Positions 1-43,883 of a stretch of DNA of 43,883 bases are shown piece by piece (within the stretch, counting starts at the first letter, position 1; every line of letters begins with the position of its first letter). The translations under genes were made by a program, and so were the position numbers. Source of the stretch: Alphaproteobacteria bacterium (GTDB taxonomy: Bacteria; Pseudomonadota; Alphaproteobacteria; Bin95); assembly GCA_022826185.1 (NCBI GenBank), contig JAJDVH010000195.1, positions 1 to 43,883 of the forward strand, written 5' to 3'. The notes under the pieces were generated by a model. It was not told the origin of the DNA. It worked only from the letters and a program-made list of their open reading frames with translations, and did no database searches.

Positions 1-25
1 CGCACGCACCTCTCGCGCTTGCTCA

Positions 26-185
26 CGCCGGGGGCTTTTTCGGCCCCCAGCCGGTCGCTTTCTGCAGAAACGCCGAAAGGCGGCCCCGGAAGCCGCCTCT
101 CTCTACTTTCATCATACACCATACCGCCAAATGTCAAGCCCCGCCGGGAACAAAAAATGAAAATTCTGGAGATTTTTCACGAATG
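26..185 (-). repeat. Left copy of an inverted ~160 bp repeat with outward promoter
   Basis: Read on the minus strand, this segment is nearly identical to positions 43595-43757 on the plus strand. The two match from the motif CGTGAAAAAT through a TTGACA/TATGAT promoter, a GGCGGC/GCCGCC hairpin, the palindrome TTTCTGCAGAAA and a GGGGGC/GCCCCC hairpin. Differences are confined to a few bases upstream of the promoter (about 140-144 and 160-166) and the length of the A-rich hairpin loop. Beyond the second hairpin the copies diverge but keep short matches such as GAGGTGCG. I do not recognise the repeat family. It carries no coding frame I would defend. Confidence 0.85.
111..137 (-). promoter_or_regulatory. 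Sigma-70-like promoter in the left repeat
   Basis: Minus strand: TTGACA at 137-132 and TATGAT at 116-111, with a 15 base spacer, which is shorter than the usual 17. Transcription would run leftward out of the window, straight through the repeat's two hairpins. The identical promoter occurs in the right copy, pointing rightward. Confidence 0.6.
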
Positions 186-501
186 TCGTACCACGTCATT
201 CGGAGCGGCTGCGTTCTTGCGGATGCCGGTTGATCGCATAGTCCCCGCCAACCCGCCGAAACGGCTGAGGCAGCAATCTGTGCAGGCGCAGTTCGCTGCG
301 TTCCCGGAACATGTCGAGGCCGGTCGTCATTCGCTCGTGCCCGAGGTCCGGTTGCGCCTGGTAGGTGCTGACCGAACAGGCGGTCCCAACCAGGGCAGGT
401 TGAAGCCAAAATTGCTGTTGGTCTCGGGCGGGGCGTCGGAATAACGCACGCGGTACATGTCCGGCGTGATGACAATCCAGCGCAGCACGCGGTCAGGGAC
501 C
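186..501. other. Gene-poor stretch next to the vapC remnant
   Basis: No intact gene is visible. On the minus strand the frame of the vapC fragment stays open to a TGA at 327-329, but its sequence after the PIN-domain part resembles nothing I know. A second minus frame closer to the repeat is open to a TGA just before it, with a possible lipobox-like LVGTACS, but it has no credible start. I read the stretch as decayed sequence. Confidence 0.4.
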
Positions 502-690
502 GACCGACGCGAGACGCTCGAAATCGGAATCGGCGGTTTCGATAGCGGCTCCATGATGCCGTGCGCAGGCGGCGATGAGCACATTGACGGCCGGAACCGT
601 TACGCCCTGCGCCCTCGCTTGCCGGGCAAGGTTGCAGGCCTGCCGCCATACGCCTTCGTCGATGGGGAGTTCCGGAAGCGGGTCCGCGAA
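502..690 (-). pseudogene. vapC: C-terminal fragment of a VapC-type PIN-domain toxin
   Basis: The minus-strand frame starting just below 690 encodes a recognisable second half of a PIN-domain ribonuclease: DEGVWRQACNLARQARAQG, then VTVPAVNVLIAACARHHGA, then TADSDFERLASV, which carries the last conserved acidic residue (D..DF). The first half of the domain, about 70 residues with the first catalytic Asp, is missing. In this frame a TAA lies at 693-691, 5 bases past the vapB stop, where a vapC start would normally be. The simplest reading is an internal deletion that removed the N-terminal half. The toxin should therefore be inactive, which fits its antitoxin surviving alone. The fragment's fold is clear; the deletion is inferred. 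Confidence 0.65.
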
Positions 691-697
691 TTAAGGA

Positions 698-901
698 TCA
701 GCCTCGGCGACGCAGGGTCTGAAGCTCTTCCGGCGTCATCAGCTCGCTGCATGTGCCGGCGCGTGAGGCCAGTTCGGCCATGCGCATACGGCGATTGAAA
801 TCCACGATGGCGCCGACGACGGCTTCGCGCTTCGTCCCGGCCTTCGTGAACCTGATGGCATCCTCAAGCTCGCGGTCCGGAATATCGACGGTGGTCTTCA
901 T
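698..901 (-). CDS. vapB: VapB-family antitoxin
   Basis: A 67-residue protein opening MKTTVDIPDRELEDAIRF, typical of the VapB antitoxin family: a short N-terminal beta strand and ribbon-helix-helix-like DNA-binding part (about 1-40), then a C-terminal toxin-binding tail rich in MTPEEL-type residues. Its normal partner, VapC, is a PIN-domain ribonuclease. Here the gene directly downstream is only a C-terminal vapC fragment, so this is an orphan antitoxin. It may still bind its own promoter or counter a related toxin elsewhere in the genome. The ATG at 901-899 is the first start that keeps the conserved MKTT opening. It lies 107 bases downstream of the lpoA-like gene on the same strand. Confidence 0.8.
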   Translation of the reverse strand: MKTTVDIPDRELEDAIRFTKAGTKREAVVGAIVDFNRRMRMAELASRAGTCSELMTPEELQTLRRRG

Positions 902-1008
902 GATGCCGGAATATGCCTGCGTGAAGGACAGATCAACATCAGAGGCGTTCGGGAACCGCAGAAACGGAATACGGAGCCTCCCCGCCGGTTGTCGGCCCGA
1001 ACCGCGCG

Positions 1009-2265
1009 TCAGCCCACCGGGCGGGCTTCCGTGTCGAAGCGTTCGGGGGCGGGGTCGACGAGACGAGGGCCGTCCGGCGCGATCTCGAATATGGCGAGCG
1101 CCCGCTGGACCGCGCCGTCGCGCCGGAAGCGGAAGAAGCCGCCGGCGCCGAAAAAGCCGTCCGGGGCGGTGAGGGCGGCCATGTCCAGCGCGCCCGCGCG
1201 GCGGTCCGCCGACAGCATGGCGGCGATTGCGGTCGCATCGTAGGCAAGGCCCGCAAGGCGTGGCGGGGCGGCGCCGTACACGGCTTCGTAGCGCCGGGAG
1301 AACAGGTCGAACGCCTCCGGCGGCGAGCCCGCATACCAGGCGCCGGCCAGGCTCGGCTCGTCCAGCGGCAGCCTGTCGGGCCGGACGCCCGTCGCCAGAT
1401 ACCGGACCTGCTTCGGGTCGATGCCGTGAAAGGCGAGCAGGGCGGCGGCCGAGCGCAGCGCCTCGCCTTCCGCGGCGATCAGGACGGCGTCGAAGGGCGG
1501 GGGCCGCTCGTCGGCCTCCGGCGTGCGCTTGACCGGCGCGCCGGCGAACCTGCGCACCCGCTCGGAAAGCTCCTTCGCGTCGAGTCCGGGAGCCAGGAAA
1601 CCCTGCCGGACCACGATGGCGCCATGCGCGCGGGCGGCCCGCGCGGCGGCCCCGGCGGCATAGCGGCCGAACCCGGTATCGTAAGCCAGCAGGCCCAGCC
1701 GCCTGCGGCCCTCGCCGGCGGCGTGGCCGACCAGCCGCCTGACCTCCTCTTCCGGCGGCAGGCCGAAAAGCCACACGCCCGGCCGGAGGGCCGTCCGGTC
1801 GTTCGAAAAGGCGAAGACCGGCAGGTTCGGCGCGTCCGCCGCCTCGGTGGCCGCCGTGACGTTCGACCCGAAAATCGGACCCAGCAGGACGTCGGCGCCC
1901 CGTTGCACCGACTGCCGGGCCGCCTGCGCCGCGCCCGCCGGATGTCCGACCGTGTCCATCGGCATCAGCACGAAATCCTCGCCGGCGGCGTCGTAGAGCG
2001 CCAGCTGGGCGGCGTTCAGCATCGCCGCGCCCAGTTCCGCGTGACGGCCCGAGAGCGGCGCAAGCAGGGCCGCGCGAAAACCCTCCGGCCGCGACGGCGC
2101 GGCTGCCGAGGGCGGCTGCGGCGGCGCAGGAGGCGGGGCTGTCGCGGCGGGCGCTTTCGCACGAGGCGCGGGCGGGCTAGGCTTGCCCGTCCCCGAGTGC
2201 TCGCAGGCAGCCAGCGCCAGGCCGAGCAGCGCGAAAGAGGCGAAGCGCCAGAATGCCGTGTTCAC
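1009..2265 (-). CDS. LpoA/YraM-like lipoprotein, penicillin-binding protein activator
   Basis: A 418-residue lipoprotein of the periplasmic-binding (Leu/Ile/Val-binding) fold. From the GTG start the N-terminus is a signal peptide ending in lipobox LAAC with Cys21, followed by a Pro/Ala-rich linker (about 25-60) and a two-lobed binding domain beginning FRAALLAPLSGRHAELG. In gammaproteobacteria LpoA, from the same gene neighbourhood, activates PBP1a from the outer membrane; the same role here is inference. The neighbour rsmI is divergent, reproducing the widespread yraM-rsmI-yraN order. An ATG seven codons upstream (2286) is possible, but the GTG gives a normal signal peptide. The starts of this gene and rsmI nearly touch, so their promoters must overlap coding sequence. 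Confidence 0.8.
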   Translation of the reverse strand: MNTAFWRFASFALLGLALAACEHSGTGKPSPPAPRAKAPAATAPPPAPPQPPSAAAPSRPEGFRAALLAPLSGRHAELGAAMLNAAQLALYDAAGEDFVLMPMDTVGHPAGAAQAARQSVQRGADVLLGPIFGSNVTAATEAADAPNLPVFAFSNDRTALRPGVWLFGLPPEEEVRRLVGHAAGEGRRRLGLLAYDTGFGRYAAGAAARAARAHGAIVVRQGFLAPGLDAKELSERVRRFAGAPVKRTPEADERPPPFDAVLIAAEGEALRSAAALLAFHGIDPKQVRYLATGVRPDRLPLDEPSLAGAWYAGSPPEAFDLFSRRYEAVYGAAPPRLAGLAYDATAIAAMLSADRRAGALDMAALTAPDGFFGAGGFFRFRRDGAVQRALAIFEIAPDGPRLVDPAPERFDTEARPVG

Positions 2266-3179
2266 GACCCGTCTCCGACGGTGCAACGGTGCGCGAAGCT
2301 AACCCTCCCGGTCCGGCGCGTAAAGCATCCGGGGCGGCGGCGGGACGGTTGCCGCCGGGCCTTTACCTGGTGGCGACGCCCATCGGCAATGCGCGCGACA
2401 TCACGCTGCGCGCCCTCGACATACTGGCGGCGGCGGACCTGGTCGCCTGCGAAGACACCCGCGTGACCCGCCGCCTGTTGCATATCCACGGGCTGAAGGC
2501 GCGCCTTACCGCCTACCATGACCACAATGCGGAGCGCGTGCGGCCGAAGCTGGTGGCGGCGATCCGGGCGGGAAAGGCGGTGGCGCTGGCGAGCGACGCC
2601 GGGATGCCGCTCGTGTCGGATCCCGGCTTCGGCCTCGTGCGGGCGGTCCGGGCGGAGGGCCTCGCAGTGACTTCGGCGCCGGGGGCGAACGCGGCGCTCA
2701 CGGCGCTGCAGCTCTCCGGCCTGGCGCCCGACCGTTTCGCCTTCCTGGGGTTCCTGCCGGCGCGGCAGGCGGCGCGCCGGCGGGCGCTGGCGTCCTGGGT
2801 CGAGGCGCCGGCGACGCTTCTGGCCTACGAGGCGGGGACGCGGCTCGCGGGCTGCCTGGCGGACATGGCGGCGGTGCTGGGCGCGCGCGAGGCGGCGGTC
2901 GCCCGCGAACTCACCAAACGCCATGAGGAGATCGCCCGCGGCGGACTGGACGAACTCGCGGCGCGCTATGCGAAGTCCGGCCCGCCCCGGGGCGAAATCG
3001 TCATCGTCGTCGGGCCGCCCGGCAGGGCGGCGCCCGCCGAGATTTCCGACACATTGCTGGCCGAACGGATTTCGGCCCTGGGGCTCGCCCGGGCGGCGAG
3101 CGAGCTCGCCGAGGTTTCCGGCCGGCCCCGGCGCGACCTGTACAAGCGAGGGCTGGCGCTGCTTGCCGGAGACGGGTGA
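2253..3179 (+). CDS. rsmI: 16S rRNA 2'-O-methyltransferase RsmI
   Basis: Encodes the SAM-dependent enzyme that methylates the ribose of C1402 in 16S rRNA, a tetrapyrrole-methylase-fold (SPOUT-unrelated) protein. Diagnostic motifs, numbered from the ATG at 2253, are ATPIGN (41-46), CEDTR (66-70) and SDAGMPLVSDPG (114-125). Near the C-terminus are ELTKRHEEIARG and the final RDLYKRGLAL. Total length is 308 residues, slightly long because of a Pro/Ala-rich N-terminal extension. The start is uncertain: GTG at 2289 or TTG at 2349 would also keep the domain, and the ATG chosen overlaps the divergent lpoA-like gene by 13 bases. The stop overlaps the start of yraN. Confidence 0.9.
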   Translation: MPCSRPVSDGATVREANPPGPARKASGAAAGRLPPGLYLVATPIGNARDITLRALDILAAADLVACEDTRVTRRLLHIHGLKARLTAYHDHNAERVRPKLVAAIRAGKAVALASDAGMPLVSDPGFGLVRAVRAEGLAVTSAPGANAALTALQLSGLAPDRFAFLGFLPARQAARRRALASWVEAPATLLAYEAGTRLAGCLADMAAVLGAREAAVARELTKRHEEIARGGLDELAARYAKSGPPRGEIVIVVGPPGRAAPAEISDTLLAERISALGLARAASELAEVSGRPRRDLYKRGLALLAGDG

Positions 3180-3540
3180 CAGACGCGGCCGCCGGGCCGA
3201 ACGCCTCGCCGCCTGGCGGTTGCGCCTCGCCGGCTACCGTGTGCTGGCGCGCCGCTACCGGACGCCGGTGGGCGAAATCGACCTGATCGCGCGGCGCGGC
3301 CGCCGGCTGGTCATGGTCGAGGTCAAGGCGCGGCCGACGGAGGCGCTGGCCCGGCAGGCGGTGCCGGAGCGCCAGCGCCGCCGCATCGCGATGGCGGCGC
3401 GGCGTTTCCTCGCGGCCAATCCCCGCTATCGCGACCATGCCGTCCGGTTCGATGTCATGGCAGTGGTGCCGGGACGGCTGCCCATCGTGATTGCGGACGC
3501 CTGGAGGGACGAGGACGGCGGCGGGAGGGGGGTCGCATGA
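3163..3540 (+). CDS. yraN: YraN family protein (UPF0102), nuclease-fold
   Basis: A 125-residue member of the YraN family, conserved next to rsmI in many bacteria and of poorly known function. The core PVGEIDLIARRGRRLVMVEV followed by KAR matches the family's PD-(D/E)xK-like signature (the Asp of EID and ExK), suggesting a Holliday-junction-resolvase-like fold. There is no ATG or GTG near the expected N-terminus in this frame. The best start is TTG at 3163, giving LPETGDRRGRRAERLAAWRL and overlapping the end of rsmI by 17 bases. The gene ends in an ATGA overlap with the next gene. Family assignment is sure, start moderately so, biochemical role unproven. Confidence 0.82.
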   Translation: MPETGDRRGRRAERLAAWRLRLAGYRVLARRYRTPVGEIDLIARRGRRLVMVEVKARPTEALARQAVPERQRRRIAMAARRFLAANPRYRDHAVRFDVMAVVPGRLPIVIADAWRDEDGGGRGVA

Positions 3541-4316
3541 GCACGGCGGAAGCCAGGCTGCGCGAGATCGGCGCGCGGGGAGAGGAGCCGTTCGACATCG
3601 GCGAGGCGGCCCTGCTGCTCGGCTCGTTCGACCGGCCGGGCGTGCCGCTCGACCGCTACCGCAGCCATTTCGACGAGCTCGCCGAGGCGGCGGGCAGCGC
3701 GGACCGGCTGGCCTCCACGCTCGGTGGCGCGTTCGGCTATACGGGCGACCGGGCGACCTATGACGATCTGCAGAACGCCAACCTGCTGCGCGTGATCGAC
3801 CGCCGCAAGGGCCTGCCGGTCGCGCTCGGCATCCTCTACATGGCGGCGGGGCGCCGGCTCGGCGCGCATGTCGAGGGCCTCGACTTTCCGGGCCATTTCC
3901 TCATCCGGGTGAACCGGAGCGAGATCGTCGATCCGTTCGAGCGGGGCGCGGTGCGCGAGCCGCCGGCGCTCCGCCAGATGCTGAAGGCGGCGTACGGCCC
4001 CTCGGCGGAGCTCGAAACGGCCCACTTCCGCGCGACCGCGGACCGGGGCGTGCTGCTGAGGCTGCAGAACAATATCCGCCTGCGGCTGGCGCGCCGGCGG
4101 CAGTTCGAAGCGGCGCTGGCGATGCTGGAGCGCATGACCTGGATCGCGCCCGGTCTGGCGGAGCTGCTGCGCGAGCGGGCGATGCTGGAAGCCGTGCTCG
4201 GCCGGTTCAAGGGCGCGGTCGAGAGCCTGGAGCGCTATATCGCGATGGAGGCCGCCGACGGCGCCCGGCTCGAGGCGGCGGCCCTGATCCAGCGCTTCCG
4301 CGCCCGCCTCAACTGA
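3537..4316 (+). CDS. SirB1 family protein (transglutaminase-like plus TPR)
   Basis: A 259-residue protein of the SirB1 family. The N-terminal two thirds are a transglutaminase-like domain with the conserved stretch DLQNANLLRVIDRRKGLPVA, then LGILYMAAGRR and DFPGHFLIR, the last carrying the His of the family's presumed active site. The C-terminal part (about 170-255) is a tetratricopeptide-like helical region. Members are cytoplasmic and of unknown enzymatic role. The usual catalytic Cys of transglutaminases is not obvious here. Translation is coupled to yraN through ATGA. It probably shares the rsmI-yraN transcript. Confidence 0.8.
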   Translation: MSTAEARLREIGARGEEPFDIGEAALLLGSFDRPGVPLDRYRSHFDELAEAAGSADRLASTLGGAFGYTGDRATYDDLQNANLLRVIDRRKGLPVALGILYMAAGRRLGAHVEGLDFPGHFLIRVNRSEIVDPFERGAVREPPALRQMLKAAYGPSAELETAHFRATADRGVLLRLQNNIRLRLARRRQFEAALAMLERMTWIAPGLAELLRERAMLEAVLGRFKGAVESLERYIAMEAADGARLEAAALIQRFRARLN

Positions 4317-4401
4317 CGGTTTGCCGCGCCATCGTGCGCAGCGGAGGCGGTCGCGATATGATGCGCGGGCGTTCCGCATTTCCCGACTGGATTCCTGACC
4401 C

Positions 4402-5370
4402 ATGACTCTCGCCGTCGCCGTTCAGATGGACCCGATCGAGAGCGTCGATATCGACGCTGACAGCACCTTTGCGCTCTGCCTCGAAGCCCAGGCGCGCGGC
4501 TATTCGCTGTTCCACTACCTGCCGGACGGGCTCGCCTTCCGGGACGGGCGGCTGACGGCGCGCGGACACCCGATGACGCTCAGGCGCGAGAAGGGCCGGC
4601 ATTCGACGCTCGGCGCGGCCGAGACGGCGGACCTCGCGGGCTTCGATGTGGTGATGATGCGCCAGGATCCGCCCTTCGACATGTCCTACATCACCGCGAC
4701 CCACCTGCTGGAGCATATCCACCCCGAAACGCTGGTGGTCAACGATCCGGCGTCGGTGCGCAATGCGCCGGAGAAGCTGTTCGTCACCCGGTTCGAAGGC
4801 GTGATGCCGCCGACCCTGATTACGCGCGACGAGGGCGAGATCGCCGCCTTCCGCGCGGAACACCGGGACATCATCCTCAAGCCGTTGTTCGGCAATGGCG
4901 GGGCCGGGGTCTTCCACCTGCGCGAGGACGACGAGAACCTGAACTCGCTGCTCGAAATGTTCCTCGCCTCGTCGCGGGACCCCGTCATCGCCCAGCGCTA
5001 CCTGCCGGAGGTGCGGGAAGGCGACAAGCGCATCATCCTGGTCGAGGGCGAAGCGGTCGGCGCCATCAACCGCGTGCCCGCCGCCGGCGAGTCGCGGGCC
5101 AACATGCATGTCGGCGGCACGCCGCTGAAAAGCGGCCTGACGGCGCGGGAGACCGAGATCTGCGAGATCATCGGCCCGGCGCTGCGAGAACGCGGCCTTA
5201 CCTTCGTCGGCATAGACGTGATCGGCGGCTATCTAACCGAGATCAACGTGACCTCTCCCACGGGCATCCAGGAGATCGAACGCTTCGACGGGACGCGGAT
5301 CGCCGCTCTCATCTGGGATGCGGTGGAGGGACGCCTCGCCGAGCGGGGCGGCGCGGGGCCGGCCAGGTGA
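4402..5370 (+). CDS. gshB: Glutathione synthetase
   Basis: Joins gamma-glutamylcysteine and glycine with ATP to give glutathione in the cytoplasm. The 322-residue length fits GshB. Visible marks are the N-terminal substrate-domain segment MRQDPPFD (86-93), the ATP-grasp loop [12 protein letters not shown] (160-171), and the metal/ATP-binding end [14 protein letters not shown] starting at Glu280. The opening [20 protein letters not shown] is characteristic of the family. An 85-base gap separates it from sirB1, so it may have its own promoter. Its stop overlaps the GTG start of the next gene (GTGA), so the two are translationally coupled. Confidence 0.95.
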
Positions 5371-6881
5371 GCGGCCGCCCGGCGGTCGCGCATGTCTCGA
5401 CGGTCGCCTTTGACGGGATCGAGGTGCGCGAGGTCGATGTCCAGGTGCATCTCGGCAGCGGCCTGGCGGCGTTCCATGTCGTCGGCCTGCCGGACAAGGC
5501 GGTGGCGGAGAGCCGCGAGCGGGTGAGGGCGGCGCTGGCCGCCATCGGGCTCGGCCTGCCGATGGAGCGGATCATTGTCAATCTGGCGCCGGCGGACCTG
5601 CAGAAGGAAGGCAGCCATTTCGACCTGCCCATCGCGCTCGGCCTGCTGGCGGCGATGGGAGCGGTGCAGCAGGAGGACATTGCGGGCCATGTCGCGCTCG
5701 GCGAACTCGGGCTCGACGGGGCGCTGACCGCGGTCGCCGGCGTGCTGTCGGCCGCCATGTCGGCGGTGGAGTCGCGCCGGGGCCTGATCTGCCCGGCGGA
5801 CAACGGGCCGGAGGCCGCCTGGGCGGGCGATCTCGAAGTGCTGGCGCCGAAGACGCTGCTGGCGCTGCTCAACCATTTTCGCGGCCGGCAATTGCTGGCG
5901 CAGCCGGAGCCGGGCGAGATCGCCCCCGAGGCGGACGGACTCGACCTCCACGACATCAAGGGCCAGGAAACCGCCAAGCGGGCGCTGGAGATCGCGGCGG
6001 CCGGCGGCCACAACCTGCTGCTGTCGGGGCCGCCCGGGGCCGGCAAGTCGATGCTGGCCGCCCGCCTCCCCGGCGTGCTGCCGCCGCTCCAGCCGGCCGA
6101 GGCGCTCGAAGTATCCCGGATCCACAGCGCCGCCGGCGCGCTGGAAGCGGGACGCATTCCGCGCCGGCGCCCCTATCGGGACCCGCACCACTCCTCGTCC
6201 ATGACGGCGCTGGTCGGCGGCGGGCAGCGCGCCGCGCCGGGAGAGATTTCGCTTGCGCACCGGGGCGTGCTGTTCCTGGACGAACTGCCGGAGTTCGCGC
6301 GCCCCGCGCTGGAGGCGCTGCGCCAGCCGCTGGAGGTCGGCCGGGTGGCGATCGCGCGCGCCAACCGCCATGTCGCCTATCCGGCCCGTTTCCAGCTGGT
6401 CGCGGCGATGAACCCCTGCCGCTGCGGCCATATCGACGAGCCGGACCGCGCCTGCAACCGCGCGCCGCGCTGCGCGGCGGACTATCGCCGGCGCCTCTCC
6501 GGCCCGCTGCTGGACCGCTTCGACCTGTTCGTGGACGTGCCGCGCGTGGCCGCCGCGGACCTGGCCCTGCCGCCGCCGGCGGAGAGCAGCCGGCATGTGG
6601 CCGCCCGCGTCGCCGAGGCGCGCGACAGGCAGGCGGCGCGCTATGGAGAGCCGGCCCTGAACGGGGATATCGACGGCGCGCTGCTGGCGGAGGCGGCAGC
6701 GCCGGACGAAGCGGGCGTCTCCCTCCTGCAGAGCGCGACGGAGCGGCTGCGGCTCTCGGCGCGCGGCTACCACCGCGTGCTCCGGGTGGCACGCACGCTG
6801 GCCGACATGGACGCCACCGAGCGGGTGGGCCGCCTGCACATCGCGGAGGCGCTGAGCTACCGCCAGGGGCTGTCGGGCTGA
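5367..6881 (+). CDS. comM: YifB/ComM family Mg-chelatase-like AAA+ ATPase
   Basis: A 504-residue AAA+ protein. The N-terminal ChlI-like/Lon-type fold (1-170) includes [20 protein letters not shown]. The ATPase core has DIKGQ (196-200), Walker A GPPGAGKS (221-228), [11 protein letters not shown] (268-278) and Walker [11 protein letters not shown] (301-310). The C-terminal Mg-chelatase domain ends [20 protein letters not shown]. In naturally competent bacteria ComM is a hexameric helicase promoting branch migration during recombination of incoming DNA; outside those its role is less certain. Start is the GTG at 5367 in the GTGA overlap with gshB. Position next to gshB is common in alphaproteobacteria. 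Confidence 0.92.
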
Positions 6882-6891
6882 GCCGCCCGCC

Positions 6892-7533
6892 CTATCGGCC
6901 GAGCCTTTCGAGGTAGAGCGGGTCGGCGAGCTCTATGGCGGGGCCGTTGCTGTAATACACCCAGCCGCGAACCCGGACCCGCCGTCCTTCGAGCGACCCC
7001 TCCGGGAAGGCGCGCGAGATGCGCCCGCGCCGAAGGTAGATGGTGAAATCCTCGCGCCAGTCCGGGCCGAAATTGACGAAGCTGCTGCGGAAGCCCCGGC
7101 GCATCGACAGGACACGGCCTTCCACGATGGCGAAGCGGTCGAGGACCGAGCGCGCGCGGTCGGCCGCGACGGCCCGCGCCTCAATCCGCGCCCAGAGGCC
7201 CGGCTCGGAGATGCGGGCACGGCGCTCCAGCGCCAGCAGGGCCTGGGCGCGCTCGCGGGAAACGAGCGGCGGCGCGACTATCGCGAGGCCCCGCGCCACC
7301 AGTTCGCGCTGCAGCCAGAGCGGGCCCGAAAATACATGCGCGAGGCGTCTGCCGTGCCGGTCCAGGCGGACGGGCTCCGGCTCAAAACGGAGGCCGGGCC
7401 GCGCCAGGAAGGCCTCCACCACCGGCGCGGCGCCTTCCAGCAGGCGCACATCGGCAAGCTTCAGGTTTGCGGCGCTCGCGGCAGACGGGCAGGCGAACAG
7501 CGCCAGGAGCAGGGCGAGGGACAGGCGTGGCAT
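6892..7533 (-). CDS. Exported staphylococcal-nuclease-like protein, probably degenerate
   Basis: A 213-residue secreted protein: signal peptide 1-21 ending SAASA, then a compact nuclease-like part. The segments DRHGRRLAHVF, LWLQRELVARGLAIV and LLALERRARISEPGLW match the second half of SNase (thermonuclease) domains. The first half is short and lacks the usual RLxGIDxPE stretch, which holds catalytic residues, so nuclease activity is doubtful. The C-terminus (GRVLSMRRGFRSSFVNFGPD, then WREDFTIYL) resembles the extra beta domain seen after SNase domains in alphaproteobacterial proteins. I chose the ATG at 7533 because the signal peptide starts there; two upstream ATGs would add 22 poorly fitting residues. 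It is convergent with comM, only 10 bases apart. Confidence 0.65.
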   Translation of the reverse strand: MPRLSLALLLALFACPSAASAANLKLADVRLLEGAAPVVEAFLARPGLRFEPEPVRLDRHGRRLAHVFSGPLWLQRELVARGLAIVAPPLVSRERAQALLALERRARISEPGLWARIEARAVAADRARSVLDRFAIVEGRVLSMRRGFRSSFVNFGPDWREDFTIYLRRGRISRAFPEGSLEGRRVRVRGWVYYSNGPAIELADPLYLERLGR

Positions 7534-7628
7534 GGGCGTCTGGAAGCATCGCACAGCGTTCATTAGTGTGCAGGCCCCGCGGACGCCCGGAGATTTCAAA
7601 CGGTCCGGAGAGGAGCGCAGGCGGCATC

Positions 7629-9296
7629 ATGGCGGACGATAGTTCCTATTTCGACCTTGGAGGCTACAGCCGGCCGGTGACGACGCGCTCCGCCGAGGCG
7701 CAGCTGTGGTTCGACCGCGGGCTGATCTGGACGTACGGCTTCAATCATGGAGAGGCCGTTGCCTGTTTCCAGCGGGCGCTCGACGCCGATGAGACCTGCG
7801 CCATGGCCTGGTGGGGCGTCGCCTACGCATCGGGGCCCAACTACAACAAGCCCTGGGACGGCTTTGACGACGAGGACCTAGTTCAGTCGGTCCGGGCGGC
7901 CCGCGAGGCGGCGGAGCGTGCGCTCAGCCATTCCGCTGGCGCCACTGCGGCGGAAAGGGCCCTTATCGACGCCATCGGCAAGCGCTGTCCCTCCGCTCGG
8001 CCGGAGGACGGAATGGACGCCTGGAACCATGCCTGGGCCGCGGCAATGAGGGATGTGTACAGGGCCCATCCGGACGATTGCGACATTCAGGCCCTGTTTG
8101 CCGAAGCGCTGATGAACCTGACACCCTGGGCGTTGTGGGACCTGAAGACCGGGCGAATTGCCGACGGCGCGCATACGGCCGAGGCGGCCGAGGTGCTCGA
8201 GCGCGGCATGGAGGCGCGTGCGGGACGAGGCGAACCGCCGCATCCGGGGCTGCTGCACATGTATATCCACCTGATGGAGATGTCCCCGCATCCGGAGCGC
8301 GCGCTGGGCGCCTGCGAACTGCTGCGCGATGCCGTGCCGGACGCCGGGCATCTCCGGCACATGCCGACCCATATCGACGTGCTCTGCGGCGACTATGCCG
8401 CGGTCGTCCGTTCGAACGGGGCGGCGATCGCCGCCGACCGTAAATTCCTGGCTCGCGAGGGCGCGGTCAATTTCTATTCGCTCTACCGCTGCCACAACAT
8501 CCATTTCAAGATTTACGGCGCGATGTTCCTCGGGCGGTTCCGGGACGCGCTCGATGCGGCGGAAGAAATGGCGGCGGGGCTTCCGGCCGATCTGCTTGCC
8601 GTGCGCTCGCCGCCCATGGCCGACTGGCTGGAAGGGTTCGTGGCGATGAAACTGCATGTGCTCGTGCGGTTCGGGCGCTGGGAGGACATTCTGGCGTTCG
8701 ATCTGCCGGCGGACCGCAAGCTGTACTGCGTCACGCTCGCGATGACGCATTATGCCAGGGCGGTCGCCAACGCGGTGCTGGGCAATGTCGGGGCGGCAGA
8801 GAGGGAAGCGGACGCCTTCGAGGCGGCGTTCGACAAGGTGCCGGACAGCCGATACGTCTTCAACAATTCCTGTCGTGACATCCTGGCTGTGGCGCGGGCG
8901 ATGATGCGCGGGGAAATCGCCTACCGCCGCGGCGAGCACGCAACGGCCTTCGAGCTTCTGCGCCGGTCGGTGGCACTGTCGGACGACCTCGCCTACGACG
9001 AGCCGTGGGGCTGGATGCAGCCGACGCGCCATGCGCTCGGCGCGCTGCTTCTCGAACAGAACCGGGTCGAGGAGGCGGCGGCGGTCTATCGCGCCGATCT
9101 GGGCTACGACGCCACCGTGAGCCGCGCTTGCCAGCATCCCGACAATGTCTGGAGCCTGCAGGGCTATTTCGAGTGCCTTGAGCGTCTCGGGCGCAAGGAC
9201 GAGGCGGCGATCGTCCGGCAGAAGCTGGATATCGCCATGGCACGGGCGGACGTGCCGATCACGGCGTCCTGCTTTTGCCGCAAGTCTGCAGCCTGA
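7629..9296 (+). CDS. Tetratricopeptide-repeat protein of unknown function
   Basis: A 555-residue protein without signal peptide or membrane segment, built from paired helices. The N-terminal part, with QLWFDRGLIWTYGFNHGEAV and AMAWWGVAYASGPNYNKPW, is a conserved block of a widespread but uncharacterised TPR family. Several further TPR-like units follow (for example AADRKFLAREGAVNFYSLYR and the stretch around 400-520). No enzymatic motif is seen. The ATG at 7629 opens MADDSSYFDLGGYSRPVTTR, as in homologues I recall, and is preceded by a GGAGAGGAGCG ribosome-binding region. Proline iminopeptidase lies 68 bases downstream and may be cotranscribed. I would not guess a function beyond a protein-interaction scaffold. 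Confidence 0.75.
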   Translation: MADDSSYFDLGGYSRPVTTRSAEAQLWFDRGLIWTYGFNHGEAVACFQRALDADETCAMAWWGVAYASGPNYNKPWDGFDDEDLVQSVRAAREAAERALSHSAGATAAERALIDAIGKRCPSARPEDGMDAWNHAWAAAMRDVYRAHPDDCDIQALFAEALMNLTPWALWDLKTGRIADGAHTAEAAEVLERGMEARAGRGEPPHPGLLHMYIHLMEMSPHPERALGACELLRDAVPDAGHLRHMPTHIDVLCGDYAAVVRSNGAAIAADRKFLAREGAVNFYSLYRCHNIHFKIYGAMFLGRFRDALDAAEEMAAGLPADLLAVRSPPMADWLEGFVAMKLHVLVRFGRWEDILAFDLPADRKLYCVTLAMTHYARAVANAVLGNVGAAEREADAFEAAFDKVPDSRYVFNNSCRDILAVARAMMRGEIAYRRGEHATAFELLRRSVALSDDLAYDEPWGWMQPTRHALGALLLEQNRVEEAAAVYRADLGYDATVSRACQHPDNVWSLQGYFECLERLGRKDEAAIVRQKLDIAMARADVPITASCFCRKSAA

Positions 9297-9364
9297 GCGG
9301 GGTGGAGGAGCTGGCCAAGATCGGTGTCTGGAAGCCTTGCAAAGCGGCCGCTAAGGTTTGAGCG

Positions 9365-10333
9365 ATGGGCGGGCGGACGGATCTCTTTCCGGCAATAGAA
9401 GCGGCGCAGAGCGGCATGCTGCCGTTGGACGGCGGCCATGTCATGTATTGGGAGGAGGCGGGCAGCCCAAGGGGGCTGCCGGTGCTTTTCCTGCATGGCG
9501 GGCCGGGAGCCGGCTGCACGCCGGCCTATCGGCGCTTCTTCGACCCGGCGGCCTACCGCATCCTGCTGTTCGACCAGCGCGGCGCCGGCCGTTCGACGCC
9601 GGGCGCGGAGACCCAGTCGAACACCACGCAGCATCTCATCCGCGACATCGAGACGCTGCGCCGGCACCTGTCGGTGGACCGGTGGCTGGTGTTCGGCGGG
9701 TCCTGGGGCAGCACGCTCGCGCTTGCCTACGGAGAGGCGCATCCGGAACGCTGCCTCGGTTTCGTCCTGCGCGGCGTCTTCCTCGGGCGGCGGGCAGAAG
9801 TCGACTGGTTCCTGCACGGCATGGGCACCTTCTTCCCGGAGGCGCACAGGGCGTTCCTCGCGCCGGTCCCGCCCGAGGAGCGTGGCGACGGGCTGCTGGC
9901 GGCCTATCACCGCCGGCTGATGGACCCGGACCCGCGCGTCCACCTGCCCGCCGCGCGCGCCTGGTCGCGTTACGAAAGCGCCTGTTCCGCGCTGAGGCCC
10001 GGCCCCGCGGACACGGCCGCCGTGGCCGGAGACCGCGCCGCCCTGTCGCTTGCGCGGCTGGAGGCGCACTATTTCAAGAATCGGCTGTTCCTCCGGGACG
10101 GCCAGCTTCTCGATGACCTCCACCGCATAGAGAGCCTGCCGGCGACCATCGTCCAGGGGCGCTACGATGTCGTCTGCCCGATCGCGACAGCGGACGAATT
10201 GGCCCGCGCCTGGCCCGGAGCGGACTATATGCCGGTGCCGGAGGCCGGCCATTCGGCGATGGAATTCGGCATCCGCTCCGCCCTGGTCTCTGCGACGGAG
10301 CGGATGAAATACCGTCTGGCCGCGATGGCGTGA
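9365..10333 (+). CDS. pip: Proline iminopeptidase (alpha/beta hydrolase, S33)
   Basis: Removes N-terminal proline from peptides in the cytoplasm. The 322 residues carry the full S33 signature: oxyanion-hole HGGPG (44-48), FDQRGAGRSTPG (69-80), nucleophile elbow GGSWGS with Ser113, acid Asp268 in QGRYDVVCP and His296 in EAGHSAME. The NTTQHLIRDIETLR segment is typical of this family rather than other hydrolases. It could take part in breakdown of peptides brought in by the Dpp-type importer elsewhere in the window (inference). Its length and triad look intact. Confidence 0.93.
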   Translation: MGGRTDLFPAIEAAQSGMLPLDGGHVMYWEEAGSPRGLPVLFLHGGPGAGCTPAYRRFFDPAAYRILLFDQRGAGRSTPGAETQSNTTQHLIRDIETLRRHLSVDRWLVFGGSWGSTLALAYGEAHPERCLGFVLRGVFLGRRAEVDWFLHGMGTFFPEAHRAFLAPVPPEERGDGLLAAYHRRLMDPDPRVHLPAARAWSRYESACSALRPGPADTAAVAGDRAALSLARLEAHYFKNRLFLRDGQLLDDLHRIESLPATIVQGRYDVVCPIATADELARAWPGADYMPVPEAGHSAMEFGIRSALVSATERMKYRLAAMA

Positions 10334-10349
10334 CCTGGAAGCGCCGGTG

Positions 10350-10379
10350 CTGGAAGACGCCGGTCTGCTGTGCCAGATT
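10350..10379 (+). promoter_or_regulatory. Candidate promoter of the first CmcJ/NvfI paralogue
   Basis: CTGGAA (10350-10355) and CAGATT (10374-10379) with an 18-base spacer, followed by AGG. The same layout, TTGGAA-18-CATAAT-AGG, sits at the same distance upstream of the second paralogue, so the duplication included this region. The -10 here is further from consensus than in the other copy. Confidence 0.35.
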
Positions 10380-10406
10380 AGGATTTCTTCGGCTGGAGGA
10401 CATGTC

Positions 10407-11684
10407 ATGGACGGGCAGGAAGCGATCGGAAACGAGGCTGCGGCGAAGGCGGGCGCGGAGTCTTCCGCCTATGTGCCGCCGCTCCAGTTGACGGAAGGCC
10501 AGCCGCCGCCCATCGCGGCGAATGGCGGCCTCTCCTACATGTCGTTCGACCGGGACGGCGATGCCGGAACCGCAGCCGCGATGGAGGCGGCGTTCCAGGA
10601 GATTGCCGACGGACACAGCAAGGCGCTCACAGACTGGATCGGGAATGCGCCTCCGGGACCCATTCAGACCAAATGGGGCCCGGGTTTTCGCGGATATCAG
10701 GAATGCGTGGATTATATCCGCGCCAACGGTTTCGAAGTTCCGGAAGGCGGCGTGGCGCTTCCCCTGCGCTACACCGTTTACGAGCACCCGTCCTACTCCG
10801 TCGTGTCGTCCAACGCCCTCTGGCGGGACCCGGCGCGGAAGGCCGATGCGGAACTGCTGCGCAAGGCGGAAGACGAAAGCAGGGACCGCAGCCTCTACTT
10901 CCCGCAAGTGCTGCGCGATGCGCGCCGGATCGGCGAATATTATCCGGGCCTGTCGCCCGACAGCCCGGAATGCATGGACAGGCTTGGCGTCTCGCTGGCG
11001 CATCTCGAGTCCGAGTGCACCAACTTCTACGATTCGGCCGAGGTGGAGCGCGTCTTCTATCCGGAGATCGAGAAACTTCTGCTGGAGTTCTTCCCCGATG
11101 CGACCGACGCGCTGGTCTATAACCACGATGTATTCGACAAGGACTATCAGGGCGACCGCACGGAAGACCAGGACGCCAAGAATCCCGGTGTAAACGCCCG
11201 TTACGCCAACCTCGTGCACAACGACCTGAACGACAATAGCGGGCGCGTGCGCTGCCGCGAGTTGCTGACGAAGAACCTGCGCAACTTCGGGCGCACGCAG
11301 CATTACACGGAGGCGGAAGCCGACGCGAAGATGTCGCGGCGGTTCATGTCGATCAATCTCGCCAAGCCGATGGAGACGGTGGAGCAGTTCCCCTTCGTGC
11401 TCTGCGCGTGGCCTTCCTTCGCCGACCAGCCCTACATCAACAACTACCGCATCTATGACGACCGCGTGGGCGAGACGACGCGCTTCACCTACCGTCCGGA
11501 CCATGAGTGGTACTGGTTCCCGCGTCAGACGCCGACGGAAGTGTCGATGCTGAAATGCTACGACTCGGTCACGGACGGCTCGGTGTCGCGCTGGTCGTTC
11601 CACACGGCCTGCCAGGACCCGACGGTGCCGGCCGATGCCTCCTGCCGCAAGAACGTCGTGGTCCGCTCCTACGTCTTCTTCTAG
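10407..11684 (+). CDS. CmcJ/NvfI-family non-heme iron oxygenase, paralogue 1
   Basis: A 425-residue protein whose C-terminal ~230 residues match the CmcJ/NvfI (AsaB-like) oxidoreductase family. The metal site would be His271 and Asp273 in LVHNDLNDNSGRVR plus His399 in WSFHTAC. Other family marks are FPFVLCAWPSF, DHEWYWFPRQ and MLKCYDS. Known members hydroxylate or rearrange natural products, using iron and 2-oxoglutarate or oxygen, but the substrate here cannot be read. The usual NVWRP segment is INLAKPM here. An extra N-terminal ~60 residues (LQLTEGQPPPIAANG) is shared only with the paralogue at 12586. The ATG at 10407 follows GGAGGA and is the start homologous to the second copy's. Confidence 0.8.
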   Translation: MDGQEAIGNEAAAKAGAESSAYVPPLQLTEGQPPPIAANGGLSYMSFDRDGDAGTAAAMEAAFQEIADGHSKALTDWIGNAPPGPIQTKWGPGFRGYQECVDYIRANGFEVPEGGVALPLRYTVYEHPSYSVVSSNALWRDPARKADAELLRKAEDESRDRSLYFPQVLRDARRIGEYYPGLSPDSPECMDRLGVSLAHLESECTNFYDSAEVERVFYPEIEKLLLEFFPDATDALVYNHDVFDKDYQGDRTEDQDAKNPGVNARYANLVHNDLNDNSGRVRCRELLTKNLRNFGRTQHYTEAEADAKMSRRFMSINLAKPMETVEQFPFVLCAWPSFADQPYINNYRIYDDRVGETTRFTYRPDHEWYWFPRQTPTEVSMLKCYDSVTDGSVSRWSFHTACQDPTVPADASCRKNVVVRSYVFF

Positions 11685-11737
11685 GAGTCCGAGAAAAGTC
11701 CGGCGGGTAACAGGATGGCCGCGGCATCGGGACAGGC

Positions 11738-12436
11738 TCAATATTCGTCGCGGCGGCGCACCCAACTCATCGGGAACGGCAGGTCCTGCTCATCGCGGCC
11801 CTTCGGCACGAGATCGAGAAGCTGGTAAGCCGCATTCATCGCGTCCAGCCCGCGCGCATAGCAGGAATAGGTGTGGAATATCCGCCCGGCCTCGTCCTTG
11901 CAGAAGGCGCTGAGGCCCGGGGCCTCGCTGCCGCGCATGGGCGTTTCGCGGTAGTTGTAGGAGACCGGCCCCGCCGCCAGCGCGTCTTCGTCGAAGGAAA
12001 CGCCGAAATCCATGTTGAAGCGGCTCGTCAGCGACGAGATCCACGGGAAGCGCCAGCCCATGCGGTCGCGATAGGTGAGGAGCGAGGCAAGTGGCGCGCG
12101 CGACACGGCCGCGAACGCGACATCCCGGGCCGCCAGGTGGACGACCATCGGGTCGTAGCCGTCGGCCCAGAAGGAACAGCTCGGGCAGCCCGCCTCCCAG
12201 TCCGGCCCGAACATGAAATGCGAGACGATAAGCTGGCTCCTGTCGTCGAACAGGTCGCCGAGGCGGACCTCGCCGATTTCGCTCTCGAACCGGTAATCCT
12301 CCCGGACCTCGACCCACGGCAGGGCCCGTCTGGCGGCGGCCAGCGCATCCCGTTCGCGCGTGAACGCCTTTTCGCGTTCGAGAAGCGCCCGGCGGGCTTC
12401 AAGCCATGTTTCGCGCGAGACAATTGGATGGGTCAT
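11738..12436 (-). CDS. DUF899 family thioredoxin-like protein
   Basis: A 232-residue member of the DUF899 group, a thioredoxin/AhpC-like fold lacking a proven reaction. The redox-type motif GCPSCSFWADG puts Cys84 and Cys87 in a CxxC arrangement, preceded by LIVSHFMFGPDWEAG and followed by VVHLAARDVAF. The ATG at 12436 begins MTHPIVSRETWLEARRALLE, typical of the family. The gene lies on the opposite strand between two CmcJ/NvfI paralogues, ending 53 bases from the first and diverging from the second across about 150 bases. It may have been caught between the arms of the duplication or may serve the same process; the sequence does not decide. Confidence 0.85.
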   Translation of the reverse strand: MTHPIVSRETWLEARRALLEREKAFTRERDALAAARRALPWVEVREDYRFESEIGEVRLGDLFDDRSQLIVSHFMFGPDWEAGCPSCSFWADGYDPMVVHLAARDVAFAAVSRAPLASLLTYRDRMGWRFPWISSLTSRFNMDFGVSFDEDALAAGPVSYNYRETPMRGSEAPGLSAFCKDEAGRIFHTYSCYARGLDAMNAAYQLLDLVPKGRDEQDLPFPMSWVRRRDEY

Positions 12437-12528
12437 GCGGCGCTTCCTGTGTGCAGTGTTACGAAGTCGCTCTTGCGGCGCAGGCATTTGTGCACCCGTC
12501 GCACGAATGCTGTGCGGGGGCGGGAGCC

Positions 12529-12558
12529 TTGGAAAACGGGAGTCCTTTCCTTCATAAT
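12529..12558 (+). promoter_or_regulatory. Candidate promoter of the second CmcJ/NvfI paralogue
   Basis: TTGGAA (12529-12534) and CATAAT (12553-12558), 18-base spacer, then AGG and, further on, the GGAGGA ribosome-binding site before the ATG at 12586. The arrangement is homologous to that at 10350-10379, but both boxes are closer to sigma-70 consensus. Confidence 0.5.
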
Positions 12559-12585
12559 AGGAATTATCCAGCCGGAGGACGAGTA

Positions 12586-13857
12586 ATGGACGGGCAGCAA
12601 GCCATCGGGAACCGGGTTGAGGCGGATGCGGGTTCGCCGGCCTATGTGCCGTCGCTCCAGTTGACGGAAGGGCAGCCGCCGCCCATCGCCGCGAATGGCG
12701 GCCTCTCCTACATGTCGTTCGACCGGAACGGCGATGCCGGAACCGGGGCGGCGTTGGAAGCGGCGCTCCAGCAGATCGCCGAGGGGCACAGCCAGGCGTT
12801 GATCGACCGGCTCGACAATGCGCCTCCGGGGCCCATCGAGACCAAGTGGGGTCCCGGTTTCCGCGAGTATGAGGAATGCCTGGACTATATCCGCGCCAAC
12901 GGTTTCGAGGTCCCCGAGGGCGGCGTGGCGCTTCCGCTGCGCTACACCGTTTACGAGCATCCGTCCTATTCCATCGTGCCGTCCAATGCGCTCTGGCGGG
13001 ACCCGGCGCGCAAGGCCGAGGCGGACGTGTTGCGCAAGGCCGAGGACGAGCTCAGGGACCGCAGCCTCTATTTCCCGCAGATGCTGCGCGATGCGCGCCG
13101 GATCGGCGAATATTATCCGGGCCTCTCGCCCAGCAGCCCGGAATGCATGGACAGGCTCGGCGTCTCGCTGGCGCATCTCGAGTCCGAGTGCACCAACTTC
13201 TACGATTCGGCCGAGGTTGAGCGCGTGTTCTACCCGGAGATCGAGAAGCTCCTGCTGGACTTCTTCCCCGATGCGACCGACGCGCTGGTCTATAACCACG
13301 ATGTGTTCGACAAGGATTACCAGGGCGACCGCACGGAAGACCAGGACGCCAAGAACCCCGGCGTGAACGCGCGCTATGTCAACCTCGTGCATAACGATCT
13401 GAACGACAATAGCGGGCGCGTGCGCTGCCGCGAATTGCTGACGAAGAACCTGCGCAACTTCGGGCGCACGCAGCATTACACGGAGGCCGAGGCCGACGCG
13501 AAGATGTCGCGGCGGTTCATGTCGATCAACCTCGCCAAGCCGATGGAGACGGTGGAGCAGTTCCCCTTCGTGCTGTGCGCGTGGCCTTCCTTCGCCGACC
13601 AGCCCTACATCAACAACTACCGCATCTATGACGACCGGGTGGGGGAGACGACGCGCTTCACCTACCGTCCGGACCATGAGTGGTACTGGTTCCCGCGGCA
13701 GGGACCGACGGAAGTGTCGATGTTGAAATGCTACGACTCGGTCACGGACGGTTCGGTGTCGCGCTGGTCGTTCCACTCGGCCTGCATCGATCCGACGGCG
13801 CCTGCCGACGCGCGTTGCCGCAAGAACGTGGTGGTCCGCTCCTACGTCTTCTTCTAG
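12586..13857 (+). CDS. CmcJ/NvfI-family non-heme iron oxygenase, paralogue 2
   Basis: A 423-residue near-duplicate of the protein at 10407, with all the same family motifs: LVHNDLNDNSGRVR, FPFVLCAWPSF, DHEWYWFPRQ, MLKCYDS, WSFHSAC. Over the last ~235 residues I count only about eight differences from paralogue 1. The first ~190 residues differ far more (for example DWIGNAPPGPI against DRLDNAPPGPI). At DNA level the second half is almost unchanged, including most third codon positions, which suggests recent gene conversion or purifying selection. Nothing nearby looks like a peptide- or polyketide-synthesis cluster, so the substrate is unknown. The gene ends close to a strong hairpin shared with the convergent hyuB. 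Confidence 0.8.
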   Translation: MDGQQAIGNRVEADAGSPAYVPSLQLTEGQPPPIAANGGLSYMSFDRNGDAGTGAALEAALQQIAEGHSQALIDRLDNAPPGPIETKWGPGFREYEECLDYIRANGFEVPEGGVALPLRYTVYEHPSYSIVPSNALWRDPARKAEADVLRKAEDELRDRSLYFPQMLRDARRIGEYYPGLSPSSPECMDRLGVSLAHLESECTNFYDSAEVERVFYPEIEKLLLDFFPDATDALVYNHDVFDKDYQGDRTEDQDAKNPGVNARYVNLVHNDLNDNSGRVRCRELLTKNLRNFGRTQHYTEAEADAKMSRRFMSINLAKPMETVEQFPFVLCAWPSFADQPYINNYRIYDDRVGETTRFTYRPDHEWYWFPRQGPTEVSMLKCYDSVTDGSVSRWSFHSACIDPTAPADARCRKNVVVRSYVFF

Positions 13858-13875
13858 GTCTTCCAGCGGCAAAAG

Positions 13876-13906
13876 GGGCCGCCGGCCCTCACTTCGCCGG
13901 CGGCCC
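13876..13906 (-). terminator. Strong hairpin terminator at the hyuB 3' end
   Basis: GGGCCGCCGGC (13876-13886) pairs perfectly with GCCGGCGGCCC (13896-13906) across a 9-base loop. On the minus strand it is followed by CTTTTG, giving a short U tract for hyuAB transcripts. The hyuB stop codon lies in the loop, so the right arm is coding. It may also stop transcripts from the convergent oxygenase gene, although no U tract is present on that side. Confidence 0.65.
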
Positions 13907-15631
13907 TCCCGGGGCGCGGAGGCGGCGGGTCGCGTCGGCATCGACGGTCATCGTCGCTGGGTCGATGACGACGCCGTATTCCTCCTCGGCGCTTTCGATC
14001 GACACATAGCCCTGTCCGACGTCGGCGAGCACGCGCCCGGGCTCGCGCTCGAACGGGTCGCCGTAGCCGCCCCCGCCGCTCAGCACGAACCGCACGCGGT
14101 CGCCGGGAGCGAGACGCCGGTAGACGCCGTGGTCGACCGGCCCGCCATTGTGCCAGAGGCCGCTCCCGCGCCCGTTCCGGCCGCCGAGGCGGCCGAACAC
14201 CGGAAAGGGGCCGTCCTCGGTGCGGCCGCTGAGGCGCACCGAACTCTCGACGTCCCGGGCGCCCTCGTTGCCGCCGTCGAGGATGGCGAACTCGATCTCC
14301 TGGCCGAGCCCGCCCCGGTTGCGGCCCGGCCCTCCCGAGTCGGTGCGGAGTTCCTTGCGGACATAGTACATCCGCGCCTCGTTCTCGGTCACCTCGACGG
14401 GAATGTTGCGCGTGTTGTTGGGGAAGCAGAGGCAGGCATAGCCGTCATGGCGAGCGCTCGCGCCGAAGCCGCCGCTGTGCTGCGCGATCGCGAGGAACGA
14501 CCGGCCGTCCGCATGGCGGCCGTGAAGATAGACCTCGTTGGCCGGACAGCCGCCGTTCGAGGCGAGGATCGACTCCGGCATGACGGCTTCCATTGTCGCG
14601 AAGACGATCTCGGGAAAGAGGTGCGAGATCATCGTCCGGCCCCAGGTGGCGGCCGGCGGGCGGGAGTTGACGATGGTGCCCTCCGGCGCAATCACCTCGA
14701 TGGGGCGCAGGCCGCCGTCATTGTTCGGCACATGGGGGTCGAGCGCGAGCTTGACGGGGTAGGCCGTGTAGGAGCGCGTCATGTTGTAGGAGCAGTTGAT
14801 CGCCGCCCCGACCTCGCCCGACGAGCCCGAGTAATCGACGGTGATCCCGTCGCCCGCCACCGTGACATCGATCTTCACCACGACCTCGTCGTCGCAGCCC
14901 GGGACCTTCGGAAGCACCGCCACATTGCGGTAAGACCCGTCGGGCAGCGCCGCAATCTTGCGCCGCAGGCTGGACTCGGTCCGGTCGATGACCTCGGCCC
15001 CGAGCGCTTCGAGGCCGTCCAGCCGGTATTCCTCAAGCAGCGCCTTCAGCCCCCGCGAGCACACATTGTTGGCGACGAGCTGCGCCCGGACATCGCCCAG
15101 CACCTTGTCCGGGACCCGGATATTGGCCCGCATGAAGTCGAACACGGTCTCGTTCAGCCGTCCTTCGTCGTAGAGCTTGAGGATCGGGATTTTCAGCCCT
15201 TCCTCGTACATGTCCTTCGATTCGAGCGTGGACATCCGTCCCCCCATGTCGAGATGGTGGACGATGCACAGCGTGTAGCCGACGATCCGGCCCCCATGAA
15301 AGATCGGGGCCGCGATCGAGATGTCGATCAGGTGGCCGCTCGCGATCCAGGGGTCGTTGGTGATGATGGCGTCGCCCGGCCTGAGGGTCTCCGGGGGATA
15401 TTTCGCGATGAAATTGCGCAGCACTTCGGGAACGATGCCGAGGAACCCCGCCGTCGTGACCGTCGAGTGCGAGAGCATCCGCGCATCGGCGTCGAACAGC
15501 GCGCAGCAGAAGTCGTGATACTCCTTCACGGACGGGGTATAGGCGGTGCGCATGAGCCCGGTCGCCGCCTCGTCGACGATGGTGATGAGGCGGTTCCAGA
15601 GGATCTGGATGGTGACGGGGTCGAGCTGCAT
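13889..15631 (-). CDS. hyuB: Hydantoinase B / oxoprolinase beta-type subunit
   Basis: The 580-residue B subunit of the hydantoinase/oxoprolinase family, which works with HyuA to open cyclic amides such as hydantoins or 5-oxoproline with ATP. Family marks include MQLDPVTIQILWNRLITIVD at the N-terminus, PGDAIITNDPW, SGHLIDISIAAPIF, HHLDMGG, DSGGPGRNRGGLGQEIEF and the C-terminal LSGGGGYGDPFEREP. The start ATG follows the hyuA stop with no gap. The exact substrate cannot be told from sequence, since hydantoinases, N-methylhydantoinases, oxoprolinases and acetone carboxylases share this fold. A terminator hairpin overlaps its 3' end. Confidence 0.9.
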   Translation of the reverse strand: MQLDPVTIQILWNRLITIVDEAATGLMRTAYTPSVKEYHDFCCALFDADARMLSHSTVTTAGFLGIVPEVLRNFIAKYPPETLRPGDAIITNDPWIASGHLIDISIAAPIFHGGRIVGYTLCIVHHLDMGGRMSTLESKDMYEEGLKIPILKLYDEGRLNETVFDFMRANIRVPDKVLGDVRAQLVANNVCSRGLKALLEEYRLDGLEALGAEVIDRTESSLRRKIAALPDGSYRNVAVLPKVPGCDDEVVVKIDVTVAGDGITVDYSGSSGEVGAAINCSYNMTRSYTAYPVKLALDPHVPNNDGGLRPIEVIAPEGTIVNSRPPAATWGRTMISHLFPEIVFATMEAVMPESILASNGGCPANEVYLHGRHADGRSFLAIAQHSGGFGASARHDGYACLCFPNNTRNIPVEVTENEARMYYVRKELRTDSGGPGRNRGGLGQEIEFAILDGGNEGARDVESSVRLSGRTEDGPFPVFGRLGGRNGRGSGLWHNGGPVDHGVYRRLAPGDRVRFVLSGGGGYGDPFEREPGRVLADVGQGYVSIESAEEEYGVVIDPATMTVDADATRRLRAPGGPPAK

Positions 15632-17764
15632 TTACGGCCGCCCGAGCGCCGCCGGGCGAGGCGTCTCGTTTGCATCGTCGTCGGAGGCGGCGGGCCGGTG
15701 GATGACGAGGTCCACCGCGAGGCACCCGAGCGGGTCCACGCGCAGCCGGTCGCCCGGACCGATGACGGTCGTCGATTCCGGCTCTTCGATGACCGCGGGC
15801 CCGACGATCTCCTGTCCGATGCGCAGTTCCGCCCGCTCATATACCGGCGCCCGCTCCATGCCGGCGCCCGGCGATATATGGATGTCGCGCCATGCCTTGG
15901 GCGGAGCGTCGGCCGTCGCCGGCGGCCGGGCGAGCGCAAGCGCGGGCGGGGGCTGGCTCACATGCACCCGGATGCTTGCGAGTTCGACGGGGTTGTCGTC
16001 GTCCACCTTGCCGTAATGAGAACGGTAGAGCGCCTCGAAGCGCGCCTCCCAGTCGCCCTTCGTCATGGGGGTGTCGCAGGGCGCCGCGACCTCGACCTCG
16101 AGCGGATAGTCCTGGCCCGAATAGCGCAGATCGACGCTGCGGCGCACGATGGCGGCGCCGTCCGGCATCAGCTCTCCGGCCTCGGCTTCGAGCGCGCGGA
16201 ACCCGGCTTCCAGTGCAGCGAGGTCCACCGCCTCCAGAATCTGCCTGACGGCCCGGCTGCGCTCGAACGCGACCGGGGCGGCCAGCAGCCCGAGCGACGA
16301 CATGACGCCCGAATGGGGCGGCACGACAAGGCGCGGGCAGCCGAGCTTGCGGGCGAGCCCGGCCGCGTGGACGGGCCCGGCCCCGCCGAACGCGACCAGT
16401 GAGAGTTCGGACGGCGCCTTGCCCTTCTCGGCGACATAAATCCGGGCCGCCGCCGCCATGTTCTCGTTGACGATCTCGTGGACGCCTGCCGCCGCTTCCA
16501 GAGTCGTGAGTCCGGTCGCTTCCGCGAGATGCTTGCCCACGGCCTGCTCCGCCGCGGCGCGGTCGAGGGCCATGCGCCCGCCGAGGAAATAGCCGGGGTT
16601 GAGGTAGCCGAGCAGAAGATCCGCATCCGTCACCGTCGGCGCCGCGCCGCCCAGGCCGTAGCATGCGGGTCCGGGAGCCGATCCGGCGCTGTCGGGCCCG
16701 ACCCGGATCAGGCCGAGATCGTCCACCCGGGCGATGCTGCCGCCTCCCGCCCCGATTTCGAGCAGGTCATAGACGGGCACCGCAGCGGGCAGGCCGCTCC
16801 CCGCCTTGAACCGGTGCTGGCGGTCCACCTCGTAGCTGCGGGTCCGCGCGGCCCGGCCGTTCTCGACGATGCAGAGCTTCGCCGTCGTTCCCCCCATGTC
16901 GAAGGAAAGCAGGCTGTCGATCCCCGCGAGACGGCCGAAATACGCCGCCGCCTCGACCCCGGCGGCCGGTCCGGATTCGACGATCTGGACCGGCACCCGT
17001 TTCGCCGTCTCGACCGTCGCGGTGCCGCCGTTCGACAGCATGACGAAAAGCCGCTCCCGATAACCGCGTCCGGCCAGCCCCTCCGCCAGCCGTTCCAGAT
17101 AGCCCTCCGCAACCCCCTTCACATAGGCGTCGAGCACGGTGGTCGAGGTGCGTTCGTATTCCTTGGGCTCGGGATGCACCTCGTGCGACAGCGACACGGT
17201 GACCGCCGGAAGCTCCTCGCGCAGGATCTCCGCCGCGCGGCGTTCATGGACGCTGTTTCGATAGGAATGGAGGAACGAGACCGCAACGGCGCCGACGCCC
17301 TCCTCGCGAAAGACGGCCGCCGCTTGCCGGACGGCCGCTTCGTCCAGGGGAAGGAGCACCGCGCCGTCCGCGAGCACCCGTTCCGGAACGCCGAGCCGCA
17401 GCCGGCGGGGGACCAGCGGCTCGGGCAGGCGGATGAACATGTCGTAGATGTCGTAGCGAACCTCGCGGGCCAGTTCGAGGATGTCGCGGAAGCCCTCGGT
17501 CGTGAGCAGTCCGGTCTTCGCCCCCTTGCGTTCGAGGATGGTGTTGGTGACGAGGGTCGTCGCGTGGATCACCCCGGAAGTCCGGCCCAGCAGGTCGGGA
17601 ATCGCGCCGGAGAGGTCGCCGATGCCGCGCATCACCGACTCCTCGGGCGCATGTGCGGAGGTCAGAACCTTCTCGACCCGGATGGCGCCGTCGGCATCGT
17701 CGACCAGCGCGAAGTCGGAAAAGGTCCCGCCTATGTCGATACCCAGGCGATAGCTGTCGGTCAC
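15632..17764 (-). CDS. hyuA: Hydantoinase A / oxoprolinase alpha-type subunit
   Basis: The ATP-binding partner of HyuB, 710 residues, actin-like fold. Key segments are the phosphate-binding loop LGIDIGGTFSDFALV (7-21), NTILERKGAKTGLLTTEGFRD beginning near 74 with its first 20 residues most conserved, ESGPAAG (263-269), FDMGGTTAK (288-296) and FGGAGPVHA. The C-terminal domain holds RYSGQDYPLEVEV and the end segment EEPESTTVIGPG. Start is the GTG at 17764 giving VTDSYRLGIDIGGTF; in-frame codons further upstream encode low-quality sequence. It diverges from a 2-oxoglutarate oxygenase across ~210 bases that must hold both promoters, though I see no clear boxes there. hyuA stop and hyuB start are contiguous. 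Confidence 0.9.
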   Translation of the reverse strand: MTDSYRLGIDIGGTFSDFALVDDADGAIRVEKVLTSAHAPEESVMRGIGDLSGAIPDLLGRTSGVIHATTLVTNTILERKGAKTGLLTTEGFRDILELAREVRYDIYDMFIRLPEPLVPRRLRLGVPERVLADGAVLLPLDEAAVRQAAAVFREEGVGAVAVSFLHSYRNSVHERRAAEILREELPAVTVSLSHEVHPEPKEYERTSTTVLDAYVKGVAEGYLERLAEGLAGRGYRERLFVMLSNGGTATVETAKRVPVQIVESGPAAGVEAAAYFGRLAGIDSLLSFDMGGTTAKLCIVENGRAARTRSYEVDRQHRFKAGSGLPAAVPVYDLLEIGAGGGSIARVDDLGLIRVGPDSAGSAPGPACYGLGGAAPTVTDADLLLGYLNPGYFLGGRMALDRAAAEQAVGKHLAEATGLTTLEAAAGVHEIVNENMAAAARIYVAEKGKAPSELSLVAFGGAGPVHAAGLARKLGCPRLVVPPHSGVMSSLGLLAAPVAFERSRAVRQILEAVDLAALEAGFRALEAEAGELMPDGAAIVRRSVDLRYSGQDYPLEVEVAAPCDTPMTKGDWEARFEALYRSHYGKVDDDNPVELASIRVHVSQPPPALALARPPATADAPPKAWRDIHISPGAGMERAPVYERAELRIGQEIVGPAVIEEPESTTVIGPGDRLRVDPLGCLAVDLVIHRPAASDDDANETPRPAALGRP

Positions 17765-17973
17765 GCGGCGAGTCCCGAGGTTTGCGGCATCCGAGGCGAT
17801 GCGCCGCCGCCGGCAGCGCGACCGGCATTCGACTGTAGCAATGCAGCCTTCGTCCGGGCAAGCAAGCGGCCGGCCGCCGCGGGTTGCCGATGCATCCCGG
17901 CAGGAGTCCCATATTCCGGGCGGCGGCATTACACTGTCCCGACCGCGCGTCCGGGAAAAGGACCCTTGCGAAG

Positions 17974-18963
17974 ATGGGCATCGACGCGATTCCGGCGATC
18001 GACCTCGCTCCCTGGCGGTCCGGTACGGCCGCCGGCCGGCGGGAGGTGGCCGAGCGGGTCGGCCGGGCGTGCGAGACGATCGGCTTCCTGATCGTCTCGG
18101 GCCACGGCGTCCCGCAGGAGGTCATCGACCGCGCCTTCTCGGTCTCGCGCGAGTTCTTCGACCTTCCCGCGGAAGAAAAAACACGGTTCATGCCGGAAGA
18201 CGGCGTCGCGCCGCGCGGCTACCACGCCGTCGCGACGCGGAACCTCGCGCGCACCTACGGGCAGGAGACGCCGCCCGACCTCCGGGAGCAGTTCTTCATC
18301 GGTCCCCTGCTCCCGCAGGCCGACCGCTTTGCCCATATTCCCGAGGCTGCGCTCTTCTACTCGGAGAATATCTGGCCTGCCTGGCCCCCCGCCTACAGGG
18401 AAGCCCTGACGGAGTTTTACCGCGCGTTCGAAGTGCTGGCCGAGCGCCTGATGCGGATTTTCGCCGTGGCGCTCTCGCTCCCGGAAACCTTCTTCGACGA
18501 CAAGATCGACAGGCATTTCAGCACCTGCCCGTCGAACCACTACCCCGTCATCGAGGACGACCCGCAGCCGGGCCAGCTCCGCTGCGGCGCGCACACCGAT
18601 TTCGGCAGCCTGACGATCCTCGCCTTCAACGACGCGCCGGGCGGCCTGCAGGCGCTGATGCCGGACGGCTCCTGGCTGGACGTGCAGCCCGGGCCGGGGC
18701 AGCTGGCGGTCAATCTCGGCGACATGATGCAGCGCTGGACCAACGACCGCTGGAAATCCACCGTCCACCGCGTCGTCAATCCGCCCCCCGACCGCCGCCG
18801 GGAAAGCCGGCGCCAGACCATCGGCTACTTCCTCCACCCCAACTACGACGCCGAGATCGCCTGCCTCGACTCCTGCTGCGGCGAAGGCCGCCCGGCGAAA
18901 TACGGGCCGATCATGGCCGGCGACCATATGCGCGAGAAGATGGAACGCCGGATCGACGGGTAG
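17974..18963 (+). CDS. 2-oxoglutarate/Fe(II) oxygenase, isopenicillin-N-synthase-like
   Basis: A 329-residue jelly-roll oxygenase. The N-terminal DIOX_N region contains IPAIDLAPW and GFLIVSGHGVP. The iron triad is His207 and Asp209 in CGAHTDFGSLTIL and His265 in STVHRVVNP. Arg280 in RRQTIGYF is placed to hold 2-oxoglutarate. Plant and bacterial relatives hydroxylate small molecules, and the substrate here is unknown. I start at the ATG at 17974 (MGIDAIPAIDLAPW), since upstream codons add 30 residues not typical of the family. The TAG stop at 18961 is in the same frame as the following dehydrogenase, which lacks a standard start codon. Confidence 0.88.
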   Translation: MGIDAIPAIDLAPWRSGTAAGRREVAERVGRACETIGFLIVSGHGVPQEVIDRAFSVSREFFDLPAEEKTRFMPEDGVAPRGYHAVATRNLARTYGQETPPDLREQFFIGPLLPQADRFAHIPEAALFYSENIWPAWPPAYREALTEFYRAFEVLAERLMRIFAVALSLPETFFDDKIDRHFSTCPSNHYPVIEDDPQPGQLRCGAHTDFGSLTILAFNDAPGGLQALMPDGSWLDVQPGPGQLAVNLGDMMQRWTNDRWKSTVHRVVNPPPDRRRESRRQTIGYFLHPNYDAEIACLDSCCGEGRPAKYGPIMAGDHMREKMERRIDG

Positions 18964-18981
18964 AGCGGGAGCGAGACGGAC

Positions 18982-19866
18982 ATTTCGACCCTGGGATTCA
19001 TCGGCCTCGGCGCGATGGGCGGGCCCATGTGCCGGAACCTCGTGCGGCGCGCCGGCCTGCCGGTCATCGTCCACGATGTGGACGCCGAGGCCCGCGCCGT
19101 GTGCGTCGCGCAGGGGTGCGTTGCGGCTGCGGATGCGGGGCAGGTGGCGCGCGCGTGCGATACCGTCTTCCTGTCGTTGCCGGGGGCGGGTGAAGTGCGC
19201 GACGTCTGCCTGGGCGGCGACGGGCTGCTGGCGCACGCCCGTGTCGGCAGCATCGTTGTCGATTGCAGCACGGTGCCGCTGGCGCTCACCCGCGAACTCG
19301 CCGCAGCCTTTGCGGAGAAGGGCGCAGTCTATGTCGATGCCCCGGTCGCGGGGACCGTCCGGACGGTGGCCGGCCGGGAAATCAGCATCATGGTCGGGGC
19401 GGAAGAGGAGACCTTCGCCCGGCTGGCGCCGCTGCTGGAGTGCATGGCGGAGACGGTCCTGCATTGCGGCGCAAGCGGAAGCGGCACGGTGACCAAGCTG
19501 CTGCTCAACATGGTGCTTGCCCAGTCCGTCGCCGCGCTGGCCGAGGCGCTGCTGCTCGGCCGCCGCGCGGGCGTGGACGGAGAGCGCCTGTTCGAGGCCT
19601 TCAGCCACGGCTGCGACAGCTTCGCGCTCCGCCAGCACGGCATGACGGCCCTGTTGCCGGGCCGGTTCCCGGAAGGCCGGTTCCCGACGCGCTACATGCT
19701 GAAGGACCTCGACTATGTCATGGAGCTGAAGGAGGCGCTGGGGATGAGGCTCGAGGGCATGGAGCTCACCCACGGCCTGCTGGAGCGCACCGCCGCAGCC
19801 GGGTTCGCCGACGCCTACTGGCCCGCGCTCATCCATGCGGTCGAGGAGGACGGACGGGAACAATGA
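18982..19866 (+). CDS. 3-hydroxyisobutyrate-dehydrogenase-like NAD(P) oxidoreductase, non-canonical start
   Basis: A beta-hydroxyacid dehydrogenase that oxidises short hydroxy acids with NAD(P). Counting from an ATT start, the Rossmann loop GFIGLGAMGG is at 5-14, substrate loop DAPVAGT at 119-125 and catalytic Lys172 in GSGTVTKLLLN. The first ATG (19015) lies inside the Rossmann loop and would destroy cofactor binding. Between the in-frame TAG at 18961 and that loop the only near-start codons are ACG (18976), ATT (18982) and CTG (18991). ATT has a GGGAG purine stretch about 10 bases upstream, so I place the start there. A fusion to the upstream oxygenase by TAG read-through is also possible. 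The gene ends in an ATGA overlap with the next. Confidence 0.75.
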   Translation: MSTLGFIGLGAMGGPMCRNLVRRAGLPVIVHDVDAEARAVCVAQGCVAAADAGQVARACDTVFLSLPGAGEVRDVCLGGDGLLAHARVGSIVVDCSTVPLALTRELAAAFAEKGAVYVDAPVAGTVRTVAGREISIMVGAEEETFARLAPLLECMAETVLHCGASGSGTVTKLLLNMVLAQSVAALAEALLLGRRAGVDGERLFEAFSHGCDSFALRQHGMTALLPGRFPEGRFPTRYMLKDLDYVMELKEALGMRLEGMELTHGLLERTAAAGFADAYWPALIHAVEEDGREQ

Positions 19867-21002
19867 CGGATACCGGGTCGGTGAGCGGGCATTGCGAGGA
19901 GCGTTTCGCCGGGGTGGCCGATGCGTTCGCGGAGAATTTTCGCGCGCGGGGGGAAGTCGGGGCCGCCGTCGCCGTGACCCTGAACGGGGAGCCGGTCATC
20001 GACCTCCGGGGCGGTTTCGCGGACAGCGCCCGCACGCGCCCCTGGGCGGAGGACACGCTGGTCTGCATGATGTCGGTCGCCAAGGCGGTGACGGCCTTGT
20101 GCGCGGCGGTGGCCGTGGACCGCGGGCTGTTCGGCTGGGACGAGCCGGTGGCGCGCTACTGGCCCGAATTCGCGGCCGCCGGCAAGGCCGAAATCCCGGT
20201 CCGATGGGTCCTCGACCACCGCGCCGGACTGGCGGCGATTACGCAGCCCATGCCCGACGGCGCGGCCTATGACTGGGAGGCGATGACCGCGGCGCTGGCG
20301 GCGCAGGCGCCGCTCTCGCCGCCGGGCAGGTCGCGCGCCTACCATTCCGTGACGCTGGGATACCTGGTCGGCGAGCTGATAAGGCGCACCGACGGGCGGA
20401 GTATCGGGCGTTTCCTCGCCGAGGAGGTCTGCGAACCGCACGGCATCGACTACTGGATCGGCCTGCCGCCGGCCCTGCACGACCGGTGCGCGGAGTTCTT
20501 CGGGGAAACCGCCGGCACGCTGTTCGACCGCTCGGACCCGGACTCGCTGATGTGTCGGGCGATGGCGCAGGTGCCGCCGGAGGACTTCAACACGGAACGG
20601 TTTCGCGCGGCGGAAATCCCCTCGATCAACGGCATCGGCGCCGCGCGGAGCGTGGCAAGGCTCTTCGACGGCCTCGCCGCCGGCGGCGTGCTGGACGGCA
20701 GGCGGCTGCTGAGCGCGGAGGCGCTGGCGGAAGCCACCACCGAACAATGGCGCGGCCGGGAAGACCTGCTCGGACACACCCGCCGCATGGCGCTCGGCTT
20801 CGCGCTCGGGCTGCCGGGGCATCTGGCGATGGGGCCGAGCCCGCGCGCCTTCGGCCACACCGGCGCGGGCGGCGCCATCGGCTTCGCAGACCCGGACGCC
20901 GGCCTCGGCTTCGCCTACGCGCCCAACCACATGTATTCCGCCCCCGGCATCAGCCTGCGCCTTGGCGCGCTGGTGGATGCGTTGTACGAAGCTCTTGCGT
21001 GA
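19863..21002 (+). CDS. Beta-lactamase-fold serine hydrolase (EstB-like)
   Basis: A 379-residue member of the beta-lactamase-related serine hydrolase/esterase family, no signal peptide, so cytoplasmic. The nucleophile motif SVAK puts Ser71 and Lys74 in place, the second motif is YHS (Tyr160-Ser162), and the third box is HTG (332-334) in place of KTG, as is frequent in esterases of this fold. The stretch VRWVLDHRAGLAAI is typical. It more likely hydrolyses an ester or amide than acts as a resistance beta-lactamase (inference). Coupled by ATGA to the dehydrogenase; together with the upstream oxygenase they may form one catabolic transcript. Confidence 0.85.
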   Translation: MTDTGSVSGHCEERFAGVADAFAENFRARGEVGAAVAVTLNGEPVIDLRGGFADSARTRPWAEDTLVCMMSVAKAVTALCAAVAVDRGLFGWDEPVARYWPEFAAAGKAEIPVRWVLDHRAGLAAITQPMPDGAAYDWEAMTAALAAQAPLSPPGRSRAYHSVTLGYLVGELIRRTDGRSIGRFLAEEVCEPHGIDYWIGLPPALHDRCAEFFGETAGTLFDRSDPDSLMCRAMAQVPPEDFNTERFRAAEIPSINGIGAARSVARLFDGLAAGGVLDGRRLLSAEALAEATTEQWRGREDLLGHTRRMALGFALGLPGHLAMGPSPRAFGHTGAGGAIGFADPDAGLGFAYAPNHMYSAPGISLRLGALVDALYEALA

Positions 21003-21083
21003 AGCGGGACAGGAACGGCTCCCGCACCGGCCCTTTTCAACCGCACGGAGCCTCTCCGGGGCTTTGGCTCGCAGGAGGCATCC

Positions 21084-21482
21084 ATGACCGGAACGGCGTA
21101 CGGAGAGGTAGGATTTTGCGCTCCGGGGGCGGATCCCGAACCGAAGCATTTCTGCCCGGGTTGCGGGAAGGCGCTGCCGTTTTACCCTCGTTATCCTTGG
21201 TATTTCTGCGAAGGCTGCCTGACGGAAGCGGAAGACGGGGACGGGTATCGTCTGGAATTCGCGAATGTCGATCTGTCGGGCGGCTTTCAATGGCGTCGCG
21301 CCGGTTCACCGGACTGGCAGGTCGACGGTGAATTGTGCTGCCTGTTGCGCGGACGACCGGTAGTTGTCGGCGAGGCGCGTATGGGCGGGATCGTGGCGCA
21401 ACCGATAGATTCTTCGGCCGTCTGGGCCTCTCCTGATCCGGACAGACGGCTGCGGGATGTAACCCGCAGACAACGCCGTTAG
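21084..21482 (+). CDS. Small zinc-ribbon protein of unknown function
   Basis: 132 residues. Cys24, Cys27, Cys42 and Cys45 form a CxxC-14-CxxC zinc ribbon within HFCPGCGKALPFYP and WYFCEGCLTE. The rest is hydrophilic, with no other known domain, and the C-terminus is Arg-rich. The ATG at 21084 follows GCAGGAGGCATCC, a good ribosome-binding site. I do not recognise the family. The C-terminal third reads less like a conserved protein, and an earlier true end cannot be excluded. Confidence 0.6.
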   Translation: MTGTAYGEVGFCAPGADPEPKHFCPGCGKALPFYPRYPWYFCEGCLTEAEDGDGYRLEFANVDLSGGFQWRRAGSPDWQVDGELCCLLRGRPVVVGEARMGGIVAQPIDSSAVWASPDPDRRLRDVTRRQRR

Positions 21483-21536
21483 CTTGCTGCAATGCTCGCC
21501 GGATCGGTCGGGGAGCCGACGGGCAGTTTGGAAAGA

Positions 21537-21611
21537 TGGCTCCGCGGGTAGGATTCGAACCTACGACCAATCGGTTAACAGCCGACCGCTCTACCACTGA
21601 GCTACCGCGGA
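21537..21611 (-). tRNA. tRNA-Asn (GTT)
   Basis: The minus-strand cloverleaf includes an encoded CCA: acceptor TCCGCGG pairs with CCGCGGA, D arm around AGCTCAGTGGTAGAGC, anticodon loop CTGTTAA with GTT, T arm GTAGGTTCGAATCCTAC. It lies 53 bases from the 27 bp tRNA-Cys fragment, the probable original spacing to tRNA-Cys. A TATAAG (minus, 21636-21631) in that spacer could be its own -10 box, though the matching -35 is poor. Confidence 0.97.
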
Positions 21612-21664
21612 ACAGACCCGAACGGGCGCCCTTATAGCGGCCCTTGCCGGGCTTGGCGAGGGGC

Positions 21665-21691
21665 TGGAGGCGCGGACCGGATTCGAACCGG
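21665..21691 (-). repeat. Left attachment-site copy (tRNA-Cys 3' end fragment)
   Basis: 27 bases identical to 23191-23217, beginning TGGAGGCGCGGACCGG on the plus strand. Identity stops abruptly after GAACCGG. It is too short to be a tRNA itself and marks the tRNA-Asn-proximal boundary of the insert. Confidence 0.85.
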
Positions 21692-21703
21692 AACGGCGCC
21701 GGT

Positions 21704-21733
21704 GTCCGTAACCGCCCAAAGTGGGCAACGGAC
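21704..21733. other. Hairpin at the insert's left inner edge
   Basis: GTCCG (21704-21708) pairs with CGGAC (21729-21733) around an inner stem GCCCA/TGGGC, only 12 bases inside the attachment copy. It may be an integrase arm site, a transcript end or incidental. The remaining bases to 21852 hold no gene I can support. Confidence 0.4.
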
Positions 21734-21852
21734 GGAGAATCGGCCCGTTGCCCCGCGGCGCGTGGTTGCTTATGTCGCGACGCTCCGCTGCGAAGCGCCG
21801 GGCGTTCGGCAAAGCACACCTTCAACCCCATTCCCGGAAAGGGACTCTGACC

Positions 21853-22197
21853 ATGAAGAATTTCGTTCAACCGGGCGAAAATCTGACCGTCGTGGCTCCC
21901 GCCAATACGGACAGCGGCGACCTTGTGCTTATCGGTGCGGCGCTGTTCGGCGTTGCGGCGGATGACGCCAAGAACGGCGCGGACCTTACCATTTCGGCGG
22001 GAGGCGTTTACAACCTTCCCGCCGTCGCGGCGAACAACTGGGCAGCCGGGGCGAAGCTCTACCGGGAAGCGACGGCCGGCGACGATTTGGGCAAGCTGAC
22101 GGACGCGGAAGCGGGCAATCTGCTTGTCGGCGTTGCCGTCCAGGCGAAGACGGCGAACGCCGTATCGGCACCGGTCCGGCTCAATCCGGCATTCTGA
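21853..22197 (+). CDS. DUF2190 family phage capsid-decoration-type protein
   Basis: A 114-residue protein opening MKNFVQPGENLTVVAPANTD, then SGDLVLIGAALFGVA and LLVGVAVQAKTA. This is the beta-rich DUF2190 pattern seen next to major capsid genes of tailed phages, where members act as capsid decoration or head-stabilising proteins. Length fits the family. The ATG at 21853 is preceded by GGAAAGGGA. Here it stands without any terminase, portal, protease or capsid gene, so on its own it cannot build a particle. It either survived a prophage deletion or now serves something else, such as dressing a helper phage capsid. Family call fairly sure; role inferred. Confidence 0.75.
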   Translation: MKNFVQPGENLTVVAPANTDSGDLVLIGAALFGVAADDAKNGADLTISAGGVYNLPAVAANNWAAGAKLYREATAGDDLGKLTDAEAGNLLVGVAVQAKTANAVSAPVRLNPAF

Positions 22198-22237
22198 TAC
22201 CGACCAGAAGCTGGACACAATTGCGGGGATGTGATAA

Positions 22238-22273
22238 TGAAAAAGCACGGCAAGGCCACATCCTTGCCGTGCT
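22238..22273 (-). terminator. Rho-independent terminator of the winged-helix gene
   Basis: AGCACGGCAAGG (22244-22255) pairs perfectly with CCTTGCCGTGCT (22262-22273) across a 6-base loop. On the minus strand it is followed by TTTTTC, the classic terminator layout, about 80 bases after the winged-helix gene's stop. The plus-strand side lacks a U tract. Confidence 0.8.
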
Positions 22274-22283
22274 CCGCTGTTAG

Positions 22284-22317
22284 GCTAGTGCCGCAGCCCG
22301 TGAGCTACGGCACTAGC
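22284..22317. other. Stable hairpin between terminator and winged-helix gene
   Basis: GCTAGTGCCG (22284-22293) pairs with CGGCACTAGC (22308-22317), and inside it AGC pairs with GCT. No U tract follows on either strand, so it does not look like a terminator. It lies in the 3' untranslated region of the winged-helix mRNA. Confidence 0.6.
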
Positions 22318-22355
22318 AACAAGATGGTTTGTCCCATCATGGGATGCCTCCTTTC

Positions 22356-22898
22356 CTATGCCTTCTTCGCAGGCGGGGTTAGCGGAAAGGCGCCGGGAGT
22401 GGTTACAACACTCCCGGCGCTCATTTCTGAGGCGGATGTGGCCGCCTCATTCTCGTCGAAAGCGATGGCGGTCGTAACGGCCGACGCTTCAATTCCTTGG
22501 CTTTCGTCATCAGTGTGGGCTAGGGAAACACACCGATGCCGTCCGTTGTCCTGACGCTCTAGTTCTCCGGCTTTCTTCTTCTCGTAGAGGATCGAGCGTA
22601 TGGTGGCTTGTTTGACCTCTTCACCGGAATCTTCAAGCCGTTGGTAAATTTCCCGCGTCGCAAGGCCGCGCGAACCCGCCTCCCGAACGATGTCCAGCAC
22701 GCGAGCCGTGTAGGAACCATCGCGTCTGACTCCAGTTGCTCCGCCTATCGTGCCGGCGCGGGCCTTAGCGTATAGAGATAGCGCGTGCGACAGTGCTTTC
22801 CTACGAATTTCCACAGCCGTGGCCTCGTCTCTGAGTGCCGCAGCCTTCTCATTGCACGAACTGATCTCAGCGCGTAGGGTCGTCTCGTAGGCGTCCAT
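22356..22898 (-). CDS. Winged-helix protein with N-terminal coiled coil
   Basis: 180 residues. Residues 1-60 are Ala/Glu/Lys-rich and helical, probably a coiled coil (ETTLRAEISSCNEKAAALRD). Residues ~68-120 form a winged helix: YTARVLDIVREAGSRGLATR, EIYQRLEDSGEEVKQATIRS, ILYEKKKAGELERQDNGRHR. The tail is flexible and Thr/Ser/Ala-rich. This layout suits a phage or plasmid DNA-binding protein, but I do not recognise a named family. The ATG at 22898 is preceded by GGAAAGGATAG; an upstream ATG would add 19 residues of weak quality. Codon use is less GC-biased than its neighbours, which fits horizontal origin. Its mRNA ends in a clear terminator. Confidence 0.65.
   Translation of the reverse strand: MDAYETTLRAEISSCNEKAAALRDEATAVEIRRKALSHALSLYAKARAGTIGGATGVRRDGSYTARVLDIVREAGSRGLATREIYQRLEDSGEEVKQATIRSILYEKKKAGELERQDNGRHRCVSLAHTDDESQGIEASAVTTAIAFDENEAATSASEMSAGSVVTTPGAFPLTPPAKKA
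22390..22449. other. Two perfect hairpins within the winged-helix gene's 3' coding end
   Basis: GCGCCGGGAGTG (22390-22401) pairs with CACTCCCGGCGC (22409-22420), a 12 bp stem. TGAGGCGG (22428-22435) pairs with CCGCCTCA (22442-22449), an 8 bp stem. Both lie in frame inside the last ~35 codons of the winged-helix gene. With the hairpins at 22244-22273 and 22284-22317 they make four perfect stem-loops in about 210 bases. Confidence 0.6.
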
Positions 22899-23190
22899 GA
22901 CACTATCCTTTCCGATAGCGACTATGAGTTTAATCGCCCCACGTCGTGCCGTCAAGTGGTCTCCGGACGAAAATTTGTGCGTCCACTACGCCGTCAAATC
23001 TTCTCGGTTCTGCATTTTGGTCTGACAGCGTAGCAGCGTGTTCGACAATGAGCCTGGCGGGCTGGAGAGCAACTGCTCTGAAGCCGACTAGGTCGATTCT
23101 GGATATAGCAGCAAGGCCAACTCGTTGCCCATATGGTGCCTACACCAAGAATTTGGCCGGCTGTTCAATTAGCTAAGGTATTGTTTTTAT
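22899..23190. other. AT-richer stretch without a supported gene
   Basis: Base composition is clearly lower in GC than elsewhere in the window. One minus-strand frame is open from a TAG at 23142-23140 to a TAA at 22932-22930, about 69 codons ending PLDGTTWGD, but it has no usable start codon and could be the tail of a truncated gene. A short plus frame from 22946 also exists without any recognisable domain. Likely decayed element DNA. Confidence 0.35.
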
Positions 23191-23264
23191 TGGAGGCGCG
23201 GACCGGATTCGAACCGGTGTAAGCGGATTTGCAGTCCGATGGATAGCCACTCTCCCACCGCGCC
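23191..23264 (-). tRNA. tRNA-Cys (GCA)
   Basis: Minus-strand cloverleaf with encoded CCA: acceptor GGCGCGG/CCGCGCC, anticodon loop CTGCAAA with GCA, T arm ACCGGTTCGAATCCGGT. It is complete, so the insertion regenerated a functional gene, with the insert lying on its 3' side. A good promoter lies just upstream. Confidence 0.97.
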
Positions 23265-23275
23265 GCCGGGCGCCC

Positions 23276-23304
23276 GACATAGGCCGGAAGCGCGGCCCGG
23301 TCAA
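23276..23304 (-). promoter_or_regulatory. Promoter of tRNA-Cys
   Basis: Minus strand: TTGACC (23304-23299), 17-base spacer, TATGTC (23281-23276), 11 bases before the tRNA 5' end. Before the insertion this promoter probably drove tRNA-Cys and tRNA-Asn as one transcript. Confidence 0.7.
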
Positions 23305-23380
23305 TGCGCACGGAGGGGTCACCGCTCGCGACGAGGGAGTCGGTCACCATTTCGCCGTCCGCGAAGGTGTGGTCGCTAAC

Positions 23381-23484
23381 TCACCCTCATCCTGAGTAGC
23401 GACCGCGCCAGCGGGCGCGTATCGAAGGATACCCCGTGCCGTCCCTCGATACGCGGCTGGCGCCGCTACTCGGGATGAGGGTGA
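23381..23484. repeat. Long imperfect palindromic intergenic repeat
   Basis: The left arm starts TCACCCTCATCCTGAGTAGC (23381) and runs to about 23428. The right arm (23443-23484) is its near-complete inverse, ending GGGATGAGGGTGA. Small internal gaps separate the matching blocks, and the loop is ~14 bases. Elements of this shape and sequence flavour are dispersed through many alphaproteobacterial genomes. It could fold into a long RNA hairpin between tRNA-Cys and the CoA-transferase gene. Confidence 0.8.
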
Positions 23485-23568
23485 AGCGGGCGGCCTCGTG
23501 CGGCGTTGACGCCGGAACGCGGGCCGGACCACACTGACGGCAGAGGGAGGCCGGGGAGGTCCTTGTCC

Positions 23569-24724
23569 ATGAGCCATGAGAAGCCCTATGCGGGGCTGCG
23601 TGTCGTCGATCTGAGCCAGGGGATCGCCGGGCCCTATTGCGCCATGCTGCTGGCGCAGTACGGCGCCGATGTCATCAAGGTCGAGCCGCCCGAGGGGGAC
23701 TGGGCGCGCGTGCTGGGGCCCCGCTACGGCAGCCACACGGCCTTCTCCGTCATCGGCAATCTCGGCAAGCGCAGCATGGTGCTGGACCTCAAGCAGGCCG
23801 AGGACAAGGAAAAGCTCCGCCGGCTCGTGCGCACGGCGGACGTCTTCATGGAGGGTTTCCGACCGGGGGTCGCCGCGCGGCTCGGCTTCGACTTCGAGAC
23901 CGTGAAGGCGCTGGCGCCCGGCATCGTCTATGTCTCGGTGTCCGGCTTCGGCCAGACCGGCCCGCTCAGCGCCAAGCCGGCAATGGACCCGGTGCTGCAG
24001 GCGTTCACCGGCTTCACGCTGGAGAACAGGGGCCATGACGGCATTCCGCATCGCGCCAACCCGATCATCGTGGACATGTCCACCGCGCTCTACACGCACC
24101 AGGCGGTTGCGGCGGCCATCTATGCGCAGCGCGACGAGCGGCGCGCGCTTCATCGATTCGAGCCTGATGGCGGCCGCCGCCAACCTCCAGGCGGTGCGCA
24201 TGTCCGCGACCCTTATGGAAGGCCGGCCCATGCAGATGCCGACCTCGCCCTCCGGCGTGTTCCGGACGGCAGACGGCTGGCTCCACCTCGTCGTGCTCAA
24301 GGACAGTGACTTCCAGACGCTTTGCGGCCTGCTCGACCGCGCCGATCTCGCGTCGGACCCGCGCTTCGCCGGACCGGCCGGCCGGTCCGATCATGCCGAG
24401 GAGCTGAATGCCGTGGTCGCCGAGCACATTGCCGCGCAACCGACGGCGCACTGGCAGGCGTGCCTGACCGAAGCCGGCCTCCAGAACGAGGCCGTCCAGG
24501 ACTATGCGCAGTTCGCCGCGCATCCGCAGACGGAAGCGACCGGGCTGATTTCGTGGCTGGAGCAGCCGGGCGGAGACCGCCTGTGGCCGGTTCCGAACCC
24601 GGCCGGGGCGCCGCCGCTGGTTTCGGGAGCGCCGGAGGCCACGGCGCCCGCGCTCGGCCAGCATACGGACGAAGTGCTGCTGCAATTGGAGGAATCGGAA
24701 GCCGCCGCCGCTGCCGAGGAGTGA
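23569..24724 (+). pseudogene. Class III (CaiB/BaiF) CoA transferase, frameshifted
   Basis: The frame from ATG 23569 encodes a normal N-terminal half of a class III CoA transferase (YAGLRVVDLSQGIAGPYCAM, ADVIKVEPPEGDWAR, VYVSVSGFGQTGP, MDPVLQAFTGFTLENRG) up to about YAQRDERRA. The family sequence then continues in the next frame from RFIDSSLMAAAANLQAVRMS to a TGA at 24724. The switch falls at the (GC)4 tract 24141-24148, where one missing GC unit would explain it. It is a true frameshift, a slippage-variable gene or a sequencing error. Restored, the protein would be close to 385 residues. It lies 92 bases upstream of the liv-type importer and may have supplied CoA activation of the imported acid (inference). 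Confidence 0.8.
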
Positions 24725-24816
24725 GGTTTCCGGCCGGGCGTTGCCGCCTCCGGGCGCATCTGCTAAAGGCTGCCCCCGCACGCGGCTCCGGGGCCGCACG
24801 GGTTGGGGGGACAGCG

Positions 24817-25587
24817 TTGGGCCAGCCGGTTCTCGAAGTCCGCGAGGTCGCGGTGCATTTCGGCGGCATCGTGGCGCTGGACGGCGTGTCCTTCGACATT
24901 CCCAAGGACCTGATCGTCGGGCTGATCGGCCCCAACGGCGCCGGCAAGACGACGCTGTTCAACTGCCTCTCCCGGCTCTACACGCCCAACTCGGGCGAAA
25001 TCCTGTTCAAGGGCCGCTCGCTGCTGGGCCTGCCGGCGAACCGGATCGCCTCGCTCGGGATCGGCCGCACCTTCCAGAACCTCGCGCTCTTCCCGACGCT
25101 CTCCGTGCTCGACAATGTGATGATCGGCGGCCATTCGCGCACCGGGAGCGACTTCGTCTCGAACGCCTTCCGGCTGCCCTGGGTGCGCCGGGAGGAAGGC
25201 GGGCTGATGGCGCGCGCCCTGGAGTTGATCGACTTCCTGGAGCTGGCGGCGTTCACACACGCGCCGGTGGGCGGGCTTCCGTTCGGCTACCAGAAGCGGG
25301 TGGAGCTGGCGCGCGCGCTCGCCGGCGAGCCGGAACTGCTGCTGCTCGACGAGCCGGCAGGCGGCCTCAACCACGAGGAACTCGACCACCTGATGGGCCA
25401 GATCCGCCAGATACGGGACGAGCGCGGCATCACCATCCTGCTGGTCGAACACCATATGAGCCTCGTCATGCAGGTGTCGGACAAGGTCGTGGCCATCGAT
25501 TTCGGCCGCAAGATCGCCGACGGCACGCCGGAAGAGGTGCAGCGCGACCCCAAGGTCATCGAAGCTTATCTCGGGACGGCGCACTGA
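24817..25587 (+). CDS. livG: Branched-chain-amino-acid-type ABC importer ATPase LivG
   Basis: One of two cytoplasmic ATPases of a HAAT-family importer. 256 residues with Walker A GPNGAGKT (38-45), the LivG-specific IGRTFQNLALFPTLSVLDNV, signature region LPFGYQKRVELARAL and Walker B LLLLDEPAGGLN, then HHMSLVMQVSDKV. The start is TTG at 24817, preceded by GGGGGGA, giving LGQPVLEVREVAVHFGG; there is no ATG near. It overlaps livF as TGATG. Substrates of this family range over branched-chain amino acids, amides and aromatic acids, so the symbol marks the family, not a proven substrate. Confidence 0.9.
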   Translation: MGQPVLEVREVAVHFGGIVALDGVSFDIPKDLIVGLIGPNGAGKTTLFNCLSRLYTPNSGEILFKGRSLLGLPANRIASLGIGRTFQNLALFPTLSVLDNVMIGGHSRTGSDFVSNAFRLPWVRREEGGLMARALELIDFLELAAFTHAPVGGLPFGYQKRVELARALAGEPELLLLDEPAGGLNHEELDHLMGQIRQIRDERGITILLVEHHMSLVMQVSDKVVAIDFGRKIADGTPEEVQRDPKVIEAYLGTAH

Positions 25588-26297
25588 TGGCGTTCCTGGA
25601 GGTCCGGGGGCTGGAAGCCTATTACCGCCAGACCCAGGCGCTGTTCGGGGTCGATTTCGTGCTCGACGAGGGCTCGATCACGGCCATCCTCGGCGCGAAC
25701 GGCGCCGGCAAGACGACCACGCTCCGCGCCATCTGCCGGATGGTGAGGACCGAGGGCGAGGTCGTGTTCGACGGACATGACCTGTCGGGACTGTCCACCG
25801 AGCGCGTCGTCGGGCTCGGCATCGCGCATGTGCCGGAAGGCCGGGGCACCTTCGTGCGCCAGTCGGTCGAGGAAAACCTGCAGCTCGGCGCCTACACGCG
25901 CAAGAACAAGGCCGACATCGCCGCGGACATGGAGAGCGTGTTCGGCTATTTTCCGAGGCTCGGCGAGCGCCGCCGCCAGCAGGCGGGCACACTGTCCGGC
26001 GGCGAACAGCAGATGCTCGCCATCGGCCGCGCGCTGATGCTGCGCCCGAAGCTCATGCTGCTCGACGAGCCGTCCTTCGGCCTCGCGCCGCTGATCGTGC
26101 GGGAGATCTACCAGATCATGGCCCGCATCCGGGAGCGCGAGGGCACCTCCATGCTGCTGGTGGAGCAGAATGCGGGCATCGCGCTCGAACTGGCCGACCA
26201 CGCCTACCTGCTGGAGACGGGCAGGGTGGTGATGGGCGGCGAGTCCAGCCTGCTGCGCGACGACGAAGATGTCCGCCGCAGCTATCTCGGCTACTGA
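25587..26297 (+). CDS. livF: Branched-chain-amino-acid-type ABC importer ATPase LivF
   Basis: Second ATPase of the importer, 236 residues: Walker A GANGAGKT (36-43), IAHVPEGRGTFVRQSVEENL, signature LSGGEQQ (136-142), Walker B LMLLDEPSFGLAP (156-168) and the switch histidine replaced by Gln in VEQNAG, normal for LivF. Translationally coupled to livG and 16 bases from livH. Works as a heterodimer with LivG on the LivHM channel. Confidence 0.92.
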   Translation: MAFLEVRGLEAYYRQTQALFGVDFVLDEGSITAILGANGAGKTTTLRAICRMVRTEGEVVFDGHDLSGLSTERVVGLGIAHVPEGRGTFVRQSVEENLQLGAYTRKNKADIAADMESVFGYFPRLGERRRQQAGTLSGGEQQMLAIGRALMLRPKLMLLDEPSFGLAPLIVREIYQIMARIREREGTSMLLVEQNAGIALELADHAYLLETGRVVMGGESSLLRDDEDVRRSYLGY

Positions 26298-26313
26298 AAG
26301 CGCACGCCAGAAG

Positions 26314-27189
26314 ATGGACCTTTTCCTGCAACTGACGCTCGCCGGCCTCGCCATCGGGTCGATCTATTCCTGCGTCGCGCTGGCCGTGGTGATGATCTAC
26401 CAGGCCACCGACCACTTTAATTTCGCCCAGGGCGAGATGGCGATGTTCTCCACCTATGTCGCTTGGACGCTCGTGGGCCTCGGCGCGCCGGTCTGGCTGG
26501 CCTTCCTGCTCGCGGTCGGCATTTCCTTCCTGGCGGGCGTCATCATCGAACGGGTGATCGTCAAGCCGGTCGAGAACGCCCCGGTGCTCAACCAGATCAT
26601 CGTGTTCATCGGCCTGCTGGTGATCTTCAATGCCGTGGCGGGCTGGATCTGGGAGTTCACCATCAAGCCCTTCCCGAGCCTCTTCCCCGAGGACCTCGGC
26701 TTCAAGTCCACGCTGATCGGCCCGCACCATCTGGGGGTCATCGCGCTCACGCTCGGCGTGCTGGCGCTGGTCTTCGCCTTCTTCCGCTTCACGCGCGTCG
26801 GGCTCGCCATGCGCGCCGCCGCCGCCAACCCGGACTCCGCGCGGCTGGTCGGCATTTCGGTCGGCTGGATGCTGGCGCTCGGCTGGGGGCTGGCGGCGTC
26901 CATCGGCGCCGTCGGCGGCATCCTGGTCGCGCCCATCGTCTATCTGGAGCCGAACATGATGGCCGGCGTGCTGCTCTACGGCTTCGCGGGGGCCCTGCTG
27001 GGCGGCGTCTCCAGCCCCGGCGGCGCGGTGCTGGGCGGGCTCGTGGTCGGCGTGCTGGAGAACTGGGTCGGGCAATATGTGCCGGGCGGCTCCGAGCTCA
27101 AGCTCACCTTCGCGCTGATCCTCATCGTCGGCGTGCTCGTCTTCAAGCCGGCCGGACTGTTCGGCCGCGTCGTGGTGAGGAGGGTCTGA
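26314..27189 (+). CDS. livH: Branched-chain-amino-acid-type permease LivH
   Basis: 291-residue inner-membrane permease with about eight hydrophobic segments. The opening LTLAGLAIGSIYSCVALAVV and FNFAQGEMAMFSTYVAW are the standard LivH start. The conserved cytoplasmic loop RFTRVGLAMRAAAANPDSAR, then LVGISVG, is the ATPase-contact region. The C-terminal FKPAGLFGR is also typical. ATG at 26314 starts MDLFLQLTLAGLAIG; an earlier in-frame ATG overlaps livF and adds nothing recognisable. Pairs with LivM. Confidence 0.92.
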   Translation: MDLFLQLTLAGLAIGSIYSCVALAVVMIYQATDHFNFAQGEMAMFSTYVAWTLVGLGAPVWLAFLLAVGISFLAGVIIERVIVKPVENAPVLNQIIVFIGLLVIFNAVAGWIWEFTIKPFPSLFPEDLGFKSTLIGPHHLGVIALTLGVLALVFAFFRFTRVGLAMRAAAANPDSARLVGISVGWMLALGWGLAASIGAVGGILVAPIVYLEPNMMAGVLLYGFAGALLGGVSSPGGAVLGGLVVGVLENWVGQYVPGGSELKLTFALILIVGVLVFKPAGLFGRVVVRRV

Positions 27190-27194
27190 AGGCT

Positions 27195-28190
27195 ATGGAC
27201 CGTCCCAACCCCATCACGCCTCAACTGCTGGCCGGCTTCGGCATCGCCATTGTCTTCGCCGCGGTCGTTCCGCATCTGGTGTCGGACTTCACCAGCTTCC
27301 AGTTCACCCAGGCGATGGCCTACGGCATCGCGCTGCTCGGCCTGAACATCCTGACCGGCTACAACGGCCAGTTCTCCATCGGCCACAGCGCGTTCTACGC
27401 CGTCGGGGCCTACACGGCGGCGATCCTGCTCTACCATTTCGAGTGGAACCACTACGCCACCCTGCCGGTGGCGGCGCTGGTGGCGTTTGCGGTCGGCTTC
27501 CTGTTCGGCCTGCCGGCGCTCCGGCTGGAGGGGCTGTATCTCGCGCTCGCCACCTTCGCCTTCGCCGTGGCGACGCCGCAGCTGCTCAAGTTCGACGCCT
27601 TCGAGCACTGGACGGGCGGGGTGCAGGGCCTGTTCGTGCCCAAGCCCGAGCCGCTGATCGAGGGCCTGAGCGCGGACCAGTCGCTCTACTATGTCACGCT
27701 GGCGATCATGGTGCTGCTGATGGCCGTCGCCTGGTGCCTGCTGCGCAGCCGGTCGGGCCGGGCGATCATGGCGATCCGCGACAATCCGATCGCGGCCAGC
27801 ACCATGGGCATCAACACGGCGCTCTACAAGACGACGACCTTCGGCATCAGCGCCATGTACACCGGCATTGCCGGCGCGCTCAGTGTCTTCGTCACCGAGT
27901 TCGTGGCGCCCGACGCCTTCAATTTCTTCCTCGCGGTCAACCTTCTGGTCGGGTCCGTGGTCGGCGGCATCGTGTCGATTCCGGGCGTGATCTTCGGCGG
28001 GCTGTTCCTGGTCTTCGTGCCCAATTTCGCCCAGGACATCAGCCGCGCCTATCCGTTCGTGCCGCCGCCCTGGGCGATCTTCGGCATCTTCCTGATCCTG
28101 GCGATATATTTCGTGCCGTTCGGGGTCTGGGGCGCGGTGGAACGGGCGCTCGCGTGGTGGAAACGCAAATCGGCCGGCCTCGGCGGATAG
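27195..28190 (+). CDS. livM: Branched-chain-amino-acid-type permease LivM
   Basis: 331-residue inner-membrane permease, partner of LivH, with about ten hydrophobic segments. Typical motifs: LNILTGYNGQFSIGHSAFYA, VGAYTAAIL, LRLEGLYLALATFAFAVA, and the coupling loop RSGRAIMAIRDNPIAASTMG. Five bases separate it from livH. A 35-base gap with an AGGGAGG ribosome-binding site follows, leading to the binding protein. Confidence 0.92.
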   Translation: MDRPNPITPQLLAGFGIAIVFAAVVPHLVSDFTSFQFTQAMAYGIALLGLNILTGYNGQFSIGHSAFYAVGAYTAAILLYHFEWNHYATLPVAALVAFAVGFLFGLPALRLEGLYLALATFAFAVATPQLLKFDAFEHWTGGVQGLFVPKPEPLIEGLSADQSLYYVTLAIMVLLMAVAWCLLRSRSGRAIMAIRDNPIAASTMGINTALYKTTTFGISAMYTGIAGALSVFVTEFVAPDAFNFFLAVNLLVGSVVGGIVSIPGVIFGGLFLVFVPNFAQDISRAYPFVPPPWAIFGIFLILAIYFVPFGVWGAVERALAWWKRKSAGLGG

Positions 28191-28225
28191 AACCGGGACA
28201 TCAACCCAAAGGGAGGTATTGACCC

Positions 28226-29425
28226 ATGCACATCAGGAAACTGCTTGCCGCCGCTGCGGCAACGGCGCTGCTCGCCGGGACGGCGCAGGCGGCCGACATG
28301 ACCGGCATCACCGACACCACGATCAAGATCGGCAACACCAACCCCTATTCGGGCCCGGCCTCGGTGTACAGCACCATCGGCAAGACCATCGCCGCCTATT
28401 TCAAGATGGTGAACGAGATGGGCGGCATACAGGGCCGCCAGGTCGACTTCATCTCGCTGGATGACGGCTACAGCCCGCCGCGCACGGTCGAGCAGGTCCG
28501 CAAGCTGGTCGAGCAGGAGCAGGTTGCGCTCCTCTTCCAGACGCTCGGCACACCGACCAACTCCGCCATCCACCGCTATGTGAACGCGAAGAAGGTGCCG
28601 CACCTGTTCGTCGCGACGGGCGCCAGCAAGTGGGGCCAGCCGGACAAGTATCCCTGGACCATGGGCTTCCAGCCGACCTACGACGTCGAGGGCGAGATCT
28701 ACGCGAAATACGTGCTCGAAAACGTCGAGGACCCGAAGATCGCGATCCTGTTCCAGAACGACGATTACGGGAAGGACTATCGCGACGGCTTCCTGCGCGG
28801 TCTCGGCGACAAGGCGGACGAACTCGTGGTCTCGATGCTGCCGTATGAGGTCACCGACCCGACGGTGGACAGCCAGATCCTGAAGATGAAGGAGAGCGGC
28901 GCCAACGTCTTCTTCAACATCACGATCCCGAAGTTCGCGGCCCAGGCGATCCGCAAGTCCTGCGAGATCGAGTGGAAGCCGGTTCATTTCCTGAACAACG
29001 TGTCGTCGTCAGTGGGCGCAACGCTCACGCCGGCGGGCCTGGATTGCTCCAAGGGCCTGATTACGGCCATCTACATGAAGGACCCGGTGGACCCGCAATG
29101 GAAGGACGACCCGGGCTTCAAGGAGTGGGTCGGCTTCATGGACAAGCATATGCCGGGCTCCGACCTGACGGACGTGAATTACGCCTATGGCTACAGCGTC
29201 GCCAGGCTGATGCACATCACGCTCGACGGCTGCGGGGAGCTGAGCCGCGAAGGCATCATGGCCTGCGCCGCGAACCTCAAGGGCGTCCAACTTCCGATGG
29301 TGTTGCCGGGCATTACGGTGGACACCGCGCCGGACGACTTCTACCCGATCCAGGCAGAGCAGCTCTCGAAGTTCGACGGCGAGCGCTGGGTCGCCTTCGG
29401 CGGCATCATCGACGCCAGCAAGTAA
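28226..29425 (+). CDS. livK: Periplasmic binding protein of the Liv-type importer
   Basis: 399 residues with a cleavable signal peptide (1-22, ending GTAQA-A) and a type I periplasmic-binding fold: IKIGNTNPYSGPASVYSTIG, YFKMVNEMGGIQGRQV, SLDDGYSPPRTVEQVRKLVE, LFQTLGTPTNSAIHRY, ILFQNDDYGKDYRDGF. The ligand is not readable, but the sequence resembles the larger ABC_LivK group often linked to aromatic or branched acids. The gene is last in the operon and is followed by a strong terminator. Confidence 0.88.
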   Translation: MHIRKLLAAAAATALLAGTAQAADMTGITDTTIKIGNTNPYSGPASVYSTIGKTIAAYFKMVNEMGGIQGRQVDFISLDDGYSPPRTVEQVRKLVEQEQVALLFQTLGTPTNSAIHRYVNAKKVPHLFVATGASKWGQPDKYPWTMGFQPTYDVEGEIYAKYVLENVEDPKIAILFQNDDYGKDYRDGFLRGLGDKADELVVSMLPYEVTDPTVDSQILKMKESGANVFFNITIPKFAAQAIRKSCEIEWKPVHFLNNVSSSVGATLTPAGLDCSKGLITAIYMKDPVDPQWKDDPGFKEWVGFMDKHMPGSDLTDVNYAYGYSVARLMHITLDGCGELSREGIMACAANLKGVQLPMVLPGITVDTAPDDFYPIQAEQLSKFDGERWVAFGGIIDASK

Positions 29426-29446
29426 CCCTGCCTGCATAGCGGAACA

Positions 29447-29478
29447 GCCGCCTCCCTCGCCGGGGAGGCGGCTTTTTT
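29447..29478 (+). terminator. Rho-independent terminator after livK
   Basis: GCCGCCTCC pairs with GGAGGCGGC (ending at 29472), followed by TTTTTT (29473-29478). It ends the importer operon. Confidence 0.92.
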
Positions 29479-29525
29479 GCGCATTCTCTTTCGTGGGCGG
29501 CGTCGTAATGGGTTACGCTCCGCCG

Positions 29526-30161
29526 ATGTCGGAGCGTTGCAGGAGCACAAGGCGGACAGTCCTGGCGGGGCTTGCGGGCGCAGCGGCGATGGCGTCGCCG
29601 GCCTCTGCCGGCTCGACGCTCCTCGGCTACGCCGCTCCGGAGGCGGCATCCGACGGCGGCTTCGGGCTGGCGCCGCCGCTTGCCTGTACGCCCGGCACCC
29701 GGTCGCAGACGGCGGGGCCGTTCTACACGCCCGCCACGCCGCGCCGCGCGGACCTGCGCGAACCTGGCGAGGCCGGCGAGCCGCTCGTCTTCGAGGGCCT
29801 CCTGCTCACGCCGGACTGCCGGCCCGTGCCCGGCGCCGTCATCGACATCTGGCACAGCGACGGGCGCGGGCGCTACGACAACCGGGGCTTCCGCTATCGC
29901 GGCCACCAGTTCGCGGACGCGGCCGGCGCGTTCCGCTTCCTGACGATCCGGCCGGGCCGCTATACGGGCCGCACGCCGCATATCCATGTGAAAGTGCAGG
30001 GCGAGGGGACGCGCCCGCTTACCACGCAGGTCTATTTCCCGGACCTCGGCGAGGCCAACGCCCGCGATTCCATCTTCAGGGACGATTTGCTGCTGCGTCT
30101 CGACCGGACCGCCGCCGGCGCATGGCGCGGCCGGTTCGACTTCGTGCTCCGGCCGGCCTGA
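29526..30161 (+). CDS. Tat-exported intradiol ring-cleavage dioxygenase-like protein
   Basis: 211 residues. The N-terminus STRRTVLAGLAGAAAMASPA is a twin-arginine-type signal, so the folded protein is probably exported with its iron. The C-terminal dioxygenase fold contains QTAGPFYTP (Tyr67), VIDIWHSDGRGRYDN (Tyr117), and GRYTGRTPHIHVKV with Tyr146, His152 and His154, giving the two-Tyr two-His Fe(III) ligand set of intradiol enzymes. It would open catechol-type rings outside the cytoplasm; exported members are known but their substrates are mostly unproven. The ATG at 29526 is chosen because it sets the Arg pair at residues 9-10. The liv-type importer upstream could take up products (speculative). 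Confidence 0.8.
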   Translation: MSERCRSTRRTVLAGLAGAAAMASPASAGSTLLGYAAPEAASDGGFGLAPPLACTPGTRSQTAGPFYTPATPRRADLREPGEAGEPLVFEGLLLTPDCRPVPGAVIDIWHSDGRGRYDNRGFRYRGHQFADAAGAFRFLTIRPGRYTGRTPHIHVKVQGEGTRPLTTQVYFPDLGEANARDSIFRDDLLLRLDRTAAGAWRGRFDFVLRPA

Positions 30162-30222
30162 GCGATCCCGCCGGCGACGGAACGCAGGCCCGCCGGGCAG
30201 GCCCGCCTCCGCCGCTGCAAGC

Positions 30223-31284
30223 TCAGTTCTGCGCCACCCAGCGGTTCCAGCGCTCGGTCAGCTCTTCCTGGTAATCGACCCAGAAGTCGATCGCCTCCTG
30301 GCTGCCGCCGAACAGCCCGGTCGCCAGATTGTCGCCCGCCGGCAGGCTCTTCGCCCGCTCCGGATCGACCATCGCCACGCCTTCCTTGTGCGTCGGCCCG
30401 TAGGCGTAGGCCTTGGTGAAGGCGGCCTGGCGGCCGGGGTCGGTCACGAATTTCACGAAGGCGTAGGCGGCGTCCTGGTTCGGCGCGCCCTCGATGATGG
30501 CCCAGGAGTCGATGGCGTAGACCGTCCCGTCCCAGATCATCTGGAGGTTCTTGCCTTCCTTCTGCGCGTTGGTGATCCGCCCGTTATAGGCGACGCTCAG
30601 CTCGACATCGCCGGCCGCCAGCCATTCCGGCGCCTGGGCGCCTGCTTCCCACCACTGCACCAGCGGCTTCACCTCGTCGAGCTTGGCGAAGGCCCGGTCC
30701 ACGCCCTCCGGCGTGTTGAGGACCTTGTAGATGTCCGCGGGCGCGACGCCGTCGGCCAGCAGCGCATATTCGAGGTTCAGCTTCGGCCCCTTGCGCATGC
30801 CGCGCTTGCCGGGCCAGGTCTTCGTGTCCCAGAAATCGGCGAGCGATGCGGGTGCCTTGCTTATCGTGTCGGCGTTGTAGGCGATGACCACCGACCAGAC
30901 GAGATTGCCCACGCCGCAATCGGTGACGGCGTCCGGCAGCATGTCTTCCCTGGGCAGCAGCCTCGACCAGTCGAGCTGGACGAACACGCCTTCCTCGCAG
31001 CCCCGGACGAGCTCCGAGGTCTCGACCTGCACGACATCCCAGGGAATCTGCCCCGTGTCCTGCATGGCCTGGAACTGGGCCCAGCCGCCGAGATAGACGT
31101 CTTCCAGGAAGGCGGTGCCGGATTCCTGGCTGAACGGCGTGAAATAGACATCGCGCTGCGCTTCCTGGTAGGTGCCGCCCCAGCTTGCAATGGTGAAGTC
31201 GCGGGCTTCGGCGGCTCCGGAAAGCATGCCCAGCGCCGCTGCGGCCGCAAAAAGGGGTTTGAAACTCCTCCCGATGGCTTTCAT
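30223..31284 (-). CDS. Polyamine/iron-type ABC importer binding protein
   Basis: 353 residues, signal peptide 1-27 (ending GAAEA), then a type II periplasmic-binding fold: FTIASWGGTYQEAQRDVYFT, IPWDVVQVETSELVRGCEEG, AYNADTI, TWPGKRGMRKGPKLNLEYAL. This is the PotD-like group typical of alphaproteobacterial spermidine/putrescine importers, although some relatives bind other amines. It is the last gene of the minus-strand operon, 113 bases after potC, with a strong AAGGAGGAAAGG ribosome-binding region before the ATG at 31284. Two upstream frames of the same reading are not signal-like. Confidence 0.85.
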   Translation of the reverse strand: MKAIGRSFKPLFAAAAALGMLSGAAEARDFTIASWGGTYQEAQRDVYFTPFSQESGTAFLEDVYLGGWAQFQAMQDTGQIPWDVVQVETSELVRGCEEGVFVQLDWSRLLPREDMLPDAVTDCGVGNLVWSVVIAYNADTISKAPASLADFWDTKTWPGKRGMRKGPKLNLEYALLADGVAPADIYKVLNTPEGVDRAFAKLDEVKPLVQWWEAGAQAPEWLAAGDVELSVAYNGRITNAQKEGKNLQMIWDGTVYAIDSWAIIEGAPNQDAAYAFVKFVTDPGRQAAFTKAYAYGPTHKEGVAMVDPERAKSLPAGDNLATGLFGGSQEAIDFWVDYQEELTERWNRWVAQN

Positions 31285-31397
31285 GACCTTTCCTCCTTTC
31301 CGCCGAAACCGGCTTTTCTGGCTGTCCCGAACACTCAGTTTCCTAGCCCGGACTGCGATAAGCAACCGGATTCCTGCCTGCAGGCGCCGCGCTGCCC

Positions 31398-32228
31398 TCA
31401 GTCCATCTTTCCGGACCGCTGCCGGGCGCTTCGCCATAGCAACAGTTCCACGACGATGAGCAGAGCGACCGAAAAGGCGATCAATATGGTCGCGATCGCC
31501 ACGATCGACGGATCGACCTGGTCGCGCAGGCCGGTGAAAAGCTGGCGCGGCAGGGTCAGTTGCGCCGGGCCGCTGACGAACAGCGCGACGATGACCTCAT
31601 CGAGCGAGGTGACGAACGCGAAGACCGCGCCCGCCAGAACCCCCGGCAGGATCAGCGGCAGTGTCACCTGGAAGAAGGCGGCGAGCGGGCGCGCGCCCAG
31701 GCTTTCGGCGGCGCGCACGAGGTTCCAGTCGAAGCCCTTCAGCGTTGCCGACACGGTGATGACGACGAAGGGAACCGCCAGCACGACATGCGCGACAATC
31801 AGCCCGACATGCGTCTGCACGAGCCCGACCCGCGCGAAGAAGAAGTAGAGGCCGAGCGCGGTGATGACGAGCGGCACCGCCAGCGGCGAGATCAACAGGG
31901 CGAAAACGAATGGCTTTCCCGGAAAGTCCGCGCGGGTGAGCCCATAGGCCGCGAGCGTGCCCAGCGTCGTAGCGACGACCGTAACCGTGGTGGCGACGAT
32001 CAGGCTGTTCTCCAGCGCGAACATCCAGGGGAAGGGCTCGACGACGGCGTCGTACCAGCGCATCGACAGGCCGGGCAGCGGGTAGCTGAGAAAGCTCCCC
32101 GAACTGAAGGAGATCGGCACGATGACGACGATCGGCCCGATCAGGAACACGAAGCCCAGCGCACAGATGAGGCGCAGGCACCAGTACCAGACATGCTGGC
32201 CTCGCGTAGCGTTGACGGGCGCCGCCAT
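31398..32228 (-). CDS. potC: Polyamine-type ABC importer permease PotC
   Basis: 276-residue inner-membrane permease with six hydrophobic segments: ALGFVFLIGPIVVIVPISF, then ENSLIVATTVTVVATTLGTL, the EAA coupling loop AAESLGARPLAAFFQVTLPL, ILPGVLAGAVFAFVTSLDEV, and the ending IVVELLLWRSARQRSGKMD. The DEV and LGARP features are typical of PotC. Start ATG at 32228 (MAAPVNATRGQHVWYWCLRL), eight bases after the potB stop. Works with PotB and the PotA ATPase. Confidence 0.9.
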   Translation of the reverse strand: MAAPVNATRGQHVWYWCLRLICALGFVFLIGPIVVIVPISFSSGSFLSYPLPGLSMRWYDAVVEPFPWMFALENSLIVATTVTVVATTLGTLAAYGLTRADFPGKPFVFALLISPLAVPLVITALGLYFFFARVGLVQTHVGLIVAHVVLAVPFVVITVSATLKGFDWNLVRAAESLGARPLAAFFQVTLPLILPGVLAGAVFAFVTSLDEVIVALFVSGPAQLTLPRQLFTGLRDQVDPSIVAIATILIAFSVALLIVVELLLWRSARQRSGKMD

Positions 32229-32236
32229 CGGCCGGC

Positions 32237-33496
32237 CTAAGTCAGCCGGAAGCTGCCGCCGCGCACCAGCCCGCGATAGATCGGGTAGAGGGCGGCGACG
32301 CTCAGCAGCAGCAGGATCGCAATGGCGCTGGCCATGCCCCAATTGCCGGTTCGTGTCGCGAACTCGGCAATCAGGTAGCTCAGCATCTGGTCGGATGCGC
32401 CGCCGATGAGAGCGGGCGTGATGTAGAAGCCGAGCGCGAGGATGAAGACCAGGATGCATCCGGCGCCGAGGCCGGGCAGGGTCTGCGGCAGATACACGGA
32501 CAGGAAGGAGGCGAGCGGTTTCGCGCCGAGGGAGGCGGCGGCCCGCATCTGGCTTGCCGGAATGTTCCGCATGACGGCGTAAAGCGGCAGCACCATGAAG
32601 GGAAGCAGGATGTGGACCATGGCGATATAGACGCCGGTCCGGTTGAATATGAGTGTAAGCGGCTCGTCGATGATATCCCCGTAGAGCAGGAAATCATTGA
32701 TGATTCCCTTGTTCTGGAGCAGCACCACCCAGGCGGCCGTACGCACCAGGAGCGAGGTCCAGAAAGGCAGGAGAACGAGCACCAGCAGGAACCGCGACCA
32801 GCGTTTTCCGGAGGTGGCGATGAGGAAGGCCATGGGATAGCCGATGGCGATGCAGCAGGCGAGCACCCAGAAGCTGATCCAGAAGGTGCGCTGCAGGTAC
32901 TCGATATAGATGGTTCGTTCGGGCGGCGCGGTGCCGATGCTGCCGTCCCACTGCCGTTGAAGATCGACGGCCGCCAGCAGGTACCGGGTGGTGTAAGGCC
33001 CGGCCGAGGCCTTGACGGCGCGCCAGTAGGCGATGTCGCCCCAGCGTTCGTCGAGCCCGATCAGGGCGTCCTTGTATGGCGGGCCGGCAATGCGGCGGAG
33101 CTTTCTTCCGGTGCGCATCACCATGCTGCGAAAGCCGCTGATCTCGTAGTTGAGGCGCATCGCCGCCGCCGCGACCGTCCTGTCTGCATAAGCCGACCGG
33201 ATTTCCTCGACCAGGGTTGCGTAGGCGTCCTCGCCGGGGAGTTCGGCCCCGTCCCAGGCGGCCACTGTTTGTGCGGTCCGGGGCAGGACCTCCGCCAGCT
33301 TCGGGTCGTCCACGCTGAAATAGAGCAGCGACAGGATCGGGCCGGCGAACACCACGACGATAAACAGAAGCAGGGGCGCCACGAGCAGAAAGGCCTTCAG
33401 CGAACGGCGGCGCTCGGCGCGTCTGAGCTTCGCCTCCAGGCTCCGGTCTGCGGGGCCGGCCGGTCCTTCGCCTGCTGTCCCCGCCGGGGCGATCAT
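32237..33496 (-). CDS. potB: Polyamine-type ABC importer permease PotB, with large periplasmic insert
   Basis: 419 residues, longer than the ~280-300 of the E. coli-type PotB. The first membrane segment (AFLLVAPLLLFIVVVFAGPI) is followed by about 130 hydrophilic residues (from SVDDPKLAEVLPRTAQ to PPERTIYIEYLQRTF) before the other five segments; this extended form occurs in alphaproteobacterial relatives. The EAA loop is AAASLGAKPLASFLSVYLPQ. The ATG at 33496 overlaps the potA stop (ATGA). The N-terminal ~35 residues are charged and cytoplasmic. Confidence 0.88.
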   Translation of the reverse strand: MIAPAGTAGEGPAGPADRSLEAKLRRAERRRSLKAFLLVAPLLLFIVVVFAGPILSLLYFSVDDPKLAEVLPRTAQTVAAWDGAELPGEDAYATLVEEIRSAYADRTVAAAAMRLNYEISGFRSMVMRTGRKLRRIAGPPYKDALIGLDERWGDIAYWRAVKASAGPYTTRYLLAAVDLQRQWDGSIGTAPPERTIYIEYLQRTFWISFWVLACCIAIGYPMAFLIATSGKRWSRFLLVLVLLPFWTSLLVRTAAWVVLLQNKGIINDFLLYGDIIDEPLTLIFNRTGVYIAMVHILLPFMVLPLYAVMRNIPASQMRAAASLGAKPLASFLSVYLPQTLPGLGAGCILVFILALGFYITPALIGGASDQMLSYLIAEFATRTGNWGMASAIAILLLLSVAALYPIYRGLVRGGSFRLT

Positions 33497-34587
33497 TCCG
33501 GCGCCAGCACCCGGCAGTGCTCCGGGGACCAGCCGACCTCGACCGTCTTCCCCGTCGCAAGCGCGTCGCTGCGGGGGCCCGCGGGAGCGAGCGCAATGAT
33601 ATCGTCCCGTCCCGCCATCGCCAGACGCACCCGGTTGTGCGCCCCGAAATAGATCACCTCGACAACCGTGGCGCTGAACCGGTTGGCGACGCCGTCGAGG
33701 GCAGGATCGATCGTCAGGCGCTCGGGGCGCAAGGACAGCAATGCCGGCTCCCCGCTGGCGCGCGGCGTTGCGGAACGCGCGCGGACGGTATCGCCGGATG
33801 TCAGCCGGACCGCGCACTCGCCGCCGCTCGTGCTCTCTATGCGGCCTTCGAAGCTGTTGTTCTCGCCGATGAAATTGGCGACGAACGCATTGGCCGGCTC
33901 TTCATAGACCTCGTGGGGCGAACCGACCTGCTGGATGAGGCCGTCATTCATGATCGCCACCCGGTCAGACATGGTGAGCGCCTCGCCCTGGTCGTGGGTG
34001 ACATAGGCGACGGTCATGTCGAGTTGTTCGTGCAGATGCTTGATCTCGATCTGCATCTGCTCGCGAAGCTTCTTGTCGAGCGCGCCCAGCGGTTCGTCCA
34101 TCAGCACGATTTCCGGCTCGAAGACGAGCGCCCTTGCCAGCGCTACCCGCTGCTGCTGCCCGCCGGAAAGCTGGTTCGGCCGCCGCTCGCCGAGGCCCGC
34201 AAGGTCCACCATGCGCAGCGCCGCCTCGACCTTCTCGCGGATCGCCGGCCGCGGGATACGGCGCTGGACAAGCGGGAAGGCGACGTTCTGGAAGACCGAC
34301 TTGTGCGGAAAGAGCGCATAGTTCTGGAAGACGATGCCCATATTGCGCCGGAAGGGCGGGACGTTGCGCAGCGAGCGGTGGTTGAGGGTGATGTCGCCCG
34401 CCGTCACCGCCTCGAAGCCGGCAAGCATCAGCAGGATGGTCGTCTTGCCCGAACCCGACGGCCCCAGCAGCGTCAGGAACTCGCCCTTGCAGATTTCCAG
34501 ATTGAGGCGGTCCACGACATTGACGCGGCCGTCATAGGTCTTTTCGACGTCCCGAAAGCGGACAAGGACTTCGGGCTCATCGTCCAC
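33493..34587 (-). CDS. potA: Polyamine-type ABC importer ATPase PotA
   Basis: 364 residues. Walker A GPSGSGKT (42-49), Q-loop VFQNYALFPH, signature LSGGQQQR (140-147), Walker B IVLMDEPLGALD (160-171) and switch YVTHDQGEALTMSDR. A TOBE regulatory domain (about 240-364) follows, including SLRPERLTI. This arrangement is typical of PotA/FbpC/UgpC ATPases, and the flanking aminotransferase and PotD-like protein favour polyamines. It is 154 bases downstream of the aminotransferase, a gap with an imperfect inverted repeat but no clear promoter. Confidence 0.9.
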   Translation of the reverse strand: MDDEPEVLVRFRDVEKTYDGRVNVVDRLNLEICKGEFLTLLGPSGSGKTTILLMLAGFEAVTAGDITLNHRSLRNVPPFRRNMGIVFQNYALFPHKSVFQNVAFPLVQRRIPRPAIREKVEAALRMVDLAGLGERRPNQLSGGQQQRVALARALVFEPEIVLMDEPLGALDKKLREQMQIEIKHLHEQLDMTVAYVTHDQGEALTMSDRVAIMNDGLIQQVGSPHEVYEEPANAFVANFIGENNSFEGRIESTSGGECAVRLTSGDTVRARSATPRASGEPALLSLRPERLTIDPALDGVANRFSATVVEVIYFGAHNRVRLAMAGRDDIIALAPAGPRSDALATGKTVEVGWSPEHCRVLAPE

Positions 34588-34741
34588 GGCTAACGGGTCT
34601 CCCGGTCCGCTCCGCCAGCCGGACTTCCGATATCGAGTTGCGCGGGACAGGCCGCGCGGCCCCGGAGGCCGCTCCCCCGCAGCGAGGAGAGCGGCGGCCC
34701 GGCAGCCAACCCCGGCAACAAGACGTTACGGCCTTGCGGGG

Positions 34742-36130
34742 CTACGCAACGGCCTTGCCCTGCCTCGTGAGCGCGTCGAGACCCTCGTCGAGCGCCTTGG
34801 CGTAGCGGTCGAACAGGTCGTCGATCTCGCTGTCGCGGATAATCAGGGGCGGAGCGAAGCACATCGAATCGCCCACCGGGCGGGTAATCAGGCCATGTTG
34901 CGCGCAGAGGTCGTTGACGAGATTGCCGACGCCCTCCGATGCCGCGAAGGCCTCCCTGGTCTCCTTGTTCTTGACCAGCTCGGTCGCCCCGACCAGACCC
35001 ACGCCGCGCACCTCGCCGACCAGCGGGTGGCCGGCAAAGCCCTGCAGCCTTTCCTGGAAGTGCGGGGCGACGCTGCGGACATGGCCCAGCATGTCGGTCT
35101 CCTCGTAGATCGCGAGCGTCTCGAGGGCGACGGCCGCGGCGACCGGGTGGCCGGAATAGGTATAGCCGTGTCCGAACACGCCCATCTTGGCGCTCGCATC
35201 CGCGATGGCCTGATAGATATGGTCGCTGATCATCGTGGCCGATATCGGCAGATAGCTCGACGACAGCGCCTTGGCGCAGGTCAGGATGTCCGGCTCGATC
35301 CCGAAGGTCTGGGAGCCCCAGAAATTGCCGGTCCGGCAGAAGCCGCAAATGACCTCGTCGGCGACGAACAGCACGTCGTGCTTGCGCAGCACCTTCTGGA
35401 TTTTCTCGAAGTAGGTCGCCGGCGGAACGATCACCCCTCCGGCGCCCATGACCGGCTCGGCGAAGAAGGCCGCAACCGTATCGGGTCCCTCGGACTCGAT
35501 CAGCGCATCGAGTTCCTCGGCCATCCGCGTCGCGAACTCTTCCTCGCTCTCGCCTTCCTCGCCGCAACGGTAATGATGCGGATTGCCGGTATGGATGAAC
35601 CGGTCGAGCGGCGCGTCGAAACCGGCGTGGTTGAGCGAGCGGCCCGTCAGGCTGGCCGCCGCGAGCGTGATGCCGTGATAGCCGTTGACGCGCCCGACGA
35701 TCTTCTTCTTCTGGTGACGGCCGCGGGCGTTGTTGTAGTACCAGATGATCTTGATCGCGGTGTCGTTCGCCTCGGACCCGGAGTTGTTGAAGAACACCTT
35801 GGAGACCGTGGTCGGCGCGAGGCCCATCAGCTTCTCGGCGAGGTCGATGCCCGGCAGGTGCGATTTCTGCCCGAACTGGTGGTAGTAGGGCAGCGTCTCC
35901 ATCTGCTTGACGGCGGCGGCGACGAGGCGCTTGTGCTGGAAACCGAGCGAGGTGGACCAGAGCCCCGCCATCGCTTCGATATACTGCTTGCCGCCCGTGT
36001 CCCAGACATGGACGCCGTCGCCGCGCTCGATGACCATCGGCCCCTGTTCTTCGTGCTGGCGGAAGTTCGTGTAGGGGTGAAGCAGATACGCGACATCGCG
36101 CGCTTCCGGCGAATTCGGCTGCAACGGCAT
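34742..36130 (-). CDS. Class III aminotransferase, putrescine/omega-amine type
   Basis: 462-residue PLP enzyme of the omega-transaminase group that includes putrescine:pyruvate aminotransferase SpuC. The PLP Lys is probably K287 in LTCAKALSSSYLPIS, with Asp258 in FVADEVICGF; other marks are SGSEANDTAIKIIWYY, NGYHGITLAAASLTG, and GHGYTYSGHPVAAAVALETL. It would move the terminal amino group of putrescine or a similar amine to pyruvate in the cytoplasm. Its position at the head of a pot-type importer operon supports an amine substrate; beta-alanine or other omega-amino acids remain possible. A good promoter lies upstream. Confidence 0.88.
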   Translation of the reverse strand: MPLQPNSPEARDVAYLLHPYTNFRQHEEQGPMVIERGDGVHVWDTGGKQYIEAMAGLWSTSLGFQHKRLVAAAVKQMETLPYYHQFGQKSHLPGIDLAEKLMGLAPTTVSKVFFNNSGSEANDTAIKIIWYYNNARGRHQKKKIVGRVNGYHGITLAAASLTGRSLNHAGFDAPLDRFIHTGNPHHYRCGEEGESEEEFATRMAEELDALIESEGPDTVAAFFAEPVMGAGGVIVPPATYFEKIQKVLRKHDVLFVADEVICGFCRTGNFWGSQTFGIEPDILTCAKALSSSYLPISATMISDHIYQAIADASAKMGVFGHGYTYSGHPVAAAVALETLAIYEETDMLGHVRSVAPHFQERLQGFAGHPLVGEVRGVGLVGATELVKNKETREAFAASEGVGNLVNDLCAQHGLITRPVGDSMCFAPPLIIRDSEIDDLFDRYAKALDEGLDALTRQGKAVA

Positions 36131-36170
36131 GGGACGGCCTCCGGGGACGCTGGTGACAGGGGAGGCAGGC

Positions 36171-36200
36171 AGTCTAGCATCCGTTGGAGGCCTGTCTCAA
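36171..36200 (-). promoter_or_regulatory. Promoter of the aminotransferase-pot operon
   Basis: Minus strand: TTGAGA (36200-36195), 18-base spacer, TAGACT (36176-36171), leaving a leader of about 33 bases before the ATG at 36130. Confidence 0.5.
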
Positions 36201-36255
36201 ATGTCTTTGCCGGCAGGGAGCCGGCCGGCGGGCTGCGTTTTTCGGCGCGGCCAAT

Positions 36256-36299
36256 CGTTGCGTTGACTCGCGCGAAGGTTGGTGCATCGTTCCGCAACG
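36256..36299. promoter_or_regulatory. Inverted repeat in the divergent region upstream of dppA
   Basis: CGTTGCG (36256-36262) and CGCAACG (36293-36299) flank a TTGACT (36263-36268) that could be a -35 box for dppA; the -10 position 17 bases on (ATCGTT) is poor. The symmetry would suit a regulator bound across a promoter. The divergent gap (36131-36403) otherwise shows nothing I can name. Confidence 0.25.
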
Positions 36300-36403
36300 C
36301 CGACAGGAGGCGTCTGCGTTCCTGCGCAAGCCGGACGCAGCCCGTTCGGAGCGGACGGGACAGAGGGCCTTCCTGCCGGACAGCGAACAGGGAGAGGACA
36401 CAA

Positions 36404-37942
36404 ATGAGTTTCAGGAAACTTGCTGGCGTTGCGGCGTCGATCGCCGGCGCGGCAATGATCGCAACATCGGCCAGCGCCGGACCGGACGACGACTCGCTGG
36501 TCATCGCATGGGGTTCGACCGGCCCCATCGAGAATGTGGACAACTATTTCAACACCAACCGGACGGGAATCTGGTTCAGCCGCATGGTCTGGGACCAGCT
36601 CATCTATCGGGAGCCGAAGACCTTCGAATACAAGCCGCTGCTCGCGACCAGCTGGGAGCTGCTGAACGACACGACCTGGCAGTTCAAGCTGCGTGAGGGC
36701 GTCACCTTCCACAATGGCGAACCGTTCGACGCCGACGATGTGGTCTTCACGCTGAACTGGATTTCCAATCCGGACAACGGCGTCAAGGTGCAGCGCAACG
36801 TCAACTGGATCGACCGGGCCGAGAAGGTGGACCAGTACACGGTCAACCTGCACATGAAGAAGCCGTTCCCGCAGGCTTTCGAGTTCCTGTCGGGGCCGCT
36901 GACGATCTATCCCAACGAGTATTACGCCGAGGTCGGCCCGGAGGGCATGGGCCAGAAGCCGGTCGGCACGGGCCCGATGAAGGTCGTCTCGATCAAGACC
37001 GCCGAGGAATATGTCTTCGAGAAGAACGAAGCCTACACCTGGGGCAGCCCGAAGGGCGAGGCGCAGGTCTCCAAGATGGTTGTGCGCGAGATCGCCGACG
37101 TGCAGACCCAGATTGCCGAATTGCTGGCGGGCGGCATCGACGTGACCGCCGACATTTCGGCCGACCATGTGGACCAGATCGGCCAGGTGCCGGGCTACAA
37201 GGCGCTCCAGGCCGGCACGATGCGCACGGGCTATATCGGCTTCGACGCCGCCGGGCGCGGCAATTTCGAGCCGACCACGAAGTTGAAGGTGCGGCAGGCG
37301 ATGGCCCATGCGATCGACCGCGCGGCGCTCGTGAAGAACCTGATCCGCGGCGATGCCGGCGTCATCCACACGCCCTGCTTCCCGACCCAGTTCGGCTGCG
37401 ACGCCGAGGCGGCGGTCAAATACGAATTCGACCCCGGAAAGGCCAAGGCGCTTCTGGCCGAGGCGGGCTATCCGGACGGGTTCGAGATCGACTTCTACAC
37501 CTTCCGTCCCGCGGACTGGGCCGAAGCGATCATGGGCGACCTGGCCAAGGTCGGCATCAGGGCGACGCTCACCAAGATGCCTTACTTCGCGCTGCGCGAT
37601 AAGCAGCGCAACGAGGGCACGACGCCGATGTTCCTGATGGACTGGGGCTCCTATTCGATGAACGACATGTCGGCGATCACCAGCCACTTCTTCAAGAAGG
37701 GGCCGGACGATTTCGCGCTCGACGACGAAGTGGCCGCATGGCTCGAAGAGGGGGACACGAACTCCGACCCAGAGGCGCGCAAGGCCGCATACCGGATGGC
37801 CGTCGAAAAGATCACGCGCGAGGTCTACTGGCTGCCGATGTTCAACCATGTCCGGAACTACGCCTATCGCGAGGAACTGAACTTCATTCCCTACCAGGAT
37901 GAGATTCCGCGCTTCTGGCAATATGGCTGGGCGAGCAGCTAA
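36404..37942 (+). CDS. dppA: Dipeptide/oligopeptide-type ABC importer binding protein
   Basis: 512-residue periplasmic protein, signal peptide 1-25 (ending ATSASA-G), of the large SBP family 5: LVIAWGSTGPIENVDNYFNT, LLATSWELLNDTTWQFKLRE, GVTFHNGEPFDADDVVFTLN, KPVGTGPMKVV, KVRQAMAHAIDRAALVKNLI. Ligand could be di- or oligopeptides, or other solutes of this family. ATG at 36404 follows GGGAGAGGACACAA. A terminator separates it from dppB, so the binding protein is probably made in excess over the channel. Confidence 0.9.
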   Translation: MSFRKLAGVAASIAGAAMIATSASAGPDDDSLVIAWGSTGPIENVDNYFNTNRTGIWFSRMVWDQLIYREPKTFEYKPLLATSWELLNDTTWQFKLREGVTFHNGEPFDADDVVFTLNWISNPDNGVKVQRNVNWIDRAEKVDQYTVNLHMKKPFPQAFEFLSGPLTIYPNEYYAEVGPEGMGQKPVGTGPMKVVSIKTAEEYVFEKNEAYTWGSPKGEAQVSKMVVREIADVQTQIAELLAGGIDVTADISADHVDQIGQVPGYKALQAGTMRTGYIGFDAAGRGNFEPTTKLKVRQAMAHAIDRAALVKNLIRGDAGVIHTPCFPTQFGCDAEAAVKYEFDPGKAKALLAEAGYPDGFEIDFYTFRPADWAEAIMGDLAKVGIRATLTKMPYFALRDKQRNEGTTPMFLMDWGSYSMNDMSAITSHFFKKGPDDFALDDEVAAWLEEGDTNSDPEARKAAYRMAVEKITREVYWLPMFNHVRNYAYREELNFIPYQDEIPRFWQYGWASS

Positions 37943-37974
37943 CGGCGTCCCGGCCCCGTAAGGGGCAGTGACAG

Positions 37975-38011
37975 GGCAGGGCGGGCGCCGGTCCCGCCCT
38001 GCCGTTCTTTT
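37975..38011 (+). terminator. Terminator/attenuator between dppA and dppB
   Basis: GGCAGGGCGGG (37975-37985) pairs with CCCGCCCTGCC (37993-38003), followed by GTTCTTTT. Partial read-through would feed dppBCDF. Such a layout is common in binding-protein operons. Confidence 0.85.
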
Positions 38012-38031
38012 GACCGTCGGAGAGCGGCGGA

Positions 38032-38949
38032 ATGCCTGCCTACACGCTCAAGCGGACCTTCGTTGCGTTCCTGATCCTGATCGTCGTGTCGGGGCTGACC
38101 TTCTCGCTCAGCCACCTTTCGGCGGATCCGGCGCTGACCATCGGAGGCGAGCAGGCGAGCGAGGAGGACATCCAGGCGATCCGCAAGCTCTACGGCTTCG
38201 ATCGGCCGATCCATGTCCAGTATCTCGACTGGCTCGGCCGCGCGCTTTCCGGCGATTTCGGCGAGAGCTACCACTACAAGCAGCGCGTGTTCGACATGGT
38301 CTCCGAGCGGATCGGGCGGACCATGCTTCTCGGCACGCTGGCGATCCTGTTCGCATTGGTCGTCTCGATCCCTCTGGGCACGCTCGCGGCCATGCGGCCC
38401 AATTCGATCACCGACCGGATCGCGCTGTTCATAGCGGTTCTCGGCCAGGCGCTGCCGACCTTCTGGTTCGCGCTGATGATGATTATCGTCTTCGGCGTCT
38501 GGTGGCGCTGGCTGCCGATTTCCGGCCATACGCAATGGGCCAACTATGTCATGCCCACGATTGCGCTCGGCTACTACGCCACGCCCGCGCTGATGCGCCT
38601 GACCCGCGCCGGCATGATCGAGGTGCTGGCCTCCGACTATATCCGCACGGCCCGCGCCAAGGGGCTGAGCCCGGCCTCGGTGCTCTTCAAGCACGCGCTC
38701 AGGAACGCGATCATCCCGGTCGTCGCTCTCGCGGCCGTGTGGTTCGGGTTCATGCTGGGCGGCTCGATCGTCATCGAGACGATCTTCAACCTCAAGGGCA
38801 TCGGCTGGCTCTCCTACGATGCGCTGCTGCGCTCCGACCTGCCGGTGGTGCAGGCGATCGTGCTGATCTTCGCTTCGTTCTATGTGGTGTTGACGCTGCT
38901 GGCCGACCTGCTCAATGCCTATCTCGACCCGCGAATCTCGGTGCGCTGA
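38032..38949 (+). CDS. dppB: Dipeptide-type permease DppB
   Basis: 305-residue inner-membrane permease, six hydrophobic segments. Typical DppB/OppB features: the first segment (FVAFLILIVVSGLTFSLSHL), the periplasmic DPALTIGGEQASEEDIQAIR, then KLYGFDRPIHVQYLDWLGRA, LSGDFGESYHYKQRV, and the coupling loop YIRTARAKGLSPASVLFKHA. The end matches LNAYLDPRISVR. It begins 20 bases after the attenuator. Confidence 0.92.
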   Translation: MPAYTLKRTFVAFLILIVVSGLTFSLSHLSADPALTIGGEQASEEDIQAIRKLYGFDRPIHVQYLDWLGRALSGDFGESYHYKQRVFDMVSERIGRTMLLGTLAILFALVVSIPLGTLAAMRPNSITDRIALFIAVLGQALPTFWFALMMIIVFGVWWRWLPISGHTQWANYVMPTIALGYYATPALMRLTRAGMIEVLASDYIRTARAKGLSPASVLFKHALRNAIIPVVALAAVWFGFMLGGSIVIETIFNLKGIGWLSYDALLRSDLPVVQAIVLIFASFYVVLTLLADLLNAYLDPRISVR

Positions 38950-38958
38950 GGGGTTGCC

Positions 38959-39885
38959 ATGACCGATACCGGCGCCGCCAGATCCCTCGTTTTCCGGCAG
39001 CGGCAGACGGCCGAGGAAATCCTCGAGCCCTCGCCCTGGTCCAAGCTCCGCCGGCGCATTCTCGGCAATCACAGCTTCCTGATCGGCGCGATCATCCTCG
39101 CCGCCATCTTCGCGGTGGCGATCCTCGCGCCCCTGCTCGCGCCGCACGACCCCTACGACCAGGACCTGACGAAACGCCTGACCAACCCGTTCTGGCATGA
39201 GAAGAAAATCGATCCGGAGCATGTCTTCGGCACCGACAAGGTGGGCCGGGACTATCTCTCGCGGCTCATCTACGGCAGCCAGATTTCGCTGCTGATCGGC
39301 TTCTCGACCATGCTGATCTCCGGCGTCATCGGCACGGTGCTGGGCGTGACGGCAGGCTATTTCGGCGGCCGGGTCGATATGGTGGTCAACTTCGTCATCA
39401 ACACGCGGCTCGCCATGCCCGTCTTCCTCGTTGCGATGGCGGCCGTGGTGGCCTTCGGCGCCTCGCTCACCGTGGTGATTCTCGTCCTCGGGCTGTTCCT
39501 CTGGGACCGCTTCGCCGTGGTGATGCGCAGCATCACCATGCAGGCGCGCGACCTCGACTATGTGAAGGCGGCGCGCGCCATGGGCTGCTCGACGCCCTAC
39601 ATCATCGTGCGCGAAATCTTCCCCAATGTGCTCTCGTCGCTGACCGTCGTGGCGACGGTCGAGATGGCCAACGCGATCCTGCTCGAAGCCGCGCTCTCCT
39701 TCCTCGGCTTCGGCGTGCAGGCGCCGACGCCAAGCTGGGGCCTGATGCTGAACGAGGGGCGCGAATACATGTTCTTCTCGCCCTGGCTGCTGGCATTGCC
39801 CGGCGTCTGCCTGTTCATGCTTGTGCTGGCGATCAACCTTTTCGGCGACGGGCTGCGCGATGTCACGCTCGAACGGGAGCGCTGA
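38959..39885 (+). CDS. dppC: Dipeptide-type permease DppC
   Basis: 308-residue partner permease: cytoplasmic N-terminal tail, first segment LIGAIILAAIFAVAILAPLL, conserved HVFGTDKVGRDYLSRLIYGS, coupling loop YVKAARAMGCSTPYIIVREI, and the ending LGFGVQAPTPSWGLMLNEGR, then NLFGDGLRDVTL. Nine bases separate it from dppB and four from dppD. Confidence 0.92.
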   Translation: MTDTGAARSLVFRQRQTAEEILEPSPWSKLRRRILGNHSFLIGAIILAAIFAVAILAPLLAPHDPYDQDLTKRLTNPFWHEKKIDPEHVFGTDKVGRDYLSRLIYGSQISLLIGFSTMLISGVIGTVLGVTAGYFGGRVDMVVNFVINTRLAMPVFLVAMAAVVAFGASLTVVILVLGLFLWDRFAVVMRSITMQARDLDYVKAARAMGCSTPYIIVREIFPNVLSSLTVVATVEMANAILLEAALSFLGFGVQAPTPSWGLMLNEGREYMFFSPWLLALPGVCLFMLVLAINLFGDGLRDVTLERER

Positions 39886-39889
39886 GGCG

Positions 39890-40903
39890 GTGTCCGGGAC
39901 GATCCTCGAGGTCGAGAACCTTTCCGTCGATATCCCGGTCGCGGCCGGGATGCTGCATCCCGTGCGCGGCATCGGCTTTTCGGTCTCGCGCGGCGAGACG
40001 CTCTGCATCGTGGGCGAGTCGGGCTGCGGCAAGTCGCTCACCTCGCTCGCGATCATGGGGCTTCTGCCGAAGACCGCGCGGCGCAATGCCGACCGGATCG
40101 AGTTCCTCGGCCGCGATATCCGCAATCTCCGGGAGCGCGAGATGGCGCGCCTGCGCGGCGGCTCCATGTCGATGATCTTCCAGGAGCCGATGACCTCGCT
40201 CAACCCGTCCTACACCATCGGCAACCAGCTGGCGGAGGTCTATCTGCGCCATGTGGAGCAGAGCCGCGCGGCGGCGCGCGACCGGGCTGTGTTCCTGCTC
40301 GAAAAGGTCGGCATTTCCTCTGCCGCCTCGCGTCTCGGCCAGTATCCCCACCAGCTCTCGGGCGGGCAGCGCCAGCGCGTGATGATCGCCATGGCGCTGA
40401 TGTGCGGGCCGGAGCTGATTATCGCGGATGAGCCGACCACCGCGCTCGACGTCACCATCCAGGCCCAGATTCTTCACCTGCTGGCCGAACTCCAGCGCGA
40501 ATTCCGGATGGGCATGATCCTCATCACCCACGATCTCGGCATCGTCGCGCGCGTGGCCGACAAGGTGCAGGTGATGTATGCCGGCAAGACGGTTGAAGAG
40601 GGCCCCTGCGAGACGGTTTTCGACGCGCCCATGCACCCCTATACGCAGGGGCTGCTGCGCTGTATCCCGATACCGGGGCGGACACGGCGCGGCGAACGCC
40701 TGGGCTCGGTGCCCGGAATCGTACCGAACCTTGTCGGTGAACTTTCCGGCTGCCTGTTCCGCAATCGCTGCGACCATGCGCGCGACGCCTGCGCCGGAAT
40801 GAGGGATGACGAGCCGACGCGCATGGGCGACGGCCACGCCTATACCTGCCTGCGCGCGCCCGGGGAGATTTCGGGCGAACTGCAGGCGGCCGAAGCGCCA
40901 TGA
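39890..40903 (+). CDS. dppD: Dipeptide-type ABC importer ATPase DppD
   Basis: 337 residues from the GTG at 39890, 4 bases after dppC. Walker A GESGCGKS (42-49), QEPMTSLNPSYTIGNQL, signature LSGGQRQRVMIAMAL, Walker B LIIADEPTTALDVTIQ, switch ITHDLGIVARVADKV, and the C-terminal oligopeptide-transporter Cys-rich tail CLFRNRCDHARDAC. Overlaps dppF by ATGA. Confidence 0.92.
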   Translation: MSGTILEVENLSVDIPVAAGMLHPVRGIGFSVSRGETLCIVGESGCGKSLTSLAIMGLLPKTARRNADRIEFLGRDIRNLREREMARLRGGSMSMIFQEPMTSLNPSYTIGNQLAEVYLRHVEQSRAAARDRAVFLLEKVGISSAASRLGQYPHQLSGGQRQRVMIAMALMCGPELIIADEPTTALDVTIQAQILHLLAELQREFRMGMILITHDLGIVARVADKVQVMYAGKTVEEGPCETVFDAPMHPYTQGLLRCIPIPGRTRRGERLGSVPGIVPNLVGELSGCLFRNRCDHARDACAGMRDDEPTRMGDGHAYTCLRAPGEISGELQAAEAP

Positions 40904-41892
40904 CCGAAGCTCCCGCCCCCGCGCTCGAAACCGTGGAAGTTACCTGCGTCTTCCAGGTCAGCCAGGGCCTCCTGCGCGGCTCGAAGCCGCTCCGCGCGGT
41001 CAACGGCGTCTCGCTGAAGATACCCAGGGGACAGGTCGTGGGGCTCGTGGGCGAGTCCGGCTGCGGCAAAAGCACGATGGCGAACATCCTGCTCGGCCTG
41101 CAACGCCCGAGTTCGGGGGATGTGCTCTATGCCGGCAACAGTGCGGCCGGCTTCTCCCGCCGCGAAATCGCGCGCCGGATCCAGCCCATCTTCCAGGACC
41201 CCTATTCCTCGCTCAACCCGACCAAGACCATCGAGTCCATCGTCTCCCAGCCGCTCAGGATCCACAGTGTGGGCGCGCCGTCGGAATGGTCCGCCAGGGT
41301 CGGCGAAATGCTCGATGTCGTGGGCCTGCCGCGCCGGGTGGCGTCCAGCTATCCGAGCCAGCTCTCCGGCGGCCAGCGTCAGCGGGTGGCGATTGCCCGG
41401 GCGCTCATCATGCGCCCGGAAGTCGTCATCTGCGACGAGCCGACTTCCGCGCTCGATGTCTCGGTCCAGAGCCAGATCCTGAACCTGCTGCAGGACCTGA
41501 AGGAGGAGTTCGGGCTCACATATCTGCTCATCAGCCACAATCTGGCCGTGGTCCAGCACATGGCGGACAGGGTGGCGGTGATGTATCTGGGCCGGATCGT
41601 CGAGGAGGCCGACTCGGACACGCTCTTCAACGACCCGCGCCATCCCTATACCCGCGCCCTTCTCGGCTCGGTGCTGACGCCCGACCCGCGGCTCGGCGTG
41701 CCCGATACGCATCTCGGCGCCGTCTTCCCGAACCCCATCGACCCGCCGCCCGGCTGCACCTTCCACCCGCGCTGCCCGGACTGCATGACGATCTGCCGGT
41801 CCGAGCCGCCGCAGCCGGCCGTGGATGGCGGCCACAACACCGAGTGCCATCTCTATGGCGGCGCGGTCACGCCCCGAACCGCGACCCAGTGA
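40900..41892 (+). CDS. dppF: Dipeptide-type ABC importer ATPase DppF
   Basis: 330 residues: Walker A GESGCGKS (51-58), IFQDPYSSLNPTKTIESIV, signature LSGGQRQRVAIARAL, Walker B VVICDEPTSALDVSVQ, switch ISHNLAVVQHMADRV, and the C-terminal Cys-rich PPGCTFHPRCPDCMTIC. Second ATPase of the pair. The next gene begins 11 bases downstream, so the peptidase is part of the operon. Confidence 0.92.
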   Translation: MTEAPAPALETVEVTCVFQVSQGLLRGSKPLRAVNGVSLKIPRGQVVGLVGESGCGKSTMANILLGLQRPSSGDVLYAGNSAAGFSRREIARRIQPIFQDPYSSLNPTKTIESIVSQPLRIHSVGAPSEWSARVGEMLDVVGLPRRVASSYPSQLSGGQRQRVAIARALIMRPEVVICDEPTSALDVSVQSQILNLLQDLKEEFGLTYLLISHNLAVVQHMADRVAVMYLGRIVEEADSDTLFNDPRHPYTRALLGSVLTPDPRLGVPDTHLGAVFPNPIDPPPGCTFHPRCPDCMTICRSEPPQPAVDGGHNTECHLYGGAVTPRTATQ

Positions 41893-41903
41893 GGGAACAG
41901 CCC

Positions 41904-43361
41904 ATGAAAGTCTTCATCGCCTGCCTCGGGACCGAGACAAACACCTTCTCGTCCATGCCGACCGGGGTGCAGACCTTCCAGGACACGATGCTGTTCCGCG
42001 GCGACGCGACCGACCATCCCGCCTCCACCTTCAGCCTGCCCCTGCATGTCTGGCGCACCGCTACCGAGGAGCGCCAGGGCCAGGTTGTGGAGAGCCTCGC
42101 CGCCTTCGCCCAGCCTGCAGGGCTCACCGTGCGCAAGGTCTATGAGGGTTTTCGCGACGAGATCCTGGACGACCTGCGCGCGGCGATGCCGGTCGATATC
42201 GTGCTGCTGTCCATGCACGGCGCGATGACCGCCGAGGGCTACGAGGACTGCGAGGGCGACCTGCTCGCCTGCGTCCGCGAGATCGTCGGGCCGGATGTCC
42301 CGGTGGGCGGCGAACTCGACCTCCACTGTTCGATCACCCCGAAAATGATCGAGAACGCCGACGCGCTCGTCGTCTTCAAGGAATATCCGCATATCGATGT
42401 GGGCGAGCGGGCGGCCGAACTGTTCGACATCTGCTTCGCCGTGCACCGGGGCGAGGCGAAGCCTGTCATGGCCGTCCACGATTGCCGGATGGTGGGGATG
42501 TGGCGCACGCCGGTCGAGCCGGTGCGCGGCCTCGTCGAGGACATGCAGGCGGCCGAGGGCAGGGAGGGCATCCTGTCCGTCTCCTTCGCGCACGGCTTCC
42601 CGTGGCAGGACGTGCCGGAGACCGCCGCCAAAATGCTCGTCATCGCCGACGGCGACGCCGGCATCGCAGCCGAGACCGCGCGGGCCTTCGGGCAAAGGAT
42701 CTGGGACCTGCGCGACGAGACCCAGCAGGACACCCTGACCATCGACGAGGCGCTGGACCTGATCGAAGCCGGCCCCGGCCCGGTGGTCGTCGCGGATGTC
42801 GCCGACAATGCCGGCGGCGGCGCGCCCTCGGACTCGACCTTCCTGCTGGCCCGGGCGCTCGAACGCGGCGCAACGGGTCTGCTGTCCGGCTATTACTGGG
42901 ACCCGGTCGCCGTGCGTTTCTGCGAGGAGGCGGGCGAGGGCGCCACGCTCAGGCTCCGCATCGGCGGCAAATGCGGGCCGGACTCAGGCTGGCCCGTGGA
43001 CCTGACGGTGACCGTGAACCGTATCCTGGAGGGCGCTTCGCAAAGCTTCGGCGACGCCACCATGGGCATGGGCACGGCCGTCTGGCTCTCCTCGGATGCC
43101 GGCATCGACCTCATCCTCAACTCGGCCCGCACCCAGGTCTTCCACCCGAATGGAATGACCCAGCTCGGCATCGACCCGGCGGGCTACAGGGGCATCGCCG
43201 TCAAATCGACCCAGCACTTCTATGCCGGTTTCGCGCCCATCGCGTCGCGGATCGCCTATATCGCGGCAGACGGCGCCATCCCGCCCGACTTCGCGACCAT
43301 CCCCTATGAACGCTTCACCGCCCCCTACTGGCCGCGGGTCGAGAATCCCCACGAGGACTGA
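41904..43361 (+). CDS. M81 family metallopeptidase (MlrC-like)
   Basis: 485 residues of the MlrC/M81 family, named for the enzyme that acts on linear microcystin fragments; most members act on unknown peptides. Visible marks: LGTETNTFSSMPTG (8-21), LSMHGAMTAEGYEDCEGDL (102-120) with His105 and Asp119, GGELDLHCSIT with Asp139 and His141, ADVADNAGGGAPSDSTFLL, HPNGMTQLGIDP and the ending VENPHED. No signal peptide, so cytoplasmic. It closes the dppABCDF operon and would cleave an imported peptide or peptide-like compound (inference). Ribosome-binding site GAGGGAACAG. Confidence 0.88.
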   Translation: MKVFIACLGTETNTFSSMPTGVQTFQDTMLFRGDATDHPASTFSLPLHVWRTATEERQGQVVESLAAFAQPAGLTVRKVYEGFRDEILDDLRAAMPVDIVLLSMHGAMTAEGYEDCEGDLLACVREIVGPDVPVGGELDLHCSITPKMIENADALVVFKEYPHIDVGERAAELFDICFAVHRGEAKPVMAVHDCRMVGMWRTPVEPVRGLVEDMQAAEGREGILSVSFAHGFPWQDVPETAAKMLVIADGDAGIAAETARAFGQRIWDLRDETQQDTLTIDEALDLIEAGPGPVVVADVADNAGGGAPSDSTFLLARALERGATGLLSGYYWDPVAVRFCEEAGEGATLRLRIGGKCGPDSGWPVDLTVTVNRILEGASQSFGDATMGMGTAVWLSSDAGIDLILNSARTQVFHPNGMTQLGIDPAGYRGIAVKSTQHFYAGFAPIASRIAYIAADGAIPPDFATIPYERFTAPYWPRVENPHED

Positions 43362-43594
43362 AGGGCGAGCGGTTTCGGTCCGGCGCATTTGCGGAACCGG
43401 CTGGCGAACTTGTGCCAGCGGTCGCGCTTCAGGACTCATGTTGAGGGCGTTCGGCTTGTCGCCCCTCCCGCCCGGCATCACCGGCTTCATATCAGCGGCA
43501 TCGACTTCGGACTCATGTGAAGACTGCGGCCTGTATCGTCGTCCCGGCCCGGAATGCCGGGCATTCCGAAACGGCTCCGCTCCGGTTCCACCGG
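43362..43594. other. Intergenic stretch after the dpp-mlrC operon
   Basis: No gene is seen. A near-perfect inverted repeat CGGAATGCC/GGCATTCCG lies around 43549-43567, but without a U tract. Two short copies of GGACTCATGT occur. No terminator for the operon is evident. Confidence 0.4.
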
Positions 43595-43757
43595 CATTCC
43601 GTGAAAAATATCCGGTATTTTCATTTTTTGTTCCCGACCGGGCTTGACATTTGGCGGTATGGTGTATGATGAAAGTAGAGAGAGGCGGCTTCCGGGGCCG
43701 CCTTTCGGCGTTTCTGCAGAAAGCGACCGGCTGGGGGCCGAAAAAAAGCCCCCGGCG
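43595..43757 (+). repeat. Right copy of the inverted ~160 bp repeat with outward promoter
   Basis: The plus strand reads the same way as the minus strand of 26-185: A-rich element GTGAAAAAT, TTCATTTTTTGTTCCCG, promoter, hairpin GGCGGC/GCCGCC (43684-43702), palindrome TTTCTGCAGAAA, hairpin GGGGGC/GCCCCC (43733-43753) with a 9-base A-rich loop. The near-identical core, with divergent flanks, marks it as a dispersed element rather than a duplicated gene. Confidence 0.85.
43644..43670 (+). promoter_or_regulatory. Sigma-70-like promoter in the right repeat
   Basis: TTGACA (43644-43649), 15-base spacer, TATGAT (43665-43670). Transcripts would leave the window to the right through the repeat's two hairpins. 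Confidence 0.6.
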
Positions 43758-43883
43758 GGAACGGACGGGCGAGGTGCGCCCTGCGTCTCGCGCGCGCAAT
43801 CAGGTGCGCGAACCGCGCCGGCGCCGACACCCGCCCGCGCCCGCCCGCGATACGCGCGAAACAGGGACACCCCTGTCCCGCCC
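43758..43883. other. Window end downstream of the right repeat
   Basis: Very GC-rich, without a supported gene. A perfect 6 bp hairpin GGGACA/TGTCCC with a CCCC loop lies at 43864-43879. Short matches to the left window end (GAGGTGCG) show the repeat's homology fades rather than stopping sharply. It could be the leader of a gene that begins beyond the window. Confidence 0.4.

Follow-up and report, generated by a model that had tools for sequence, protein, structure and literature searches.

A 1.5-kb insert at an alphaproteobacterial tRNA-Cys gene, probably what is left of a capsid-encoding, apparently tail-less element

The DNA analysed here (the window) is a 43,883-nucleotide contig of a 4.48-Mb alphaproteobacterial genome, in which the 3' end of a tRNA-Cys gene, the sole tRNA-Cys among the tRNAs detected in that genome, is repeated on the far side of a short insert (Table 1). 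The 27-nt repeat, TGGAGGCGCGGACCGGATTCGAACCGG, is identical at 21665-21691 and 23191-23217, takes in the T arm and acceptor stem of the tRNA together with its CCA end, and has only these two copies in the genome when its 26-nt core is searched with up to two mismatches. Such a tRNA 3' end is a usual target of tyrosine recombinases. At the other tRNAs detected in the genome, a search of about 3.5 kb on either side (or as far as the contig end) for the 3' 24-mer, with up to 4 mismatches, gave no second copy, except that two tRNA-Leu genes resemble each other at the 4-mismatch limit; that pair aside, the att-type repeat at tRNA-Cys is therefore not a background feature. The insert has a GC fraction of 0.589 against 0.675 for the window, close to the lowest among 1.5-kb segments, and contains a DUF2190 gene, a coiled-coil/HTH gene and a gpW remnant. 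A preliminary description of this DNA had claimed a 27-bp direct repeat of the tRNA-Cys 3' end bounding about 1.5 kb, a DUF2190 gene of capsid-decoration type and the lack of an integrase. All three hold: the repeat is exact, the gene matches PF09956 (Phage_cement_2, 3e-22) and PHROG 122 ('head decoration', 2e-25), and no integrase was found in 21692-23190.

Table 1. Features at the tRNA-Cys locus of the window
Feature	Position	Strand	Basis or remark
tRNA-Asn (GTT), neighbour of the target tRNA-Cys	21537..21611	-	ARAGORN
attL-type copy, last 27 nt of tRNA-Cys, distal insert end	21665..21691	-	exact direct repeat
gpW-like head-tail adaptor remnant, C-terminal part, frameshifted	21692..21852	+	pairwise score against L112
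DUF2190 / Phage_cement_2 head decoration gene, 114 aa, open	21853..22197	+	PF09956, PHROG 122
Perfect 12-bp inverted repeat, terminator-like, past the DUF2190 gene	22244..22273	.	from sequence
Cargo gene, 180 aa, predicted coiled coil and HTH, without known family	about 22356..22898	-	low-confidence model
Perfect 12-bp inverted repeat within the 3' end of the HTH gene	22390..22420	.	G007 contig begins at its edge
attR, T-rich flank ATTGnTTTTnTTGGAGG plus 27-bp core	23174..23217	-	flank also in G006:C35 and G007
tRNA-Cys (GCA), integration target, intact	23191..23264	-	ARAGORN

The source genome has no PF09956 gene other than this DUF2190 gene. The 161 bp between attL and this gene translate as TAPVSVTAQSGQRTENRPVAPRRVVAYVATLRCEAPG, which aligns with TMAVSVTDQNGEKVEYRPTNRAALERYVADLEAELAG, the gpW of locus L112, one of the class-B loci described below; the C-terminal end of gpW appears to go on in a different frame at the window junction. 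The alignment scores 68, as high as none of 3000 random segments from the same genome. Profile HMM scores were weak, so that the identification rests on pairwise comparison with a null distribution, by which the segment is the remnant of a gpW-like adaptor. That a decoration gene should stand with no other head gene had at first been found odd, and DUF2190 is indeed the only head gene intact, but with the gpW remnant beside it the oddity is largely explained.

The product of the cargo gene gave no significant match in family searches (Pfam, PHROG). Its structural model, of low confidence (pLDDT 57), begins with a coil helix at the N terminus, and HTH-like helices come next; the winged helix proposed earlier is thus no more than plausible. 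The only homologue among the genome contigs is in the congener G007 (84% aa); 385 genomes of the class gave only weak, chance-like matches (27-32%), and phages and viral contigs gave none. Between the window and G007 the gene has dN 0.084 and dS 0.40 (NG86), or dN 0.092 and dS 0.29 (YN00), and by the resulting dN/dS of 0.21-0.32 it is under purifying selection. Two host genes compared between these genomes, CoA transferase and beta-lactamase-like, give dS of 0.33 and 0.41; since the dS of the HTH gene is like that of the host genes, the insert would be as old as the host split, which fits its presence, with the HTH gene, already in the common ancestor of the two hosts. Immediately past the HTH stop codon lies an 11-codon ORF (22305-22340, minus strand; MMGQTILLLVP) with a strong Shine-Dalgarno sequence, followed by a hairpin.

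Sixty relatives were searched for the tRNA-Cys site and the matching regions retrieved. The site is empty in four congeneric haplotypes (G002, G004, G005 and G006:C141), with the repeat single-copy in each and a tRNA-Cys/tRNA-Asn spacer of exactly 53 bp, where about 53 bases had been predicted. Related inserts lie at the same tRNA-Cys in two further congeners, G006:C35 (left half) and G007 (right half), and ATTGnTTTTnTTGGAGG is common to all three insert junctions. In G007 (JAPOZD010000245.1, an alphaproteobacterial MAG) the contig begins inside the insert, so that the right half alone is covered, with 80% nt identity. G006:C35 is a second haplotype of the G006 MAG, with flanking DNA 95-96% identical to that of the empty C141. 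Its insert has a 46-bp imperfect att repeat, a frameshifted DUF2190 copy (61% aa against the window over the alignable parts) and right-hand ORFs unrelated to those of the window insert, only the left half being common. The segment before its DUF2190 scores against gpW at a level reached by 1 of 3000 random segments, and the att copy adjoins a shortened gpW in both units. In a DUF2190 tree, whose placement of the two carries no support values, the window and C35 copies group together, with the class-B loci L093 and L102 nearest. A further DUF2190 gene, in G004, was set aside as part of a Mu-like head-gene cluster.

A full prophage at this site in relatives, which the preliminary description had named as grounds for refuting its reading, was not seen; nor was a complete element of any kind found at tRNA-Cys in any relative of the family searched. 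Hits on G001:C19 were discarded, being located in unrelated tRNA genes. That contig, possibly foreign to its MAG, carries an unusual tRNA cluster (Leu AAG, Ala CGC, Leu TAG, Ala AGC; L142 4680-5456 and 9559-9633) with 3' ends similar to the tRNA-Cys repeat. We also note some neighbouring features: (i) A second, smaller insertion (0.5 kb, 21023-21535) with a 132-aa zinc-ribbon-like ORF lies at the 3' end of tRNA-Asn and is missing in G002, G004 and G006:C35, while G006:C141 has a different, 2.2-kb insertion with a DUF4145 protein at that end. (ii) An inverted-repeat element at 23381-23484, MITE- or REP-like, occurs at many loci in the congeners. (iii) Long exact repeats at a spacing of 2173 bp (10518-13085) are probably a tandem gene duplication.

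The preliminary description had envisaged a very small satellite that alters the capsid of a helper phage and moves with a borrowed integrase. In a fuller form, the shortened unit itself would be a micro-satellite moving across species, with integrase and capsids provided in trans by larger satellites or phages, an exchangeable cargo, and DUF2190 as its means of capsid targeting. Inserts at the same site in three species, a left module common to window and C35 beside unrelated right halves, and the coexistence of occupied and empty haplotypes in one MAG would all suit such a unit. So would the DUF2190 divergence between window and C35, with a dS of 0.77, from only 113 codons, that is about twice the host dS of 0.37-0.42 and hints that the two units were acquired separately. 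We nevertheless consider this reading very unlikely. The unit is single-copy in the window genome; packaging, replication and excision genes are absent, the C35 DUF2190 is frameshifted, the 27-mer has no match as an attP core in IMG/VR, and the exact att/gpW junctions of the two units differ. The host-like dS of the HTH gene is moreover consistent with vertical inheritance. We infer that the 1.5-kb unit is at present immobile and that its parent was a satellite rather than a prophage.

The case for such a parent comes from the gene order around DUF2190, compared in about 100 loci from IMG/VR, other alphaproteobacterial genomes and phage RcOceanus. The majority order is terminase - gpW - portal - protease/capsid - DUF2190 - connector - tail. 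Rhodobacter phage RcOceanus and its relatives have a DUF2190 homologue (48.7% identity) adjoining a protease/capsid fusion gene, but are full tailed phages with gpW before the portal and tail genes after DUF2190. A second group, class B, has a gpW-like adaptor (PHROG 2545, head-tail adaptor Ad1) immediately upstream of DUF2190; loci were assigned to it by a rule on sequence, probably wrongly for L092 at least. A tRNA is present in 14 of the 27 gpW-DUF2190 loci (which include two pairs of near-identical contigs), in each case 0.7-2.7 kb downstream of where DUF2190 starts and on the strand opposite to it, and in 1 of the 72 remaining loci, there on the other strand (Fisher p 7e-9). The window insert presents the same arrangement, the end of a gpW-DUF2190 head module facing a tRNA: the gpW is a remnant, the orientation agrees, and the DUF2190-tRNA distance of 1.34 kb (1.31 kb in C35) is within the class-B geometry.

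Two other loci of the survey may be mentioned. L187 (3936-7249, G109:C3) has another orphan DUF2190, next to a HipA-like toxin gene and with head genes otherwise lacking in its vicinity; no tRNA was found there, nor a gpW remnant above chance. In L188 (3245-4665, G354:C111) a truncated tRNA-Thr-like fragment has an integrase gene on one side and degenerate head genes with DUF2190 on the other, which suggests tandem elements at one tRNA site.

Decay of a prophage had been proposed from the start, and the insert could in principle be what is left of an ordinary tailed temperate phage in tRNA-Cys, reduced to one head gene and one accessory gene. Prophage decay is common, DUF2190 is found most often in prophages and phages, and one locus (L175) combines the gpW-DUF2190 order with a putative tail (tape-measure) gene. 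The decay part of that proposal stands; an ordinary prophage as the source is unlikely, since the gpW remnant and the tRNA-facing order favour a satellite. The examined tailed phages of the other order have the capsid gene before DUF2190 and tail genes after it, and a tRNA facing DUF2190 within 3 kb is, by the counts above, largely confined to the gpW order.

Three class-B elements could be delimited by tRNA-end repeats: an 11.8-kb element in tRNA-Gly (G294, 49-bp repeat), in which a small terminase subunit was found, a 12.5-kb element in tRNA-Phe (G341, 17-bp repeat) and a 16.7-kb element in tRNA-Met (G055, 21-bp repeat) with a DNA methylase as cargo. Scanning their ORFs identified integrase, primase, terminase, lambda-type portal, protease/capsid fusion, gpW and DUF2190, and no match to tail families. 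The order in intact alphaproteobacterial relatives is replication genes - terminase - portal - protease/capsid fusion - gpW - DUF2190 - integrase/cargo - tRNA. No homologue of the HTH cargo or of the 132-aa zinc-ribbon protein was found in class-B loci. Loci L226, L227 and L229 are capsid-encoding, tRNA-integrated, apparently tail-less alphaproteobacterial elements, the last with a C5 DNA methylase as cargo.

In gene content and size, on which the comparison was made, class-B elements resemble the capsid-forming PICIs (cf-PICIs), which are integrated, average about 14 kb and encode terminase, portal, protease, capsid and connectors, with tails supplied by the helper (PMC10690885, PMC10803314): they carry the same gene classes in 11.8-16.7 kb. 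The cf-PICIs have been described mainly from Enterobacteriaceae, Firmicutes and Pasteurella (PMC10803314), and the papers found list none from Alphaproteobacteria. The window insert differs from them in lacking an integrase and the genes for terminase, portal, protease and capsid, with DUF2190 and a piece of gpW as all that is left.

We therefore regard the insert as the likely collapsed remnant of a tRNA-integrated, capsid-encoding, apparently tail-less element of cf-PICI-like organisation. The parent would have integrated by means of a tyrosine recombinase at the 3' terminus of the sole tRNA-Cys gene, leaving a 27-bp duplicate (originally perhaps 46 bp). A deletion running from the distal att copy (attL) into the middle of gpW may then have removed the integrase, replication, packaging and capsid genes, and DUF2190 would have survived because it is the last head gene in the parent order. 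One-sided decay of such an element is expected to leave an orphan decoration gene. The product would be attL / gpW' - DUF2190 - cargo - attR, an att-bounded, CIME-like unit with a useful cargo gene. Some points count against this proposal: no intact parent was found at tRNA-Cys in the genus, nor the 27-mer in IMG/VR, the gpW-DUF2190 order is also seen with a putative tail gene in L175, and the HTH cargo has no class-B counterpart.

Two other kinds of reduced or very small element invite comparison. A CIME is an element without integration and transfer genes that has kept attL and attR (PMC5704250); the insert similarly keeps an exact 27-bp att pair, with precise empty sites known, and has lost its integrase, but CIMEs are decayed ICEs or IMEs, whereas the genes here are of phage head type and no conjugation gene is present. 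PICMIs are very small integrated satellites of marine bacteria (PMC10803314). They have an integrase, AlpA, a primase and a site beside fis, none of which the insert has, its target being tRNA-Cys, and they are without a capsid gene.

For Alphaproteobacteria, a gpW-DUF2190 pair followed by an opposite-strand tRNA may serve as a rule that often marks a capsid-encoding, seemingly tail-less element, and stubs of such elements should be recognisable by the gpW C-terminus, which helps to interpret orphan head genes that lie next to tRNAs. More attention may be due to the intact alphaproteobacterial elements than to the 1.5-kb stub. The stub itself suggests that a cargo gene may outlast its satellite, purifying selection having kept the HTH gene for roughly the time since the two host species split.
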